Part shown: positions 1-64,000 of the stretch, one piece after another
Position numbering within the stretch: position 1 is the first letter of the stretch
Layout: each line of letters opens with the position of its first letter
DNA from: Thermacetogenium phaeum DSM 12270
GTDB taxonomy: Bacteria > Bacillota > DSM-12270 > Thermacetogeniales > Thermacetogeniaceae
DNA length: 64,000 bases
NCBI RefSeq assembly: GCF_000305935.1
Contig: NC_018870.1
Coordinates: 761,942-825,941, forward strand
Direction: 5' to 3'
The notes under the pieces: model-generated
Seen by the model: the letters and a program-made list of their open reading frames with translations, nothing else
Database searches by the model: none
What the model was told of the DNA's origin: nothing
Program-made: the position numbers and the translations under genes

Positions 1-2
1 GG

Positions 3-434
3 AACGCTCCGGCGTCCATCGCCACGGTCGAGGTCAACCCAAGCGCGGATATAGGCGGCAAGGCGGGAGAAAAAGAAGTGGTCGTCCCGGCCAGCGAGCC
101 GACTGCGGCGCCAGCCGATAACACGGCGCCTCAGACCGACCAGCCGGTGCAAAACCTGCAGCCGGAAGTCACCAAACCGCCGGAGCCGACGGAAAGCCAG
201 AAGACCGACCCGACCCGAAAACCGAGCGGGGAAAAGGTTGACAATGTGCAAGCTACGGACCACAACAATGTGCAGAAACCGGATGCCACGCAAACCGGTG
301 AACCAAAGGGCGGCGAGAGAAAAGACGGCAAGGTTTATCTCCCCGGCTTCGGCTGGGTAACTGAAACAGGCGGCTCAGGCACAAAAGTAGACGGTGACGG
401 TGATATCAACAAACAGGTTGGAACGATGGATTAG
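3..434 (+). CDS. C-terminal part of a conjugative-element protein (DUF6550-like)
   Basis: The reading frame is open from base 3 and ends with TAG at 432-434, so the 5' end lies outside the window. The visible 143 residues are very rich in Pro, Thr, Glu and Lys, consistent with an extended wall-spanning or extracellular linker. They end in a compact tail containing YLPGFGWV and a Gly-rich stretch. I associate that tail, from memory only, with the DUF6550 family found upstream of secreted proteins in clostridial ICEs. A perfect terminator follows at 466-490, so this gene ends a transcription unit or is attenuated before the next gene. Function unknown; the family name is tentative. Confidence 0.6.
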   Translation, partial: NAPASIATVEVNPSADIGGKAGEKEVVVPASEPTAAPADNTAPQTDQPVQNLQPEVTKPPEPTESQKTDPTRKPSGEKVDNVQATDHNNVQKPDATQTGEPKGGERKDGKVYLPGFGWVTETGGSGTKVDGDGDINKQVGTMD

Positions 435-465
435 CCCCCGACAATAGAATAAAACATTCCAGGGA

Positions 466-490
466 ACGCGGCAGAAATGCCGCGTTTTTT
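466..490 (+). terminator. Rho-independent terminator
   Basis: Perfect 8-bp arms ACGCGGCA and TGCCGCGT close a GAAA tetraloop and are followed by six T. It lies 32 bases after the preceding stop codon and just before the ribosome site of the next gene. Confidence 0.85.
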
Positions 491-509
491 GATGTTCAAG
501 GAGGTCTCT

Positions 510-2198
510 ATGAAACGTACACTCAGCATTTTTATTGTGCTGGTCCTGCTGCTGACCGCCCTGCTTCCCCTAACCGCCTATGCCGAGGGCGAAGGAAACA
601 TAGACAATGGAAGCGGCAGCATGGGCAGCGGCACCAGCGAAAACTTCTGGAATCCCGGCGACGAGGGAGTGCGGATCACGGTGGTCAGAGCCAGTGATCA
701 CGCGGTGGTTACCATTCCCGTTGATTTTACCAACAAGCATCCCGACAACATACAGGCGCACTTCGGAAAGGTGAGCAAAATATCCTACACAAATGGTTTT
801 TCCCTGACGCCCAGCATGCAGCAGTATACCTATGTCAATCCGGCGCAAGCGGTTCCGAGAATTATCAGCTCCGGCAGCGGTAATGCCAACATTGATGATA
901 TAAAAAGATATTTCTGTTCGGAATATACACTGATGCGGATTGCCGATGTTACCGGTTTCAATTACGACACCCTTATCAACGGTGACTACAAAATACTGTT
1001 AGAGCCAGTTGCATATATGACCTTTCAAGGCGTAAGGATTGCTGTGACTGCAACAGAAGCTGCCCTTTATGACGAGCAGCTCGGCGGCGGTTTAAGAAGC
1101 AAAATGGCTTCTCTTTCACACCAAAATCTACCACTTGCCATGTTTCTGGAAACGCCTGATCTTGGCTATCCTGCGTGGTCGGGAAGCACCACATCAAAAG
1201 CTTCCAATGCGGATATAAAGTCCTCCCTTGGCCTTGGCATCATACGGTTCAGCGAGGCGGAGCCTCCCCAGGTGAGCGGTTATGACTACACCTACCGTGT
1301 CAACACACAGGTCATCACCTCGGTTACGGTCAGCGGAGGCCAGGCCGATCCCGACCATCCTGTGACGGCGCGCTTTACCATCGGCGGCCAAACCTACACG
1401 GTGAATAATATATATTATCCCGAAGGCGACAGCCAGCTTGTGTGGGTGCGCTGGACGACACCCTCCACGCCGCAGACCATGACCATCCATGTGTCCGTCA
1501 CAGGCAGGGGCAGGGCGAGCCAGGGTACCATCACCGCCAATATTGTGGACCTGTCGGGACATGAGCCGCCAAACCCCGTCGCCAACGACCGCAACGACTC
1601 CTATACCCAACCGGCCGTTCCGAACAACCCGCAGAAAACCTCCGCCACATGGGGCGTCTGGCGTCCCTGGTGGCACGCGTATTGGGTGTGGCACTCCACC
1701 GACGAGGATTCGGGGTACTGGTGTGATCACGGCTGGTGGGAGTTCGACTGGAACACTTACACCGCAAGCCTTTCGGCCTCCATGAGCGTCGTTCCGGATG
1801 CAAAAAATCCTACTGCTTCGGGCAAAACCATGAAAAGCGGGTATGGGATCAACCAGACCGTCACTGCAAATGTCAGCACCAACCAATCCTCGGCGGTGAC
1901 GGCCGCGCAGACCGCCGTCACCTATTTCCCCGAATTCCGGTATCAGTCCTACTGGCGCCTGCTGGAGAGGACCGGTGGCGGCCTCGGCACCCAGTTTGAG
2001 TTTGCCAGGAACAGATATTCAACCTATAACCGGCGCACCCACTTCACGCCCATCTGGATGCCGGACGGAAGCTATACCCCCTACACCTACCTGATGGACT
2101 GCTGGACGCCCCAGGGGATGCTCAGCATGAACCTCGCCGACTCGGTGACCATCAGCGGGAACCTCTGGAGCGACTGGCATATCGCTAAACTTAGATAA
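510..2198 (+). CDS. Secreted conjugative-element protein, C-terminus replaced by RIT insertion
   Basis: The start is ATG 510 with an AAGGAGG site at 498-504; the in-frame ATG at 477 lies inside the terminator. The first about 27 residues form a Sec signal peptide (MKRTLSIF, then a Leu-rich core, then AYAEG). The mature protein of about 535 residues is rich in Thr, Ser and Trp, with a Trp-dense stretch around residues 385-420 (WGVWRPWW and similar), and has no enzyme motif I recognise. It is probably an extracellular or wall-exposed component of the transfer apparatus. The last codons and the stop (AKLR*) come from the left end of the inserted RIT element at 2185. Joining base 2184 to 5698 restores the frame and gives the tail IARLSEFSDNIAPVKP with a stop at 5742-5744. 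The present protein has therefore swapped 15 native residues for 3 foreign ones and may still work. Confidence 0.8.
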   Translation: MKRTLSIFIVLVLLLTALLPLTAYAEGEGNIDNGSGSMGSGTSENFWNPGDEGVRITVVRASDHAVVTIPVDFTNKHPDNIQAHFGKVSKISYTNGFSLTPSMQQYTYVNPAQAVPRIISSGSGNANIDDIKRYFCSEYTLMRIADVTGFNYDTLINGDYKILLEPVAYMTFQGVRIAVTATEAALYDEQLGGGLRSKMASLSHQNLPLAMFLETPDLGYPAWSGSTTSKASNADIKSSLGLGIIRFSEAEPPQVSGYDYTYRVNTQVITSVTVSGGQADPDHPVTARFTIGGQTYTVNNIYYPEGDSQLVWVRWTTPSTPQTMTIHVSVTGRGRASQGTITANIVDLSGHEPPNPVANDRNDSYTQPAVPNNPQKTSATWGVWRPWWHAYWVWHSTDEDSGYWCDHGWWEFDWNTYTASLSASMSVVPDAKNPTASGKTMKSGYGINQTVTANVSTNQSSAVTAAQTAVTYFPEFRYQSYWRLLERTGGGLGTQFEFARNRYSTYNRRTHFTPIWMPDGSYTPYTYLMDCWTPQGMLSMNLADSVTISGNLWSDWHIAKLR

Positions 2199-2266
2199 AT
2201 GTTTATCCGAGTAGAATAACGATAAATGGCTAAACAGAGCCAGTATCATATAGTTCTACTCGGATA
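2185..2266. repeat. Left end of RIT element with recombinase-site palindrome
   Basis: The outer 29 bp (2185-2213) are inverted at the right end. Inside, ATCCGAGTAGAA (2205-2216) is repeated inverted as TTCTACTCGGAT (2254-2265), giving a two-arm recombinase-binding site with a 37-bp centre. Confidence 0.8.
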
Positions 2267-2337
2267 AGATTATACAAATCCAAGAGTGGCAACAATTAAC
2301 TTATTGAAAAAGTTAAAATGGAAAATGGAGGATTTGT

Positions 2338-3603
2338 ATGCATGCCAAAACAATGCTCGTAAAAGAAAGCTATCTTAATGAGGAACTGGAATCATTCTTA
2401 AATCACCTCCTCGGGTTGGGATATAGCGAAAATACCGTTCAAAACTATAGATGGATCGTAAACCAATTTGAACGGTTTCTGCTTGAAAATCATTACAGGA
2501 ATTATTCAAATGAAATTGCGGATCAGTTCTTATCAACTGTGTCAGAATCAAGGAGATATACTGAAAATACAGTTAGAACGCTAAAGGGGATGTTGTATCG
2601 CTTTGATGCTTTTATGAGCGGCAGAGATTTAGCTTTGCGAAGTCCGCGTGTAGTTAGGAAATGTCCTATACAATTTGAGGGAGTATTCGCAGAATACTTG
2701 GAAGACTTGAGATTGCGCAGTTATCGGGAAAGAACAGTTGAAGATCATCGACTTAATATTTTGAAAGTGTTAAAGGAATTTGATGCGAGCGGAGTAAAAA
2801 ACATTGCCCATATCGTACCTGCGAACATATACAATATATTTAATGGAATTCATCGCAAAAACAGCTTTTATTCAACATTACGGCAATTTCTCCGTTTTCT
2901 TTTTAAGAATAGAGTTCTCCATGACGATTATTCTGTTCTTGTCCCTTCAGTCAGGTACTCCAGCCCTGTACCATCAATTTATACGAAATCCGAAATTACG
3001 CAGCTATTGAAAGCTATTGACACAAGCACTAAAACGGGCAAACGCAATTACGCTATCGTTATGTTGGCATTGCGACTTGGGTTACGAACTGGAGACATTG
3101 TAAACCTGAAAATTTCGGATGTAAATTTTACGAACAAAGAAATCTGCTTTATCCAAGAAAAAACGCAGCTGCCTCAGCGTTTAGTACTTTTGCCTGAAAT
3201 CGAGAAATCACTATTATCATACCTTTCAACTGCAAGACCTGACTGTGATTCGCCTAATATTTTCTTGTCGCTCCTCGCTCCTTATAGACCCTTAACTCCA
3301 AGTTTAATATGGGCGCACATACACACCCACATTGAAAGTGCGGGAATTATCATAGGTGAGCGTAAAAGCGGTGCCCATTCATTGCGGATGACGCTGGCAA
3401 GCGAATTAGTTGCTGAAAAAGTACCATATGATGTGGTCAGAAAAATACTTGGACACGATGATCCTGTTTCTATCAAGCACTATGTGAAATTTGATATTGA
3501 GTCTTTGCGTTCATGTGCGATTGAAATCCCTCCGGCAACAGGGAAACATGCCGCATATATGGAAACGCGGTTAGGAGGAAAATCCAATGATATATATATT
3601 TAA
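2338..3603 (+). CDS. RIT tyrosine recombinase A
   Basis: This 421-residue protein has a phage-integrase N-terminal SAM-like region (about 10-110, with a second such region about 125-205) and a C-terminal catalytic domain. Visible catalytic residues are Arg250 (LRTGD), the HSLR box at 347-350, His373 (GHDD) and the nucleophile Tyr382. ATG 2338 follows a GGAGGA site by about 6 bases. It is the first of three recombinase genes that overlap or nearly overlap, so they are translated together. In RIT elements the three proteins are always kept in the same order and are all thought to be needed for movement. Catalytically intact by inspection. Confidence 0.9.
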   Translation: MHAKTMLVKESYLNEELESFLNHLLGLGYSENTVQNYRWIVNQFERFLLENHYRNYSNEIADQFLSTVSESRRYTENTVRTLKGMLYRFDAFMSGRDLALRSPRVVRKCPIQFEGVFAEYLEDLRLRSYRERTVEDHRLNILKVLKEFDASGVKNIAHIVPANIYNIFNGIHRKNSFYSTLRQFLRFLFKNRVLHDDYSVLVPSVRYSSPVPSIYTKSEITQLLKAIDTSTKTGKRNYAIVMLALRLGLRTGDIVNLKISDVNFTNKEICFIQEKTQLPQRLVLLPEIEKSLLSYLSTARPDCDSPNIFLSLLAPYRPLTPSLIWAHIHTHIESAGIIIGERKSGAHSLRMTLASELVAEKVPYDVVRKILGHDDPVSIKHYVKFDIESLRSCAIEIPPATGKHAAYMETRLGGKSNDIYI

Positions 3604-4567
3604 GAGCGCGTTTTCCTCCGAGATGGTCCAACATTTAACGTTGCTTCATAGTGCAGGGAAGTATATCTTTCAAATCCAGAGTTCCTTGACTGATTTGGAT
3701 AAATACTTGGTGACGAATGGGTTCACAAGCAAGGTTTTGGACGCAAACACCATATCCGCATGGCTAAAAACACGGGATGTCAGCATGAAAACTAAAATCA
3801 AGAATCTGTCCCATGTCAAAGGCTTTGTCAAATATCTTGCTTCATTAAAAATCGAAGCAAGCTGCCCTGAGTTGCCAAAAATGCAGCAGGAATACGTCCC
3901 GTATGTGTTTTCTGATGCAGAGATTAAACGTATAGTATCGGCCGCTGATAACTTTGAGGCACGGAACTCATTGACGCGCTCGGTGTTGGTATTTCCGGTT
4001 CTTCTTCGCATACTATACGGCTGCGGACTGCGTTTGGGAGAGGGACGCTCATTGTGCTGGACAGATGCTGACCTCGAAAACGGTGTTCTTACAATCAGAG
4101 AAGCCAAAAACTTAAAGCAAAGATTTGTTCCTATGGACGATTCCCTGACTAATTTTCTGAAAGATTACAAAAAGATGACGCATAGCGACGGTATTTGCCG
4201 CGAATATCTTTTTGAAAGCGACCTTCATCCGGGTAAGCCCTTTAAAAATAATACATTTTACGAATGGTTCACAAGGGTGCTTAAAGTCGCAGACGTTAAT
4301 TACGCAAAGCTAAATAACCGAAAACGCGGGCCTTGTCCTCATTGTTTAAGGCACTGTTTTACACTAAAGTCATTCTTGAAATCAGATAACGAGGGAAGGC
4401 GGTTCGAGGATACTGCCCCATTTTTAGCGGCCTATCTTGGACATGACAGCGCAAAAGAAACCGAAGCGTATTTGCGTTCCAACCATACGGTTTATGAGCA
4501 GTCACACCAAAGGGTAAACGCTGCAATAGGAAATTTGTTCCCGGAGGTGAGCTTTGATGAAAACTAA
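3587..4567 (+). CDS. RIT tyrosine recombinase B
   Basis: This 326-residue tyrosine recombinase overlaps the preceding gene by 17 bases and has its own AGGAGG site at 3573. The catalytic half shows the first Arg in GCGLRLGE, the second box as HCLRH, then GHDSAKETEAY with the His and nucleophile Tyr. The N-terminal half (about 1-105) is the SAM-like DNA-binding domain. It is the second member of the trio and differs clearly in sequence from its neighbours, so the three are not recent duplicates. Confidence 0.9.
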   Translation: MIYIFKSAFSSEMVQHLTLLHSAGKYIFQIQSSLTDLDKYLVTNGFTSKVLDANTISAWLKTRDVSMKTKIKNLSHVKGFVKYLASLKIEASCPELPKMQQEYVPYVFSDAEIKRIVSAADNFEARNSLTRSVLVFPVLLRILYGCGLRLGEGRSLCWTDADLENGVLTIREAKNLKQRFVPMDDSLTNFLKDYKKMTHSDGICREYLFESDLHPGKPFKNNTFYEWFTRVLKVADVNYAKLNNRKRGPCPHCLRHCFTLKSFLKSDNEGRRFEDTAPFLAAYLGHDSAKETEAYLRSNHTVYEQSHQRVNAAIGNLFPEVSFDEN

Positions 4568-5606
4568 TACGCTTCTAACGGTACTAACCGATTATTTCAT
4601 GTCGTATTTACCGGATGTTAAAGGGTACAGTCAAAATACAATCACTTCATATCAGTATGCCTTTCAACTGTTATATGATTTTTTGCTTGAGGAAAAAGGA
4701 CTGCCTCCCGAAAAAATAACATTTAAGAGCCTTTCCTCTGAAATAATTTCAAAATATTTGACATGGCTTGAAGTCAACCGCGGCTGTTCTCCCGCAACGC
4801 GCAATCTAAGGCGTACAGCTATTTCATCGTTCTCTAAATTCGCACTGAAGAAAAACTTAGGCGAAGCGCTGCAATTCCATTCAAGCGTCGCCGAAATACC
4901 GCCGAAAAACACGCATAAGAACACGGACATAAAATATTTTACCAAAGAAGAAATTGCCATTATTCTAAATATGCCGGATACTGGACGCGCTATTGGAAAA
5001 AGGGACGTAATGCTACTTAGTTTGCTTTATGCTAGCGGTGCGCGCGCGCAAGAATTATGCGATTTGACGCTTAATGATATTTACTTGGGGAAGGAAACAA
5101 ATATCCGGCTTGTCGGTAAAGGTAACAAGGCGCGTTTGGTAACAATACCACAAAACTGCGCCGTAATGCTGAAAAACTACCTTGAAAGCAGAAATTTAGA
5201 TTCTTCCAGCCCTAAAGACAGATTAAAGCATATTTTTTCAAGTCAAACCAACGAAAAAATGTCTATCTCTTGTGTTGAGGAGATTGTTAAAAAATATGTC
5301 ATCAAATCAAAGAAGGCGTATCCTCAACTTTTTAAGAGGAAGACATATACTCCACATTCTTTTAGACATTCCATCGCAGTCCATATGCTTGAATGTGGGG
5401 AATCGCTCGTAGTCATTAAGGCTTTTTTAGGTCACACATCAATTATGACTACGACAATCTACGCCAATGTTACGCCAGAACTGGCGAACAAATATTTAAG
5501 GGAAAGGGGGCAGGCTTTGAATGACTTAGAGTTGCAGAATCAGTATGCCGACCACCCAACGGTCGGTATGCTGCCATTTTTAAGCAAACAGCATAGAGGT
5601 AGATAG
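4557..5606 (+). CDS. RIT tyrosine recombinase C
   Basis: The start is ATG 4557 behind CGGAGGTGA, overlapping the previous gene by 11 bases. The 349 residues have an N-terminal core-binding domain (about 10-105) and a C-terminal integrase fold with the motifs ASGARAQEL (Arg), HSFRH and GHTSIMTTTIY (His, Tyr), all intact. It resembles XerC/XerD-type enzymes most closely of the three. It is the last gene of the trio, ending about 60 bases before the right terminal repeat. Confidence 0.9.
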   Translation: MKTNTLLTVLTDYFMSYLPDVKGYSQNTITSYQYAFQLLYDFLLEEKGLPPEKITFKSLSSEIISKYLTWLEVNRGCSPATRNLRRTAISSFSKFALKKNLGEALQFHSSVAEIPPKNTHKNTDIKYFTKEEIAIILNMPDTGRAIGKRDVMLLSLLYASGARAQELCDLTLNDIYLGKETNIRLVGKGNKARLVTIPQNCAVMLKNYLESRNLDSSSPKDRLKHIFSSQTNEKMSISCVEEIVKKYVIKSKKAYPQLFKRKTYTPHSFRHSIAVHMLECGESLVVIKAFLGHTSIMTTTIYANVTPELANKYLRERGQALNDLELQNQYADHPTVGMLPFLSKQHRGR

Positions 5607-5615
5607 TTAATTATT

Positions 5616-5697
5616 ATCCGAGTAAAATTTTATGACAGCAGCTTTTATTCAGCCGTTTGTCATCGTTTTACTCGGATAAACATTTATCTCAGTTTAG
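5616..5697. repeat. Right end of RIT element with recombinase-site palindrome
   Basis: It mirrors the left end. ATCCGAGTAAAA (5616-5627) faces an inverted copy ending in ACTCGGAT (5669-5676), and the outermost 29 bp to 5697 are the inverted match of 2185-2213. Confidence 0.8.
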
Positions 5698-5744
5698 CAA
5701 GGTTATCCGAGTTCTCGGATAACATTGCGCCGGTCAAGCCTTAA
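5698..5744 (+). pseudogene. Severed C-terminal codons of the secreted-protein gene
   Basis: Read in the frame of the upstream gene, these bases encode the tail RLSEFSDNIAPVKP followed by TAA. They have no start of their own and are now untranslated. Bases 5702-5723 are a perfect palindrome built on TTATCCGAG and CTCGGATAA, the same core word found in both RIT ends, which suggests why the element chose this site. Confidence 0.7.
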
Positions 5745-5767
5745 AAATACCATCAGAAAAAGAATGG

Positions 5768-5805
5768 ACCGCAGGGCAAAAACAGCTTTGCGGTTTTTTC
5801 TTTTT
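5768..5805 (+). terminator. Rho-independent terminator
   Basis: Inverted ACCGCA/TGCGGT with additional inner pairing (GCAAA/TTTGC) is followed by TTTTTTCTTTTT. It sits 24 bases after the reconstructed end of the secreted-protein gene, so it is that gene's original terminator. Confidence 0.75.
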
Positions 5806-5835
5806 CAGCAATAAAGGATGAAAGGTGGAAAAACC

Positions 5836-6177
5836 ATGAAAAAAACCAAGAAGCTTCTGCTTGTCTTTTGCCTTATCCTTGTCCTGACAGGCATATTCTG
5901 CGTGACCGCCTATGCCGATCCCACCGGCGATGTGGCAGGGGCGATTGAAGGGACGTGGAAAGACGCGTCCGCGCAGATCAAAACCGTGGTCAACAAGGTG
6001 GTGTTCCCCGCCATCGACCTGATCCTGGCCGTGTTTTTCTTCGCCAAACTGGGGATGGCGTACTTCGACTACCGCAAACACGGGCAGTTTGAATGGGCGG
6101 CGCCGGCGATCCTGTTCGCAACCCTTGTGTTTATGTTAACGGCCCCCTTATACATCTGGAGCATCCTTGGCATGTGA
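5836..6177 (+). CDS. Small pilin-like membrane protein (DUF3852-like, VirB2 position)
   Basis: The start is ATG 5836, seven bases after an AAAGGTGG site; the upstream in-frame ATG at 5818 has a poorer site. The 113 residues carry a signal peptide (KKTKKLLLVF core, then AYADP) and two hydrophobic helices near residues 55-75 and 85-108, joined by a short charged loop (YFDYRKHGQF). This topology and its place just before TrbL/VirB6 match VirB2/TrbC-type subunits and the DUF3852 family of clostridial ICEs. I infer a structural subunit of the transfer channel; no catalytic role is expected. Confidence 0.65.
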   Translation: MKKTKKLLLVFCLILVLTGIFCVTAYADPTGDVAGAIEGTWKDASAQIKTVVNKVVFPAIDLILAVFFFAKLGMAYFDYRKHGQFEWAAPAILFATLVFMLTAPLYIWSILGM

Positions 6178-6194
6178 CAACTGTAAAATGATGC

Positions 6195-6229
6195 GCGGGA
6201 GCCTGTGTAAAAGCAGGCTCTCCGCTTTT
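6195..6229 (+). terminator. Hairpin between pilin-like gene and trbL (attenuator)
   Basis: GAGCCTG (6199-6205) pairs with CAGGCTC (6214-6220), extended by outer GCG/CGC, and is followed by only four T. Weak or partial termination is likely, which would tune expression within the operon. Confidence 0.5.
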
Positions 6230-6251
6230 CGGGAAAGGAGTGACACGCCCA

Positions 6252-7109
6252 ATGTTTATATGGGATTTTGCCGCCGACCTTGTGCTGGGACAGATCATGG
6301 ACTGGATATATGCGCAGATTGTTGGATTTCTCGGTGAGTTTTTCTCCATGATGGGCAACATGGGCGCCGAGTTGTTTGAGATGAGCTGGGTGCAGGCTGT
6401 CGTGCTGTTCTTCTCTTATCTCGCGTGGGCGCTTTATGTGACGGGGCTGGTGGTCTCCGCCTTCGAGTGCGCCATTGAATACCAGTCCGGACGCGGCAGC
6501 GTCAAAGACGCAGCTCTTAACGCCTTTAAGGGATTTATGGCGGTCGGACTGTTTACCGTTGTCCCGGTGGAGTTATACAAGCTGGCGATAACTCTGCAGG
6601 GCAGCTTTACATCGGGCATCACCGGTCTTGCCAACGGCGGGATCAGCGCCATGACGCTTGCCGCCCTCGCCAATGTCGGCGGCTTCGGATTCAACCCCAT
6701 CATGGGGCTATTCTGCGTCATCCTCATGGGCTACGCGGTGATCAAGGTGTTCTTTGCCAATCTGAAACGCGGCGGCATTCTGCTGATCCAGATCGCCGTG
6801 GGGAGCCTGTACATGTTCAGCGTTCCCCGCGGCTACATTGACGGCTTCATAAGCTGGTGCAAGCAGGTGGTGGGCTTGTGCCTCACCGCGTTTTTGCAGT
6901 CCACCATTCTCATCGCGGGGCTCATGGTGTTCAACAGCAGCATGCTTTTAGGCCTCGGCCTGATGCTGGCGGCCTCGGAGGTGCCAAGGATCGCGGGGCA
7001 ATTCGGGCTGGACACCTCCACCAGGGGCAATCTGATGAGCACCGTGTACGCCGCCCAAACAGCGTTCAACATGACAAGGACGGTGGTAAGGGCGGTGGCG
7101 GCGAAATGA
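6252..7109 (+). CDS. TrbL/VirB6-family conjugal transfer membrane protein
   Basis: The start is taken at ATG 6252, 11 bases after AAAGGAG; the in-frame GTG at 6240 overlaps that site. The 285-residue protein has an N-terminal amphipathic segment and about six hydrophobic helices (near 35-75, 90-115, 135-160, 160-185, 190-215, 215-245). It resembles the CD0411-like TrbL proteins of Clostridioides ICEs. VirB6/TrbL proteins form the inner-membrane part of the type IV secretion channel. The stop overlaps the start of the next gene (ATGA), so translation is coupled. Confidence 0.8.
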   Translation: MFIWDFAADLVLGQIMDWIYAQIVGFLGEFFSMMGNMGAELFEMSWVQAVVLFFSYLAWALYVTGLVVSAFECAIEYQSGRGSVKDAALNAFKGFMAVGLFTVVPVELYKLAITLQGSFTSGITGLANGGISAMTLAALANVGGFGFNPIMGLFCVILMGYAVIKVFFANLKRGGILLIQIAVGSLYMFSVPRGYIDGFISWCKQVVGLCLTAFLQSTILIAGLMVFNSSMLLGLGLMLAASEVPRIAGQFGLDTSTRGNLMSTVYAAQTAFNMTRTVVRAVAAK

Positions 7110-7675
7110 CGGATAAGAAGCTGGTCTATATTGCCTCGCCCTATGCCGGAGATATCGAATACAACACCCGGATGGCAATAAAATACTGCCGCTACGCCGC
7201 GGAACACGGCGTTATCCCTCTGGCTCCCCATTTGCTGATGCCGAGATTTCTCTGCGAAGCGAATCCGGAAGAACGGGAGCTGGGGATCAAAATGGGGCTG
7301 CAGCTCCTTGCCTTATGCTCCGAACTGTGGGTCTTCGGCGGCCGGATATCCGAGGGCATGCGGCGTGAGATCGCGGAGGCCGAAAGGCTCGGCGTCCCGA
7401 TTAAACACATCGGCGAAATTGAAATGACGGGAGTGAAGGATATGAAAAAATACGGAATATGGGCGAAAAGAAGCGCGGCCTCCGTCTGCGGCGCGGCGGA
7501 AGCCTGGCTCAAGTCGGACGGAAAGCCCATGACTTTTGACACTTATGAGGAAGCGGCGGGCAAGGCCGAAGCGCTTATGAAGAATATCGGGACGGTCAAC
7601 GTTTCCTATTATCCCAGGCCAATGGAACAGGAGCCGGAGGACGCGCCCGCTCCCAGCATGAGTATGAAATTATAA
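7106..7675 (+). CDS. DUF4406-domain protein (deoxyribosyltransferase-like fold)
   Basis: ATG 7106 overlaps the stop of trbL. Residues 1-100 match the DUF4406 type: YIASPYAGDIEYNTRMA at the start and ELWVFGGRISEGMRREI later, typical of the nucleoside 2-deoxyribosyltransferase-like fold. A C-terminal extension of about 90 residues ends in the unusual tail SMSMKL, similar to the tails of two other proteins in this operon. It is common in ICEs of this family at this position. The molecular role is unknown; nucleotide or nucleotide-sugar binding is plausible. Confidence 0.75.
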   Translation: MTDKKLVYIASPYAGDIEYNTRMAIKYCRYAAEHGVIPLAPHLLMPRFLCEANPEERELGIKMGLQLLALCSELWVFGGRISEGMRREIAEAERLGVPIKHIGEIEMTGVKDMKKYGIWAKRSAASVCGAAEAWLKSDGKPMTFDTYEEAAGKAEALMKNIGTVNVSYYPRPMEQEPEDAPAPSMSMKL

Positions 7676-7688
7676 GGAGGGCTGAAAA

Positions 7689-7991
7689 GTGTATATTTAC
7701 CCCGACAATTTGAAATCCAAGGCGGTGCTGTGGCTGTGGCAGCTCCGGGACATCGGCGTGATCGGTATCGGTTGCCTTATCTCTGTTTTCGCACTGGCGC
7801 AGCTTGGTTTTTTGCTTCCCATCGTGGCGACGGCTCTCTACGCCTTTTTGACCATTCGATTTGACGACACCAGCATCCTTGACTTTATCCGCTATGCCTG
7901 CGCCTTTTTCCTGACCGGGCAGCAGTTCTACGAATGGCGGCTGCAATCCGGCGACCATTGGGAACCGGACGGAAAGCGGGTGGGCAAATGA
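7689..7991 (+). CDS. PrgI-family (VirB3-like) transfer protein
   Basis: A GTG start at 7689 follows a perfect AAGGAGG by eight bases. The 100-residue protein has two adjacent hydrophobic helices (about 22-42 and 43-62) and a conserved C-terminal region with FFLTGQQFYEWR. PrgI/VirB3 proteins sit in the inner membrane and partner with VirB4. The stop overlaps the next start (ATGA), coupling it to the VirB4 N-terminal piece. Confidence 0.8.
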   Translation: MYIYPDNLKSKAVLWLWQLRDIGVIGIGCLISVFALAQLGFLLPIVATALYAFLTIRFDDTSILDFIRYACAFFLTGQQFYEWRLQSGDHWEPDGKRVGK

Positions 7992-8578
7992 GCAGAAAAG
8001 AAAAAAAAGAGCAGAAGCAAAGGCAGGCCACGCGGCAGCTCATCAACACCAGAGCCATCACCGACTACAGCCTGCAGACCTACGGCCACGGCGAGCTGGT
8101 ATATTTTATCATCAAGCCCAGCAACATTTCCGTATTGTCCGAAGCCAGCGTCTCGGCGCGGATCTACGCCTTGATGACCGTGCTGAAAGGCATGGCGGAG
8201 ATTGAGATGTGCTGCCTGAATTCCCGTGAGAACTTTGAGGACAACAAGCGGTTCCTGAAAAGCCGCGCGGAACAGGAGGACAATCCGGCCGTCCGCAAGC
8301 TGCTGGAAGCGGACCTGACCTTCCTCGACCGCATCCAGGTGCAGATGGCGACCGCGAGGGAATTTCTCATCATCATCCGGCTGCGCGATGAAAAAGAGAG
8401 CGAGGTGTTCCCCTACTTAAACCGCATTGAGAAAACCCTGCGGGAGCAGGGCTTCTCTGTCAAGCGGGCCGGCAAAGAGGATATCAAGCGGCTGCTGGCG
8501 GTCTATTTCGAGCAAAACGTGACCACCGAGCGGTTTGAAGATTTTGACGGAGAGCGGTGGATCATTTTCGGAGACTGA
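7988..8578 (+). CDS. VirB4 N-terminal-domain-like protein
   Basis: ATG 7988 overlaps the PrgI stop. The 196 residues begin with a Lys/Gln-rich stretch (RKEKKEQKQRQ) and continue as a globular alpha/beta domain with IIKPSNISVLSEASV, reminiscent of the N-terminal half of VirB4/TraC. No P-loop is present. Together with the 610-residue ATPase at 9678 it would make a VirB4 of usual total size, so I read this as a naturally split VirB4. A Fic/antitoxin cassette has been inserted between the two pieces. Confidence 0.6.
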   Translation: MSRKEKKEQKQRQATRQLINTRAITDYSLQTYGHGELVYFIIKPSNISVLSEASVSARIYALMTVLKGMAEIEMCCLNSRENFEDNKRFLKSRAEQEDNPAVRKLLEADLTFLDRIQVQMATAREFLIIIRLRDEKESEVFPYLNRIEKTLREQGFSVKRAGKEDIKRLLAVYFEQNVTTERFEDFDGERWIIFGD

Positions 8579-8636
8579 TGAACAAAAAACATGCATAAAC
8601 CGCAGTGCAGCAAGGTCCAGGATATCCCGGTGTTGT

Positions 8637-8665
8637 TTGAATTAATAGTGAAAATATTGTATAAT
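8637..8665 (+). promoter_or_regulatory. Sigma-70 promoter of the Fic cassette
   Basis: TTGAAT (8637-8642), a 17-base spacer and TATAAT (8660-8665) lie 22 bases before the antitoxin start. An AAGGTGG ribosome site follows. Confidence 0.75.
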
Positions 8666-8687
8666 ATAAAGGTAAGGTGGTGTTCAT

Positions 8688-8879
8688 ATGAGAGATCTGG
8701 AAAAACTGATAGATGAGGTAAACGGCTCAATGTCAATGGAAGGCATGCCGCTTACGAAGGATGATAAAGATAGAATCAGACGGTGTGCCGGGAATGATAA
8801 ACTGGTTGAAAAAACCATAGCTGAGCTCGTTAAAAAGCACACGGCTGCCAGGAGCTATAGCCATGAGCAGCAACTATGA
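8688..8879 (+). CDS. VbhA-like antitoxin of Fic
   Basis: This is a 63-residue helical protein. Residues 14-19 read SMSMEG, fitting the Fic-inhibitory motif (S/T)xxxE(G/N). In class I Fic systems this motif sits on a separate small antitoxin whose Glu blocks productive ATP binding in the Fic active site. The gene ends 17 bases inside the fic gene, giving coupled translation with antitoxin first. It has its own promoter and is AT-rich compared with the flanking transfer genes, consistent with a later insertion. Confidence 0.8.
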   Translation: MRDLEKLIDEVNGSMSMEGMPLTKDDKDRIRRCAGNDKLVEKTIAELVKKHTAARSYSHEQQL

Positions 8880-9498
8880 ATACAGTTATGAGTGGGATCA
8901 AAGATATTGCTACCCTCATTCCAATGTTCTTATCAACAAGCTGGGCATCAGGGATGCTGAAAAGCTCCAGATAGCCGAAAGAGAAATAACTTCCTTGAGA
9001 ATTGCCAATGCCAAAGTAAATGTTATAAAAGGCAATTTTGATCTGCTCCATTTACGACAGATTCACAAGTATATATTTGGCGATATCTACGAATGGGCGG
9101 GCGAAATCAGATGGGTGAACATCGCAAAAGGAAATATGTTTTGCAACTATGAGTTCATCGAACAAAACGCCGATCAGCTCTTCGCTAAGCTGAAAAAAGA
9201 AAATTACTTGAAAGATGCCTCCGCAGATGAAATTCCCATCCGTCTTGCGTATTATCTTGGTGAAATCAATGTCCTTCATCCATTCAGAGAAGGAAACGGC
9301 AGGGCGCAGAGGCTCTTTATCGAGTATTTGGCCGAAAATGCAGGCTATAGCGTAGACTTTTCCGAGGTGACCGACAAGCAAATGATTGAAGCAAGCGTGG
9401 CATCCTTCTCATGCGATTATACCAAAATGAATGAATTGTTCATCAAGATAACCAAGCCTCTGACAGAGAACAGCATCACTCAAATTTTCATGGGATAA
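8863..9498 (+). CDS. fic: Fic-family AMP-transferase toxin
   Basis: The 211-residue protein contains the canonical Fic motif HPFREGNGR at 139-147, with the catalytic His and the anion-binding loop intact. Upstream, FGDIYEWAGEIR is typical of the beta-hairpin flap region of Fic/Doc proteins. Fic enzymes usually AMPylate protein targets; VbhT-like ones inactivate DNA gyrase and topoisomerase IV. Its partner antitoxin overlaps at the 5' end. A terminator follows at 9531. As cargo between transfer genes it may act as an addiction module or as a transferred effector; the sequence cannot decide. Confidence 0.88.
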   Translation: MSSNYEYSYEWDQRYCYPHSNVLINKLGIRDAEKLQIAEREITSLRIANAKVNVIKGNFDLLHLRQIHKYIFGDIYEWAGEIRWVNIAKGNMFCNYEFIEQNADQLFAKLKKENYLKDASADEIPIRLAYYLGEINVLHPFREGNGRAQRLFIEYLAENAGYSVDFSEVTDKQMIEASVASFSCDYTKMNELFIKITKPLTENSITQIFMG

Positions 9499-9530
9499 AG
9501 ACTAAAAAATATAGGGTCATTATTGCATAG

Positions 9531-9563
9531 AGAGCATTAGCTTTACCGGCTGATGCTCTTTTA
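9531..9563 (+). terminator. Terminator of the Fic cassette
   Basis: AGAGCATTAG (9531-9540) pairs with CTGATGCTCT (9550-9559), with one G-T pair, followed by a short T-run. It ends the Fic transcript. Confidence 0.75.
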
Positions 9564-9579
9564 TATTATCATCATATAT

Positions 9580-9623
9580 AAGCCGTTTGCTTTGTTGTGG
9601 AAATAGAGCAAGCGGCTTTTTTT
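9580..9623 (+). terminator. Second terminator before virB4
   Basis: AAGCCGTTTGCT pairs with AGCAAGCGGCTT (one G-T pair) and is followed by eight T (about 9616-9623). It lies right after the Fic terminator and 55 bases before virB4. It is probably older element sequence and would separate virB4 from upstream transcription unless read through. Confidence 0.75.
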
Positions 9624-9677
9624 CTGTTCAAATCCGGAAAAAATTAAATTTTCCGCTCATTAAGGAGATGATACCAT

Positions 9678-11510
9678 ATGCCCAAAAAAGTCCGTTCTCC
9701 CGCCGCAGCGCGGCAGGATGACATACGCGTGCAGGAATTCCTTGACATGATCGCGCCGTCGGTCGTCAAATTCTATACCGACCACTTCATTTGCGGCAAT
9801 ACCTACCGCTGCGTGTGGGCGCTTCGGGAGTATCCGACCGCCACGGAGGAACAGGCCATCCTCCGGCACCTGGGCGAGAAGGATGGCGTCACCCTGCGCA
9901 TCTATACCCGCCATGTCACACCGGTGGAGGAAAGAAAAATCATATCAAACGCCGCCAATAAAAACCGCATGAAGCGAAGCAGCACCAACGACCTGCAGCA
10001 GACCGTCGCCGCCGAGAGCAACCTGCAGGACGTGGCCAATATCGTGGCTTCCATGCACCGGAACAAGGAGCCGCTGCTCCACGCCGCCGTATATATCGAA
10101 CTGTCCGCCCACGACCCCGACCAGCTCAAGCTGCTGCAGACCGAGGTGCTGACAGAGCTCATACGGAACAAGCTCAATGTGGACCGGCTCCTGCTCCGCC
10201 AGAAGCAGGGATTTATTTGCGCAATGCCTTCCGGCTGGAACGTGTTCGGCGACCAGTTTGAGCGTGTGCTGCCTGCGTCGTCAGTGGCCAACCTCTATCC
10301 CTTCAACTACAGCGGCAAAACCGACGAGCGCGGGTTTTACCTCGGCAGGGACAAATTCGGCAGCAACATCCTTGTGGATTTCAACAAGCGGGCCGATGAC
10401 AAGACCAACGCCAACATCCTGATCCTGGGCAATTCCGGCCAGGGCAAAAGCTATCTATTGAAACTTATCCTCACCAATCTGCGGGAGTCCGGCATGCATG
10501 TGCTGGCTTTAGACCCTGAGATGGAATACGAGGAACTGACGGTAAACCTCGGCGGCTGCTTCATAGACCTCATGTCCGGCGAATACATCATCAATGTGCT
10601 GGAGCCGAAAACATGGGATATATCCGGCGACCCCGGGGACACCGGTGCACCCCAGGCGTTCCGGCAGACATCCAAACTCAGCCAGCACATCAGCTTTCTC
10701 AAAGACTTTTTCCGCTGCTACAAGGACTTTGACGACCGGCAGATCGACACCATTGAGATCATGCTGGGCAAGCTCTACGACAAATGGGGCATCACCGACC
10801 GGAGCAATTTCGACCGGCTGAAGCCCGCGGATTACCCCATCCTGTCCGACCTGTACGAGCTGGTGGAGGCCGAGTACAAAGCCTTCGACGAGAGCCGCCG
10901 CCAGCTCTACACCGCCGACACGCTGCGGGAAATCTGCCTTGGACTCCACTCCCTGTGCAAGGGCGCGGAGTCCAATTTTTTCAACGGGCACACCAATATC
11001 ACTGGCGGCAGCTTCGTGACCTTCGGCGTCAAGGGGCTGCTGCAGGCGTCGAAGAACATCCGCAACGCCCTGCTGTTCAACGTGCTGTCCTTTATGAGCA
11101 ACGAGCTGCTGACTGCCGGAAACACGGCCGCCTCCATCGACGAGCTGTATTTATTCCTCACAAACCTGACGGCGATAGAGTACATCCGGAATTTCATGAA
11201 GCGTGTGAGAAAGAAGGACAGCGCCGTCATTCTCGCCTCGCAGAATCTTGAGGACTTCGACATCGAAGGCATCCGCGAATACACCAAGCCCCTGTTCTCC
11301 ATACCTACGCACCAGTTCCTGTTCAACGCGGGCAACATCGACGCCAAATTCTATATCGAAAACCTTCAATTGGAGCAGAGCGAGTACAACCTGATCCGCT
11401 ATCCGCAGCGCGGCGTGTGCCTCTACAAATGCGGCAACGAGCGGTACAACCTCATGGTGACCGCGCCGGAACACAAGGCAAGGCTCTTTGGAAAGGCGGG
11501 CGGCAGATGA
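9678..11510 (+). CDS. virB4: VirB4-like conjugal transfer ATPase
   Basis: ATG 9678 lies ten bases after AAGGAG. The 610-residue protein has Walker A GNSGQGKS at about 251-258 in a FtsK/HerA-type ATPase fold. LALDPEMEYEEL follows, typical of VirB4, and a Walker B-like acidic site occurs in SIDELYLFLTN (about residue 485). It would power assembly of the transfer channel and substrate passage at the membrane. It lacks the usual VirB4 N-terminal third, which is encoded by the separate gene at 7988. It resembles the CD1110 family of clostridial ICEs. Confidence 0.9.
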   Translation: MPKKVRSPAAARQDDIRVQEFLDMIAPSVVKFYTDHFICGNTYRCVWALREYPTATEEQAILRHLGEKDGVTLRIYTRHVTPVEERKIISNAANKNRMKRSSTNDLQQTVAAESNLQDVANIVASMHRNKEPLLHAAVYIELSAHDPDQLKLLQTEVLTELIRNKLNVDRLLLRQKQGFICAMPSGWNVFGDQFERVLPASSVANLYPFNYSGKTDERGFYLGRDKFGSNILVDFNKRADDKTNANILILGNSGQGKSYLLKLILTNLRESGMHVLALDPEMEYEELTVNLGGCFIDLMSGEYIINVLEPKTWDISGDPGDTGAPQAFRQTSKLSQHISFLKDFFRCYKDFDDRQIDTIEIMLGKLYDKWGITDRSNFDRLKPADYPILSDLYELVEAEYKAFDESRRQLYTADTLREICLGLHSLCKGAESNFFNGHTNITGGSFVTFGVKGLLQASKNIRNALLFNVLSFMSNELLTAGNTAASIDELYLFLTNLTAIEYIRNFMKRVRKKDSAVILASQNLEDFDIEGIREYTKPLFSIPTHQFLFNAGNIDAKFYIENLQLEQSEYNLIRYPQRGVCLYKCGNERYNLMVTAPEHKARLFGKAGGR

Positions 11511-11583
11511 TGAGAAATATAGAGATCAAAAAAAGCATGGGCGGGATGCGAATGCCGTAGCGAGGGGGTGAAGGATTTTGGAG

Positions 11584-12624
11584 ATGAAAGAACAGCGCTT
11601 CGGCATCGAAATCGAATTGACAGGACTGTCCCGCCTGCGCGCCGCCCAGGTCCTGGCGGAATACTTCGGCACGCCGGTTTCCAATGACGGGGGCTATTAT
11701 GGCATCTATTCCGTCCTGGACGGCCAAAGCCGCCGGTGGAAGGTCATGAGCGACGGCAGCATCACTACAGAGAAAAAAGAAGGGCGGCGGATTGTTCCTG
11801 CCGACAGCACCTACAGCGTGGAACTGGTCAGCCCCATCTGCAGGTATGAGGATATCGAAACCATACAGGAAATCGTCCGCCAGCTCCGCACAGCCGGAGC
11901 CATCGCCAACGCAAGCTGCGGCATCCATGTCCACGTGGACGCCTCGCCCCACAACGCCAACACCCTGCGCAACATCACCAACATCATGGCCAGCAAGGAG
12001 GACTTGATCTACAAGGCGCTGCAGGTGAGCGTGGCACGGGAACGCCGCTACTGCAAAAAGGTGGAGCAGAGCTTTTTGGAGGAACTCAACCGCAAGAAGC
12101 CGAAAACCCTGGAGCAGGTCAGCCGGATCTGGTACAACGGTAACGACGGTAGGCATGAGCATTACCACAACAGCCGCTACCACTGTTTGAACCTCCACAG
12201 CGTGTTCCAGAAGGGCACGATTGAATTCAGGCTGTTCAACGGCACCACCCATGCCGGAAAGATCAAGGCATACATCCAGATCTGCCTTGCCATCAGCCAT
12301 CAGGCACTGACACAGAGGTGCGCCAGCCGCATCAAAACCCAAAGCACCAATGAAAAATATACCTTCCGCACCTGGCTTCTGCGGCTAGGCCTTATCGGCG
12401 ACGAATTCAAGACCGCCCGGCTTCATCTCCTGGAACATCTGGACGGCTGCATCGCGTGGAAAGACCCCGCCCAGGCGGAACGGCAAAAACAAAGGCTAAG
12501 GCAGAAAAAAGAAAAGGAACTGGCGCGGGCCGCCGGGGCCGTACAGGCGTCACAGGAACAAGATCAAACAGACATGGAACAGGCCGGGACTGAAGAAGGA
12601 CCCGGCCTTTCCATGTCCATGTAG
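11584..12624 (+). CDS. Amidoligase (COOH-NH2 ligase family)
   Basis: The 346-residue protein begins RFGIEIELTGL, the hallmark of Amidoligase_2 enzymes of the glutamine-synthetase/GCS-like fold. It continues with VELVSPICRYEDIE, CGIHVHVD (a metal/ATP site motif), and RYHCLNLHS and TIEFRLFNGT, all typical of this family. Such enzymes form amide bonds between carboxylates and amines using ATP. The TTG at 11578 is an alternative start. A charged C-terminal coil (AERQKQRLRQKKEKE) precedes an acidic stretch and the tail GLSMSM. It is followed by a gamma-glutamylcyclotransferase and an M23 peptidase, so modification of a peptide or of the wall during transfer is a reasonable inference. Confidence 0.8.
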   Translation: MKEQRFGIEIELTGLSRLRAAQVLAEYFGTPVSNDGGYYGIYSVLDGQSRRWKVMSDGSITTEKKEGRRIVPADSTYSVELVSPICRYEDIETIQEIVRQLRTAGAIANASCGIHVHVDASPHNANTLRNITNIMASKEDLIYKALQVSVARERRYCKKVEQSFLEELNRKKPKTLEQVSRIWYNGNDGRHEHYHNSRYHCLNLHSVFQKGTIEFRLFNGTTHAGKIKAYIQICLAISHQALTQRCASRIKTQSTNEKYTFRTWLLRLGLIGDEFKTARLHLLEHLDGCIAWKDPAQAERQKQRLRQKKEKELARAAGAVQASQEQDQTDMEQAGTEEGPGLSMSM

Positions 12625-12643
12625 CAAGGAGGAATGAGAGAAA

Positions 12644-13138
12644 ATGAAAAGCAAAACCCTATACATCGCCTACGGCAGCAACCTCAACCTGACGCAGATG
12701 GCCTGCCGCTGCCCCACCGCCAAAGTAGTCGGGACAAGCGAGCTTAAGGATTATGAGCTGCTGTTCAGAGGCAGCCGCCATAGCGCGGTGGCAACGGTGG
12801 AACCCTGCAAAGGCGGCTGTGTGCCTGTTCTTTTATGGACGCTGAAGGAAAAAGACCTGCAGGCTCTCGATCGCTACGAGGGATATCCCCACTTTTACCG
12901 CAAGAAAATCCTCAATGTGGAGCTGAAAGGCGGGATCGTTTCCGCCATGGCGTATATCATGAACGACGGGCATCCCTTCGGCGCGCCCTCGGATCACTAC
13001 CTGAACACCATCCTGGAAGGCTATGAAAGCGCGGGCTTTGACACCGAGGTTCTGGAACAGGCGGTGGAAAAATCCATCCGGCTGGCCGAGGAACAGCAGC
13101 CGGAACAGGAGAACCTGTTTGGCCTGAAATGGTGGTGA
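12644..13138 (+). CDS. Gamma-glutamylcyclotransferase-like protein (AIG2/GGCT fold)
   Basis: The 164 residues start with LYIAYGSNLN, the substrate-binding loop of the GGCT fold. LDRYEGYPHFY carries the expected catalytic Glu. Enzymes of this fold release a gamma-glutamyl group as 5-oxoproline. An AAGGAGG site lies upstream, and the next gene starts four bases after the stop. Pairing of amidoligases with this fold is known from comparative genomics, where the two are thought to add and remove a peptide or glutamyl tag. The substrate in this element is unknown. Confidence 0.82.
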   Translation: MKSKTLYIAYGSNLNLTQMACRCPTAKVVGTSELKDYELLFRGSRHSAVATVEPCKGGCVPVLLWTLKEKDLQALDRYEGYPHFYRKKILNVELKGGIVSAMAYIMNDGHPFGAPSDHYLNTILEGYESAGFDTEVLEQAVEKSIRLAEEQQPEQENLFGLKWW

Positions 13139-13142
13139 GAGC

Positions 13143-14228
13143 ATGGCTGATCCCGCAACCATCACCCTTGCGGTCAGGGCGGCCGTCGCCGCGGCAACCG
13201 ACAAAAGGACATGGAAGGCTGCCGGCGTTCTTGTCGCCGCCATCCTGACGCCCTTTATCCTTATCGTCGTGATGATCGTGAGCCTGCTCTCGGCTGCGGC
13301 GGATCACAACAGCAACGCCATAGAATTGTGCTTCAACGGCGGCGCTATCTCTTCCCGGGTCCCCGCCGATTACGCCGCCCATATCCGGGAGATGCGCAAC
13401 GGCTTTTCGGAGCTTGACGCCGCCATCGCCGACATATCTTCGCAGGTGGAGGATGGACAGCTTGACGCCACCCGCATAAAGGCGGTTTTTTATTCTCTGT
13501 TCTTCGGCGCTGAAAACTTGCGGATGGACGCCTCGGATTACCGGGCCTTCGCCGACTGCTTCGTGCGGTACGAAACCCGCGCCGAAAAGGATGAGGACGG
13601 CAACAAAACCGGTAAAACCTACACCGTGGCCGTGCCGCTTAAATCCCTGCCGGAGATCTACGCCAACCTCCAAACCACCCTGGGCAGGACAATCACCCAT
13701 GAGGACCGGGCCAACGCCTCGGAGATTTACCACCGCATATTGTACGGCGGCGGCATCCCCACCTATGGGGAGGCGTTCAACGCCTGGTCAAACGGACTGC
13801 CTCTGTCCGACGCGCCCTTTGTCGGAGCCGACGGCTTCTGTTCTCCCCTGGGGGAAGGCTGGCGCGGCATGGTGACCTCGGAATTCGGGTACAGGACCGA
13901 CCCATTCACTGGTCGGCACAAAGGACACTCCGGCATCGACCTGGCCGCGCCCCAAGGGACGCCAATCCGCGCTGCGCTGGACGGCACGGTGCTGTTTGCA
14001 CGCTATAAGACCACGGGCTACGGCTATCATTTAGCCATCGACCACGGCGGCGGCTTTGTCACTTTCTACGCCCACTGCTCCAAAATCCTCGTCACCGAGG
14101 GTCAGGCGGTCAAGGCCGGCGACATCATCGCGGAGGTTGGCAGCACCGGAAGAAGCACCGGCCCGCACCTGCATTTTGAGGTGCGCATCAATGGAGAAAT
14201 CCAAAATCCAAGAAGCTATCTGCCGTAG
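13143..14228 (+). CDS. M23-family murein peptidase of the transfer apparatus
   Basis: This 361-residue protein has an N-terminal membrane anchor (about residues 27-50, hydrophobic ILTPFILIVVMIV). A helical region follows, and then a C-terminal LytM/M23 domain (about 245-360). Metal ligands are visible in GHSGIDLAAP (H and D) and in PHLHFEV (HxH), so the zinc site is complete. It would cut cell-wall cross-bridges to let the transfer channel pass, as VirB1/CwlT-type enzymes do. It starts four bases after the cyclotransferase stop, indicating one operon. Confidence 0.88.
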   Translation: MADPATITLAVRAAVAAATDKRTWKAAGVLVAAILTPFILIVVMIVSLLSAAADHNSNAIELCFNGGAISSRVPADYAAHIREMRNGFSELDAAIADISSQVEDGQLDATRIKAVFYSLFFGAENLRMDASDYRAFADCFVRYETRAEKDEDGNKTGKTYTVAVPLKSLPEIYANLQTTLGRTITHEDRANASEIYHRILYGGGIPTYGEAFNAWSNGLPLSDAPFVGADGFCSPLGEGWRGMVTSEFGYRTDPFTGRHKGHSGIDLAAPQGTPIRAALDGTVLFARYKTTGYGYHLAIDHGGGFVTFYAHCSKILVTEGQAVKAGDIIAEVGSTGRSTGPHLHFEVRINGEIQNPRSYLP

Positions 14229-14245
14229 AAAGGAGGAAATGAGAC

Positions 14246-14611
14246 ATGAGAGAAACGGAACTTACGATACTGTTCCCCACGGAGAAGCTGGAGGCCCTCC
14301 GTTTTTTTATGCGCAAAAAAGAGCTGGACATCGAACGGGAGATGAAGGATTACCTTGAAAAAACCTATGAGAGGATCGTCCCCGTCCATGTCCGGGAGTA
14401 TGTGGAAAGCAGGATCGGACAGGAGCCTGCCCAGGAACAGATGCCAGGACCGGAAGCCCAGGAACGGCAGACGGAACCGCAGCGCCAGCCAAGGCAGACC
14501 CGCCGCCAGCGTGAGCAGGCAGCAACCGAGGCGCCTTCCTCTCCGCAAGCTCAGACCGGGACGGAGGGACCTGCCGAGGAAGAAACCCAGGGCATGACCA
14601 TGAGCATGTAA
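14246..14611 (+). CDS. DUF6103-like ICE protein, long form
   Basis: Residues 1-60 (LTILFPTEKLEALRFFM through VPVHVREYVES) match those of the shorter protein at 15935, and I associate both with DUF6103. The fold looks like a small ribbon-helix or coiled DNA-binding unit. The remaining about 60 residues are a Gln/Glu/Pro-rich disordered tail ending GMTMSM. The gene lies between the M23 peptidase and the ParM-like gene. A regulatory or partition-accessory role is possible but unproven. Confidence 0.65.
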   Translation: MRETELTILFPTEKLEALRFFMRKKELDIEREMKDYLEKTYERIVPVHVREYVESRIGQEPAQEQMPGPEAQERQTEPQRQPRQTRRQREQAATEAPSSPQAQTGTEGPAEEETQGMTMSM

Positions 14612-14644
14612 ACAGCGGAAAGGAAAAAGGAGGTGTTAATTTTA

Positions 14645-15526
14645 ATGATTAAGCTTGGTGTGGACAACGGAAACTACAACACCAAATCCTCGGAGGGGAT
14701 GCTCTATGCCTCCGGATACACTGCAAGCGACAAGGAATTCATCACGCCGGATATGCAGCTCTTCTACGAGGGCAGATATTACGCCATCGGCGAGCGCCGC
14801 ATGCGATTTCAGCAGGACAAGACCAGAGAGCCGGATACCTTTATGCTTACGCTGCCGGCAATCGCGGATGCGATGAAGCACGCGGGAACCACAAGCGCGG
14901 AAATCGCCCTTGGCGTGGGCCTGCCCATTGGCAGCTACGGGACGCAGAAGGAGGCATTTCGGCGATATTTTCTGCGTGACAATGTTTCGTTCTTGTTCGA
15001 GGGAACGTCTTACCGATGCCGCATCGCCGAGTGCAAGGTGTTCGCGCAGGGTCATGCGGCGCTGTGCCGGTATTATCCGCAGCTGAAGGATTACCGAAGC
15101 ATCACGCTGGTGGATATCGGCGGGTATACGGTGGATATCCTCACACTCCATGACTTCCGGCTGGACAGATCGAGCTGCGCCAGCCTGCGCATGGGAACCA
15201 TTACCCTCTACAGCCGGATTCAGGATACGCTCCAGCGCAATGACATCCTCCTGTCGGACGAACTTATCACCGACGCGATCCGCGGGGATATCCAGCACGC
15301 CGACAGCAAATTGATCCATGCTGTGGTGGAGCAGGCTGTGGTGGCTTACTGCAAGGAGCTGCTCAATGCGCTCCGGGAGCGCGGACTTGACCTGCGGCTC
15401 CCCACGGTGTTCGCGGGCGGTGGTGCGGAACTGCTCGAACTCATGCTGCGCAGGAGCGACATCAATACTGTGGCTGTGCTGAACCGGTTCGCCAATGCGG
15501 ACGGCTACAAGCTCCTGATGGGGTGA
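14645..15526 (+). CDS. ParM/StbA-like actin-family segregation protein
   Basis: ATG 14645 follows AAGGAGGT by ten bases; a GTG at 14633 lies within that site and is rejected. The 293 residues show actin-fold motifs: LGVDNGNYNTKSS (phosphate 1), VDIGGYTVDILTL (phosphate 2) and FAGGGAELLE (adenosine). ParM-like filaments push DNA copies apart through a ParR/parC complex. The gene directly downstream is ParR-like and is followed by an inverted-repeat cluster. In an ICE such a cassette could stabilise the excised circular form. Confidence 0.85.
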   Translation: MIKLGVDNGNYNTKSSEGMLYASGYTASDKEFITPDMQLFYEGRYYAIGERRMRFQQDKTREPDTFMLTLPAIADAMKHAGTTSAEIALGVGLPIGSYGTQKEAFRRYFLRDNVSFLFEGTSYRCRIAECKVFAQGHAALCRYYPQLKDYRSITLVDIGGYTVDILTLHDFRLDRSSCASLRMGTITLYSRIQDTLQRNDILLSDELITDAIRGDIQHADSKLIHAVVEQAVVAYCKELLNALRERGLDLRLPTVFAGGGAELLELMLRRSDINTVAVLNRFANADGYKLLMG

Positions 15527-15530
15527 GCCT

Positions 15531-15824
15531 ATGTCCGGGCGAAAACGATATTATCTCTCCTTCGATATGGACAACCCAAGACATCGGGAAGCCGAGACAC
15601 TGTTTGCGCGGCAGGCCAGCAGGCAGCGCACCGAGTATGTGGTTACCAGCATCCTGACGGCACATCAGACGGAAAGCCTGGAGCAGGTTGTCCGGCAGGC
15701 GGTCAGGGACGAGCTGCGAAATGCTGCGCCGCCACCGCAAACCACGCTGCCAGAGGAAACGGATGATGGTGTTCGGCTGTCCGATCTCCCCGGCAGCCTT
15801 ATCCGTGCGCTGGAGGAATTGTAA
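15531..15824 (+). CDS. ParR-like adaptor protein
   Basis: A 97-residue protein starting four bases after parM. The N-terminus (RYYLSFDMDNPRHREAE) resembles a ribbon-helix-helix strand followed by helices, and the C-terminus ends in acidic and hydrophobic residues (SDLPGSLIRALEEL). In known systems a C-terminal helix of ParR contacts ParM. The match is by context and general architecture rather than by a diagnostic motif. Confidence 0.6.
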   Translation: MSGRKRYYLSFDMDNPRHREAETLFARQASRQRTEYVVTSILTAHQTESLEQVVRQAVRDELRNAAPPPQTTLPEETDDGVRLSDLPGSLIRALEEL

Positions 15825-15825
15825 C

Positions 15826-15900
15826 CATGTTGGCTCATTTTCCTGCTGCCGTTATGACGGCGGGTCAGGAAAGTACACCAACATGGCTCACTTTTTCCTG
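15826..15900 (+). repeat. Nested inverted and direct repeats, candidate centromere (parC) or RNA hairpin
   Basis: CATGTTGG (15826-15833) is inverted at 15878-15885. Inside lie TTCCTG/CAGGAA and a central hairpin GCCGT-TATG-ACGGC. In addition TGGCTCATTTTCCTG recurs directly as TGGCTCACTTTTTCCTG (15884-15900). The site sits right after the ParR-like gene, where a centromere or operator would be expected. Confidence 0.55.
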
Positions 15901-15934
15901 CGATACAGAAATTTTGTAAAGGAGTGAACCTACT

Positions 15935-16192
15935 ATGAGAAAATCAACCGTCCAAATCCAATACGACGCCGAGAAGCTTCGCGCCATCCGCCAGTACATG
16001 GGCAAAGAGGACACGGAGTTTCAGGCCGAGCTGGAGGATTTTCTCCAGAAGCTCTACGAAGAACACGTTCCCGCTCCCGTCCGGGAATACATTGAAAGCC
16101 GGAAGTTCCCGGAACCTGAAAGGCCTAACCGTCCCTCATGCCCCGCTCCATCGGCACCGGCGAAAAACAACAGCGCGGGCGGGAATGCGTAA
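15935..16192 (+). CDS. DUF6103-like ICE protein, short form
   Basis: An 85-residue protein with a GGAGTG ribosome site. VQIQYDAEKLRAIRQYM and the later VPAPVREYIESRK align with the protein at 14246, so the two are paralogues flanking the parMR genes. The tail is short and Pro/Asn-rich and lacks the MSM ending. Function unknown. Confidence 0.65.
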   Translation: MRKSTVQIQYDAEKLRAIRQYMGKEDTEFQAELEDFLQKLYEEHVPAPVREYIESRKFPEPERPNRPSCPAPSAPAKNNSAGGNA

Positions 16193-16610
16193 ATGCGGTT
16201 TGGACGCACTGTCGCCGCCTGTGTACCCCTGTGTCCGCTTTTTGCGGCGGGGGTGACATCATAACACCTGCGGGCAGAATAACGCCCCGTATCGGGGCTT
16301 TGTGAGCGGGAAAACAAAAAAGCGGACGCAGGCATGGAAGCTACCCTCCCTTTTGGGGGGTGAACCATGGGGTCGAAAACCTTGCAGGTTAAAGAGGGGT
16401 GGTCGCAGGCGACCTCCCCTCGAATCACATCAGCCCGCAATGCGGGCTGAAAGACTTTAAAGCAGGTGCACCTGAATAGGGCTGCGGTTACCTCGCGGGT
16501 GGTCGAAAATCCGGGTTTTTCCTGTATGCAAAGGCTTTTACAGGTACACCTCACAGGTGGTTGCCGAATATGTAAATGGAATCCAGACAAGGAACGGAGG
16601 TGGATTGAGA
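16193..16610. other. Non-coding region with strong palindromes, probable oriT
   Basis: About 420 bases without a convincing gene lie directly upstream of the RHH accessory gene and the relaxase, the usual place of oriT. A near-perfect hairpin occupies 16394-16421 (GGTCGC/GGCGACC arms). AGCCCGCAATGCGGGCT (16432-16448) is a palindrome, CAGGTGCACCTG (16463-16474) is a perfect 12-bp palindrome, and GGTCGAAAA occurs twice (16372, 16501). The nick site cannot be placed by eye. Confidence 0.5.
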
Positions 16611-17018
16611 GTGGCAGAGGAGAATAAAAAGAGAATTCCCCTGTGGCTGTATCCCGAAACCATAAAAAAGGTAGATGAGCTTTTCCCGAAGGACAACTGC
16701 AAAAGCCGGAGCGAGTATATAGAAAAGGCCATTCACTTTTACAGCGGATATATCACATCCGGTGAAAACAACAAATATCTTCCCAGTGCAATCACTTCCA
16801 CCCTTTCCGGCATCGTTGAAAGCTCCGAAAACCGTATTGCACGGCTGCTTTTCAAGCTGGCGGTGGAGATGTCCATGATGATGAATGTTCTTGCGTCTAC
16901 CGTTGAGATCGATGAGACCCTGCTGCAAAAGCTCCGGGGAAAATGTATTAACGATGTAAAAAAGACCATCGGCTCCGTTACCTTTGAGGAAACAGTGAAA
17001 TATCAAAAGGGTAAGTAA
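16611..17018 (+). CDS. Relaxosome accessory protein (ribbon-helix-helix, MobC-like)
   Basis: The start is GTG 16611, seven bases after GGAGGTGG. The 135 residues open with RIPLWLYPETIKKVDELF and CKSRSEYIEKAIHFY, a ribbon-helix-helix DNA-binding pattern. The helical C-terminal half is probably for oligomerisation or relaxase contact. Its position between the palindromic region and the relaxase gene fits an oriT-binding relaxosome protein. Confidence 0.75.
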   Translation: MAEENKKRIPLWLYPETIKKVDELFPKDNCKSRSEYIEKAIHFYSGYITSGENNKYLPSAITSTLSGIVESSENRIARLLFKLAVEMSMMMNVLASTVEIDETLLQKLRGKCINDVKKTIGSVTFEETVKYQKGK

Positions 17019-17029
17019 GGTGATATGCT

Positions 17030-18805
17030 ATGCCCAGGATCATATTCAAGTGCCGGTACTTGAAAAATACACCCAAAGCGCATCTGGCCAATCTGGTAGA
17101 ATATGTTGCTACCCGTGAGGGTGTTGAAAAAGTCTCCGACAGCTCTCACATTCTTCCTGCGACAAAAAACCAGCAGAAGTTGATTTCTGAAATCCTGAAA
17201 ATGCTGCCGGATACTGCTGACCTATTCGAGTACGAGGACTATCTGAAAAATCCGACAAGGGAAAATGCATCGGAGTTTATCTCCATTGCCCTTGAAAACA
17301 GTCTTGACCTGATCGGTAAAAAGAAAAATTTTGTAGACTACATCGCCAATCGCCCGAGAGTTGAAAAACTCGGTAATCATGGACTCTTTACAGATGAGGG
17401 TGTACCTATTGTGCTTTCACAAGTAGCAGAAGAAGTGTCCAATCACACAGGAAATGTGTGGACAAATATTGTATCCCTCCGGCGCGAAGATGCGTCAAGG
17501 CTGGGATATGACAATGCAAAGTCGTGGCAGGATTTGATCCGGGCACAGCGGAACGTTATCGCGGAAAATATGAAGATCGCTCCGGAAAATTTGCGATGGT
17601 ATGCTGCTTTTCACAATGAGAGCCATCACCCGCACATCCACCTGATTGCTTACTCCATCAATCCCAAAGAAGCCTATGTCACAAAGCAAGGGATAGAAAA
17701 TATGCGGGGAAGTCTCGCACGGGAAATCTTCCGCCAGGACTTGATGCAGATTTATGAGAAGCAGACTGAACGACGCAATTCCCTGAATAGGCAGAGTCGT
17801 GAGGCCATGCAGGACATCATTACTCAGATTCGTTCAGGGATATGTGAAAATAAAAATATAGAGGAATTGATTGCCCGCCTTGCTGAAAAGCTCAAGCATA
17901 CTTCCGGCAAGAAGCAATACGGTTATCTGAAGGCTCCCCTCAAGGAAGTCGTTAATCAGATTGTCGATGAGCTTGCAAAGGATGAAAGAGTAACAGAGCT
18001 TTACAGCAGCTGGTACGAAATGCGTAATGAAGTTTTAAGCACCTATGTTGACAAGCTGCCGCCGCCTCTTCCGCTTTCACAGCAGAAAGAATTCAAGAGC
18101 ATTAAAAACATGGTGATTGCCGAAGCGTTAAATATCGGCAGTCACCATTTCACTTTTGAGCCGGACGAGGAACAGAATATATCAATAGAAGATGATGGTG
18201 ATATTGCTGCTGCCACCACATATTTTGAGAAATCTGCAAAGCTCGGAAATGTCAACGCACAGTATATGCTCGGCAGGATTTATCTTGAATCGGACAGCGA
18301 GCATGAAAATGTAGAAAAGGCATTGCAGTGGCTGGGGAAAGCTGCGGACAACGGGAATGCTCTCGCACAGTATGCAATGGGGAAGCTGTACCTTACAGGA
18401 AACCATCTAGAGAAAGATGCCGTAAAGGCTGTGGAACTGTTGACCAAATCTGCAGAACAAGGCAATCAGTATGCGCAATATGCCCTCGGCAAACTGTATC
18501 TTTTGGGGCATGATGTCAGGCAGGATAAGGAAACAGCGTTGCATTGGCTGTCGGCAGCTGCAGCACAGGGAAATATCTATGCAAAGTATTTGCTGGAACG
18601 CATGGATTCCTTCAAAGACCCATCCATACTCCTTGCAGCAACACGCTTGATGCATCACTTGGGCAATATCTTTAGAGAGGAGTATCAGAAAGCTTTTGGC
18701 AATCCTCTCATCCAGGTTGACCGAAAGCTCCGCAAAAAACTCATGGAGAAAAAACTGGCGCAAGGTCACGCATATAACGACCATGCGCCGCATCAAAGCT
18801 ATTAG
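17030..18805 (+). CDS. MobP3-type relaxase fused to Sel1-like repeats
   Basis: This is a 591-residue protein. The N-terminal about 250 residues form a relaxase domain with the metal-binding triad in HNESHHPHIHLIAY and an N-terminal region typical of MobP3 enzymes (RYLKNTPKAHLANLVEYVATREG). The candidate nucleophile Tyr24 or Tyr29 lies there. A helical region spans 250-380. Residues about 395-530 hold three to four Sel1-like repeats (for example QYAMGKLYLTGN and QYALGKLYLLGHD), a fold for protein-protein contacts. The enzyme nicks and covalently holds the transferred strand. The repeats may recruit VirD4 or host factors. The gene is 11 bases after the accessory gene. Confidence 0.88.
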   Translation: MPRIIFKCRYLKNTPKAHLANLVEYVATREGVEKVSDSSHILPATKNQQKLISEILKMLPDTADLFEYEDYLKNPTRENASEFISIALENSLDLIGKKKNFVDYIANRPRVEKLGNHGLFTDEGVPIVLSQVAEEVSNHTGNVWTNIVSLRREDASRLGYDNAKSWQDLIRAQRNVIAENMKIAPENLRWYAAFHNESHHPHIHLIAYSINPKEAYVTKQGIENMRGSLAREIFRQDLMQIYEKQTERRNSLNRQSREAMQDIITQIRSGICENKNIEELIARLAEKLKHTSGKKQYGYLKAPLKEVVNQIVDELAKDERVTELYSSWYEMRNEVLSTYVDKLPPPLPLSQQKEFKSIKNMVIAEALNIGSHHFTFEPDEEQNISIEDDGDIAAATTYFEKSAKLGNVNAQYMLGRIYLESDSEHENVEKALQWLGKAADNGNALAQYAMGKLYLTGNHLEKDAVKAVELLTKSAEQGNQYAQYALGKLYLLGHDVRQDKETALHWLSAAAAQGNIYAKYLLERMDSFKDPSILLAATRLMHHLGNIFREEYQKAFGNPLIQVDRKLRKKLMEKKLAQGHAYNDHAPHQSY

Positions 18806-18816
18806 GAGGAATTCCC

Positions 18817-18936
18817 ATGAAGAAGAACTACCTAAAGAAAAAAGAAAAGCCCCCCGTCTCTTATATATTCTCAAGACTGAAGCCACCTGTGAAAAGGGTG
18901 GCTTATTTTCGCAGGTCGGGCAAGCGGAAACGCTGA
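18817..18936 (+). CDS. Short very basic protein (39 residues)
   Basis: ATG 18817 follows a perfect AGGAGG (18804-18809) and runs to TGA at 18934-18936. The product has about 16 Lys/Arg in 39 residues (MKKNYLKKKEKPP at the start, RRSGKRKR at the end), so nucleic-acid binding is plausible. It lies between the relaxase and the TOPRIM protein in the same direction. No family recognised. Confidence 0.5.
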   Translation: MKKNYLKKKEKPPVSYIFSRLKPPVKRVAYFRRSGKRKR

Positions 18937-18951
18937 CAAAGGAGAATCGCT

Positions 18952-20433
18952 ATGGCAGAATACGTACATTTTACCGATGAGCAGAAACAGCGTGCAAACT
19001 CCGTTGACCTTGTGGACTTTCTCAGACGGCAGGGAGAGCAGATCATACGCTCCGGCAGGGAGTGGCGGTGGAAGCGTCATGACAGCGTGACTATCCGGGG
19101 CAACCGGTGGTTCCGCCACAGCGCCGGGCAAGGCGGCCTGGCCATTGACTTTGTGCAGGAATTTTATGGGCTCTCATTCCCTGATGCGGTGACACTGCTG
19201 CTGGGCGGCGAACAGGGTACGGCGTTTAGACAAAGCGATAAAAAGGTCCCGGAAACAGAACGAAAAGAATTCATACTTCCGGAGGCCGCCGATAATATGC
19301 GCCGGGTATATGCCTACCTCTTGAAGCAGAGATATATTGACCGGGATGTCCTCACCCACTTTGTCAGAGAGAAAAAAATATATGAGGATAAGGAATATCA
19401 CAATGCTGTTTTTGTAGGCTGTGATGAAAACGGTACTGCCCGGCATGCACATAAAAGGGGAACCTATTCCAACGCTGCTGGTTACCGTGGCAATGTGGAA
19501 GGCTCCGATCCAAAATACAGCTTCAATTACATCGGTACAAGTGATACCCTTTATGTGTTTGAAGCTCCCATCGACATGCTGTCATTTATCACCCTGCATA
19601 AAAACGGCTGGCAGCAGCACAGCTATGTAGCGCTGGACGGTGTGGCTGAACATGCCATGCTTCATGTGTTGTCAAAGAATATGTACCTTAAAAATGTGGT
19701 ATTGTGCCTTGATCATGATCCTGCCGGTATAGAAGCTTCCGGGCGACTTGCAGGCATATTGCATGAGAAAGGATATACCAGCGTTTCATGTTTGCAGCCT
19801 GCATGCAAGGATTGGAATGAGGACCTGAAAGCACAGCATGGCATAACACCGATTCCGGCAAAACCGCATCCGAAGCTTGAAGCCTGCAAAGAGCTGTGCG
19901 GAGAGATTCGTTACTTGTGCGGACATATCAAATCCGTGAAAAATCCCCATGAAATGCTGATGGAGCACTATGAAAAAGCAGTGCTCCTCATGCAGTTATC
20001 CAGGTCAACCGATGGGCAAAAAGCTTTCTTGGTGGAACAACTGCTAAGCATGACGGTATATGCGCTGTTTGCAGTGATTGTGCAATACCGGCAGCTTGAA
20101 AAACCGATGAATTTTAAGCAACTGACCGATGAACTCTGTCGCAGCTATCATCCGCACCAGGACCGGGGAAAGCTGAAAACCAAAGCAGAGGATATCCAGC
20201 AGGATGTCAATGCCATTAATGCTCGGCTCAACACATTTGGAATCCGTACCCTTGAGGATAAGCAAAAATTGATCGCATCATATATGAGTCTTGCACTGAA
20301 TTGTGTCAAGGCTTTAATTTTTATATGTCTTGAAGAGCAGGAACAGAGAATAGAAGCTCTGCAAAAGCAGAATGAAGAGAGATCCGATTATATGCAGGCT
20401 GTTTGCGAAGAATTTTTGCAGCCTGGTATTTAG
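18952..20433 (+). CDS. DUF3991/TOPRIM protein (primase-like)
   Basis: The 493 residues begin with an N-terminal CHC2-like/DUF3991 region (VDLVDFLRRQGEQIIRSGREWRWKRH) followed by FRHSAGQGGLAIDFVQEF. A TOPRIM-type fold is seen at about 190-275: LYVFEAPIDMLSF gives the Glu site, and VVLCLDHDPAGIEAS the DxD site. Such proteins are common in clostridial ICEs next to relaxases and are thought to be primase- or nuclease-like factors acting on transferred DNA. The C-terminal 200 residues are helical and not assigned. Confidence 0.82.
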   Translation: MAEYVHFTDEQKQRANSVDLVDFLRRQGEQIIRSGREWRWKRHDSVTIRGNRWFRHSAGQGGLAIDFVQEFYGLSFPDAVTLLLGGEQGTAFRQSDKKVPETERKEFILPEAADNMRRVYAYLLKQRYIDRDVLTHFVREKKIYEDKEYHNAVFVGCDENGTARHAHKRGTYSNAAGYRGNVEGSDPKYSFNYIGTSDTLYVFEAPIDMLSFITLHKNGWQQHSYVALDGVAEHAMLHVLSKNMYLKNVVLCLDHDPAGIEASGRLAGILHEKGYTSVSCLQPACKDWNEDLKAQHGITPIPAKPHPKLEACKELCGEIRYLCGHIKSVKNPHEMLMEHYEKAVLLMQLSRSTDGQKAFLVEQLLSMTVYALFAVIVQYRQLEKPMNFKQLTDELCRSYHPHQDRGKLKTKAEDIQQDVNAINARLNTFGIRTLEDKQKLIASYMSLALNCVKALIFICLEEQEQRIEALQKQNEERSDYMQAVCEEFLQPGI

Positions 20434-20459
20434 CAATATTATAACTGCATATTTGAAGA

Positions 20460-20507
20460 AAGCCATGTGCAAATGAAAAAACATTGGTGCATGGCTTTCT
20501 TAATTTT
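20460..20507 (+). terminator. Hairpin between TOPRIM gene and virD4
   Basis: AAGCCATG (20460-20467) pairs with CATGGCTT (20490-20497), followed by a mixed T-rich stretch. It is a weak terminator or attenuator. Confidence 0.5.
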
Positions 20508-20525
20508 GAAAGAAGGGGGAAACCA

Positions 20526-22364
20526 ATGCAAGCATCACAGGTGGTTACTTTAATCATAGCTGCTGCAACTATGTTTGGAGTCATCGGTTTTATCGTTCTC
20601 TTGGCTCATTACTATACTTTGAATGGCATCAAGGCCAGGACTGTAGGTGACGGCCAGCATGGCACGGCAAGGTTTGCAACGAAGAATGAAATAAAGAAGA
20701 CCTATGCTCATGTACCCTATGAGCCGGAACGGTGGCGCAAGGGCATCAACCTGCCCAAGGTGCAGGGTCTGGTTGTGGGATGCAAAACGGCTTCAGGGGT
20801 GGTCACCGCTCTTGTAGACCAGGGGGATGTGCATGCATTGATGATCGGTGCGGCGGGGGTCGGCAAAACTGCCAATTTCCTCTACCCCAATCTGGAATAT
20901 GCCTGTGCGTCCGGGATGAGTTTTATCACCACTGACACCAAAGGCGACCTTTACAGGAATTATGGATGCATCGCCAAGGATTACTATGGCTATGATGTGT
21001 CCGTCATTGACCTGAGAAACCCCACCTGCAGCGACGGCAACAATATGCTGCACCTTGTGAACAAATATATGGATGAATACCTTGCCAATCCTGATAATCT
21101 CCCAGCAAAAGCCAGGGCGGAGAAATATGCAAAAATTATTGCCAAAACCATCGTCAACTCCGGGGGACTGGATGCAGGCTCCTACGGCCAGAATGCATTT
21201 TTCTATGATGCAGCCGAAGGCTTGCTGACCGCCGTCATTTTATTGGTGGCGGAATACTGTCCAAACGAAAAACGCCATATCATATCGGTCTTTAAGCTCA
21301 TACAGGACTTGCTGGCTCCCTCTGGCGTAAAAGGCAAAAATCAGTTCCAGCTGCTTATTGAAAAGCTCCCGTCAGAGCATAAGGCAAGATGGTTTGCGGG
21401 AGCGGCATTAAACACTGCGGAGCAGGCCATGCAAAGCGTCCTGTCGACAGCCCTTTCCCGGTTGAATGCATTCCTGGACTCAGAACTGGAACAGATACTG
21501 TGCTTTGACACTGCCATTGATGCGGAGCGTTTTTGCAAAAGAAAGTCTGCCATCTTTCTCGTCATGCCGGAAGAAGACAACACAAAATATTTTCTAATCT
21601 CCCTCATTGTCCAGCAGCTCTACCGGGAGATACTGTCGGTGGCCGATGAGCAGGGAGGAAGGCTTCAAAACCGTGTCATGATGTACCTGGACGAGATCGG
21701 CACCATACCTAAAATTGAATGTGCGGAGATGATGTTTTCCGCTTCCCGTTCCCGCCGTGTTTCCATCGTGGCCATCATACAGAGCTTTGCGCAGCTTGAA
21801 AAGAACTATGGCAAGGAAGGGGCTGCCATCATCATCGACAACTGCCAGGATACCATCTTCGGGGGTTTTGCTCCTAACTCGGAGTCAGCGGAGATACTTT
21901 CCAGAAGCCTCGGTAATAAGACGGTTTTATCAGGTTCGGTCACCCGGGGGAAGCATGATCCGTCCCAATCCCTGCAAATGATCCAGCGTCCCCTGATGAC
22001 TCCTGATGAATTAAAGACCCTGCCCAAAGGCAGCTTCATTGTCGCAAAGACCGGAGCCTGCCCTATGAAAACCAGTTTAAAGCTGTTCATTGAATGGGGT
22101 ATCCGGTTTGAAAAGGTGTATGAGCTGCAGGAAAAATCCGTCCGCAAGGTGGCCTATGCTGATAAAAAAGAACTTGAAGAGGAAATCGTCAAAAGGCACA
22201 TATCATATGAGGATATAGAAGAACAGGAATCATACTCCACATCAGCTCAAGGCGGCATGTCTCTTGCACCTGCTGAAGAGATTCAGGTGAAAGCATTGAA
22301 GTCCAGGCTGCAAACAAAGATAAAAGCACAGCAGCTAATGGAGCCGCCGCTGCGTACAGATTAG
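20526..22364 (+). CDS. virD4: VirD4-like coupling protein
   Basis: The start is ATG 20526 behind AAAGAAGGGGG. The 612-residue protein has one N-terminal membrane helix (about 8-30). Walker A is in MIGAAGVGKTANF (about residue 110) and Walker B in VMMYLDEIG (about 395), with TraG/VirD4 motifs such as FITTDTKGDLYRNYG and SRSRRVSIVAIIQSFAQLE. It matches the CD1115 family of VirD4 proteins. It links the relaxase-DNA complex to the type IV channel and helps pump DNA. A glutamate-rich C-terminal tail (about 560-612) is typical of substrate-contact regions. Confidence 0.92.
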   Translation: MQASQVVTLIIAAATMFGVIGFIVLLAHYYTLNGIKARTVGDGQHGTARFATKNEIKKTYAHVPYEPERWRKGINLPKVQGLVVGCKTASGVVTALVDQGDVHALMIGAAGVGKTANFLYPNLEYACASGMSFITTDTKGDLYRNYGCIAKDYYGYDVSVIDLRNPTCSDGNNMLHLVNKYMDEYLANPDNLPAKARAEKYAKIIAKTIVNSGGLDAGSYGQNAFFYDAAEGLLTAVILLVAEYCPNEKRHIISVFKLIQDLLAPSGVKGKNQFQLLIEKLPSEHKARWFAGAALNTAEQAMQSVLSTALSRLNAFLDSELEQILCFDTAIDAERFCKRKSAIFLVMPEEDNTKYFLISLIVQQLYREILSVADEQGGRLQNRVMMYLDEIGTIPKIECAEMMFSASRSRRVSIVAIIQSFAQLEKNYGKEGAAIIIDNCQDTIFGGFAPNSESAEILSRSLGNKTVLSGSVTRGKHDPSQSLQMIQRPLMTPDELKTLPKGSFIVAKTGACPMKTSLKLFIEWGIRFEKVYELQEKSVRKVAYADKKELEEEIVKRHISYEDIEEQESYSTSAQGGMSLAPAEEIQVKALKSRLQTKIKAQQLMEPPLRTD

Positions 22365-22374
22365 GAGGTGTTTG

Positions 22375-22641
22375 ATGGGCTATTTTGAATCACTTTATGC
22401 ATCGGAGCTTCCCCATAGAGCTGTAGCCGTCTACATGTACCTTCGTGACAGGGCGGACAAGGATGGCAAATGCTATCCGGCGATCGGTACCATCGCCGCA
22501 GAACTGAAGCTGTCACGGAGCACAGTAAAAAGAGCCATCGCAGACCTTGAAAAGAGCGGTTACCTTCGCAAGGAGCAGCGGTGGCGTGAGAATGGGGGCA
22601 AGAGCAGCAACATATATTTTTTAAAATCAGGGATGGGGTAA
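22375..22641 (+). CDS. Small winged-helix protein
   Basis: ATG 22375 follows AGGAGGTG. The 88 residues carry a helix-turn-helix of the HTH_36/replication-initiator type: YPAIGTIAAELKLSRSTVKRAIADLEKSGYL followed by a wing (KSSNIYFL), here described in two parts: a recognition helix near residues 45-60 and the wing near 75-85. Proteins like this follow virD4 in many clostridial ICEs. It could regulate transfer or replication of the element; the target is unknown. Confidence 0.7.
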   Translation: MGYFESLYASELPHRAVAVYMYLRDRADKDGKCYPAIGTIAAELKLSRSTVKRAIADLEKSGYLRKEQRWRENGGKSSNIYFLKSGMG

Positions 22642-22686
22642 CTCTGAAAAACCTTATTTTACACTAAGGGGGCAGTCTGTTTATTT

Positions 22687-22709
22687 GGTGAACTGTGGTA
22701 CGGTTCACC
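22687..22709. promoter_or_regulatory. Palindrome, possible operator
   Basis: GGTGAAC (22687-22693) and GTTCACC (22703-22709) are perfect inverted arms 9 bases apart. GTGAACT recurs directly at 22722. No gene overlaps it, so an operator for the winged-helix protein is possible. Confidence 0.35.
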
Positions 22710-22808
22710 GTGAGCTATGCAGTGAACTCCCCACTCTAAGAAATATTCAACATCAGACAAAGAAACAAAATAGTTTTATTGATAAATAGCATGAAAGGTG
22801 AAGATAGG

Positions 22809-22952
22809 ATGAATTTAGAAAAATCAAGGAATGCGGAATACAAAAAGAGTGCAGCTTTATTGTCTCTGCTGGTTGGATTGGATGCTGATGCGGAAGAAAA
22901 GATTTATAGATGCTTTCAAAACATGGGAATAGATGACTTTTTTCTAAAGTAA
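22809..22952 (+). CDS. Hypothetical small protein (47 residues)
   Basis: ATG 22809 follows GGTGAAGATAGG and runs to TAA 22950-22952. An upstream in-frame ATG at 22791 would add six residues. The product is helical (SAALLSLLVGLDADAEEKIYRCFQ) and ends FFLK. Small helical proteins of this size are common near this point in related ICEs, but I do not recognise a family. Confidence 0.4.
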   Translation: MNLEKSRNAEYKKSAALLSLLVGLDADAEEKIYRCFQNMGIDDFFLK

Positions 22953-23206
22953 ATTATGAAGTGATTGCGCATTAGGCGAAACGGCAGTAGAAGAAAACCG
23001 GGATAGTTATCAATTCACTCACTTATTTTAGATCGGAGATGGGGTGTGCAGTATCTATCAAAAGAAAGCCCATCACTTGAAAACGATTGCGGCAAGAGTT
23101 GGAGAGTGTCTGGAAGGATATGGGCATGTTCCCGTGGACGAGGAAGAAAACATTAGAATTTTATGGTATAATAAAGAAAAATGTAAAAATGAAAGGATGG
23201 TAATTT
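22953..23206. other. Intergenic region with extended -10 promoter for rubrerythrin
   Basis: No convincing gene. TGGTATAAT at 23164-23172 is an extended -10 element 34 bases before the rubrerythrin start; no good -35 hexamer is seen. A 61-codon frame starting at 23044 lacks a ribosome site and overlaps the rubrerythrin start, so it is not called. Confidence 0.5.
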
Positions 23207-23800
23207 ATGAAGGGCTTAAAAGGGACTAAAACTGCTGAAAATCTTTTAAAGGCGTTTGCCGGGGAGTCCCAGGCACGCAACCGCTACACCTATTATGCGT
23301 CGGTAGCTGACAAGGAAGGCTACAAGCAAATAAAAAATATTTTTATTGAAACAGCCGATAATGAAAAGGAGCACGCCAAAAGGTTTTATAAATTCCTGCT
23401 TGAGGGGTTCCAAGATGAACTGTCGGCAACAATAGAAATAAATGCAGCTTACCCGGTGGCACAGGGAACCACCCTTGATAATCTGAAAGCAGCAGCAAGT
23501 GGCGAAAATGAGGAGTGGGCAGACCTTTATCCGGCATTTGCGAAGGTAGCCGAGGAAGAAGGCTACCCTGAAATTGCTGAAGCCTTCAAAATGATTGCCT
23601 CTGCTGAAAAAAGGCATGAGACAAGGTTTAACAAGCTTGCAGCGAACATAGAAAATGGCAAAGTTTTCAAAAAGGATGAAAAAGTTTTGTGGAAATGCGG
23701 AAATTGCGGCTATGTACATGAAGGCACAGAAGCGCCGGAGAAATGTCCTGCATGTGTTCATCCACAGGCATTTTTTGAGTTGTTTGTAGAGAACTATTAA
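23207..23800 (+). CDS. rbr: Rubrerythrin
   Basis: The 197-residue protein has a four-helix diiron domain (about 1-145) with the ligand patterns FAGESQARNRYTYYA, ADNEKEHAKRF, AKVAEEEGY and SAEKRHETRF. The C-terminal rubredoxin-like iron site has CGNCGYVH and CPAC (about 163-182). Rubrerythrin reduces hydrogen peroxide using electrons from rubredoxin or NADH-linked donors in anaerobes. It is paired with desulfoferrodoxin 50 bases downstream, a standard oxygen-defence pair. Here it is carried as cargo after the transfer genes. Confidence 0.95.
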   Translation: MKGLKGTKTAENLLKAFAGESQARNRYTYYASVADKEGYKQIKNIFIETADNEKEHAKRFYKFLLEGFQDELSATIEINAAYPVAQGTTLDNLKAAASGENEEWADLYPAFAKVAEEEGYPEIAEAFKMIASAEKRHETRFNKLAANIENGKVFKKDEKVLWKCGNCGYVHEGTEAPEKCPACVHPQAFFELFVENY

Positions 23801-23850
23801 TAATATCAAAATATCAAAGAATCAAGTATAAAATGAAAGGGGATAACAAG

Positions 23851-24231
23851 ATGAAAGCACCTGTAGCTTTTTACAAATGTGAGATATGTGGAAACCTCGT
23901 AGGTTTGATAAAGCGTGGAGGTGGCCAGCTTGTTTGTTGTGGCAAACCTATGACAGAGCTGAAGGCAAACACTACCGAAGCGTCCTTTGAAAAGCATATT
24001 CCTGTTGCAACAAGGGATAATGGGAAGATAACCGTCCAGGTCGGGTCAGTCCTCCATCCCATGACAGAAGAGCACTATATAGAATGGATTGCTGTAGTTA
24101 GTGACGATGGGACTGAAAGGATTTCACTGTCTCCAACGGACGAGCCTAAAGCCGTATTCTGTGATAAGAAAAATGCGGAAGTATACGCTTACTGCAACCT
24201 TCATGGTTTATGGAAAGCAGAAGTAAAATAG
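23851..24231 (+). CDS. dfx: Desulfoferrodoxin (superoxide reductase)
   Basis: ATG 23851 is preferred over 23833 because AAAGGGG lies eight bases before it and it gives the usual 126-residue length. The N-terminal desulforedoxin centre is CEIC and CCGKPM. The C-terminal superoxide reductase centre has EKHIPVA, HPMTEEHYIEW and the terminal CNLHGLW that supplies Cys and His ligands, all intact. It reduces superoxide to peroxide, which rubrerythrin would then remove. A degraded homologue lies at 57671-58014 on the chromosomal side. Confidence 0.95.
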   Translation: MKAPVAFYKCEICGNLVGLIKRGGGQLVCCGKPMTELKANTTEASFEKHIPVATRDNGKITVQVGSVLHPMTEEHYIEWIAVVSDDGTERISLSPTDEPKAVFCDKKNAEVYAYCNLHGLWKAEVK

Positions 24232-24278
24232 ACTCAAGGAATAAAAAATAATCACCGTCACAGCCCTTCTACTTTGCG

Positions 24279-24311
24279 CTCATAAAGCCTTGCACAGCAA
24301 GGCTTTATGAG
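24279..24311. terminator. Terminator with 15-bp perfect arms
   Basis: CTCATAAAGCCTTGC and its inverse surround ACA. The 13-bp core CATAAAGCCTTGC recurs in the hairpin at 34725-34767. There is no long T-run, so it may be a boundary hairpin rather than a strong terminator. Confidence 0.6.
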
Positions 24312-24389
24312 TTTATGGGGATAGTTGGAGATATTTCCTTGGATGGGGAGAACACCAATTGAAAATTTTCTTCGATTTGAAGGGAATAC

Positions 24390-24418
24390 TTGCTATTATT
24401 CGTAGTTTCGAATATAAT
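24390..24418 (+). promoter_or_regulatory. Sigma-70 promoter
   Basis: TTGCTA (24390-24395), 17-base spacer, TATAAT (24413-24418). It reads toward the SH3-domain gene and probably the whole restriction locus. Confidence 0.7.
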
Positions 24419-24479
24419 ATATTTTGTATGATTATAACTTTTAAGAGATATGTCAATGGGATATATCGGTTAAAACAGA

Positions 24480-25592
24480 ATGCAAATGCCTAGCTGTAAG
24501 TTGAATCAGAACGGTTTGCGATTAGGTGGGGGGCTTTCGGTAGAAATGTCAAAGGGTAAGATGGAGAAGCCATTCAGGACTATGAATAGATATATGGAAC
24601 AAATGGATAGAATCAGTTGGATGACAGGAATAGCATCAAGGATTAATACAGCAACCATGTTTGAGACGCCTATTAGTAGGTTGCTTCAACAGCAAGACTA
24701 TATTACCAATCTTTTTAAAGGTACAGAATTTGCTTCTGCATTTTCATATGCAGAGAAAATGGACAAACTCTTTCCGTGCATAGAAAAGCTTGTATTGCCT
24801 AATGCTGCAGTTTTTCCTGAAGCACAAAGAGCTTTAGATATTGTCAATACGCCTGCAATCAGAGAGGCAATTCTTTATGCAAATAGGATTGAAGGTATTA
24901 TGCCTAAGCGTTTAGGCAGTATGTTTGAGAATTCTATAGCAATCCTTGAGAGGATTAATTTTAATAACAGCTGGCTGTCGTCCATTATAGATTCATTAAA
25001 TACTTATCAAAACCTTTTCCAAAACATAATAAATACCACTGCTTATAACAATTTGTTAGGGAACTTATTTCCTGAAGACGAGTATTCTCAGATATTCAAC
25101 AATTTTGATAGTGAAATTGACGAGGTATCTTTAACCTCTATCGAAGAGGAAGAGCTTGCAAATGATATTACAGAGATTTATTCTTCTCCAAACTGGCAGC
25201 AACGGCTAAATGCAGCAATAATAAAATGGCAGGAAAAAAATCCTATAGTTATGCGGGTTTTACAAGCAATTGTTACGTTAATTACCATAATAAGTGCAAT
25301 AGTAACGATAGCCGGTTTTGTGCATCAGGCTACCGTCGTTTCAGATAAAGCAGCAATAAGAGAAGAACCTTCTAAAACAGCTCCAATTGTATATACCGTT
25401 ACAAAAAATGAAATCGTCACGATTATTAGTGAAGAACGGTACTGGTACCAGGTCGAATATGTACCTCTAAAAGTTGAGGATGAAGATAAAAAAATTGTCT
25501 ACAAGGGATATATTGCTAAACGGACAACAGAGAAAACTATTGAAACCAAGTCTACCAGTGCTGCTGAAGATGATGCTTTGAATAAACAATAA
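24480..25592 (+). CDS. Membrane protein with C-terminal SH3-like domain, unknown
   Basis: This protein has 370 residues from ATG 24480; ATG 24546 and 24561 are possible alternatives because no clear ribosome site marks the first. The N-terminal about 250 residues are helical and soluble. A single membrane helix lies near 258-282 (VLQAIVTLITIISAIVTIAGF). Outside it is a bacterial SH3-like domain (VVSDKAAIREEPSKTAPIV through YKGYIAKRT). No catalytic motif. It is the first gene after a promoter and two genes upstream of a restriction-modification locus in the same direction, so a defence-linked sensor or effector is possible but unproven. Confidence 0.65.
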   Translation: MQMPSCKLNQNGLRLGGGLSVEMSKGKMEKPFRTMNRYMEQMDRISWMTGIASRINTATMFETPISRLLQQQDYITNLFKGTEFASAFSYAEKMDKLFPCIEKLVLPNAAVFPEAQRALDIVNTPAIREAILYANRIEGIMPKRLGSMFENSIAILERINFNNSWLSSIIDSLNTYQNLFQNIINTTAYNNLLGNLFPEDEYSQIFNNFDSEIDEVSLTSIEEEELANDITEIYSSPNWQQRLNAAIIKWQEKNPIVMRVLQAIVTLITIISAIVTIAGFVHQATVVSDKAAIREEPSKTAPIVYTVTKNEIVTIISEERYWYQVEYVPLKVEDEDKKIVYKGYIAKRTTEKTIETKSTSAAEDDALNKQ

Positions 25593-25680
25593 GAAGTACG
25601 ATTCTTCTTAAAAGAATGACACAACCATTAAATGCAGTAACAGAATAATTAATGGATGGCAAGAAGGAGGGGGTGTTTAC

Positions 25681-26175
25681 TTGAAGCATATGAATTCTCT
25701 AATAAGATGCATACTGGATTTTTACAATCTCCAAAGTTTAGAAAATCCAGTAGTTCTTCAGCGCATGAAAGAGGGCAATAGCGAGGAATGGATAATGGAC
25801 AGGTTGGAGCGGGCCATCTTAAATGATTGTGATAAAGAGGCTAAAGCTATACATTCACGTTATGCCATATGGGGAGAAGATATCCGCAGTTTAACCTTGA
25901 AGGCAAGGAATGAGATGAGACAAGGAAACTGTGAGCGTGCGGGAAAATTACTTAATATAGTGATCAACAGTATGGGTGCATTTATAGACGCACAAGTCAT
26001 GCTCAGCAATAAGTCGGAAAATATAAGTTTTATAGAACCTGCTGAAATATTGGAATCTTATATGGAAGCATTGAAATCAAATAATTTTAAAGAAAGTGCT
26101 GAAATAGATAGTGTGGTTAAAAGGATGGGGGAGCTGATTAAAGATAAACCATTATTTTATGGGATTGAGGATTAA
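25681..26175 (+). CDS. Hypothetical helical protein
   Basis: TTG 25681 lies about 9 bases after GGAGGGGG; ATG 25690 is the alternative start. The 164 residues are predominantly helical and charged, with no membrane segment, Cys cluster or recognised motif. It is AT-rich like the neighbouring restriction genes. Its place between the SH3 protein and the HTH gene suggests it belongs to the same locus. Confidence 0.55.
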   Translation: MKHMNSLIRCILDFYNLQSLENPVVLQRMKEGNSEEWIMDRLERAILNDCDKEAKAIHSRYAIWGEDIRSLTLKARNEMRQGNCERAGKLLNIVINSMGAFIDAQVMLSNKSENISFIEPAEILESYMEALKSNNFKESAEIDSVVKRMGELIKDKPLFYGIED

Positions 26176-26221
26176 GAAATTGCTGGAGCCTAGAAAACTA
26201 CATTTCGATGAGGGATGAGAA

Positions 26222-26449
26222 ATGGATTATATTACTGCGAAAGAAGCAGCTGAAAAATGGGGCATATCCCAACGGCGGGTGCAGGTTCTGTGTGAACAGG
26301 GCAGAGTTGACGGAGCCAAGCGCCTTGGCTGGGTCTGGGCAATTCCTAAAGATGCCCCAAAACCAGCAGATGCAAGGTTTAAAAGAGAAGATAGAGAAGA
26401 AACCATGATTCATGCAAAAGAAGATAGCTACCAGAACAGGAGGGGTTAG
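26222..26449 (+). CDS. Small helix-turn-helix protein heading the restriction operon
   Basis: A 75-residue protein. YITAKEAAEKWGISQRRV, then QVLCEQGRVDGAKRLG and VWAIPKDA, form the MerR/excisionase-like HTH with a wing seen in many short regulators. It ends three bases before mod, so it is co-transcribed. A close homologue heads the second modification locus at 49438. It may repress the operon until methylation is established. Confidence 0.75.
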   Translation: MDYITAKEAAEKWGISQRRVQVLCEQGRVDGAKRLGWVWAIPKDAPKPADARFKREDREETMIHAKEDSYQNRRG

Positions 26450-26452
26450 GCA

Positions 26453-29400
26453 ATGAGCGAAAAACTGCAACGCTTTACTAAACTTTTAAGGGACATGTTT
26501 GAGTTGGAGAAATCAGATCTTGACTTTGGCATATACCGCATCATGAATATCCGCAAAAACGAGATCAATAACTTCATTGAAAATACTCTTGCCAGTGAAG
26601 TTAATTCCATACTATCGAAATATGCTACCGACAACAGCCAGGTAAGAAAGCGTATTGAAGAAATTGAGAAGCAGTGTGAAAGCGTAGGGGTTAAGGTAGA
26701 GGACAGCAAGCTGAGAGAAGAATATGCCGAATATAAGGCGTTGCTTGCCTCCGGCACAGCAGTTGCCGAGTTGGAAAGCGATGTTTATTCAGCTTTGTAT
26801 AACTTTTTCAGCCGTTACTATGATGAGGGAGATTTTATAAGCAAACGCCGCTATAAAGAAGGGGTTTATGCTATTCCCTATGAGGGGGAAGAAGTAAAAC
26901 TTTATTGGGCCAACCATGACCAATACTATATCAAAACCAGCGAAAACTTCAGGGATTATTCCTTTAAGGTAGATGTACAGGGAGAAAAGTATACGATTCA
27001 TTTTAAGCTGGTTGACGCCAATACCGAGCAAAATAACAACAAAGAAAGTGATGACAAAAAGCGCGAATTTATTCTGCTTGATGAAAACTATCTGGAAGCG
27101 GAGGGTAATGAACTCACAATAAAATTTGAATATCGTGTTCCTGCAAGTGAGCAGGATAGCGTAAACAAGGTTAAAGATAATTCTAAATTAAATAAATCCG
27201 CCGTTGATAAAATTAAAGGCGCCATTTCAGAAAATGCCGATTTAAAGCGCTTTGTCTGGGCTATAAACATGCCTGCTCCAACAGACAAAAATAAGACCCG
27301 GACAATTCTGGAAAAGCACCTGGAAACCTATGTTGCCAAGAACACCTTCGATTATTTTATCCACAAAGATTTGCGCGGTTTCTTGAACAGGGAATTGGAT
27401 TTTTACATAAAAGCCGAGATAATGCACCTAGACGACCTGGACACCGACAATGAAGTGAAAGTAAATACCTACCTTGCCAAGGTGAAGGCCATTAAAAAAG
27501 TAGGTCGCACCATTATTGACTTTTTGGCGCAAATAGAGGACTTTCAGAAAAAGCTGTGGCTCAAGAAAAAGTTTGTGGTTGAGACAAACTGGTGTATCAC
27601 CCTTGATAAAATTGACGAGAGTTTCTATCCTGAAATAGCTGCCAATGATGCCCAACGGCAGGAATGGGTGGAACTGTATGCCATTGATGAGATTGCCGGA
27701 GACTTGATGACAGTGGCCTATTCTAATCCGCTGACCGTAGATTTTTTAAAACAGAATAAAAACCTTGTGCTGGATACAAAGCATTTTACAGCGGAATTCA
27801 AGGAGCGGCTGATTGCAAGCATAGGCAATTTAGATGAGGAGACAAACGGTCTGTTAATACACAGTGAGAATTTTCAGGCATTGAATTTGCTGCGCGAGCG
27901 GTATCAGAAACAGGTTAAATGCATTTACATAGATCCTCCCTACAATGCCAAATCCAGTGAAATTCTCTATAAAAATAATTATAAACATTCTTCCTGGGTG
28001 AGCTTAATCGAAAATAGAGTCACACTGTCCAAATCGTTAATAAATAAAAATTCGGTGTATATAGCGGCTATTGACGAAGTCGAAAATGAAAAACTCGGTT
28101 TTCTTCTTGATGATACTCTTTCCTCATTTGATGGTAAAACTGTAGTCTCGGTTGTAATAAATCCATCAGGACAACAAGGAAAAAACTTTTCCACAACCCA
28201 TGAATATGTATATTTTTATTACTCCGACACTGACGGAATGCTCGCCAAGGAATTCCGGGACGATGATCATGCGGATGTTAGAGGTTTTATGAACGGGGCA
28301 AAAGGAGAAGGTGGCAATTATCTTCGTGAAAGTGGCAAGAACTGTTTTTACCCAATTTACGTTAAGGACAACTTAATTATTGGCTTTGGCGATGTTTGTG
28401 ATCATGATTATCATCCGGGATCTGCAAATGTACTCTGTGATGATGGGACTATTGCAGTGTATCCGGTTGATGCGGATGGTACAGAAAGAAAATGGTTATT
28501 TGAACGGGGTACTGTTGAAGAAATAAAAAACGAACTAAGCGTAAAGTATAATAAAAACAGAGATGAATTAGAAATTATCCGGACTAAAAAATTAATTAAC
28601 TTTAAGACTGTATGGCATGATTCAAAATATAGCGCAAAAGAACATGGCACTAATTTATTAAATAAACTGTTCGGAAAAAATCCATTTTCTTATCCCAAAT
28701 CGATTCATGCGGTTAGAGATTGTATATATATAGCTACCCATTTGGATAAAAGCGCAATTGTATTGGATTATTTTGCCGGCTCCGGCACAACAGGTCATGC
28801 AGTAATAAACCTCAACCGCGAAGACGGAGGCAATCGTAAGTATATTCTTGTGGAAATGGGCAATTATTTCAACACAGTTACCAAGCCGAGGATTAAAAAG
28901 GTTATCTACGCTAAAGATTGGAAAGACGGCAAGCCACAAAACAGAAATACCGGTGTTTCACAGATTTTTAAATACATTCGTCTGGAAAGCTATGAGGATA
29001 CATTGAATAATATCGAGCTTAGCCGCACGCCTGAGCAGGAAAAGCAGCTGAGGATGGATGCAAAATTCTTTAACGAGTACCTTGTATCCTATATGCTGGA
29101 CATTGAAAGCAGGGGCAGCCTCTTAAGCCTTGACCGCTTTAAGGAGCCTTTTGCCTATAAAATGAAAATTGCTGAAAATAATGAGACAAAAGAAACAACC
29201 ATTGACCTGGTGGAAACCTTTAATTACCTCCTTGGCCTTACTGTTACGAGACAAAAAGCTGCTGCCCGTTTTAATGCCGTCCCTGATCCTAAGGGTGAAT
29301 ATGAAAATGCAGTAATGCTCACAGAAGACAAGGAAGGGAAATATACCTTTAAAACAGTGGAAGGCATTATGCCTAATGGGGATAAAGCTCTTGTTATTTG

Positions 29401-29608
29401 GCGTAATCTTACCGAAGATCTGACAGCCGACAACGCTGCTCTTGACGCATTCTTTGAAAAATATCGAGGGGAAATAAAGGGCGGAGAGTTTAACTATATT
29501 TATGTCAATGGAGATAACAACTTGGAAAACCTCAAGAGCGAAAAGGAACAGTGGAAGGTTCATTTAATCGAGCTTGAATTTATGAAGAGGATGTTCGAGG
29601 AGGTGTGA
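26453..29608 (+). CDS. Type III-like restriction system, DNA adenine methyltransferase (Mod)
   Basis: The 1051-residue protein has catalytic motif IV as DPPYNAKS (about residue 493) and the later SAM-binding motif FAGSGTTGHAV (about 775). This order (motif IV before motif I) is that of beta-class N6-adenine methyltransferases of type III Mod. The N-terminal about 480 residues and C-terminal about 240 are large compared with usual Mod proteins of about 650. They are presumably for target recognition and complex formation. It overlaps or abuts the Res gene, which begins at its stop. Confidence 0.85.
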   Translation: MSEKLQRFTKLLRDMFELEKSDLDFGIYRIMNIRKNEINNFIENTLASEVNSILSKYATDNSQVRKRIEEIEKQCESVGVKVEDSKLREEYAEYKALLASGTAVAELESDVYSALYNFFSRYYDEGDFISKRRYKEGVYAIPYEGEEVKLYWANHDQYYIKTSENFRDYSFKVDVQGEKYTIHFKLVDANTEQNNNKESDDKKREFILLDENYLEAEGNELTIKFEYRVPASEQDSVNKVKDNSKLNKSAVDKIKGAISENADLKRFVWAINMPAPTDKNKTRTILEKHLETYVAKNTFDYFIHKDLRGFLNRELDFYIKAEIMHLDDLDTDNEVKVNTYLAKVKAIKKVGRTIIDFLAQIEDFQKKLWLKKKFVVETNWCITLDKIDESFYPEIAANDAQRQEWVELYAIDEIAGDLMTVAYSNPLTVDFLKQNKNLVLDTKHFTAEFKERLIASIGNLDEETNGLLIHSENFQALNLLRERYQKQVKCIYIDPPYNAKSSEILYKNNYKHSSWVSLIENRVTLSKSLINKNSVYIAAIDEVENEKLGFLLDDTLSSFDGKTVVSVVINPSGQQGKNFSTTHEYVYFYYSDTDGMLAKEFRDDDHADVRGFMNGAKGEGGNYLRESGKNCFYPIYVKDNLIIGFGDVCDHDYHPGSANVLCDDGTIAVYPVDADGTERKWLFERGTVEEIKNELSVKYNKNRDELEIIRTKKLINFKTVWHDSKYSAKEHGTNLLNKLFGKNPFSYPKSIHAVRDCIYIATHLDKSAIVLDYFAGSGTTGHAVINLNREDGGNRKYILVEMGNYFNTVTKPRIKKVIYAKDWKDGKPQNRNTGVSQIFKYIRLESYEDTLNNIELSRTPEQEKQLRMDAKFFNEYLVSYMLDIESRGSLLSLDRFKEPFAYKMKIAENNETKETTIDLVETFNYLLGLTVTRQKAAARFNAVPDPKGEYENAVMLTEDKEGKYTFKTVEGIMPNGDKALVIWRNLTEDLTADNAALDAFFEKYRGEIKGGEFNYIYVNGDNNLENLKSEKEQWKVHLIELEFMKRMFEEV

Positions 29609-29610
29609 TG

Positions 29611-32600
29611 ATGGGGGCAAAAAAGACCAAGAAAGCAAATAAGTCCATCAATCTCAATGACTGTCTGGTGCTCAACAAATATTTCCTTTCCCTCTTTGGC
29701 AAAAGAGATTTCAGAGAGCTGGCGGAAGACATGCGGTCTGCCGATTTGGAAGGGTATAACGAAGAGAACACCTCCTATTTCCATGAATTTACAGTACGCA
29801 AGTATGTTAAGTTGGGCTTTTTAAATAAGGACAAGCTGAAGGAGTATGATGAAAACATCTTCCGTTATGTCCAGCATATCGGCGAGGGTCGGGGCGGGCT
29901 TACCCTAAAATATTTCCAGTATCTTGCTTTGCTTTTTACCGAGATGTATCTCGACAGGTATTTCCTGGATAGGGAAAACTTTGTTGCCGACTTAAATAAT
30001 TTCCTGCATGAATTCAATGCTGAAAGCGATGGTGAAACAATTTCGGATTATACACCGGACAGCTTGAACAAGCTAGCCTTTATGTGCGCTACGGGCAGCG
30101 GCAAGACCCTGATCATGCATGCCAATATCCTACAATACCAGCATTATTTTAAGAGAGCACAGGAATATAACAAAAGTTTGACACTAAATAAAATTATTCT
30201 CCTTACGCCCAATGAAGGGTTGTCTCATCAGCACATTGAGGAAATGAAGCTTTCCGGCATCCGCTGCCGCCTCTTTGAAAAGGATACCCTGCAGGAAAAA
30301 GACGAAGTGCTGGTTATCGACATTAACAAGCTGGAAGAGCAGGGGAAGGTAAAGACTGTTTCTGTGGACAGTTTCGAGCAGAACAACCTTGTCCTGGTTG
30401 ATGAAGGGCACAAAGGACTCTCCGGAAATGTGTGGTACGATTTTCGCAGCCGGTTGTCGGAAAACGGGTTTTCCTTTGAGTATTCAGCAACTTTTAAGCA
30501 GGCTATCAAGGAGGAAAAAACAAAGTTAGAAGCTGAGGCTCTTGCTCATCAGTACGGCAAGGCCATTATATTTGACTATTCCTATAAGTACTTCTATAAC
30601 GACGGCTATGGCAAGGAATACCGTATTTATAACCTGAAAGAGAGTCTTTCCAGAGAACAGCAGGAGCTGTATTTAACGGGTTGTTTACTCAGTTTTTATC
30701 AGCAAATGAAAATTTATCAGAGCGATAGAGGGGCCTTTGTCCCCTTCAATATTGAAAAGCCATTGCTTGTATTTGTGGGCAACAGTGTGAATAAAGCCGT
30801 CAGCAAGGACGAATTAACCGACGTGCAGGAAGTTTTGGCCTTTATTAACGGTTTTACAGCCAATAGAGAAAAGGCCGTAAGCCGAATCAAAATGCTGCTG
30901 GATGACAATACCGGGCTCCTTGATGAAAGAGGACAGGAGCTGTTTTACGGCGATTTTTCCTATCTGCAAAATCTGTTTCAGCGAGATGCCGGCTCTGTTT
31001 ATGACGATGTGTTAAAAATCGTTTTTGAGACAACTTCCACAGGCAGGTTGCACTTGGTAAATTTAAAACAGCTGGGCGGAGAAATTGGTTTAAGGATCGG
31101 CAGCGACAATGAATTTTTCGGGGTTATCAATGTTGGCGCCGGCGGCGACAGCGAGCTGATTAAGAATATTGAAAAAGGGAAGACCGGGATTGTTACCGAT
31201 GAAAACCAGTTTGAGAACGAATCCCTGTTTAAAAAAATAAACGATAAAAATTCCAAAATTAACATACTTATCGGTTCTAAAAAGTTTACGGAAGGGTGGA
31301 ACAGCTGGCGGGTTTCCACCATGGGGCTGATTAACTTTGCCAAAGGAGAAGGGTCCCAGGCCATCCAGCTTTTTGGCAGGGGGGTAAGGCTGAAGGGGTA
31401 CGGAAACTGCCTAAAGCGCAGTTCCAAACTAGACTACCCTGTTGAAGTGCCAAAGTATATTAACAAAATTGAGACCCTAACTATATTTGGCGTAAAAGCC
31501 GATTATATGGCACAATTCAAAGAATATCTTGAAAAGGAAGATATGGATCTGAATGACTCCATCAGGGAATTCAGGCTCCCTGTAGTAAGCCGTTTTCATG
31601 ATGTGAAGGATAAACTGAAGGTGATTAAAGTCAAGGACGGTATCAATTTCAAAAAACAATCGAAACGGCCGATCCTTACCACTCCTTCGGACGGGTTTAT
31701 GGACAACCTGGTCAAAAATAAAATCAAGATTGATTATAATGCTACCGTACAAAGCCTTACTTCTACCAAGAGTGAAGATATAAAATATCAAAAGGACGAG
31801 GCGGTATTAGAGTCTAGGCATATTGCATTTTTAGACGTGGATAAGCTTTATGCCGAACTGCTGCAATATAAAAACCAAAAGGCTTATTACAATATCAGCA
31901 TCGAAAAGTCATTTTTGCCGGAAATACTTAAAACTAAAGGCTGGTACACTTTATTTGTCCCCAAGGCGCTGATGGAAATCGACAGTTTTGATAAAATTGG
32001 CAGAATCAATGATATATGTGTTATGCTTTTGAAAAACTATCTGGACAGATATTTTAAATATCATAAGGCCCAATGGGAAGCGCCGCACCTGGTTTACGGA
32101 GACTTAAAACAAAGCGATAAGAATTTTATCGATGAGTATAATATTACCTTGTTCAATAAAGAGAGATTTGACGAGTTTGCACAGCTGTTTGAGGGAATCA
32201 AGGAGGCTCTGGAAAAAAACAGGCGTTTGGGTAAGTACGAGGATAAGCATTTGAATTTCCGCTACTTTGATTTTTACAACCACCTTTATACTCCCCTTAT
32301 CTCTATTGATAAAGGAATCCGTATCGAGGTTTCGCCTGTCAGCCTAAACAGCGATGAAAAGCTGTTTATTGACAGGCTGAAGAAATATTGCGATGATAAT
32401 CCGTCGGCTTTTATCGAAAAGAGGCTGTACTTGCTCCGCAACAAGAGCAAAGTAGGTGTGGGCTTTTTTGAAGCAGGCAATTTTTATCCGGATTATATTA
32501 TGTGGATCGCTGAAGACGACAAGCAGTATATAACCTTTATTGACCCAAAGGGCATTATGATGCTGGAAAAGAATATCAATAACCCCAAAATACAATTTTA

Positions 32601-32808
32601 CAAAACCATAAAAGAACTGGAAGTTCGGTTACAGCCTTCGTGTACCGAAAAACAGATTATTTTGAATTCTTTTATCATGTCCGGCACACCTGCTGTGGAC
32701 GCCAGCGCACATTTTGGAGTTAGAAGACCTGAGTTTGAAAGCAGGAATGTGCTTTTTCTGGAGGATGATGATTGTATAGAGAAGATGATGAGCAAGGTAT
32801 ATCTTTAA
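29611..32808 (+). CDS. Type III-like restriction system, helicase-nuclease (Res)
   Basis: AGGAGGTG at 29598 points to ATG 29611; 29608 is also possible. The about 1065 residues carry Walker A MCATGSGKTL (about 165), DEAD/H motif II VDEGHKG (about 268), and motif VI-like QLFGRGVRLKG (about 590). A C-terminal PD-(D/E)xK-like nuclease site is in FYPDYIMW and FIDPKG (about 965-990). This is the layout of type III Res subunits, which translocate or switch on ATP hydrolysis and cut unmethylated DNA. All motifs look intact. Confidence 0.87.
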   Translation: MGAKKTKKANKSINLNDCLVLNKYFLSLFGKRDFRELAEDMRSADLEGYNEENTSYFHEFTVRKYVKLGFLNKDKLKEYDENIFRYVQHIGEGRGGLTLKYFQYLALLFTEMYLDRYFLDRENFVADLNNFLHEFNAESDGETISDYTPDSLNKLAFMCATGSGKTLIMHANILQYQHYFKRAQEYNKSLTLNKIILLTPNEGLSHQHIEEMKLSGIRCRLFEKDTLQEKDEVLVIDINKLEEQGKVKTVSVDSFEQNNLVLVDEGHKGLSGNVWYDFRSRLSENGFSFEYSATFKQAIKEEKTKLEAEALAHQYGKAIIFDYSYKYFYNDGYGKEYRIYNLKESLSREQQELYLTGCLLSFYQQMKIYQSDRGAFVPFNIEKPLLVFVGNSVNKAVSKDELTDVQEVLAFINGFTANREKAVSRIKMLLDDNTGLLDERGQELFYGDFSYLQNLFQRDAGSVYDDVLKIVFETTSTGRLHLVNLKQLGGEIGLRIGSDNEFFGVINVGAGGDSELIKNIEKGKTGIVTDENQFENESLFKKINDKNSKINILIGSKKFTEGWNSWRVSTMGLINFAKGEGSQAIQLFGRGVRLKGYGNCLKRSSKLDYPVEVPKYINKIETLTIFGVKADYMAQFKEYLEKEDMDLNDSIREFRLPVVSRFHDVKDKLKVIKVKDGINFKKQSKRPILTTPSDGFMDNLVKNKIKIDYNATVQSLTSTKSEDIKYQKDEAVLESRHIAFLDVDKLYAELLQYKNQKAYYNISIEKSFLPEILKTKGWYTLFVPKALMEIDSFDKIGRINDICVMLLKNYLDRYFKYHKAQWEAPHLVYGDLKQSDKNFIDEYNITLFNKERFDEFAQLFEGIKEALEKNRRLGKYEDKHLNFRYFDFYNHLYTPLISIDKGIRIEVSPVSLNSDEKLFIDRLKKYCDDNPSAFIEKRLYLLRNKSKVGVGFFEAGNFYPDYIMWIAEDDKQYITFIDPKGIMMLEKNINNPKIQFYKTIKELEVRLQPSCTEKQIILNSFIMSGTPAVDASAHFGVRRPEFESRNVLFLEDDDCIEKMMSKVYL

Positions 32809-32933
32809 AAATCTTCGAAACGACTATATAAGAAATCCATCAGGAAAAGTGAGGTTATTCCTATGACCATTGACAACCCAAACAACGAAAATAAATAATC
32901 CTATACAACGCACGTGGAAGCCGTGGTATATTG
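32809..32933. other. Spacer after res with an 11-codon open frame
   Basis: ATG 32863 with a GTGAGG site opens MTIDNPNNENK and stops at 32898. It may be the truncated start of a further gene of the restriction operon cut off near the IS insertion. Nothing else is seen. Confidence 0.3.
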
Positions 32934-33017
32934 TGTACCCCATGTCAAGGACAATTTGGGTTTTTGACGTTCCAATCAAATAGGTATTTATGTTATACTA
33001 ACGGTGCTTTACCACAA

Positions 33018-33085
33018 GGGAGGATAGGGCAACGCTGAGGAGCGTCCCGAGAGCCCGTGTGGGTTTACAAGGGAGGCGTTGCGCA
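33018..33085 (+). other. Structured segment inside the IS, possible small RNA
   Basis: GCAACGC (33029-33035) is inverted as GCGTTGC (33076-33082), enclosing GC-rich bases with secondary pairings (GGAGCGTCCC region). It is far more GC-rich than its surroundings. No protein frame explains it. Confidence 0.3.
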
Positions 33086-33142
33086 TCAGCATCGCTTCTT
33101 TTTATTGCAGGCAAGCATTGCCTCCCTGGAAACAAAAGCGAA

Positions 33143-33173
33143 AAACCTCGGGGTGTGGGGCAGAGCCCCACCT
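33143..33173 (-). terminator. Terminator of the IS3 transposase
   Basis: On the minus strand GTGGGGC and GCCCCAC surround a 3-base loop, followed by ACCCCGAGG and TTTTT, immediately after the transposase stop. Confidence 0.7.
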
Positions 33174-34127
33174 TCAATCTTTACCTTTTGCCTTTGGTAT
33201 TGTTAAAGGGTATTCTCCTGTTTCAAGATACCTGTAATACTCCCTTGGAGCTAATCTTGCCAAATCCCATTGGTATCGCTCGTTGTTGTAATAATCAGTC
33301 CAGTCGCTGATTACTTGGTGAATTTCTTCAAACGTTGTGCACTGAGAAATGTCAATTTCATCTTTCATGTGACCGTAAAAGGATTCCTGCGGAGCGTTAT
33401 CCCAACAGTTTGCCTTTCGGGACATGGATTGCCTCAGTTCACTGTCCTTTATCAGCTGGATAAACTTTATACTTGTATAGTGTGCCCCTTGATCCGAATT
33501 AATCAGGGTCTCGGTTGTCAAAGAGATACCATGATTCTCAACGAGCTGGTTCACGGTTTCCAGAACAAAATCGATTTCGAGAGATTCGCTTAAGACCCAA
33601 GCGAGCAACTCTTTTGTACAGGCGTCGATGATAGTAGACATATAGCATCGTGGCGCCTTCCCATTAATGATGTAGGTAATATCTGTCAGCAGAACAGCAC
33701 GGGGGCCGTGTGTTTCAAATTCCCGGTTCAGCAGGTTGGGGGCGACATTGCCGGTTTTTAGTGCTTTGGCCATTCTCCGGTACGGATTTGCTTTGCGAAT
33801 AGGACAGAAAAGTCCATATTTGTTCATCAAGCGCCGGATCTTTTTAATGTTCATGTGCACCGGAGGATCCATATGAAGAAGCCGCATGTAAATACCGCGG
33901 GCTCCTTTGTTGTAACCACGAAACTGGTAAGCTTCCAGAATTATTAGGAAATCCTTTTGATCTTGTTCTTCACGTTGTCGTCTGAGTCCTTCCGTTTGAA
34001 GGTAATGGTAGTATCCGGACCGCGAAACACCGGCAGCAGCGCACAGCCAGCTAATATTCAGCAAGTTGTTGTCTCGCTGGGTCATCTCACGAATGATTGC
34101 ATACTTGGCAGATGCGGGAACATTCAT
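33174..34127 (-). CDS. IS3-family transposase OrfB (DDE integrase)
   Basis: The 317 residues include an HTH_21-like N-terminus (VSRSGYYHYL) and the rve catalytic core with the three acidic residues in LLTDITYI, INSDQGAHY and QESFYGHMKDE. It is complete by inspection. It starts inside the last codons of OrfA (4-base overlap), which allows coupled translation rather than an obvious frameshift. It cuts and joins the IS ends via a circular intermediate in this family. Confidence 0.9.
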   Translation of the reverse strand: MNVPASAKYAIIREMTQRDNNLLNISWLCAAAGVSRSGYYHYLQTEGLRRQREEQDQKDFLIILEAYQFRGYNKGARGIYMRLLHMDPPVHMNIKKIRRLMNKYGLFCPIRKANPYRRMAKALKTGNVAPNLLNREFETHGPRAVLLTDITYIINGKAPRCYMSTIIDACTKELLAWVLSESLEIDFVLETVNQLVENHGISLTTETLINSDQGAHYTSIKFIQLIKDSELRQSMSRKANCWDNAPQESFYGHMKDEIDISQCTTFEEIHQVISDWTDYYNNERYQWDLARLAPREYYRYLETGEYPLTIPKAKGKD

Positions 34128-34528
34128 GATTCCGAATCCTCCCGGCTTAAAGATACAATTTTTTTTAGAAACTCTATCTCTTGGTCCTTGTATGCTAATT
34201 GTTGTTCAAGATATTTAATCCTAGCTTCTGGGGTTATATAACCATCCAGATATTTATTGTAGGTATCTAAATCACGAAATCCATTACCGGCCTTAACTTC
34301 ATTTCGAATCATCCCTTTAAGTCCATTTAAACGAGTCTCTCCAAGGATATCTGGATCAATACCTAGATTCATAACAATATTTCGCGGTGTTTTTCCTGCA
34401 ATAATAGCTTCCCAGAATTTCTTTTTAAATTCAGCTGAAAAATGCACAATATTTGGAGATACCCCCAAAACATACGAACTTGAACGCAGATGGTTCATTT
34501 CCTCTTCGGTAAATTTTTTGTTAGCCAT
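34124..34528 (-). CDS. IS3-family transposase OrfA
   Basis: The start is ATG 34528 on the minus strand behind GGAGGAGAAAC; longer upstream frames cross the IS repeats. The 134-residue protein has an HTH-type N-terminus (KFTEEEMNHLRSS and later GKTPRNIVMNLGI) and a C-terminal leucine-zipper-like helix (IKYLEQQLAYKDQEIEFLKK). It binds the IS ends. Confidence 0.85.
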   Translation of the reverse strand: MANKKFTEEEMNHLRSSSYVLGVSPNIVHFSAEFKKKFWEAIIAGKTPRNIVMNLGIDPDILGETRLNGLKGMIRNEVKAGNGFRDLDTYNKYLDGYITPEARIKYLEQQLAYKDQEIEFLKKIVSLSREDSES

Positions 34529-34564
34529 GTTTCTCCTCCAATTCATATAATAAATTCTAGTACC

Positions 34565-34700
34565 TGTCTGAATTGGAGTCAAAACTCTTGTGTCCGAAAT
34601 TAAGGGTTTCAAAAGCTCTTCTGTCCAGAGACAAGGATTTTGAAAACATACTTGTCCGAAACTGAGGGGTTCTGAAAACCGCTACTGTCTAATCTATAGG
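34565..34700. repeat. Four to five degenerate 31-bp tandem repeats at the right end of the IS3
   Basis: Units begin TGTCYGAA or similar at about 34565, 34591, 34621, 34651 and 34687. They share a core GTCCGAAAYTRAGGGTTYYRAAA with a period of 26-36, mostly 30 (34565 to 34591 is shortest, 34651 to 34687 longest). They lie between the OrfA promoter side and the terminal repeat, where transposase-binding sites are expected. Confidence 0.6.
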
Positions 34701-34724
34701 GTACATTTTAGTATCGCTTAAAAG

Positions 34725-34767
34725 AAAAACCCATAAAGCCTTGCGCAGCAAGGCTTTATGGGTTTTT
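34725..34767. terminator. Bidirectional terminator, 20-bp perfect arms
   Basis: AAAAACCCATAAAGCCTTGC and its inverse surround GCA. It has A-run and T-run ends, so it can stop transcription from both sides. It shares its 13-bp core with the hairpin at 24279. Confidence 0.75.
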
Positions 34768-35201
34768 ATAAGGAATTGGATCTGTTTCCTCCCTACTGCC
34801 GTGTGAGCACTGACACCGAAAAACAGCTTTCCAGCTACGAGACACAGGTTGCCTATTACGTGCGATTATATCTAAAAGCGCCTGGATTGGGAGTATGCAT
34901 ATATATGCCGACGAGGGAATCACAGGGACAAATACCAAAAACCATGCCCGATTTAACCTGGGAGATGGATGAACTCAGACAGCAGCATTCGGCTTTTACG
35001 CAGGCGGAGTTAATGCGCAAAGACACCCTTTCGAGGGTTTGGGAGATTGAAAGGATGCTGAGAGAGCGTGATGTGGTAAAGGCATTTGATGAGGATTTAT
35101 TTGCAGCGCTGGTGGAACAGATTAGGGTAGTATCGCTGGTAGAGGTGGTGTTTGTATTGAAGGCGGGGGGTCATTATATTCAGGTGAGAGAGGTTTTATA
35201 A
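34758..35201 (+). pseudogene. Decayed large serine recombinase
   Basis: The first part reads YCRVSTDTEKQLSSYETQVAYY, closely like residues 35-60 of the recombinase at 45461 (described here by its key residues: catalytic Ser in RVSTD). A frameshift follows: the next frame continues IYADEGITGTNTKNHARF. An in-frame deletion then removes the whole middle, and the C-terminal end FDEDLFAALVEQIRVV remains. The gene is therefore non-functional. It marks the end of an older recombinase module or former element boundary. Confidence 0.8.
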
Positions 35202-35595
35202 AAAGTCATATGATGTAAAATTAACAATAAATATAAAGAAAAATAAAGAAAAATAAAGAAACTCGTTGAAAAAAAAAAAAAAAATAGTATAATTCTATTT
35301 TAAGACTGAGATACGGTCATAGCCACATAGTTTATATAAATAGATATTTTAAGGGATATCTGCAGGAGTGGCTGGCAAATGAACCTGCAGTATTTGGGGA
35401 AGATTTGCTCATTATTCAAAAATAATTTGTCGGCTTTGCTGATACAGCGGAAATCCACCATCGAACGTCCTTGTATTTTGCCAGTTCACCAGAAAAACAG
35501 GATAAGGGCAAATAGGCAGAAGAAAAAATGTAGCAGACAGCAAACTTGTTGCTACATGCCAATCAAAGAAGGCAGAAAGGGGGTAGTTTGACCGT
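35202..35595 (+). promoter_or_regulatory. Leader region of glycosyltransferase gene with promoter
   Basis: A promoter is visible: TTGAAA (35266-35271), 16-base A-rich spacer, TATAAT (35288-35293). Before it AAATAAAGAA repeats three times. The about 300-base leader holds hairpins CTGCAGG/CCTGCAG (35360-35390) and TGTAGCA/TGCTACA (35529-35556). No known riboswitch consensus, including cyclic-di-GMP types, was recognised. Confidence 0.5.
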
Positions 35596-36951
35596 ATGGA
35601 AATGCCCAATGTGCCGCTGGGACAATGGCCAATTAAAACCATCATTAAAAAGCGCCGTTATATTGAGGTAACCAAAAAGTTTTGGATTGGGCATGGTGCG
35701 GCTTTGCTATGGTTACTTTTCTCAATCATTGTATCCGTTCCCTGGTTGAACGACCTCGGTGCCCTCATTGGCAAACCCCTTGCTTTTATCCTGATTGCCG
35801 GTATAGGATACATCCCCGGATATATTAATATGTTTATAGCGGTAAGCCTACTGTTCGATCGGCAGCCTCAGTTTAAGACTACTAACCCTACAGACCCGGT
35901 CACCATCATCATTGCCTGCCGCAACGAAGAAAAAAGCATCGGCCATACACTTCGCTATATCAAGGGTCAGGATTATCAAGGATTGATCCGGGTCATTGTG
36001 GTGGACAATGCGTCTATAGACAAAACAGCAGAAACGGCCCAAAAGGCGGGAGAAGACCTCGGAATTGACATACAAGTCTTATTTGAAGAAAAGCCTGGAA
36101 AGTACAATGCGTTAAATAAAGCACTGGAACATGTAAATACCGAGTATGCAGTTACCCTGGATGCCGATACCCTACTGCACAAATCGGCAATCCGTTATTT
36201 GGTTTCCCGCATTAAATCTGCTCCCAGAGAAGTATGCGCGGTAGCCGGGGCGGTGCTGGTCAGAAACAGCAGGGAAAATCTGTTGACCCGCCTTCAGGAA
36301 TGGGACTACTTTTTAGGCATTGCCAGTATCAAGCGCATGCAGGGCTTGTATCAGGGTACCTTGGTTGCACAAGGAGCCTATTCTCTGTACAGGGCGGAAG
36401 CATTGCGGGAGGCCGGTGGCTGGCCTGATGCCATTGGTGAAGACATCGTCTTGACCTGGAAGTTCTTAAACAGTGAGAAAAAAGTTTTTTTTGAACCATT
36501 AGCCGTAGCCTTTACTGAAGTTCCCGTGACGTTGAAACACCTGCTGCGTCAGAGAAGCCGCTGGGCACGGGGGATGATTGAAGCCCTAAAGCTATTTAAG
36601 CCCTGGCAGCAGCCGGTTAAATATGTCAAATACCTGACAGGTATTAACCTGATCATGCCCTATTTAGATCTTGTTTACACCTTTTGTTGGATGCCAGGGC
36701 TGATCCTGGCTTTCTTCGGTAAATACTGGATAGTGGGACCCGCGACCTTGTTTGTCGTTCCCCTTGCCCTGCTTCAAAACTATATACTCTATAGCTATCA
36801 ACGCAACGTGTTTAGAAAACTTGATTTACGGATTCGGCGCAACCGTTTAGGATTTGTTCTTTATGTTCTGTTGTATCAGATGTTGATGAGTCCTATGTCT
36901 GTCATCGGTTATTGCCAGGAAATACTGATGCTGCGGCGAAAATGGAAATAA
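35596..36951 (+). CDS. Membrane glycosyltransferase, GT2 family (PgaC/hyaluronan-synthase-like)
   Basis: This 451-residue protein follows AGAAAGGGGGT. Two N-terminal membrane helices (about 33-55 and 60-85) precede a GT2 domain with IIIACRNEEKSIGHT, TLDADTLL (nucleotide-sugar Asp), GEDIVLTW (catalytic ED) and QRSRWARGM (QxxRW motif). Three or four C-terminal helices follow (about 350-440). This is the layout of processive exopolysaccharide synthases such as poly-N-acetylglucosamine or hyaluronan synthase. The sugar is unknown. A diguanylate cyclase lies downstream, so control by cyclic-di-GMP is plausible, though no PilZ domain is seen. Confidence 0.87.
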   Translation: MEMPNVPLGQWPIKTIIKKRRYIEVTKKFWIGHGAALLWLLFSIIVSVPWLNDLGALIGKPLAFILIAGIGYIPGYINMFIAVSLLFDRQPQFKTTNPTDPVTIIIACRNEEKSIGHTLRYIKGQDYQGLIRVIVVDNASIDKTAETAQKAGEDLGIDIQVLFEEKPGKYNALNKALEHVNTEYAVTLDADTLLHKSAIRYLVSRIKSAPREVCAVAGAVLVRNSRENLLTRLQEWDYFLGIASIKRMQGLYQGTLVAQGAYSLYRAEALREAGGWPDAIGEDIVLTWKFLNSEKKVFFEPLAVAFTEVPVTLKHLLRQRSRWARGMIEALKLFKPWQQPVKYVKYLTGINLIMPYLDLVYTFCWMPGLILAFFGKYWIVGPATLFVVPLALLQNYILYSYQRNVFRKLDLRIRRNRLGFVLYVLLYQMLMSPMSVIGYCQEILMLRRKWK

Positions 36952-36964
36952 ATACAGACGGAGA

Positions 36965-37225
36965 TTGAGGGCCCAATTTTTGCTGACGCTGAACATTTTA
37001 CGATATGTCCTGCAGATACCTGACCTGACACCGAGAGAACATGCCTACACCATAACCGTCATGGGCAAATTCAGCATCTCAGAAAGCAGTGTCTATAGGG
37101 TAAACAAACGAAATGGCCTGTTTGCCAAGGCAAATGAGATAGCTGTCAGAGCATCAAAGGAGTATATAAAAAAGACCAAGATGATGCGGAACAGGAGAAG
37201 GCTTAAAGCCCAAACCATGGAGTAA
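36965..37225 (+). pseudogene. Transposase fragment (IS3/rve type, N-terminal HTH part)
   Basis: The 86-residue frame reads IPDLTPREHAYTITVMGKFSISESSVYRV, the second HTH of rve-type transposases, with key words LTPRE and SESSVYR. It then breaks off before the DDE core. There is no good ribosome site. Debris of the same or another gene continues to about 37425 in other frames. Confidence 0.55.
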
Positions 37226-37428
37226 CGCAGTTTACTCAACACCCGGGCAACTGCTGACCACATTTAAAAACGCCTGGATGTCAAAAGTTCGCTGAAGACG
37301 TACAGTGCATCTTATCTGGGTTCCCGCTGGAAAACCATATATATGTCGCTGAAGCGGCATCAACATAAGGATAAAAACCGTATTTTCAGGACAGTTAAAT
37401 TTGAGAAAAATGGGGATGCGGAATAAAA

Positions 37429-37503
37429 ATGAATGATAAAATAAAACAAATGTTTAATCAGAGGAAAGCAGCCAAAATTAATAGATTAAGGAGAAAACGG
37501 TAA
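37429..37503 (+). CDS. Possible 24-residue basic peptide
   Basis: ATG 37429 to TAA 37503 encodes a Lys/Arg-rich peptide (MNDKIKQMFNQRKAAKINRL). There is no strong ribosome site. It may be debris of the preceding remnant. Confidence 0.2.
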   Translation: MNDKIKQMFNQRKAAKINRLRRKR

Positions 37504-37531
37504 AAATCAACAGTCTGAGAGGCGATAAAAA

Positions 37532-39193
37532 TTGCAAGTAGAGAATATGCAAAAAAGGAAAAAGATACTACTAGTGGAAGACAGCCGCTTAACTGCCATG
37601 GTTGTAGCGGAGTTTTTGAATAAAAACGGATATGAGACGGAGACTGCCATTACAGGAGAAGAAGCGGTGCAAAAGATAAGCGGCGGCTTTCCGCCGGACC
37701 TGGTTCTCATGGATATCGAATTGGCGGGGGAAATGGACGGAATAGATGCGGCCCGCAGGATAATGAAATCCCGGGATATTCCCGTTGTATTTCTAACTGC
37801 CAACACATCCGGGAAAATTATTGATAAAATAAAAGAGGTTAAGGCTTATGGGTTCGTGCTAAAAGACACGGACAAAGCTGCATTGCTATCCACAGTGGAA
37901 ATGGCTTTGAAACTTCATGAAGCAAATACCCATGCCAGAATGTTTGAGCGGCTTTTTGAAAACTCCCTGAATGAACTCTATATTTTTCATCCTAAGTCCT
38001 TAAAATTTGTTGCTGTAAACCGCGCTGCCAGAAAAAACCTGGGATATACAATCGAAGAACTGAACACCATGACACCCCTTGACCTCAAGCCCGAACTTGA
38101 CCTGCAGAGTTTCAGGGAACTCCTTGTCCCTCTGGTCAGTGGGGAACAGGAGCAGGTCCTATTTAAAACAGTGCACCGCCGGAAGGACGGTTCCCTGTAT
38201 CCTGTGGAAATAAATTTACAGCTTTTCGATTATGGGGGAGAAAAATTATGCATGGCACTGGTGGCTAACCTGACCGAAATAAAACAATTGGAAGAGGAAA
38301 AAAGGCGCAAAGAGGAGCTGTGTCGCCTGATGCTGCAGGGCATTCCCAGTCCGGCCTGGCTGGTATCAAGGGAGCGCCGTATTCTGGCGCAGAATAAAGC
38401 GGCGGCGTCATTATTTGGGTCAAAAGTCGGTGATTATTGCTGGGAAAGAGTCCTTGGCGGGGGAAACCTGCCGGATGAATACAGGGAGGCATTTGAAAAA
38501 AACGGCTCACCACTGCCCGGCACCAAATGCTACTTCTGCCGCGGAGACGAAGCCTTGGACAGAAATGAACCGATAAACAGCGAAGTGGAGCTGGCAGGCA
38601 ACATATGGGATACATGGTGGATCCCGTTGGGAGAGGATGTCTACCTTCATTATGCTACAGATGTTACCAAACACAAGAGAATGGAAAAGGAATTGCGCTG
38701 TCTATCTGTTACTGATTGCTTGACAAACTGCTATAACCGCCGATTTTTTATGCAAAAACTGGAAGAAGAAATAGAGCGCGCCAAGCGGAACGGAAATAAG
38801 TTTTCCCTGATCATGCTGGACATAGACCGGTTTAAGAGCATCAATGACCGTTTTGGCCATAACGTCGGAGATTTAGTTCTTAAAAGCATGGCAGAAATGA
38901 TTAAGAACAGGATCCGCAAAATAGATACCCTGGCCCGCTGGGGCGGGGAGGAATTTGTCCTGCTGTTGCCGGATACACCGGTGGAAAATGCGGCCCGTTT
39001 AGCGGAAGAATTGCGGGAAAGTTTAAGCCGGATGGATATACAGGGCGTGGGTCGTGTGACTGCCAGTTTCGGAGTTGCCGGTTATTGTCCGGGTGATAGT
39101 GTTGATTCATTGGTGAATAAGGCAGACAACATGATGTATGAGGCAAAGGCTGCCGGCAGGAATTGCGTGCGTTATATGAATCAATGTGAATAG
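37532..39193 (+). CDS. Response regulator diguanylate cyclase (REC-PAS-PAS-GGDEF)
   Basis: The 553 residues hold a receiver domain at about 10-130 (phospho-acceptor Asp in VLMDIE, KLVED-type start ILLVEDS). One PAS domain lies at about 140-255 and a second, degenerate PAS-like region at 265-380 with CYFCRGDE. A GGDEF domain spans about 385-550 with RWGGEEFVLLLPD. The inhibitory I-site RKID stands five residues before GGEEF, so product inhibition is expected. It makes cyclic-di-GMP from two GTP. TTG 37532 is used as start; ATG 37547 would also give the whole REC domain. Confidence 0.9.
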   Translation: MQVENMQKRKKILLVEDSRLTAMVVAEFLNKNGYETETAITGEEAVQKISGGFPPDLVLMDIELAGEMDGIDAARRIMKSRDIPVVFLTANTSGKIIDKIKEVKAYGFVLKDTDKAALLSTVEMALKLHEANTHARMFERLFENSLNELYIFHPKSLKFVAVNRAARKNLGYTIEELNTMTPLDLKPELDLQSFRELLVPLVSGEQEQVLFKTVHRRKDGSLYPVEINLQLFDYGGEKLCMALVANLTEIKQLEEEKRRKEELCRLMLQGIPSPAWLVSRERRILAQNKAAASLFGSKVGDYCWERVLGGGNLPDEYREAFEKNGSPLPGTKCYFCRGDEALDRNEPINSEVELAGNIWDTWWIPLGEDVYLHYATDVTKHKRMEKELRCLSVTDCLTNCYNRRFFMQKLEEEIERAKRNGNKFSLIMLDIDRFKSINDRFGHNVGDLVLKSMAEMIKNRIRKIDTLARWGGEEFVLLLPDTPVENAARLAEELRESLSRMDIQGVGRVTASFGVAGYCPGDSVDSLVNKADNMMYEAKAAGRNCVRYMNQCE

Positions 39194-39316
39194 CTATAGG
39201 AATTATCGACCCTGAGGTAACCCGGGGTTTACTTTTACAATGCTTAAAGGGAACAAAATTATATACACTCTCAAAATATCTTATAAAATAGTTGTCGATA
39301 GCATAAACAAAGCAAA

Positions 39317-39367
39317 AGCACCCCGTACATCTCTTAAAACATGTGATGTTTCGGGGTGCTATTTTTT
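39317..39367. terminator. Convergent bidirectional terminator
   Basis: AGCACCCCG (39317-39325) and CGGGGTGCT (39352-39360), with an inner ACATC/GATGT pairing and T-run, separate the rightward cyclase from the leftward ImmA gene. Confidence 0.8.
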
Positions 39368-39868
39368 CAGGAAATCTCCTGTCGCATTTAATGGAGCTTC
39401 AAGCCTGTAGCCTCTGCTTTTCAATATCTGAAATTTGAAATCCATTAATTCCGGTGGTACATAAAGTTCCCTTGCGGCTCTGAAAAAATTCATTTCCGTA
39501 TCATTTATCAATCTAATAACCTCATCATCAGGCAAGAGGACTTCAGCGGCGAAAATGTTTGCTTCCCTTTCTGGCTTTGATGACATATCATAGCTGATAA
39601 GCTCCTGGGCCTGGGGGTTCATTATGGCCAAGTGCCTGTGGAAGCGGTCATGGCCAATTTCGTGAGCACATACTAATCGTTTGGCAGGACTGTCCAAATC
39701 ATTGTTAATGCAGATATATCGGCTTCGCCTTGTGTATATGTAAATCCCTTTAAGCTTGCCGAGCGGCCTGTAGAGAACATTAATATTAAGACAATCGGCA
39801 ATTTCAAAAGGGTTTCGGGTTTTATGCTTTTGGATCAACCTCTCGGCTTCTCGTAAAATAAATTCCAT
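39359..39868 (-). CDS. immA: ImmA/IrrE-family metallopeptidase
   Basis: The minus-strand ATG at 39868 follows GGGGTGAAAAG. The 169-residue protein has the zinc-binding HEIGH motif (residues about 77-81) and a downstream Glu in EREANIFAAEVLLP, complete for an M78 peptidase. In ICEBs1 and related elements ImmA cleaves the repressor ImmR and so turns on excision and transfer. The repressor gene is immediately upstream in the same operon. Confidence 0.87.
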   Translation of the reverse strand: MEFILREAERLIQKHKTRNPFEIADCLNINVLYRPLGKLKGIYIYTRRSRYICINNDLDSPAKRLVCAHEIGHDRFHRHLAIMNPQAQELISYDMSSKPEREANIFAAEVLLPDDEVIRLINDTEMNFFRAARELYVPPELMDFKFQILKSRGYRLEAPLNATGDFLKK

Positions 39869-39884
39869 ACTTTTCACCCCGCAG

Positions 39885-40334
39885 CTAATCAGTTGGTGTA
39901 TTTTTGCTGCCTTTATTCTTACGGACACCATACTTTTTGGCTTTTTTCTTTGAGTCAAAGTATATTTCGGTTAATACTTCAAAAAGCGCATCTTTATCTT
40001 CATCTGATAATTCTCCGCCGGCAAATAAACATTTTGTAGTTTCAATGAATTTTTTTGCTTCGCTTTTTCCTCTCAACTTATCTTCTGCTTTTGCTTCCTC
40101 AAGAAATATTTCTTCCTTGGTCAATGCAATGCTTTCACTATCGTCTGTCAGGAAATCTGAAGATACGTTAAAGAAACCGGCGATTTTATCAATTAGTCCT
40201 GCCTCCCGTGGAAAACGCTCTCCGTTTTCATAATAGACCAAAGCCCGTCTTGTAATTCCAAGCTGCTCTGCAAAATCTTTCTGAGAAATGCCTGCCCTTT
40301 TGCGCAATAATCTAATTTTTTCGCCAAACTGCAT
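39885..40334 (-). CDS. immR: XRE-family repressor (ImmR-like)
   Basis: The minus-strand ATG 40334 follows GGAGGTG; a longer frame to 40376 would run into the operator. The 149 residues hold an N-terminal HTH_3 (GEKIRLLRKRAGISQKDFAEQLGI, recognition helix near 28-38 with RRALVYYENGERFP) and a helical C-terminal half with a Lys-rich end. It is encoded next to ImmA and divergently from 40483. Two identical 30-bp inverted sites lie in the shared control region. It most likely silences element genes and its own operon. Confidence 0.85.
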   Translation of the reverse strand: MQFGEKIRLLRKRAGISQKDFAEQLGITRRALVYYENGERFPREAGLIDKIAGFFNVSSDFLTDDSESIALTKEEIFLEEAKAEDKLRGKSEAKKFIETTKCLFAGGELSDEDKDALFEVLTEIYFDSKKKAKKYGVRKNKGSKNTPTD

Positions 40335-40368
40335 TTGATAAGACACCTCCGGTAATATTATGGCTATA

Positions 40369-40398
40369 TTGTTCACTAGTTATGCATTAAGAGAACAA
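40369..40398. promoter_or_regulatory. Operator 1 of the XRE repressor
   Basis: TTGTTCAC, 14 bases, GAGAACAA. Its TTGTTC/GAACAA arms are perfect inverted repeats. The same sequence and spacing recur at 40416-40445. Confidence 0.75.
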
Positions 40399-40403
40399 AT
40401 TTA

Positions 40404-40445
40404 TTGACAAAAATATTGTTCACATATTATAATACAAGAGAACAA
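40404..40445 (+). promoter_or_regulatory. Rightward promoter overlapped by operator 2
   Basis: TTGACA (40404-40409), 18-base spacer, TATAAT (40428-40433). Operator 2 (TTGTTCAC-N14-GAGAACAA, 40416-40445) covers the -10 element, so a bound repressor would block transcription of 40483. Confidence 0.8.
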
Positions 40446-40482
40446 AAAATATGTCAATAATTTTGAAAAGAGGTGAAAACAG

Positions 40483-41028
40483 ATGAGTTCTGAAAAAATG
40501 GCGTTAGCTGTGTTGAAACGAGGATTGGCTTCCATGCATATTGATGAAGAGCAGGTATATCATAAAACAAAATTGTTGCTGAAAATATACCGGGATGTGG
40601 TTTGGTGTATTGAAGACAGGGTATGCGAGATTGAAGCAGAGTATTATGCCATGGGAGGCAGTCGTCTGGCTGAAGCCTTGGATTACCTGGATGACTATGA
40701 CCCCAATATCAATAAGAAAGACCTTGAAGAAAAGCTGTGCTCATTATTGAAAAGCAAGTGGCTTATTGAAATTGTGGACAAGGCATTGTTAAAAATAAAG
40801 AATTATCCTGATTATGGGGACTTGTATTTCAATATCCTTTACAAGCAGTACATTGTAAAATACAGGTATTCGGAAAAGGAAATTATTGAATCTCTCAATT
40901 GTGAGAGGACAACCTTTTATAAAAGAAAAAAGGAAGCAATAAATTTGATGGGCATTGCCATATGGGGATATGTGATACCTGCTTTAAGGGATATATGGCA
41001 AACGGAATGTGAACTAAATACGAACTGA
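40483..41028 (+). CDS. ArpU/sigma-region-4-like transcription factor
   Basis: The 181-residue protein has an AGAGGTG ribosome site. The N-terminal two thirds are helical and acidic (LDYLDDYDPNINKKDLEEKL). The C-terminus has a sigma-4-like HTH (YRYSEKEIIESLNCERTTF, then YKRKKEAINLMGIAIWG). It resembles the ArpU/DUF1492 phage late regulators. It is controlled by the operator-promoter just upstream and probably activates the next stage of the element's programme. Confidence 0.7.
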   Translation: MSSEKMALAVLKRGLASMHIDEEQVYHKTKLLLKIYRDVVWCIEDRVCEIEAEYYAMGGSRLAEALDYLDDYDPNINKKDLEEKLCSLLKSKWLIEIVDKALLKIKNYPDYGDLYFNILYKQYIVKYRYSEKEIIESLNCERTTFYKRKKEAINLMGIAIWGYVIPALRDIWQTECELNTN

Positions 41029-41116
41029 TAAAGGACAAAATACCTACATAACAAGTACTGAATATGAACTGCCAGGGTGTTACGATAATTATGATGGGTA
41101 ACTGCATACTTTAAAG

Positions 41117-41160
41117 CCCTCGATTTCAGGCTTATACGGCCATGAATCGAGGGTTTTTTT
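41117..41160 (+). terminator. Rho-independent terminator
   Basis: CCCTCGATT (41117-41125) pairs with AATCGAGGG (41145-41153), followed by seven T. Confidence 0.8.
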
Positions 41161-41199
41161 AATGCCCTGAAACCCGTCCTAAATTGCACATAGGCAGCA

Positions 41200-41237
41200 A
41201 AAAAAGGGTCGCACGGAAAACCGTGCGGCCCTTTTTT
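41200..41237. terminator. Bidirectional terminator
   Basis: AAAAAAGGGTCGCACGG and CCGTGCGGCCCTTTTTT surround an AAAA loop, with one mismatch. A-run and T-run occur on both sides. Confidence 0.8.
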
Positions 41238-41350
41238 GATGCCGGAAAGGGGACATCCGTGAAGCGTTTGTTTTGGTACTACATCCGGTATCCTTGATTT
41301 CCTCTGTTTTGCTAAGGCCCGCAAACAAAGCAAAACGGAGGGAAGGAAAG

Positions 41351-41755
41351 ATGAAAGAATACAAAATAAGAGTGAAAAATGAAATTGTTACTGTAAGCAA
41401 GGAAATATATACCGCCTATTACAAGATGAGAAGACGTGAAAGGTACATAGAGGAAATCAGCATAAAGAACAATCTTTCTTATGACCAGCTAGTCGAGCTG
41501 GACTATCCTATCGAGCAGAAAATGTGTGATCCGCAACTTCTTGTTGAAGACGTTATTATTGAAAAAATCATGCTTGAGAAATTGATGCTGGCGCTTGAAG
41601 AATTGACAGATTGCGAGCGGTTAATAATTAACGAACTGTTCTTTAATGGCAAAAGCGAAAGAGAGCTTGCAGATTCAATGAAGCTCCCAAGAACAACTTT
41701 GCAGTCTCGCAAAAACAGCATTATCAGCAAACTTAAAAAAATCATTGAAAAATAA
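41351..41755 (+). CDS. Sigma-70-family-like small transcription factor
   Basis: ATG 41351 follows GGAAGG. The 134-residue protein is helical, with a C-terminal region-4 HTH: LTDCERLIINELFFNGKSE, then RELADSMKLPRTTLQSRKNSI. It resembles the short sigma-like proteins that precede recombinase genes in Tn916-type and clostridial ICEs. A terminator follows, so it is a separate unit from the recombinases. The likely role is activating excision or transfer genes. Confidence 0.72.
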   Translation: MKEYKIRVKNEIVTVSKEIYTAYYKMRRRERYIEEISIKNNLSYDQLVELDYPIEQKMCDPQLLVEDVIIEKIMLEKLMLALEELTDCERLIINELFFNGKSERELADSMKLPRTTLQSRKNSIISKLKKIIEK

Positions 41756-41771
41756 AAATTTGTTTCGTCCA

Positions 41772-41814
41772 CCCCTTCATTTTTTCGGCTTAAAAAGTGA
41801 AGGGGTATTTTTTA
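41772..41814 (+). terminator. Rho-independent terminator
   Basis: CCCCTTCA (41772-41779) pairs with TGAAGGGG (41798-41805), followed by TATTTTTTAT. Confidence 0.8.
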
Positions 41815-42342
41815 TCCCTTATTGCTCTTTGAAAAATTACCGGCAAAGGCTCGCTTGCGAGTCTCATAACCGGTCCCATATCCAGCGGCTCAAATACGTT
41901 AGCCGTTCAGCCGGAAACGGAAAGCGACATTGGCAAGCACGCGTAGACTGCCTGCGGATCGGTCAAGCCTATCCGTAAAAACGATAGCATCAAAGGCGAC
42001 GAGCGAGAAATGCCTGGCCATAAAACAGTCTGTGGTGGACTGTATCGCGTTGACCTGAACGGCCTATAATGATACTCCCGCATAGTCGAGGTTAGGTCCC
42101 AGAGTGCGGCCCGGAGGTTCTCGGGGAGGTGGAATTCCTGTGATATCCGCTGACCGCGGATAGTTTGCGCCGCTGCCATTGGCGCTTGGGGAGCAGTGCC
42201 GAATTAAGCGCCAAAACGAAAACGAAGAACAGGCGCGACCGCCTTCTTTTGATACCAAAAACTATGCGGCAGAGCCGTCAAAGCCCTGCCGCATCCTTTT
42301 GGCATCAAACATCAATTCAAATTAACAGGAGGGATGAAAATC
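41815..42342. other. Long leader of the recombinase operon, no clear gene
   Basis: About 530 bases with medium-high GC. TATCCGC/GCGGATA (about 42143-42162) and ATGCGGCAG/CTGCCGCAT (42264-42294, terminator-like with a short T-run) are inverted repeats. Frames on both strands are broken or lack starts. It may hold a regulatory RNA, an attenuator or gene debris. Confidence 0.45.
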
Positions 42343-42732
42343 ATGAATCAAAGCAAGAGGGCATGGCTTTACTGCCGCATCGACGCTCCAGAAGACGAGC
42401 ATGGCCGCCTCAAAGGGCAGCAGAAAGAACTCGCGGACTACGCCGAGCAGATGGGGTTTGAAGTGGTCGGAGTCTCCCAGGACACCGGCAGCGGCCTGAA
42501 TTTTGCCAGAAACGGCCTTACCGAGGTAATCGAGGCCGCGGCTGAAGGCAAGATGGATGTGCTGCTTATTGTAAATCTCTCCCGCCTGGGCAGGGACACC
42601 GTGAAAACAATGGATTTCATCCGGGGACTGGACCAGCTTGGAATCGGACTCTATTCCCCGCTGGAGGGTGAAATCAAGCTGACGCGGCTTGAGGAAATGT
42701 ATGGTGGCCTTGCCGCCATGAGAATGGAATAA
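42343..42732 (+). CDS. Serine recombinase N-terminal domain lacking the catalytic Ser
   Basis: ATG 42343 follows AGGAGGG by nine bases (ATG 42334 is too close). The 129 residues form a resolvase-type domain: AWLYCRIDAPEDEHGRLKGQQ, then VLLIVNLSRLGRDTVKTMDFI. Where active enzymes have the nucleophile Ser in CRVS, this one has Asp (CRID), so it should be catalytically dead. There is no recombinase or zinc-ribbon domain. It heads the recombinase operon and may act as a partner or directionality factor. Confidence 0.75.
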   Translation: MNQSKRAWLYCRIDAPEDEHGRLKGQQKELADYAEQMGFEVVGVSQDTGSGLNFARNGLTEVIEAAAEGKMDVLLIVNLSRLGRDTVKTMDFIRGLDQLGIGLYSPLEGEIKLTRLEEMYGGLAAMRME

Positions 42733-42745
42733 GGAGGAAGCTGGT

Positions 42746-42907
42746 ATGAACGAATCTGCCGAAAGAATCAGCGCCAACGCCGACTATATCGGGATTCTCA
42801 ATGCCTTGAACTGGCTGGTTTCCACCGGTAAGATCACCGCCGAGGACGGCAGGAAAACCGCCTCGCGTATTGCCGAACAATTGGGAGCCTCCATCTTCAT
42901 TGTTTAG
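42746..42907 (+). CDS. Small recombinase-associated protein (53 residues)
   Basis: ATG 42746 follows AAGGAGG and ends at TAG 42905-42907. It is helical: YIGILNALNWLVSTGKITAED, followed by RKTASRIAEQLGASIFIV (key words NWL, GKIT, IAEQLG). Short proteins of this type sit just before large serine recombinases in many clostridial elements. The function is unknown; an accessory or excision factor is possible. Confidence 0.65.
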   Translation: MNESAERISANADYIGILNALNWLVSTGKITAEDGRKTASRIAEQLGASIFIV

Positions 42908-42979
42908 CGCTATTGGGTATAGCTATGGCGCCGGTTGTGTGGTAGTGTATGTTGTTGACAAGAAAGGAGGCGAAAAGCC

Positions 42980-44590
42980 GTGAAAACAAGCCAGAATATT
43001 GTTGGCGGAGCATTGGCGGGAGAGCTTCAACTGGAAGCTCCCAGGGTTATTGTAATCAATCCGACCGTTCAGGTCAAAAAAGACAAGCTGCGCATCGCGG
43101 CATACGCCCGTGTCAGCAGCGACTCCGACGACCAGCTGAACTCCTTCGCGGCGCAGGTGAACCATTACACCACGCTGATCCGGGAAAACGAGAATTGGGA
43201 ACTCGTCGACATTTATGCCGACGAGGGCGTCACAGGACTGCGGATGGATAAGCGGGAGGATTTTCAGCGCCTTCTCCGCGACTGCCGCAAAGGGAAAATC
43301 GACCGAATCCTGACCAAATCCATCTCGCGGTTTTCCCGGAACACAAGGGAGTGCCTGGAAACCATCCGGGAACTCAAATCCCTTGGCGTGACAATTTATT
43401 TTGAAAAGGAACACATCGATACCGGAGAAATCAGCAACGAGATGCTGCTGACCTTTTTCTCCGGCAACGCCCAGCAGGAGTCCATGTCCATATCGGGAAA
43501 CATGCGGTGGAGCTATCAGCACCGCATGAAAAACGGCACATTCATTACCTGCAAAGCGCCCCTCGGATACCGGCTGCAGAGCGGCACCCTGCAAATCCAT
43601 GAGCAGGAAGCTGAAATCGTTCGCTATGTTTTCAACAGCTATCTGAACGGAAAAAGCAAGGACGAAATCGCAGATGAACTGACTGCGCAGGGCGTCCCCA
43701 CAAGGGACGGAAAAGACAGGTGGCACTACAGTACGATAGACTATCTCCTGAAAAATGAACGGTATGCAGGCGACGCCCTGCTGCAAAAACGGTACACCAC
43801 CGCCGTCCTGCCGTTCCAGAAAAAGCGCAACAAAGGCGAGAAGGACAAATACTATGTCAAATACTCGCATCCCGCAATTATCTCCCGCGATATTTTTGAA
43901 AGGGCGCAGGAGTTGAACCAAAGCAGGAATATCCCTACCATGTCGAAACGCTCGATGTATCCGCTGAGCAAAAGGATTCGATGCGGAGAGTGCGGGTCGC
44001 TTTTCAAAAGGAAAACCTGCAACGGAAAAACCTACTGGGTATGCCACAACCACAACAAAGGCAAATCTAACTGCACCGTTACCCAAATTCCGGAGCCGGA
44101 GATCTACGGAGCATTCCTCCGGCTGTACCACAAGCTGAAGCTGAACTATGACAAAATTTTATCCCCCATGTTGGATCAACTGCAGGCGCTCAAGCGACAC
44201 CGAAACTTAAGCAATCTGCAAGTGGTCGAGCTGAACAGGCAGATCGCGGAACTCACTGAGCGGAATCATGTGCTGAACGGACTGAAGTCCAAAGGCATCA
44301 TCGATTCCGCTCTTTTTATATCCCAAACCGACGAGCTGAGCAGAAAAATCCGCGCCTTAAAAGCAGAGAAAAACAAGCTGATGGAAAAGGATGAGGACGA
44401 CAGCGCCATCACCGAAACCAGGAGCCTGATCGAAATCCTGGAGGACGGACCGGAGCGTCTGAGCGGTTTTGACGAAACGCTCTTTGACAGTATAGTGGAG
44501 CTGGTCACCGCCGAGTCCGGCGAACGGCTGAAATTCAAGCTGATAAACGGTCTGGAGCTTGCCGAACCCATAGAAAGGACGGTGCGGTAG
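42980..44590 (+). CDS. Large serine recombinase 1
   Basis: GTG 42980 follows AAAGGAGG. This 536-residue enzyme has a catalytic domain at about 35-190 (AAYARVSSDSDDQLNSF with the Ser, and LTKSISRFSRN). A recombinase domain spans about 200-310. A zinc ribbon lies at about 335-375 (CGECGSLFKRK and CHNH), and a coiled coil (about 405-470) precedes the C-terminus. Large serine recombinases integrate DNA at att sites through a Ser-linked double-strand break. All key residues are present. Confidence 0.92.
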   Translation: MKTSQNIVGGALAGELQLEAPRVIVINPTVQVKKDKLRIAAYARVSSDSDDQLNSFAAQVNHYTTLIRENENWELVDIYADEGVTGLRMDKREDFQRLLRDCRKGKIDRILTKSISRFSRNTRECLETIRELKSLGVTIYFEKEHIDTGEISNEMLLTFFSGNAQQESMSISGNMRWSYQHRMKNGTFITCKAPLGYRLQSGTLQIHEQEAEIVRYVFNSYLNGKSKDEIADELTAQGVPTRDGKDRWHYSTIDYLLKNERYAGDALLQKRYTTAVLPFQKKRNKGEKDKYYVKYSHPAIISRDIFERAQELNQSRNIPTMSKRSMYPLSKRIRCGECGSLFKRKTCNGKTYWVCHNHNKGKSNCTVTQIPEPEIYGAFLRLYHKLKLNYDKILSPMLDQLQALKRHRNLSNLQVVELNRQIAELTERNHVLNGLKSKGIIDSALFISQTDELSRKIRALKAEKNKLMEKDEDDSAITETRSLIEILEDGPERLSGFDETLFDSIVELVTAESGERLKFKLINGLELAEPIERTVR

Positions 44591-44591
44591 C

Positions 44592-45467
44592 ATGAAAAAC
44601 CGATACATCCCATTCGGATACCGGCTTTCTGAAGGAGTCATCGTACCTCATGACAGGGAAGCGGAAATGGTGCGGCTGATCTTCCGGCAATACATATCCG
44701 GCGAGTCCTACAGCCGGATCGCCGCCATGCTGGAAAAAGCGGGGCAGCCCTACAGCGAAGGCTCCCGCTGGAACAAGAATATGGTGGGACGCATCCTGCA
44801 AAACCGGAAATATACCGGACAGGACGGATATCCCAAACTGGTCACGGAGGACGAGTTCAGACAGTCCGCCCTGCTCCAGCAGGCAAAATATACCCGCAAG
44901 GATATACATACGGCTCCGAAGATTACAGCCCTGAAAAGGAAAGTATTTTGCGGAGAATGCGGAAGCCCCTATGAAAGGATTCTGGACAACCGGACCGGGG
45001 AGAAATGGAAATGCAAAAATACCGGGTGCCGCCCCACGACAAAAATCACCGACACCCTGCTGACCGGGCAGATCATCTCCCTGCTGAACCTTGCCGTTGA
45101 AAATCCGCAGCGTATCGAAATCCCGGACATTGTAAGCCGATGCCATGACCTCGAAATCACAAGGCTGACCAACGAGATCAACCGGGAACTGGACAAGACG
45201 GACTGCGACGAGGAATACGCCAGAATCCTGATCATAGCCCGCGCCGCCGCCCAATACGAGAGCTGCACGGACAGTCTTCTGCCGCAAAAGGCGCGGGAAA
45301 TCAAAGCGGCCTTTGAAAGTCGTAAACTCCTAACACAGTTTGATGCGGAGCTGTTCGAATGCGCCGTGGACGCGGTCGTCATCCAGCCGGACGGAACGGT
45401 CTCCCTGAAGTTAAAAAACGGACAGAGCCTTGAAAACAGGCCGGAAAGGAGAGCAATACCATGCTGA
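44592..45467 (+). CDS. Serine recombinase 2 without catalytic domain
   Basis: It starts two bases after the previous stop. The 291-residue protein begins directly with the recombinase domain (PFGYRLSEGVIVPHDREAE, then MLEKAGQPYSEG). A zinc ribbon (CGECGSPYERI and KCKNTGC) and a C-terminal helical part follow. The roughly 190-residue resolvase domain is absent, and the start has no upstream relic, so this is a stable short form rather than a recent deletion. It can bind DNA but not cut it, and may work with the neighbours. Confidence 0.85.
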   Translation: MKNRYIPFGYRLSEGVIVPHDREAEMVRLIFRQYISGESYSRIAAMLEKAGQPYSEGSRWNKNMVGRILQNRKYTGQDGYPKLVTEDEFRQSALLQQAKYTRKDIHTAPKITALKRKVFCGECGSPYERILDNRTGEKWKCKNTGCRPTTKITDTLLTGQIISLLNLAVENPQRIEIPDIVSRCHDLEITRLTNEINRELDKTDCDEEYARILIIARAAAQYESCTDSLLPQKAREIKAAFESRKLLTQFDAELFECAVDAVVIQPDGTVSLKLKNGQSLENRPERRAIPC

Positions 45468-47134
45468 TGGCACAAAGCGATTTACAACCGCAAGAAAAGC
45501 AAATTATCATCATCCCCGCCAATCCCCTCGTAGCCCAAAACAGGACCTTCCCCCGGCAGCTTCGCGCCGCCGCATACTGCAGGGTCTCCACCGACCAGGA
45601 GGAACAGCTCACCAGCTACGAGGCGCAGGTGGCTTACTATACCGACAAGATCATGAGCAACCCCGAATGGACGCTGGCAGGCATATTCGCAGACGAAGGC
45701 ATCACGGGGACGTCGGTAAAAAAGCGCACCAACTTTCTGAGAATGATCCGTCTGTGCAGGAAGGGCAAGATTGATATCATACTGACCAAGTCTATCAGCC
45801 GGTTTGCGAGAAACACGGTAGACTGCCTGAACTACATCCGGGAACTCAAGGAGCTGGGGATAGCGGTCATTTTTGAAAACGAAAACATCAACACCATGAA
45901 AGCGGACACCGAAATTATTATCACCATGCTGGCAGGCTTCGCCCAGGCGCAGAGCGAGTCAATCAGCCAGAACGTCCGCTGGGGCAAACGCCAGGCCTTT
46001 AAAAGCGGAAAGGTATCCTTCCAGTATTCAAGAATCTACGGATACGAACGGGGCGAGAATGATAAGCCCAGGGTGGTCCCCGAACAGGCGGCTGTAGTGC
46101 GGCGGATATTTCAAAGCTATCTTGCCGGAAGCAGCGTGCCTGATATCAAGCGGATGCTGGAAGCGGAAGGCATCGTTGCGGCGGAAGGAAAGCCCCAATG
46201 GTCCGTCGGCGCCCTGCAGTATATGCTCCGGAACGAGAAATACTGCGGCGACGCCCTCCTGCAAAAGACCTTCGTGGAAAACTGCATCAGCAAGAAAACG
46301 AGGAAAAATAACGGCGAGCTACCCAAATACCTGGTTCAAAACCACCATGAGGCGATCATCGACCGTACGCTTTTTGAGAAAGTGCAAGCGGAAATCGCCC
46401 GCCGTGCCGGAAAGCGGAAGGTATCCGACAAGACCAGCAAAACCGGACAGTCCAAATACAGCGGAAGGTACGCCCTGACCGAGCTTCTCATCTGCGGCAA
46501 CTGCGGTACTCCCTACAAGCGGGTGACCTGGTCAAAGCGGGGCAAGAAAAAGATCGTGTGGCGGTGCATCAGCCGGTTGGACTACGGCACGAAATACTGC
46601 AAAAGCTCCCCCACCGTCGATGAAGAAAGGCTTCAGGCGGCGGTGCTGAAAGCCATCAACGCCATGATGAGCAATCGGGAACGGCTCATCGGTATCCTTA
46701 AAACCAATCTGAAAATCACGCTTTCTGAAAAAAGCAGCGGCGCGACCAATCCATACGCAATCGAAAACCGCATCCGCGAGCTGCAGGACAGCATGATGGA
46801 GTTGGTGGCGGTCGCGGCAAAGGCGGGAAACGCCGAAAGCTACGAGGACAAGTTCAGAGAAATTTCGGAGGAAATCAAATCCCTGCAGAAAACACTGGAG
46901 CAATACCAGGCGGAGCAAAACGGTCCGGATGAACTCGCCAGGCAGATGGATGACATCTGCAAGGCGCTGGAAGACGCCCCCTTTGAAATAACGGAATACA
47001 GCAACAACATTGTGCGGCAGTTTATCGACACCATCAAGGTGGTGAATGAAGATAAGCTGCTCTTTATTTTTAAAGGCGGCATTACGATGGAACAACCGCT
47101 CACGATACAGGATATCCCGATGTATAGCAAATAA
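45461..47134 (+). CDS. Large serine recombinase 3
   Basis: The gene overlaps the preceding one by seven bases. The 557-residue enzyme has the catalytic Ser in AYCRVSTDQEEQLTSYE, and GIFADEGITGTSVKK and LTKSISRFARN in the resolvase domain. It has a recombinase domain and a zinc ribbon (CGNCGTPYKRV), then a C-terminal coiled coil (about 425-495). Complete. With recombinase 1 it forms a pair of active enzymes, as in elements that need two or three recombinases for integration and excision. The remnant at 34758 is its closest relative in the window. Confidence 0.92.
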   Translation: MLMAQSDLQPQEKQIIIIPANPLVAQNRTFPRQLRAAAYCRVSTDQEEQLTSYEAQVAYYTDKIMSNPEWTLAGIFADEGITGTSVKKRTNFLRMIRLCRKGKIDIILTKSISRFARNTVDCLNYIRELKELGIAVIFENENINTMKADTEIIITMLAGFAQAQSESISQNVRWGKRQAFKSGKVSFQYSRIYGYERGENDKPRVVPEQAAVVRRIFQSYLAGSSVPDIKRMLEAEGIVAAEGKPQWSVGALQYMLRNEKYCGDALLQKTFVENCISKKTRKNNGELPKYLVQNHHEAIIDRTLFEKVQAEIARRAGKRKVSDKTSKTGQSKYSGRYALTELLICGNCGTPYKRVTWSKRGKKKIVWRCISRLDYGTKYCKSSPTVDEERLQAAVLKAINAMMSNRERLIGILKTNLKITLSEKSSGATNPYAIENRIRELQDSMMELVAVAAKAGNAESYEDKFREISEEIKSLQKTLEQYQAEQNGPDELARQMDDICKALEDAPFEITEYSNNIVRQFIDTIKVVNEDKLLFIFKGGITMEQPLTIQDIPMYSK

Positions 47135-47145
47135 TAAAACCATTT

Positions 47146-47171
47146 AGCGGAGCAAAGCAGCTCCGCTATTT
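47146..47171 (+). terminator. Terminator of the recombinase operon
   Basis: AGCGGAGC and GCTCCGCT around a 6-base loop, followed by a short T-containing stretch, 11 bases after the stop. Confidence 0.65.
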
Positions 47172-47324
47172 CCATCGAAATAAGCTGAATATGAATGATA
47201 CAAGTTTTTCTGCTTGGTTAAGTTGAGTGCTCCGGAACTATTTATGTAGAATAGATTGGATTGTCGATTACTTAGATAATAGTTTTATAGCTGTGAAGCA
47301 TGTGAATTTTTAGAAGTTATTTGT
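47172..47324. other. AT-rich spacer, probable element end
   Basis: No gene, no strong repeat. The attachment site of the conjugative element may lie here or in the adjacent 60 bp, but there is no second att copy in the window to identify it. Confidence 0.3.
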
Positions 47325-47384
47325 CGAGTTTATTCTAATTAAAGTGAATAAGCCATTGCATTTATTCGCATCTCCGCATATAAT
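47325..47384 (+). repeat. Left copy of 60-bp target duplication (carries a promoter)
   Basis: Identical over 60 bases to 49341-49400. It contains TTGCAT, 17 bases, TATAAT, so this copy has a promoter reading into the IS against its transposase. Confidence 0.85.
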
Positions 47385-49340
47385 CTCACATTTGACAGTT
47401 GAAGAAAAGAAGAAGCTTGGGAACCCTTGAAGATAGAGAGACCCAAGCTTTTGTTTTCTCATTAAAAAGTGAGTAATGTATTTATGCTTTTGTACATTTA
47501 AAAATTTTTTTCATCTGGCTTTTGCTGACAATCTGATAATCCGTACGGAAACCAAATGCTTCGTGAATATCATCTGTAAAGTCAGTTCTTGTGTAAGCAG
47601 GTATGTAACCCTCGCCCTTTACTTCCAAGAAATTCATATCTCTTAATCCATTAATGATTTCATAACATGTATATTTTCCGTTCAGCTTCTTTTCAAGGAG
47701 TCTATAGATGACTAAGGAAATGAAGCAGGTCGTAAAATGAGCTATTATTCTATCATCCCGGCTTAAGTATACCGGTCTTGCTTTAAATTCGCTTTTCATA
47801 ATCCGGAAGCACTCTTCGATTTCCCATCGCCTTCTATTCACATTGATGATTGAAGAAGCATCATCTTCAAGATTCGTACACACAGCATAGAAACCGTCAA
47901 ATAGCGCTTCTTTTGAAATGAGTTTGGTGTCGATGCGGTATATTTCATGTTCGGCAACCTCTCCTTCAGCAGTGCAGTGGCTTTTTTCTATGAATCTTTT
48001 GTAATCATTTGGGCCATATCTTTCTATTTTACCAGGGTTGGAATCAATTGCTTTTTGTGCCCGTTCTATCTGGGAGTTTCGTATATTTCTCTGATAATCA
48101 CGATATTTAATAGAGTAGGTAACAATGAGTTTCTGTTCTAACCCGTTTTCCTTTATCCAGCGTTCTTTATGGAACACCTTGTCCCTATCTTTGTTTTCGT
48201 CTAGTTCAGCAATGTTGTAGGTTCTACCGTCATCAGCCAGAGACCAGCCCTTTGGGTCAAGGGCCCATTCCCTCAGGTGTGCTTTCAGCTTTTTGATGGA
48301 CTGTGTTGTAATAAATGCCCGTTCACCTTTATTATTGAATTTCCTGTTGCTATCGGATGCCAGGCCTGCATCAGTACATACAATAAACCTGGAAAGATTA
48401 AAGTCGGATAGAATTTTTTCCTCCAGAGGCTTTAAAGTCAACTGCTCATTGGTATTCCCTTTGTTAATGACAAAAGCAAGGGGGACACCATCTCCGTCCA
48501 TAAAAAGCCCCATCTGTACGATAGGGTTTGGTCTATGTTCTTTTGAAACACCATATTGTTTCAATCCCTCTTCCTGTTCGATTTCAAAGAAGTAATTCGT
48601 GCAGTCGTAATATAGCACACCTGTATTCCTCTTGGAAATTCTCAGACTATTTTTGTACAGGTAAGACTGTATCAAATCAGTCTCCTTGGCAATGACCTCA
48701 AGGGCCCTGTATATATGCTGGAGTTCAAAATCAGGTTGCTCGATAAATTTTGTGGAAAGTTGAAAGGTTGCAAGTTTTGAAGAGGGATAGATGATTCTTG
48801 CATAAAGAAGTCTTGAAAGTACCGAGTCCAGGTTGAACGTGAATTTGTATTTCAAAGATATTTCCTTGCAAAGCTTATTGAGTTTAAGTTCATGGTATAT
48901 CTTTTGAAGAAAAAGATAACCGCCGTTGAAAAAGTGCTGCTCACCCTTTGCAATTACCTTGGATGGGGAGTATTTGACGATGATCTCCCGGTTTTCCTCC
49001 TTTTCTTTTTGGTTAAGCTCTTCTATATATTTTTTCGCCCATTCAATGGGATCCTGACCACCAAGTTTCTCCTTAAGTTCAGCATAAGTACCGAGCTTTT
49101 CAACCACCTTTGTAGAACGTCTTCCGTTTTCGTATATAGATTTTGTTATGTACAGGGATGCGGCATTCTTCGATCTAGATACGCATAATCTCATAGTAAA
49201 ATCCCTCCCATCCCTTTTATTGTAACACATTACGCTAAATTACGCAATATTTCCATGGCTAAATTTGACTTTTTTTTATAAAAAAAGCCCTGTTTTCAAG
49301 GCTTTTAACGATTTCGATACTTATTCAACTGTCAAAGACC
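47385..49340 (-). mobile_element. IS1634-family insertion sequence
   Basis: A single DDE transposase gene lies between inverted ends TTTGACAGTTGAA (47391-47403) and TTCAACTGTCAAA (49324-49336). The flanking 60-bp direct repeats fit the unusually long and variable target duplications known for the IS1634/IS1549 group. Confidence 0.88.
47482..49194 (-). CDS. IS1634-family transposase
   Basis: The minus-strand ATG 49194 follows GGGAGGGATTTTACT. The 570 residues begin MRLCVSRSKNAASLYITKS. IS4/IS1634 catalytic words are present: GVLYYDCTNYFFE (first Asp), IVCTDAGLAS (second Asp) and RWEIEECFRIMKSEF (Y/R-x-E region with the Glu). It is uninterrupted, so the IS is probably active. It is transcribed opposite to the flanking genes. 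Confidence 0.92.
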   Translation of the reverse strand: MRLCVSRSKNAASLYITKSIYENGRRSTKVVEKLGTYAELKEKLGGQDPIEWAKKYIEELNQKEKEENREIIVKYSPSKVIAKGEQHFFNGGYLFLQKIYHELKLNKLCKEISLKYKFTFNLDSVLSRLLYARIIYPSSKLATFQLSTKFIEQPDFELQHIYRALEVIAKETDLIQSYLYKNSLRISKRNTGVLYYDCTNYFFEIEQEEGLKQYGVSKEHRPNPIVQMGLFMDGDGVPLAFVINKGNTNEQLTLKPLEEKILSDFNLSRFIVCTDAGLASDSNRKFNNKGERAFITTQSIKKLKAHLREWALDPKGWSLADDGRTYNIAELDENKDRDKVFHKERWIKENGLEQKLIVTYSIKYRDYQRNIRNSQIERAQKAIDSNPGKIERYGPNDYKRFIEKSHCTAEGEVAEHEIYRIDTKLISKEALFDGFYAVCTNLEDDASSIINVNRRRWEIEECFRIMKSEFKARPVYLSRDDRIIAHFTTCFISLVIYRLLEKKLNGKYTCYEIINGLRDMNFLEVKGEGYIPAYTRTDFTDDIHEAFGFRTDYQIVSKSQMKKIFKCTKA

Positions 49341-49400
49341 CGAGTTTATTCTAATTAAAGTGAATAAGCCATTGCATTTATTCGCATCTCCGCATATAAT
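49341..49400 (+). repeat. Right copy of 60-bp target duplication with promoter of the HTH operon
   Basis: TTGCAT (49372-49377), 17-base spacer, TATAAT (49395-49400), about 38 bases before the HTH start. The original promoter is therefore preserved downstream of the IS. Confidence 0.8.
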
Positions 49401-49437
49401 ATAATTTAGATAATTATGGTAAAATGGGGTGTCTGGC

Positions 49438-49617
49438 ATGAGTGCATACATAAGTGTGAAAGCTGCTGCTCAAAAATGGGGACTGTCAGACCGGCGTGTA
49501 CAAGTATTATGTTCTGAAAACAGAATAGATGGAGCGTTTCGGCTGGGTAATGCATGGGCTATACCCGCTGATGCGAAAAAACCAGATGATAAGAGGAAAA
49601 CCCGGAAGAAAGGATAA
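49438..49617 (+). CDS. Small helix-turn-helix protein heading the methylase/ATPase operon
   Basis: ATG 49438 follows GGGGTG. The 59 residues (YISVKAAAQKWGLSDRRV, then QVLCSENRIDGAFRLG and AWAIPADAKKP) are clearly homologous to the protein at 26222 that heads the type III-like restriction genes. It is a MerR/excisionase-like HTH, probably the operon regulator. It is followed by the ParB-like gene after 14 bases. Confidence 0.75.
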   Translation: MSAYISVKAAAQKWGLSDRRVQVLCSENRIDGAFRLGNAWAIPADAKKPDDKRKTRKKG

Positions 49618-49631
49618 GGAGACGTTTAGAT

Positions 49632-50601
49632 ATGAGTAATCCAATTTACAAAAAAATAAATATTACCAATCTATTGCTTAATCCTAGCAATCCGCGTTTT
49701 AATCCTGTAGAACATCAATCGGAAGCAATTGATGCTATGATTCGTGACCAACAGGATAAGTTGGTCGTGTTAGCCAGACATATATCTCTTTATGGACTTA
49801 ATCCCAGCGATCTTATTCTTGTGAAACCCTATAAAAAACAATGGGTAGTACGTGAGGGTAATCGGCGCGTGACAGCTTTAAAGTTAGTAAATGAGCCATC
49901 CTTAATTCCATCTGACTTTCCAAAACTAAAGAAAGAATTTCAACAATTAAGTTTGACTATTGATAAAGATCTATTGGAAAATATTTAATGTGTTGTTTTG
50001 GAGAGCGAAGACGAAATTAACGAATGGGTTCGCTTAAAGCATACAGGCCAAAATGAAGGTGCTGGCACTGTAAGCTGGGATGGTCAGCAAACAAGCCGTT
50101 TTCGTGCGATTGCCGAAGGAAAGCCAGACATGAGATTGACTTTTTTGGATGATTTACGACGCATGGAAGCTGTTCCCCAATATATAAAGGATAGATTAGG
50201 AGATATTAAGAAAACGAATTTTGACCGTCTTATAGGAGATCCTGACATTCGAAATCTTTTGGGACTTGAGATTGTTGATAATAAGCTTCAACTAATAAAT
50301 GGTATTAATCCGTTTTTACTAATGGTACTTAACGATTTGGTTTATGAAGACCTTAATGTAGGGACTATATACCTGAAAAAGGATCGTATTAAATACATAG
50401 AATCATTGAAGGAGCGGCTCAAACAGGAGGATAGTGCAATTGCTGATAGACAAAACTCCGAGAATAGTGATACTATGGGGGATACCAATAACACAGGCTA
50501 TCATACACCCAAACTATCAAATGGGGATTATTCTGCAAATGGTGTAACAAATGGAGAGCAGCAGTCTTCATCTACGACCAACGCAGCTTCGAACGGCTTG
50601 A
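49632..50601 (+). pseudogene. ParB-like domain protein, N-terminal and middle part (stop codon, then IS)
   Basis: The protein starts with a ParB/Spo0J-type N-terminal domain: NLLLNPSNPRFNPVEHQS and VVREGNRRVTALKLV, the latter being the nucleotide-binding/dimer motif. TAA at 49986-49988 interrupts the frame. The same frame then continues without a gap (CVVLESEDEINEWVRLKH) for about 200 residues, so the stop is a point nonsense mutation or a read-through site. A Ser/Asn/Thr-rich linker leads to the IS3 insertion at 50602. The remaining C-terminus is at 52179-52657. In the ancestor this would be one protein of about 480 residues. Confidence 0.8.
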
Positions 50602-50662
50602 CCCCCTAAAATTGGACAATTAGTCTTTATTGCTAACTATTTCATAAAGTATCATTGAATTG

Positions 50663-50862
50663 TTTAGTCGGAAGGCGGCGGCCTTGACTGCCACCCCGCA
50701 GGTGGTAGGCCAGGAACTACCGACGGGGTGGCTCCGGGGAACATGTAGGCAAGGTGTGCACGCCCCGTCGGAAAACACATTTTACCATCTCCGGGGTCCC
50801 CGGCCGTCAAGGCTTCCCTGACGGCGCCGCCCAAAGACCTCCAGGGCCCACCAAAGAACATG
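50663..50862 (-). other. GC-rich structured block downstream of the IS transposase
   Basis: About 200 bases of much higher GC than the IS genes and the host gene. It has several inverted repeats, for example CCGTCA/TTGACGG on the minus strand near 50797-50825 and CCCCGTCGG/CCGACGGGG (50715-50730 and 50763-50772). No convincing reading frame. It is either a 3' structured RNA of the IS transcript or an acquired insertion. Confidence 0.45.
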
Positions 50863-51783
50863 TTAAACTTTTACTGGTTTTAACTCTACCTGGTTGTTTT
50901 TCAGCAGTTGATAGCATTCCAGCGGTGGTAAGTATTTAGTTGCTGAATGAATCCGGGTTTCGTTGTAAAAGCGGATAAAGTCGACAACCGTTGCATACGC
51001 TTCGGCATAGCTGGCAAACTCATGACGCGATAGGCATTCCTCCTCCAAGATAGCGTTAAATGACTCGATATGAGCGTTTAAATTGGGTGTTTTAAAGGGA
51101 ATCCTTTCGTGCTCGATGCCAAGTTCCAGGCACGTCCCCTCGAAAAGGTTGCTGATAAACTGCGGCCCGTTATCGGATCTGAAGATTGGTTTTTGTTCAG
51201 CTGTGTATAATTGCCGTTTAAAAAGAGCGTTTTTAAAGGTGATTACAGCATCCTTCGCTTCACAGGACAAACCGATATGGTAAGCTACAATGCAACGGTC
51301 AAAAACGTCAATAATCGGCATAATGAAAAAGAATCTGTCTTCCCCGGCAATGTAGCCGTATTTAAGATCGGCTTCCCAGAGCTGGTTGGAAGCCGTAATG
51401 ACCCGGTTCCTGGCCAGCCGGCGGGGATGTTTGCGCTTTATTTTCCGCTGCGGCCTTAAGATATCCAGTTCCTTGCAAAGCCGGTACACCTTTTTCTTGT
51501 TAATGATCAGGTGAAACTTCCGGCGCAGGCAGTGGGTTAATTTTAAGTATCCATAGGCAAACCCTTCGGCGGTAATTAATTCGCACAACCATTCTTTGAC
51601 CTGTTCGTTGCTCACCACCTTGTTATCGCTGGTGAAGGTATAATGGGATTTAGGCCGGCCGCCGGCAAAGATCCTGGGTTTGGGTTGGCGCTTTAAATTA
51701 GCGTAATACGTGGAACGGCTGATCCCGATAATCCGCAAAACCAGGGAGACTTTATATCCCAAAGAGATCCATTTTTGCGCCAC
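50863..51783 (-). CDS. IS3-family transposase OrfB
   Basis: The 306 residues hold the rve core with acidic residues in WEADLKYGYI, FRSDNGPQFI and HIESFNAILEEE, intact. It lies in a different frame from OrfA. A run of seven A on the minus strand at 51812-51818 near the OrfA end is a likely site for the programmed -1 frameshift that makes the OrfAB fusion in this family. GTG 51783 would be the internal start. Confidence 0.88.
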   Translation of the reverse strand: MAQKWISLGYKVSLVLRIIGISRSTYYANLKRQPKPRIFAGGRPKSHYTFTSDNKVVSNEQVKEWLCELITAEGFAYGYLKLTHCLRRKFHLIINKKKVYRLCKELDILRPQRKIKRKHPRRLARNRVITASNQLWEADLKYGYIAGEDRFFFIMPIIDVFDRCIVAYHIGLSCEAKDAVITFKNALFKRQLYTAEQKPIFRSDNGPQFISNLFEGTCLELGIEHERIPFKTPNLNAHIESFNAILEEECLSRHEFASYAEAYATVVDFIRFYNETRIHSATKYLPPLECYQLLKNNQVELKPVKV

Positions 51784-51790
51784 GGCTATT

Positions 51791-52108
51791 TTATCGGGAA
51801 GGGTAGGTTCGTTTTTTTAACAAATCACGAAGAATGGCGATTTCCAGGTCTTTTTCGCCCAGCAGTTTCTTTAGTTGTTCATTCTCCTTTGTTATCTTCT
51901 TGTAATCAGGAGGAATACAGGAGCCGTTTGTTCCTGGTACCTCCTTTTGCGGGTAAAATGTGCCGTATCTTTTATAGCACCTTGCCCAGCGGGCGACCAG
52001 GCTGGGTGCAATATCATGTCTTCTGGCCACGATCGAGGCATTGCCCGTTTCCAGGGTTTCTTTCACGATCTGCATTTTCATCTCTGGTGAATATTGTTTT
52101 CTGTTCAA
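51791..52108 (-). CDS. IS3-family transposase OrfA
   Basis: This 105-residue protein has an HTH_Tnp_1 domain (KQYSPEMKMQIVKETLETG, then IVARRHDIAPSLVARW) and a C-terminal leucine zipper (KENEQLKKLLGEKDLEIAIL). It begins close to the right IS end, as usual. Confidence 0.88.
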   Translation of the reverse strand: MNRKQYSPEMKMQIVKETLETGNASIVARRHDIAPSLVARWARCYKRYGTFYPQKEVPGTNGSCIPPDYKKITKENEQLKKLLGEKDLEIAILRDLLKKRTYPSR

Positions 52109-52178
52109 CTAAATCATACCCCCTTACTTAACTGTAACAGATTGTGGTCTAACTGTCCAATCTCGTTAGGGGGCTAAA

Positions 52179-52657
52179 TAGCGAATAAAGATAATAATCA
52201 GAAGAAGGCGTCTAGTTATCATGTAAACAGAAAGACCCTTGTGCCTTCTCACCATAAACTAACCATTACACATGCAAGGATATTAAAGATTTTTAATGAG
52301 CTGAAATCTCTTGTTATTGATGATTATCCTAATGCCGTGGCTGTTCTTTTTAGAGTGTTTATAGAATTGAGTGTAGATTGTTTCATCACAAGAAAAGGCC
52401 TTGCTGATTCTAAATTGAGTGTGGATAGTAAGTTATCTCACAAAATAGATGCAGTTGCGTCTTATTTCGAAATTAACAAAATTATGACTAAGCACGAACT
52501 CAGAGCCATAAGGCAGATGACTGCAAGTGAAAATCAGACTCACTCTGTAAGAACTTTTCACTCATATGTACATAACAAAGACGTAACTCCGTCTTCAACA
52601 GATTTAAAATCCGCATGGGATGACATATGGCCATTTATTGAACAGATATGGAGGTGA
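52179..52657 (+). pseudogene. C-terminal HEPN-like domain of the interrupted ParB-like protein
   Basis: Open from the IS junction to TAG at the end; GTG 52241 is the only possible internal start. The about 150 residues are helical (RILKIFNELKSLVIDDYPNAV, then AVLFRVFIELSVDCFI). Near the end comes RTFHSYVHNKD, an R-x6-H pattern like the HEPN ribonuclease motif, and then WDDIWPFIEQIW. I infer that the full protein joined a ParB-like domain to a HEPN-like domain. If translated from 52241 the domain could still be made alone. Confidence 0.65.
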
Positions 52658-52663
52658 CTTATT

Positions 52664-53521
52664 ATGCAGCATTATTCGCCACTACGCTATCCGGGAGGCA
52701 AGCGAAAACTGGCTGGATTTGTTAGAGATGCGGTTATTCTGAATGATATACAAGGTGGAACGTATGTTGAACCATTTGCAGGGGGCGCAAGCGTAGCGCT
52801 TTATTTGTTATTTAATGAATATGTAAATCAAATAGTGATTAACGATATCGATAGATCAATTTATTCATTTTGGCATTGCGTAATAAACCGTACAGATGAA
52901 CTATGTGATAGAATTGAACAAACTGGAATTACGATGGAAGAATGGGAAAGGCAGAAAGCTATCCAATTAAATAAAGAACATGCTGAGCTTTTAGATTTAG
53001 CGTTCTCGACTTTCTTTTTAAATAGAACTAATCGATCTGGCATTATTAAAGGTGGAGTTATTGGAGGTAAAGACCAATCGGGTGATTGGAAAATGGATGT
53101 AAGATTTAACAAGGTAGACCTAATTCAAAGAATTAGAAAGATCGCCTTATATCGGGATAGAATTTCTCTGCATTGTGCAGATTCAATTGCATTTGTTAAT
53201 GATATTCTTCCCAATATTGACGAACACACTTTGATTTATTTCGATCCCCCCTATTACAATCAGGGTTCTGCACTCTATGTGAATCATTATACACATGAGG
53301 ATCACGAAAAATTAGCTCGATACATTCAACAATTGAATTGCAAATGGATGCTGACATATGATTATACACCCCAAATTGTAGAGATGTATCGTAACGTTGA
53401 AAAAAGATTACTGACATTAAGCTATACTGCATCCCAGAAAGTGAAAGGCAGCGAAATGTTGGCCTTCAGCAATAACTTTATTATTCCAGAAGGAAAATAT
53501 TCAGCAGTTACTATAGAATAA
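52664..53521 (+). CDS. DNA adenine methyltransferase (Dam/D12 class)
   Basis: The 285 residues carry LRYPGGKRKL (SAM motif X), VEPFAGGASVAL (motif I), IINDID-type acidic loop (VINDIDRSIY) and catalytic YFDPPYYNQG (motif IV). All are those of alpha-class D12 N6-adenine methylases. GGAGGTGA precedes the start, which is six bases after the previous gene. It is intact. In this operon it probably marks self DNA for protection against the neighbouring effectors. Confidence 0.93.
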   Translation: MQHYSPLRYPGGKRKLAGFVRDAVILNDIQGGTYVEPFAGGASVALYLLFNEYVNQIVINDIDRSIYSFWHCVINRTDELCDRIEQTGITMEEWERQKAIQLNKEHAELLDLAFSTFFLNRTNRSGIIKGGVIGGKDQSGDWKMDVRFNKVDLIQRIRKIALYRDRISLHCADSIAFVNDILPNIDEHTLIYFDPPYYNQGSALYVNHYTHEDHEKLARYIQQLNCKWMLTYDYTPQIVEMYRNVEKRLLTLSYTASQKVKGSEMLAFSNNFIIPEGKYSAVTIE

Positions 53522-53547
53522 GCACGGAAAGCAAGGGATACATAAAG

Positions 53548-55074
53548 ATGATAAAATCTTTGTATGTAGAACGGTTTAGAGCAATGAAAAAATTGACTAT
53601 TCCCTTGGGGAAAAAGGTTACGGTTATTGCCGGACAAAATGCCACATGCAAATCAACATTATTGGGAATGATAGGGCAACCCTTTGGATTAAAAAGCGAA
53701 AGAACCATTTTTAACAAACCTTTTTCAACCAAGTTCTCCGATATCTTTAAATTTTCAAAGACTTATGACTTGCCAGGGGAACATGAATATCAGATTGAGT
53801 TTTATGATTCATCTCTGTTTGGCAAAAATGTTGAATATATAAAATCATATAAGCGTGCTTCAAGTGATACGTCACATATCCGTTTGGTTGTAGGAAAAAC
53901 CAGAGGAAAAGGTGATGGAAATTTAGATTATCCGGTAATATATCTTGGACTCAAGCGGACATACCCAATTGGTGAATTGAGAGAAATTACTGAGTCAATA
54001 CCTACTCTTACTCAAACTGAAATAGAGATGTTTAATAAGTGGTACAAAGAGATCTTTTTTCCGCAGGAGAAAGTATCTCCTATCCAGATTACCTCTAAGC
54101 TGCAAAAGGATACTCTAGCAGTAAACTCAGAAAAATATGATTACTTTGCTAATTCTGCTGGACAAGACAATATTGGCCAAATTTTAGGCGCAATCATATC
54201 CTTTGACCGTCTGAAAACAAAACTTGGTGAAGGATACAAAGGTGGAATTCTTTTGATTGATGAGCTTGATGCAACCTTGTTTCCTGCAGCACAAACAAAT
54301 CTGGTGGATCTGTTTTATAAGCTTGCGGGAAAGTACAATTTACAATTTGTATTTACAACACATTCTTTGTATACTTTAGAGCATATTATAGAGAAAAGAC
54401 AGCATAATAATAATGATACAGAGGTGCTGTATTTTACCAATGTTTACGGAAAGCTAGATTTAATAGTAGCGCCTCAAATGCAACGCATTAGGAGCGATTT
54501 GAACATGGCTACTATTTCACCTTCACCAATTCCAAAAATCAACCTATATTGTGAAGATGTAGAAGCTTCTTGGTTTATAAAAAGACTGCTTGGGCCTCAA
54601 AAGACTAAATATCTTAATTTTTGTGATGCGACATTTGGCGGCAATTTTTTGAGTTCTCTTGCAGAGAAAAATATACCCGAATTTAATAATAGTATAATCA
54701 TTTTAGATGGTGATAAGAAGCCTCCTAAAGCATCTCACAATGTTTTATGTTTGCCTGGCAATGCTAACCCGGAAAATGTTTTTCGTCAGTTGCTGGAAGA
54801 ACTTCCGCCTGATCATGATTTTTGGAAAAATGATTTAGGATATACAAAGCAAGTCTTCGAAAAAGAACTATCAAAGCAGACAAGTGGGCGCTACGATGAC
54901 AGGAATAAAATGAAGGCTTGGTTTAATAATCAGAAAAAGTTTTGGGGACGTGGGGGAAACAATATCTTTAAGTGCTGGTTGGAACATCATCCTGAACAGG
55001 CAGAAGATTTTCGTGTTCAATTTGTCCGAGTATATAATGAAATAGCAAAACGAAGATCCATACCAACCATTTGA
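53548..55074 (+). CDS. OLD-like AAA ATPase with TOPRIM-like domain
   Basis: The 508-residue protein has an ABC-type ATPase head. The P-loop reads GQNATCKST (29-37), where Cys34 replaces the usual Gly. A signature-like SAGQDN follows, then Walker B ILLIDELDATLFP (about 230-243) and the H-loop FTTHSLYTLEH. Residues about 330-450 look like the TOPRIM fold of OLD nucleases: NLYCEDVEASWF (Glu) and IIILDGDKK (DxD). OLD-family proteins such as GajA are DNA nucleases of anti-phage systems. The gene is 26 bases after the methylase. Confidence 0.82.
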   Translation: MIKSLYVERFRAMKKLTIPLGKKVTVIAGQNATCKSTLLGMIGQPFGLKSERTIFNKPFSTKFSDIFKFSKTYDLPGEHEYQIEFYDSSLFGKNVEYIKSYKRASSDTSHIRLVVGKTRGKGDGNLDYPVIYLGLKRTYPIGELREITESIPTLTQTEIEMFNKWYKEIFFPQEKVSPIQITSKLQKDTLAVNSEKYDYFANSAGQDNIGQILGAIISFDRLKTKLGEGYKGGILLIDELDATLFPAAQTNLVDLFYKLAGKYNLQFVFTTHSLYTLEHIIEKRQHNNNDTEVLYFTNVYGKLDLIVAPQMQRIRSDLNMATISPSPIPKINLYCEDVEASWFIKRLLGPQKTKYLNFCDATFGGNFLSSLAEKNIPEFNNSIIILDGDKKPPKASHNVLCLPGNANPENVFRQLLEELPPDHDFWKNDLGYTKQVFEKELSKQTSGRYDDRNKMKAWFNNQKKFWGRGGNNIFKCWLEHHPEQAEDFRVQFVRVYNEIAKRRSIPTI

Positions 55075-55265
55075 TGTTTTTATCAATAATACAGTGGCAT
55101 CTTTTTTTACCTAACTTGCCAAAAATTGAGTGAAAAGCCTTGAAAATCAAGGGTTTGCGGGTTCTGTAAATAAGAGGAAGGGCGGGGTTCGTCTCCGTAA
55201 GACCTCCGTAATTTCTGGGGTTCTCCGCAAGGACAGTAACAAGAGAGTAACAAAGTGAGTAACAA

Positions 55266-55307
55266 AATCCCCGGGCAAAACAGGTGAAAGTGCCCGGGGT
55301 TTTTTTG
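55266..55307 (+). terminator. Strong rho-independent terminator
   Basis: CCCCGGGCA (55269-55277) pairs with TGCCCGGGG (55291-55299), followed by eight T. About 190 bases after the ATPase gene, with no gene between. Confidence 0.8.
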
Positions 55308-55393
55308 TGGCCCTGGAAAGTGGAGCAGGGCGTACACGGGCAGTGAGCCAGTGAGCCAGGGCTGCATGGAGTCAGTGGGGAGGGTGGGCACAT

Positions 55394-55687
55394 GCGACAA
55401 ACGGTGTCCACAGTCCCTGCGTCTTTGACGATGGGACTGTACTCTACTCCGGTAGGCTGGCCAAGGCCGTAAGGCGGTACTGGCAGGAGGTACGGGCGAA
55501 CCTCCAACAGAACTCCCAGAGGTGGAAGCAGATTGCGCACCAGGAGATGAGACAGGTGGAGCACTTACTGCACATAGCCACGTTTCACTTCATTGCTGAG
55601 TGCGTACGGCGGGGTGTGAAAGAAATAGCTGCCATGAAAATACGTTTCGGTTTATCCTTGCGCTTGCTCCCGGATCTTTTGGTTTAA
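55394..55687 (+). pseudogene. IS605-type TnpB fragment
   Basis: The frame reads LYSGRLAKAVRRYWQEVRANL, then QVEHLLHIATFHFIAECVRRGVK. These words belong to the central RuvC-like region of IS200/IS605 TnpB proteins. The N-terminus, most catalytic sites and the zinc finger are gone. It is a relic of a transposon and cannot act. Confidence 0.7.
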
Positions 55688-55856
55688 CTCGCCCTAAGAC
55701 TCGTCGATAGATAAGCAGCCGACCGGCTCCTATGCGCCTTCCCTGGCGCTGAGTCGCCTATCTCGACATCCTATCTCGATTCGGCTGCTCGCTATGCTCC
55801 TTCGTCAAGGGCGAGTAACAACCTCCGTCAGGTCGCTGCGCCGATAAGGATAAACC
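55649..55856. repeat. 208-bp nested palindromic element
   Basis: Three separate arms pair in order: GGTTTATCCTT (55649) with AAGGATAAACC (55846), ACTCGCCCT (55687) with AGGGCGAGT (55808), and AGCAGCCGA (55714) with TCGGCTGCT (55781). All three are perfect and concentric, so the whole forms one large hairpin or cruciform. It overlaps only debris. It could be a MITE-like element or a structured RNA. Confidence 0.6.
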
Positions 55857-55873
55857 CTTTTTTCGTTCCTCTG

Positions 55874-56482
55874 TTGGTGCCGCCGATGGCGGCATGGTGG
55901 TCTATAGGAAAACTTAACGGCAGGATCTTTAAGCGGCTCCAGGAAGAGCTTAGGTATGCAGGAGCGGAATCCACAATTCGCCGGTTGGTTGGGCAGTTGC
56001 GCCCTTCCCTCCGGGATGTTTACATACCCCTATTCTTCGAGCCAGGAGAAGCGGCTCAGGTAGACTGGGGAGAAGCCATCATCTACCTGAACGGAGAGAA
56101 AATCAAAGCAAATCTTATCTGTATGCGGCTCTGCCACAGCGCCATGCCATTTGTAATGGCGTTTCCGAGCCAGCGCCGGGAAGCGTTCATCGAAGGGCAT
56201 ATCAGAGCATTTGAATTTTTCGGCGGGGTACCCAAACGGCTGATTTACGACAACCAAGGAAACCTTAAGATCGCTTTCCGGGCTCCGAAAACGGACGGGG
56301 TGATCGTCCTGTACAAGGAGAGGGATACCGCGGGTGCGGCGACTTCATACTGGCTCATGAACTACGCCGGGAGCAACGTCATAGTGATGTCGCCCGCAGA
56401 AGTCCCCGATGTGTTGAGTGCGGAGAACGGGTTTGTACTGGTGAAGAAAATTAATACTGTTGCTAAGCCTAATATTTGGTAA
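55874..56482 (+). pseudogene. IS21 IstA fragment joined to unrelated C-terminal sequence
   Basis: Up to about 56270 the frame matches the IstA transposase core (FEPGEAAQVDWGEA, then FVMAFPSQRREAFIEGHIRAFEFFGG and RLIYDN, with two of the DDE acids). After that it reads VIVLYKERDTAGAATSYWLM and SPAEVPDVL, unlike IstA and faintly like the end of a WYL-domain regulator. It is thus a chimera made by deletion and is not functional. Confidence 0.65.
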
Positions 56483-56521
56483 TATATATAGTGAGAACAG
56501 TTTTAAGGAAGGATGTTTGGC

Positions 56522-56815
56522 GTGAACGAGCTGGATAACTTAATAGCCAAACTAAAAAATAGCAAAGCTCTACTCCATGAGCAGTACGGTGTCGAAATCC
56601 TCGGCATATTCGGCTCCTATGTTCGTGGGGAACAAAAAAGAAACAGTGATGTTGACATTCTGGTTGACTTCAAGGAGCCGATTGGGCTTCTAAAGTTTGT
56701 GGCCCTGAAGAACCAATTGAGTGAAATTATCGGCAGAGATGTTGATCTGGTCACGAAGACTGCACTCAAGCCGGGTATCGGCAAGAGAATACTGGAAGAG
56801 GTTATCTACGTATGA
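56522..56815 (+). CDS. mntA: MntA-type nucleotidyltransferase antitoxin
   Basis: GTG 56522 is nine bases after AAGGAAGG; ATG 56513 overlaps that site. The 97 residues have the minimal nucleotidyltransferase motif GSYVRGEQKRNSDVDILVD (GSx...DxD). In MntA/HepT systems it neutralises HepT by adding AMP to a Tyr near the HEPN active site. It overlaps the hepT start by four bases. Confidence 0.9.
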   Translation: MNELDNLIAKLKNSKALLHEQYGVEILGIFGSYVRGEQKRNSDVDILVDFKEPIGLLKFVALKNQLSEIIGRDVDLVTKTALKPGIGKRILEEVIYV

Positions 56816-57159
56816 AGCGTTCATTCGAAGATTATCTCAACGACATAATGGAAGCGATAACTGCTATAGAAGCATTCACCATGGGAATGACGAAAGAAAA
56901 CTTCATCAGCGATCTCAAAACGGTTTACGCTACGAGAAAGGCTCTTGAAATCATAGGTGAAGCAGCTAAAAAGATCCCGGCTTCTTTCAAGAATAAGCAT
57001 AAGGAGGTTCCCTGGAAGGAGATCGCTGGAATGCGTGATGTGCTGGTGCATGAATACTTTGGAGTAGACCTTGACGTGGTGTGGAAAACAGTTCAGCAAG
57101 ATATTCCGGTACTCAAAAGTCTTTTTTTGAGACTGTTGAACAATTTTAAAGCAGAATAA
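56812..57159 (+). CDS. hepT: HepT-type HEPN ribonuclease toxin
   Basis: A 115-residue helical protein with the HEPN active-site motif RDVLVHEYF (R-x4-H-x-Y). The Tyr is the expected target of MntA. HEPN toxins cut RNA such as tRNA. It is intact, coupled to mntA, and one of the few complete genes in this decayed stretch. Confidence 0.9.
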   Translation: MKRSFEDYLNDIMEAITAIEAFTMGMTKENFISDLKTVYATRKALEIIGEAAKKIPASFKNKHKEVPWKEIAGMRDVLVHEYFGVDLDVVWKTVQQDIPVLKSLFLRLLNNFKAE

Positions 57160-57232
57160 AGATATTGAGTCTTAAGTGCCAAGATAAGTGCCAAGAGCAC
57201 CAGAGGGCAATTTTACAGGCGGGAAAGTTTAA

Positions 57233-57660
57233 GTGAGCCACCTATTGCGGAGGCTTCGAAACTTTCCGGCGCTTTATCTGCGCCGGAGGTGCCAGAATGC
57301 AAGGAGTGCCGGTAAAATCCTGTGTTGGTTCTTTGCGGTATCAGTGCTGGCCGAGGATGCTCCCCTCTCCCTCATCGGCCAGTTCGGCTTCAAGTCCGGG
57401 CGGGACGTGGACAAGTTCGAAGGGATCCCTTACAAGTTGACCGGGAACGGTCTCCCCTACCTGATTGATCATATGCTGGCCTATCTCGAGGCCCGGGTAG
57501 TCCAGGAGGTGGATGCCGGCACCCATACCATCTTTATCGGGGAGCTGACAGAGGCGGAGGTGCTGCGGGATGGCAATCCCATGACCTACGCCTATTACCA
57601 TCAGTTGAAGCGGGGGAGCGCTTCGCCTACCGCTTCGTCTGATATACAGGAAAGAAAGGA
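57233..57660 (+). pseudogene. Flavin-reductase domain remnant (high-molecular-weight rubredoxin type)
   Basis: From about 57335 the frame reads SVLAEDAPLSLIGQFGF, then KSGRDVDKF, and later GTHTIFIGELTEAEVL and MTYAYYHQLKRG. These are typical of the FMN-binding split-barrel part of Hrb/flavoredoxin. The N-terminal about 60 residues are missing and replaced by unrelated sequence, and the frame runs without a stop into the next gene. It is a relic of an anaerobic oxygen-defence operon. Confidence 0.65.
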
Positions 57661-57670
57661 GACAGTTAAT

Positions 57671-58014
57671 ATGGCCAAATACGAATGTACGGTGTCCACC
57701 CGGGAAAGGGAACCCTGGTGTGTTGCGGCAAGCCGATGGAGTTACAAGTGGAGAATACGGTGGATGCCAGCAAGGAGAAACACGTGCCAGTGCTCGAAAA
57801 GGTAGATGGCGGTTTTAAGGTAACGGTGGGCGGCACTCCTCATCCCATGGAGGATAAGCACTACATTGAATGGATCGGACTCCAGGCGTACGATCGTCTC
57901 CTGCGCAGGTATCTGAAACCGGGGATGCCACCGGAGGCGGTTTTCATGCGCGATGCGGACAGGGTTACCGCCAGGGCCTACTGCAATCTGCACGGTCACT
58001 GGAAGTCGGAATAA
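57671..58014 (+). pseudogene. Frameshifted desulfoferrodoxin
   Basis: ATG 57671 behind AAAGGAGA opens MAKYECTV and is out of frame after about 8 codons. In the next frame, [19 protein letters not shown] continues through [21 protein letters not shown] and CNLHGHWK to the stop at 58014, a nearly complete desulfoferrodoxin. The CxxC part of the first iron centre is lost by a small deletion. The gene is inactive; an intact homologue is carried at 23851. Confidence 0.8.
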
Positions 58015-58133
58015 AGCGGAAAGCTGGAGGGGTACGGGCAGAGGCAGATCAACGAGAGGAGTTTGACAGATTAAAAAGTCCGGAACGCCGGATGAGTCCT
58101 GAATTACAGGTCGTTCATTTGTCGTTTTTTGCC

Positions 58134-58160
58134 ACCCGGTTATTCGCCGGGTCTTTTATT
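58134..58160 (+). terminator. Rho-independent terminator
   Basis: ACCCGG (58134-58139) pairs with CCGGGT (58147-58152), followed by CTTTTATT. It probably served the old desulfoferrodoxin operon. Confidence 0.6.
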
Positions 58161-58306
58161 ATGCAGAGCAGTTGAGTTGATGCTGCCGGTTTATTTGGCT
58201 ATTATAATTTAAGGAACTTGAGAAGCCTGTCCGGATAAGGTATGCTTAAAGTCAGCTGAAATTAAGGAAAGTCTTTCAGCAATCCAATTAAAACCATGAC
58301 ATATAT

Positions 58307-59738
58307 GTCAAGCGTCAGTGAAAATGTCAGGTAAAACTCGTCAGTGATTTTGTCAGGGTAGAAGTGGTATAATTAGGCCTGCGAGGTTTCCATGGCATAC
58401 GCCATGGGTGGTCTTGAGCGGGCCTACGGGTAAGAGTAGTGCCTGCCTTTTCATTAGCAACAGTGGAGGCCTTAGATTCAGCTTTAGATTTTGTTTTAGG
58501 AGAAGAGGTAACATTCAAGAGCTCTAGTGGGTATATATTACCCTTCCATCCCACATACAAGCGGCCATCAAGGAGCTTATGCACTTCGACCACAGAACGC
58601 AGAGGGATAACAGGCGCGCCTTTAGGATTTAACACCTTATAAGCCTTACACTCGAAGCGGATGGTATAGCCGGGGTTCAACATGCGGTGTTCCTTCCAGC
58701 AGAAGACATGATCCAGGCGCAAGTGGGAGGGGATGGGGCGGAAAGCGGAAACCGGATCAGCGGGTTGCACGGCGAACTTTTTGTTATAGCGCACGATAAA
58801 ATTTTTAAGGACGGCATTAGCCTCATCGAGGGTAGCAGCACCTGCCAGGCGCAACTCGAGAACGAGCCTTTCCTGGAGGGTCTGGAAGGAACGTTCGATG
58901 CGGCCTTTAGCCTGAGGGGAACGGGCGGGGATATGTTGAATCCCTAACTCATTCAAGATGCGGCCGATTTGAGTTAAAGGGCGCTGTTGGCCGAGGAGCT
59001 GCTGTTCGACAGTAGTGTCCTCTTCACCTTTAGGTGAAAAGAAGAGAGTATGGCGGTCGGAGTAAATGGCCACAGGGATACCATGATTAGTCACCAAGTC
59101 AAAGAGGAGGTAGCAGTAGCCCTCAAAATCTTCGGAAGGCCAAAAGAGGGCGGCAAGAATTTGGCCGGTGGCGTCATCGACAGCTAAAAGCAGTACGAGC
59201 TTAGGGCCGCGGCCTTCCAGCCAATCGTGGTGGCTGCCGTCGATTTGGACTAAAAGGCCTATTTGAGGTTTACGTTGACGGCTACGATGAAGTTTAGGAG
59301 GCCGGTGCTTTTTAGGGCTTGAGATACCGGCGGCTTTAAGGATACGAGCGACAGAAGAAGGGCTTAGAGAGATACCTTCATACTCGTGGAGCAACTCGCT
59401 AAGGAAAGTAAAATTACACCCCCAATATTTAGATTGAGCGAGTTGGACCACCTGTTGGCGGATATCTTCTGGAATAGTGTGAGCTGGTTTACGGCCGCGG
59501 TTTCCGTGGGCCAAGGAAGCGGGCCCGTGCTCTCGTAACCTGGCTTTGAGCCTGTAGACGTGGCGTTCACTCAGGCCAAGAACCAAGGCCGCGTGCTTGG
59601 TAGTAATTAACCCTCCCAGAGATTGTTCTAAAACTTGAATCCGATTTAGTTCCATCTGTGACAAAGTAATCCTCTCCCTGTCCATACTGACATTTTCACT
59701 GATGGATTTTACCCTGACAATATCACAGACGGATCACA
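58307..59738 (-). mobile_element. ISNCY/IS1202-like insertion sequence
   Basis: One transposase gene lies between ends that contain repeated GTCAGTGA-N4-TGTCAGG blocks in inverted orientation. It is flanked by an 18-bp direct repeat, TAAAACCATGACATATAT, at 58289-58306 and 59739-59756. Long duplications of this size fit the IS1202 group. Confidence 0.78.
58327..59685 (-). CDS. ISNCY-family transposase
   Basis: The 452 residues begin with an N-terminal HTH (VLGLSERHVYRLKARLREHG). The DDE core has the acids in VQIDGSHHDWLEG, AIYSDRHTLFF and GRIERSFQTLQERL, intact. A Lys/Ser-rich C-terminal tail (about 400-452) follows. ATG 59685 is used; starts further inside are possible. It faces away from hppA and lies between hppA's promoter and the upstream debris. 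Confidence 0.88.
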   Translation of the reverse strand: MDRERITLSQMELNRIQVLEQSLGGLITTKHAALVLGLSERHVYRLKARLREHGPASLAHGNRGRKPAHTIPEDIRQQVVQLAQSKYWGCNFTFLSELLHEYEGISLSPSSVARILKAAGISSPKKHRPPKLHRSRQRKPQIGLLVQIDGSHHDWLEGRGPKLVLLLAVDDATGQILAALFWPSEDFEGYCYLLFDLVTNHGIPVAIYSDRHTLFFSPKGEEDTTVEQQLLGQQRPLTQIGRILNELGIQHIPARSPQAKGRIERSFQTLQERLVLELRLAGAATLDEANAVLKNFIVRYNKKFAVQPADPVSAFRPIPSHLRLDHVFCWKEHRMLNPGYTIRFECKAYKVLNPKGAPVIPLRSVVEVHKLLDGRLYVGWKGNIYPLELLNVTSSPKTKSKAESKASTVANEKAGTTLTRRPAQDHPWRMPWKPRRPNYTTSTLTKSLTSFT

Positions 59739-59755
59739 TAAAACCATGACATATA

Positions 59756-59784
59756 TTGACAAAAACTTTGATTGGTGCCATACT
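59756..59784 (+). promoter_or_regulatory. Promoter of hppA
   Basis: TTGACA (59756-59761), 17-base spacer, CATACT (59779-59784). It starts directly at the right edge of the IS target duplication, so the IS did not disrupt it. Confidence 0.75.
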
Positions 59785-59826
59785 TACCTGAGGGTGGCTT
59801 CAGGCGTAAGGGAAGGAGGTGTACTT

Positions 59827-59865
59827 GTGGAAGGTAAACAGGTAATGGTTGGGGGTTTTCAATAA
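59827..59865 (+). CDS. Possible 12-residue leader peptide before hppA
   Basis: GTG 59827 lies six bases after a perfect AAGGAGGT and runs to TAA (MEGKQVMVGGFQ). A hairpin CCTGCTGAGGCAGG (59931-59944) follows before the hppA ribosome site. The strong start signal on so short a frame suggests a leader, but there is no proof of translation. Confidence 0.35.
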   Translation: MEGKQVMVGGFQ

Positions 59866-59997
59866 GAAAATGCGCCTGGCAATCCCGGACAGCTAACCTT
59901 GTAGAATGTAAGAATTGGTTCTTTCTTTGGACCTGCTGAGGCAGGATGCGTTTTTGACGATATTAACAACAGTTGACGGATAGGAGTTGTTTGAGCA

Positions 59998-61980
59998 ATG
60001 GATAATCTACAGAGCTTAGTTATCTATGCTCCGGCAATGGGAGCAATTTCTTTGCTTTTTGCTCTTTACCTGGCGAGCAAAGTAAGCAAAGCAGATCCCG
60101 GAAACGAGATGATGGTGAAGATTTCCGGTTACATTGCTGATGGGGCGATGGCTTTTCTGAGGAAGCAGTACAGTGCAGTTGCTATTTTCGTGCTGATTGT
60201 CTTTTTGGTGCTTTTATTTCTGCTTCCTTCTAAGGCCTGGCAAACCGCCATCTGTTATCTGGTAGGGGCGGTGTGCTCGGCAACGGCAGGGTTTTTAGGT
60301 ATGAAGGTGGCTACTAAAGCCAACGTCAGAACGACGCAGGCAGCCCGCACTTCCCAGAATGCCGCGTTGGGAATTGCTTTTTCCGGCGGGGCCGTGATGG
60401 GCATGTCGGTTACGGGCTTGGGCCTTCTGGGGCTGGGGCTCCTTTACCTCATCTTTGAGGATCCTACCATTGTCAATGGCTTTGCCATGGGGGGTTCCTC
60501 TGTTGCTCTCTTCGGCCGTGTAGGCGGCGGTATCTATACCAAAGCCGCCGATGTTGGGGCCGACCTGGTCGGCAAAGTAGAAGCCGGCCTCCCAGAAGAT
60601 GATCCCAGGAATCCAGCCACCATTGCCGATAACGTAGGAGACAATGTCGGGGATGTGGCCGGCATGGGTTCCGACCTCTTTGAGTCTTATGTTGGTTCCA
60701 TTATCAGTGCCATGACCCTGGGTGTGCTGGGATTGGGATTCAACGGCGTCCTGCTGCCGATGATCATTGCTGCGGCCGGTATTATTGCATCTATCATCGG
60801 AACCTTCTTCGTTAAAACCGATGAAAAATCGAATCCTCTCAAGGCCTTGAACATGGGAACAACTGTTGCCTCTGTCGTTCTCTTGATTGCAGCCTACATT
60901 GCCGTGCGCTTGATTACACCCGATCAACCAGGCTTATTCTGGGCGATCCTGGGTGGCATGGTAGTCGGAATGCTGATCGGCTTTGTGACCCAATACTATA
61001 CCGCTTCAGAATACAACCCGACACGGGGCATCGCCAAGGCAGCAACGACCGGTCCGGCAACGGTGATCATTGCAGGATTGGGTGTAGGCATGCTCTCTAC
61101 GGTTATTCCGATTCTTTTAATTTGTGCTGCAATTATTCTGGCTTTCGTTACAGGTGGCCTATATGGAGTCGCTTTGGCGGCTGTCGGTATGCTGGCGACA
61201 ACCGGTATGGTGGTTGCGGTCGATGCCTATGGGCCGATTGCCGATAATGCCGGCGGAATTGCCGAGATGACTCCTGATTTGCCCGACTCCGTCCGCGCAA
61301 CCACCGATAAGCTGGATGCAGTAGGCAATACCACCGCTGCCATCGGCAAAGGTTTTGCCATCGGATCTGCAGCCCTGACCGCCCTGGCTCTGATGGCTGC
61401 GTATGGACAGGTAGCCGGGATCCAATCCATCAACCTCCTGGATCCGATGGTTATTGTCGGGCTGTTAATCGGGGGGATGCTGCCCTTCTTCTTCTGCGCT
61501 ATGACCATGGGTGCTGTCGGTAAAGCTGCCGGCAAGATGGTGGACGAAGTCAGAAGGCAGTTCCGGGAGATCAAGGGTTTGCTGGAAGGCACTGCCCCCG
61601 CCGACTATGTAAAGTGTGTTGAAATTAGCACTAGTGCGGCCATTAGAGAGATGATTGCTCCCGGTTTGCTGGCAGTCATCGCGCCGATTCTGGTCGGGTT
61701 CATCCTGCGTGCCGAAGCGCTGGGCGGTATGCTGGCCGGTTCCATCGTCTCCGGCGTCTGTTTGGCAATTATGCTGGCCAACTCCGGTGGCGCCTGGGAC
61801 AACGCCAAAAAATATATTGAAGAAGGGAACTATGGCGGTAAGAATTCCCCCGCACATGCGGCAGCCGTTGAGGGTGACACCGTCGGTGACCCGTGTAAAG
61901 ACACAGCTGGGCCTTCTTTGAACATCCTGTTAAAGCTGATGTCCATCGTATCCCTGGTGTTTGTTGCGCCGTTCTTCTAA
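59998..61980 (+). CDS. hppA: Membrane-bound ion-pumping pyrophosphatase, K+-dependent
   Basis: A 660-residue protein with about 16 membrane helices. The pyrophosphate-binding loop is [11 protein letters not shown] (about 181-191) followed by [19 protein letters not shown]. The K+-dependence position reads GNTTAA (about 444), with Ala rather than Lys, the mark of the K+-dependent class. These enzymes hydrolyse PPi and pump H+ or Na+ across the membrane, saving energy in syntrophs and acetogens. Which ion is pumped cannot be told from the motifs read here. TAGGAG precedes the start; a terminator follows. Confidence 0.95.
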
Positions 61981-62001
61981 AAATGGCATTGATAATCCGA
62001 C

Positions 62002-62041
62002 GAGAGGCCGTTCCTCCGATCGGGGGGACGGCCTCTCTCTT
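62002..62041 (+). terminator. Terminator of hppA
   Basis: GAGAGGCCGT (62002-62011) pairs with ACGGCCTCTC (62028-62037), followed by a short pyrimidine run. Confidence 0.8.
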
Positions 62042-62462
62042 ACCAAATCAGCTTTAAAATCGCTTTCATCATCACCCAGCGCCGGAGGAGCTTTAATGAC
62101 TGTTCCGATATAGGCAGAGCGCCGATTAAGATCCGGTTGGAAGCTACCGAAAGCGGGGCAGCGACAATTATCTGACCCTGCAGAGCACCCGTTGGCCTCT
62201 CCTGATCGGCAATGCTTTGGCTACGATGGTATTGTAAAATCGGAAAAGGCCAGCTAACGACCCGGTGGCTTCTCCCGATCGACAGTGCTTTGGCTATGGC
62301 AGAAGGAATTGCGGGATGGATGGCTCCTTAAGGGGAATCGTAGCCGGTTGATTTTACGGTAAAGTGACATGGGTGCGCCGGATAACCTGCAGGAATTTGT
62401 TATGGTAATAGGGAACTTTAATGAGATCAAGCAGCGACAATTAGGACCTTGAGGTTTTTCGG
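62042..62462. repeat. Intergenic region with imperfect 39-bp direct repeats
   Basis: Bases 62187-62225 and 62260-62298 match at about 32 of 39 positions, and CAGCGACAATTA occurs at 62159 and 62433. No reading frame or known RNA is recognised; possible repeated regulatory sites or an old duplication. Confidence 0.5.
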
Positions 62463-63011
62463 ATGTATTTCTTGATTCTTTTGTTTTCCTATCTGCTGGG
62501 CAGTATTCCGACGGCGTATCTTGCCGGGAAGCTGTGGCGCGGTATCGACATCAGGAGGTACGGGAGCGGGAATGTCGGCACCATGAACGCCAGAGCCGTC
62601 TTGGGATGGGGAGCAGCAGTTCCGGTTTTCCTCTTGGATCTCGGCAAGGGAATGCTGGTCGTCTATCTTGCCCGCCTAGCTGGCCTTGAAGGAAACATTG
62701 CTCTTTTGGCTGCGGTGGTCGGGCACATTTACCCGGTCTGGCTGCGGTGGCAGGGAGGGAAGGGGCTGGCAACTGCCTTCGGCGGCTTGCTGCTGGAGCA
62801 GCAGTTCTTTGGTATTCTCGCTTTTTGCGGCGTATGGCTGTGTATCTACCTTTTCAGCAGGGACTCCGACCGCGCCGGGTTGGGCGGAGCCCTGGCCTTT
62901 ACCGGATTGGCCGCCTGGAGGGGTGTTGCCCCCGGGAAGTTGTGGCTGGTGATGATCGGCCTGGTCGTTGCCTGGAAACACTTTGTCGAGTTAACGAGAA
63001 AAGGGCGATGA
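62463..63011 (+). CDS. plsY: Acyl-phosphate glycerol-3-phosphate acyltransferase
   Basis: The 182-residue membrane protein has the PlsY motifs YGSGNVGTMNA (about 33-43), DLGKG (about 59-63) and GHIYPVWLRWQGGKGLAT (about 87-104). It moves an acyl group from acyl-phosphate to glycerol-3-phosphate, the first step of phospholipid synthesis. It is somewhat shorter than the usual about 195-200 residues but keeps all motifs. Nothing suggests functional linkage with its neighbours. Confidence 0.93.
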   Translation: MYFLILLFSYLLGSIPTAYLAGKLWRGIDIRRYGSGNVGTMNARAVLGWGAAVPVFLLDLGKGMLVVYLARLAGLEGNIALLAAVVGHIYPVWLRWQGGKGLATAFGGLLLEQQFFGILAFCGVWLCIYLFSRDSDRAGLGGALAFTGLAAWRGVAPGKLWLVMIGLVVAWKHFVELTRKGR

Positions 63012-63292
63012 GGGGCGGGTCGGTCGCCTGTTTGCGTTAGACGCAGGTCCGGCTTCTGTATAAAACGGCGAGGGATGGGCACCTGTGGTCCGGGGCCGGA
63101 TGGCAGGACAGGGGGAGCAAACCGTCTTTTTGCCCGGCCCGGAATCGGGGTCCGCGGTCTGCTGCAGCTTTTCGGCAGCCGATCTCCGGCATCTTTTTTA
63201 GAGGAGTATAAAGATCTTTTTACAGCAGACAGGAGTTCGGGGAATCGTGTACAATTTTAACTGACAGTCGATTGCAGAGAGGGGAATCGGTC
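63012..63292. other. Intergenic region, nothing recognised
   Basis: About 280 bases. TTGTAC- and TACAAT-like words near 63249 could be part of a promoter for the next gene, but no clear -35/-10 pair is seen. Confidence 0.3.
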
Positions 63293-63799
63293 ATGGAAGT
63301 TACGCAGCCCGACATAAACAGAGTTGATAGTGTGATCCGGGAATACGAGGATGAACCCGGCAGCCTGATCAGCATCCTTCAGAAGGTCCAGGATCTGTTC
63401 GGTTATCTTCCCCTGCCGGTGCTCAGGTATGTAGCGCAGAGAACCGGCATCAAGCTGGCTAAGGTTTACGGGGTGGCCTCTTTTTACAAACAGTTCCGGC
63501 TCACTCCTCGTGGCAAGTATGAGCTCCTTCTCTGCCAGGGCACGGCCTGCCATGTCAACGGTTCGGAGCGGCTGGCAGAGGCGCTCCGCGAAGAGCTGCA
63601 GATCGAGGATGGGGAAACCACCGGCGACGGCCTGTTTACTCTGAGCAGCGCCGCCTGTCTGGGCTGCTGCAGCCTGGCGCCGGTGATGATGATCAACGGC
63701 CGGGCTTACGGACAGCTTACTCCGCAGAAGGCACGGCGAATCGTAAGGGAACTGGCAGAACGGGAGAAAAATAGCCTTGAGGGCGGTGAATGCCGGTGA
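63293..63799 (+). CDS. NuoE-like [2Fe-2S] subunit of NAD-linked hydrogenase or dehydrogenase
   Basis: ATG 63293 follows GAGAGGGG. The 168-residue thioredoxin-like ferredoxin has the helical N-terminus LISILQKVQDLFGYLP, then YGVASFYKQFRL. Cysteine ligands are in LLCQGTACHVNG and in AACLGCCSLAPVMMING. It is the 24-kDa subunit type (NuoE, HndA, HydC) that passes electrons between NADH/FMN and FeS centres. Its stop overlaps the start of the NuoF-like gene. The missing hydrogenase subunit presumably follows outside the window. Confidence 0.9.
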   Translation: MEVTQPDINRVDSVIREYEDEPGSLISILQKVQDLFGYLPLPVLRYVAQRTGIKLAKVYGVASFYKQFRLTPRGKYELLLCQGTACHVNGSERLAEALREELQIEDGETTGDGLFTLSSAACLGCCSLAPVMMINGRAYGQLTPQKARRIVRELAEREKNSLEGGECR

Positions 63800-64000
63800 A
63801 AATCAGAGTCGGCCTGGGCAGCTGCGGTATCGCTGCGGGAGGTATGAAGGTTTGGGAGGCCGTCAAAGCCGAAGCTGAACGGCGCTCCCTGGAGATCGAG
63901 ATGCAGCAGACGGGCTGCGTCGGCATGTGCCACCACGAGCCGCTGCTGGATCTGATCGACGATGGCGGGGAGGTTTACACCTATGGGCATGTTACCCCTG
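63790..64000 (+). CDS. NuoF/HydB-like subunit, N-terminal part
   Basis: ATG 63790 overlaps the previous gene by ten bases and the frame runs off the window. The first 70 residues form the N-terminal thioredoxin-like [2Fe-2S] domain typical of HymB/HndC/HydB (VGLGSCGIAAGG, then QQTGCVGMCHHEPL with the expected Cys pattern). The FMN and NADH domains would follow. It supports an electron-bifurcating or NAD-dependent hydrogenase operon. Confidence 0.85.
   Translation, partial: MPVKIRVGLGSCGIAAGGMKVWEAVKAEAERRSLEIEMQQTGCVGMCHHEPLLDLIDDGGEVYTYGHVTP

Follow-up and report, generated by a model that had tools for sequence, protein, structure and literature searches.

Genomic Locus and Insertion Sequence

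The window (the whole stretch of 64,000 nucleotides that was analysed) contains an insertion sequence (IS) of the IS1634 family that lies between two copies of a direct repeat. Positions 47325-47384 and 49341-49400 are identical over 60 of 60 nucleotides at a spacing of 2,016 nt, which is far beyond chance and confirmed the perfect 60-bp repeat of the original prediction. By the end rule of the family the repeat measures 58 bp; the outer CG fits both the IS and the target. The features of the locus are the following:

47327..47384, + strand: copy of the target duplication at the IS 3′ end, with its putative promoter reading into the IS
47356..47384, + strand: putative promoter copy facing the transposase gene, TTGCAT-17-TATAAT, with TATAAT (47379-47384) abutting the IS
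47385..49342, − strand: IS1634-family insertion sequence, 1958 bp, with ends set by the end positions common to its relatives
47391..47406, no strand: terminal inverted repeat TTTGACAGTTGAA, transposase 3′ side
47408..47455, + strand: predicted terminator for antisense transcription, a hairpin followed by a T run, located after the duplicated promoter and before the transposase gene
47482..49194, − strand: transposase, NF033559 IS1634 family
49321..49336, no strand: terminal inverted repeat TTTGACAGTTGAA, transposase 5′ side
49343..49400, + strand: copy of the target duplication that remains with the downstream gene, including the native −10 and start region
49429..49617, + strand: first gene behind the kept promoter, a 62-aa helix-turn-helix-like ORF (HTH_17, below the curated cut-off)

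The end positions common to the relatives (C GGGTC TTTGACAG ... CTGTCAAA NNNNNN) placed the IS at 47385-49342. Its length is within the 1500-2000 bp, and its end CGGGTCTT fits the pattern C-----YT, that are given for the IS1634 family in the table of PMC2266710. The family assignment of the original prediction was borne out by the transposase, which scored 363 bits against NF033559 (NCBIfam, cut-off 100), and the best family was IS1634/DDE_Tnp_1 rather than a Mutator-type one. Residues D197, D275, and E460 were invariant in an alignment of 34 transposase sequences and are probably the catalytic DDE residues. The predicted structure (mean pLDDT 81) had the Tn5 transposase as its closest fold and gave no hint of a polymerase-binding part, and a sequence search of the PDB returned matches only at E 0.1 or worse. 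At the DNA level the IS is present as a single copy in its genome. A second IS1634-family transposase of the same genome (G000:C1:1794354-1795892, L200) is 27% identical and groups with clade C of the tree described below. No relatives of the IS were found in the viral contigs searched.

The last six nucleotides of the left repeat copy are TATAAT, directly against the IS. The promoter had been described as consensus-like, which is too strong when it is taken alone, given that TTGCAT agrees with TTGACA in three of six positions; in a promoter scan with a threshold of at least 4/6 per box, TTGCAT-17-TATAAT was absent. Other parts of that description were supported, namely that the repeat is a target duplication, that the downstream gene keeps its promoter after the insertion, in the second duplication copy, and that a second promoter copy, at 47356-47384, reads into the IS and faces the transposase gene. 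What had been missed is that the promoter inside the repeat is a target rule of the lineage and not the product of chance. The operon behind the kept promoter looks decayed.

Several other elements were observed around the IS. Three large serine recombinase ORFs lie in tandem at 42980-47134, and no resolvase N-terminal domain was found in the middle one (44592-45467). Just behind the first gene, at 49632-50609, an in-frame stop separates two ORFs that share a frame and have no Pfam match. A two-ORF element on the minus strand, IS3-like by eye, occupies 50863-52108, and 259 nt of the region ahead of it (50592-50850) are found again, at 100% identity, in another part of the genome.

The −10 Box at the 3′ End of the IS

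Relatives of the IS were gathered as the best 80 of 251 from named genomes, plus relatives from further genomes. In a first pass over them, the duplication at the IS 3′ end repeatedly started with ATTATA, that is, TATAAT reversed. Junctions were anchored on the IS 3′ inverted repeat alone, with duplications ignored, which yielded 70 distinct junctions. The mean match to ATTATA in these was 5.11 of 6 at the junction vs. 0.8-3.1 at offsets 1-39. Including later loci there were 83 distinct 3′ junctions (best-segment identity 57-100%). Among copies of at least 55% identity, those without the TGTCAAA anchor (22), with short flanks (6) or with N (2) were left out, and 21 repeated junctions were dropped from the remaining 104. 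The match to the −10 box was 6/6 in 40 of the 83 junctions, 5/6 in 22, 4/6 in 16, and 3/6 or lower in five. Thus, a match of at least 5/6 was present at 62 of 83 junctions, against 391 of 23572 positions located 6-300 nt away (1.7%). As a hold-out, 13 junctions fetched after the rule had been seen matched at 6/6 (five), 5/6 (four), and 4/6 (four), and a −35 box of at least 4/6 accompanied five of the 13.

The IS 5′ junction displayed a weak A/C preference and nothing more. The orientation to the promoter is therefore fixed, with the −10 box at the IS 3′ end. At locus L101 the junction matched the −10 box in 0/6 positions and the repeat was just 5 bp.

Promoters as Targets

The −35 hexamer peaked at a 17-bp spacer. 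Boxes matching at 5/6 or better were found at spacers of 16-18 bp in 23 of 70 junctions, against 0-4 of 70 at spacings not touching 16-18; among the 83 junctions, they were distributed over 16 bp (3), 17 bp (16), and 18 bp (7). The TGn of an extended −10 preceded the −10 box in 29 of 70 junctions, with 4.7 expected. For comparison, intergenic and genic ATTATA sites were taken from the same loci as the insertions. Where the hexamer was exactly ATTATA, a −35 box of at least 5/6 was present in 15 of 40 insertions, 11 of 153 intergenic sites (p = 7.5e-6), and 8 of 339 genic sites, and TGn in 17 of 40 insertions vs. 20 of 153 intergenic sites (p = 9e-5).

Considering ORFs of at least 90 aa, the nearest ORF on the promoter side read in the direction of the promoter in 30 of 34 duplication-verified insertions (p = 3e-6 vs. 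one half), and on the opposite side the nearest ORF read away in 13 of 34. A looser test on the start of the downstream ORF gave a weak signal (17/34 left, 13/34 right, and 296/1020 at random places). In the 34 duplication-verified copies the second −10 copy was located 32-331 bp from the other IS end, and the promoter must therefore originate in the target and not in the IS. Taken together, the sequence comparisons indicate that the IS of the window is very probably a member of an IS1634-family lineage whose insertion targets are sigma-A-type promoters.

It must be considered that the transposase might read a TATAAT-like sequence on naked DNA, promoters being hit as the carriers of that sequence and RNA polymerase playing no part. 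No other signal is nearly as strong as the −10 box, many target sites have no good −35 (9 of the 40 exact-ATTATA insertion sites had neither a −35 of 4/6 nor TGn), and in part of clade B the cut is moved inwards by one base, which a displaced DNA-reading pocket would produce. However, −35 and TGn were enriched beyond the level of intergenic ATTATA sites, and the presence of the −35 at 16, 17, or 18 bp is a looseness typical of promoters and not of one rigid site, although selection against insertions at other sites could yield part of this enrichment and spacing. We regard the reading of naked DNA as a serious possibility, at somewhat less than an even chance.

Empty Sites

The original prediction had proposed that an empty site be sought in relatives. 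Locus L207 is a relative of the window site without the IS, in which 29 of the 31 nt of the promoter are kept directly before the same gene, with 86% identity to the window over 249 nt. It has one copy of the repeat segment, and no empty site carrying both copies was detected. The promoter spacer and its surroundings are alike in this other genus (47354-47384 vs. 1501-1531 of L207), and the DNA upstream has no match. This conservation suggests a regulated promoter or an operator at 47354-47384.

The duplication is directly shown by a pair of phages, YS225 (empty) and YS387 (filled), in which 47 bp are present once and twice, respectively. Their flanks are identical over 2,547 nt on the left and 99.8% identical over 1,894 nt on the right. 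Five more phage records match the right flank and repeat at 99.9% over the full length, and a search with the IS as query located it in YS387 alone. The phage IS copy has 51.5% identity to that of the window and branches with clade A; its junction hexamer matches the −10 box in just 3/6 positions, and a promoter, TTTACA-17-TAGAGT, ends 4 nt away. An empty site in Carnobacterium was looked for and none was found.

That the repeat predates the IS, or arose by recombination, is an explanation for which no support was found. The phage empty site and L207 each hold one copy, and the repeats vary in sequence and length with each insertion and abut the IS ends; we consider this origin practically excluded.

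Length of the Duplications

The 66 duplications of clades A, B, and C ranged from 15 to 526 bp, with a median of 125.5 bp, and 65 of them were at least 32 bp long. Lengths below 32 bp were thus found in 1 of 66 cases, against about 12 under a plain exponential. Without L236, the 65 lengths fit a dead zone of 32 bp followed by an exponential of about 126 bp (bootstrap p = 0.54), whereas the shifted fit was poor (p = 0.02) when the 15 bp of L236 set the dead zone. L229 and L235 were left out of the fit as their repeats are broken by mismatches. The short duplications of L236 (15 bp) and L101 (5 bp) occur within clades of long repeats, both at poor −10 matches.

No duplication of at least 8 bp was detected in 34 of the 68 copies with both ends readable. 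Eight of these 34 (L003, L041, L061, L062, L073, L099, L006, and L063) could be traced to indels, nesting, a later insert, a contig end or a gap of N, and the other 26 could not. Deletion products were rejected as the cause of the missing duplications, since there was no ORF excess at the left junction except in L006, which is mostly N there, and L072. Kilobase duplications in L041 and L061, whose left repeats are seemingly 2.3 and 2.8 kb away, were also discarded: the exact match is just 232 and 37 bp, and another IS copy or other DNA lies between the apparent repeats. L041 has two IS copies, nested or in tandem, inside one 232-bp duplication.

Clades and Reach of the Rule

The tree was built on 44 chosen rows and placed clades A and B together on one side of a branch with support of 99/99. 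Clade A (57-100% identity to the window) follows the −10 rule, the IS mostly being joined between −7 and −6, flush with the −10 box on its downstream side. In clade B (31-33%), 12 of 23 junctions had a match of at least 5/6 within one base (background 4.3%). Here the joint is less exact, ATTATA (at least 5/6) beginning one base before the duplication in 9 of 19 copies whose left base is known, and exactly at its start in L173; L236 has a −10 match of 3/6. In clade C (27-29%) the duplications measured 59-405 bp and no −10 rule was apparent, 1 of 16 junctions reaching 5/6; loci L174-L191 are examples of long duplications without a −10 box at the joint. In clade D (22-25%), 5-bp duplications were present in 5 of 8 copies, and none were found in the other three, those of G319. 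The counts of 23 and 16 junctions for clades B and C do not include L180 and L200, which have no anchor, and L241, L243, and L245, which repeat L161-L163, were not counted twice.

Clade C thus combines long duplications with the absence of the −10 rule, and therefore promoter choice alone does not explain long duplications, which seem to be older or wider than promoter choice.

Other copies were kept apart. Two Mycoplasmopsis copies (L204) had duplications of 109 bp and perhaps 30 bp; they were left out of the clades because of their number, a very long branch and the absence of a clear −10 box. A duplication was looked for in the Lactobacillus johnsonii copy L205 and none was found. An IS1634-family copy, L202, adjoins ermC on a Ligilactobacillus salivarius plasmid; the 3′-end pattern search gave no match in it and it is in no count.

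These data bear on the possibility that insertion is indifferent to promoters and that the copies seen are the survivors that kept the neighbouring promoter. In favour of it, a duplication of 32 bp, reached in 65 of 66 cases, is enough for −35 to −10, and on the promoter side the direction of the gene is preserved. However, selection cannot set the joint at the same −10 base in most of 83 cases, and clade C keeps a minimum of 59 bp without a promoter at the joint. Survival as the explanation is already largely refuted by the base-exact joints, and we give it very little credence.

The Antisense Promoter Copy

The original prediction amounts to a promoter duplicated once by chance, with an antisense copy that might restrain the IS. 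It is true that the copy points towards the transposase gene, which is the case for every insertion that follows the rule. Nevertheless, the rule is lineage-wide, and the predicted terminator at 47408-47455 precedes the end of the transposase gene (47482). For the segment 47391-47470 the predicted folding energy is −21.3 kcal/mol (z −3.3). In antisense direction, 72 of 83 copies have a hairpin followed by a T run, vs. 30 of 415 shuffles, which keep base composition only; in sense direction, 75 of 83 have one. Since the terminator is located before the gene end and is common to 72 of 83 copies, antisense RNA should mostly stop short of the transposase gene. The antisense restraint was therefore not supported, and a chance duplication with this role is very improbable.

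Proposed Mechanism

The comparisons show that one joint, that of the IS 3′ end, lies at or within one base of the downstream edge of the −10 box, and that the other IS end is joined upstream, 15-526 bp away (at least 32 bp in 65 of 66). The segment between the joints, with the core promoter, becomes the target duplication. One promoter copy stays with the native gene, and the second faces the IS 3′ end with its predicted bidirectional hairpin terminator. Beyond this, we infer that a promoter becomes the target by being marked by RNA polymerase or by the melted −10 region, and that the first joint is made at a fixed place and the second afterwards, at a random distance beyond a minimum. The benefit would presumably be that the host gene suffers little from the insertion.

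The melted region of the open complex extends from about −11 to +2, so that joints at −7/−6 or −8/−7 are inside the normal transcription bubble. The position of the joints in the melted region, the −35 enrichment and the loose spacing therefore favour recognition of the polymerase-bound promoter; a transposase that reads the −10 box itself is about as good an account. In its most explicit form, polymerase-bound recognition would be transcription-coupled: the transposase would capture sigma-A RNA polymerase open complexes, the 3′ end would be joined to the template strand where it is melted at the edge of the −10 box, and the second end would follow after a memoryless upstream run. We put this model forward tentatively, with the odds rather against it.

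Relation to Known Systems and Significance

IS1549 and IS1634 have a transposase of the same family as the IS of the window and likewise have long, variable direct repeats, reported as 8-514 bp in PMC2266710. The same review gives AT-rich repeats of 5-6 bp for the family otherwise, a range outside which the 58 bp of the window fall, and 6-bp repeats are described for two other members (PMC8024623, PMC3281130). As stated in PMC2266710 in 2008, no model had been proposed for the long repeats, and by term count the word "promoter" is absent from the main text of that review. In the open-licence literature searched, including the available text of PMC2266710, PMC3942029, PMC8024623, PMC3281130, PMC11448079, and PMC8944449, no statement on promoter targeting by the IS1634 family was found.

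Promoters are also the targets of TnGBS, ISLre2, and ISKra4, which are described in PMC3942029 as Mutator-type DDE elements inserting at sigma-A promoters, most of them in one constant orientation that puts the right end closest to the promoter. They are like the present lineage in being bacterial DDE elements with promoter targets and a fixed orientation. However, their transposases are of a different family, and they make a spaced insertion about 13-17 bp upstream of the −35, whereas the lineage of the window inserts at the downstream edge of the −10 box and duplicates the promoter. IS1202-family elements at dif sites also have a fixed, oriented functional target (PMC10132070), which is the XerC side of dif and not a promoter.

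The long variable duplications that the 2008 review (PMC2266710) left unexplained are thus, in one lineage of the family, anchored with one end at the −10 box. This would be a second bacterial way of promoter targeting besides that of TnGBS, ISLre2, and ISKra4, in this case with duplication of the promoter. In addition, the question of whether the DNA motif or the polymerase is recognised becomes directly testable, and natural insertion sites may serve as a record of promoters in uncultured bacteria. If transposition is indeed transcription-coupled, this would provide the long repeats of the IS1634 family with their first mechanism and the IS with an inherent means of leaving host promoters intact. 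That the promoter of the neighbouring gene stays in place after the insertion may help to explain the long, odd repeats of the family.
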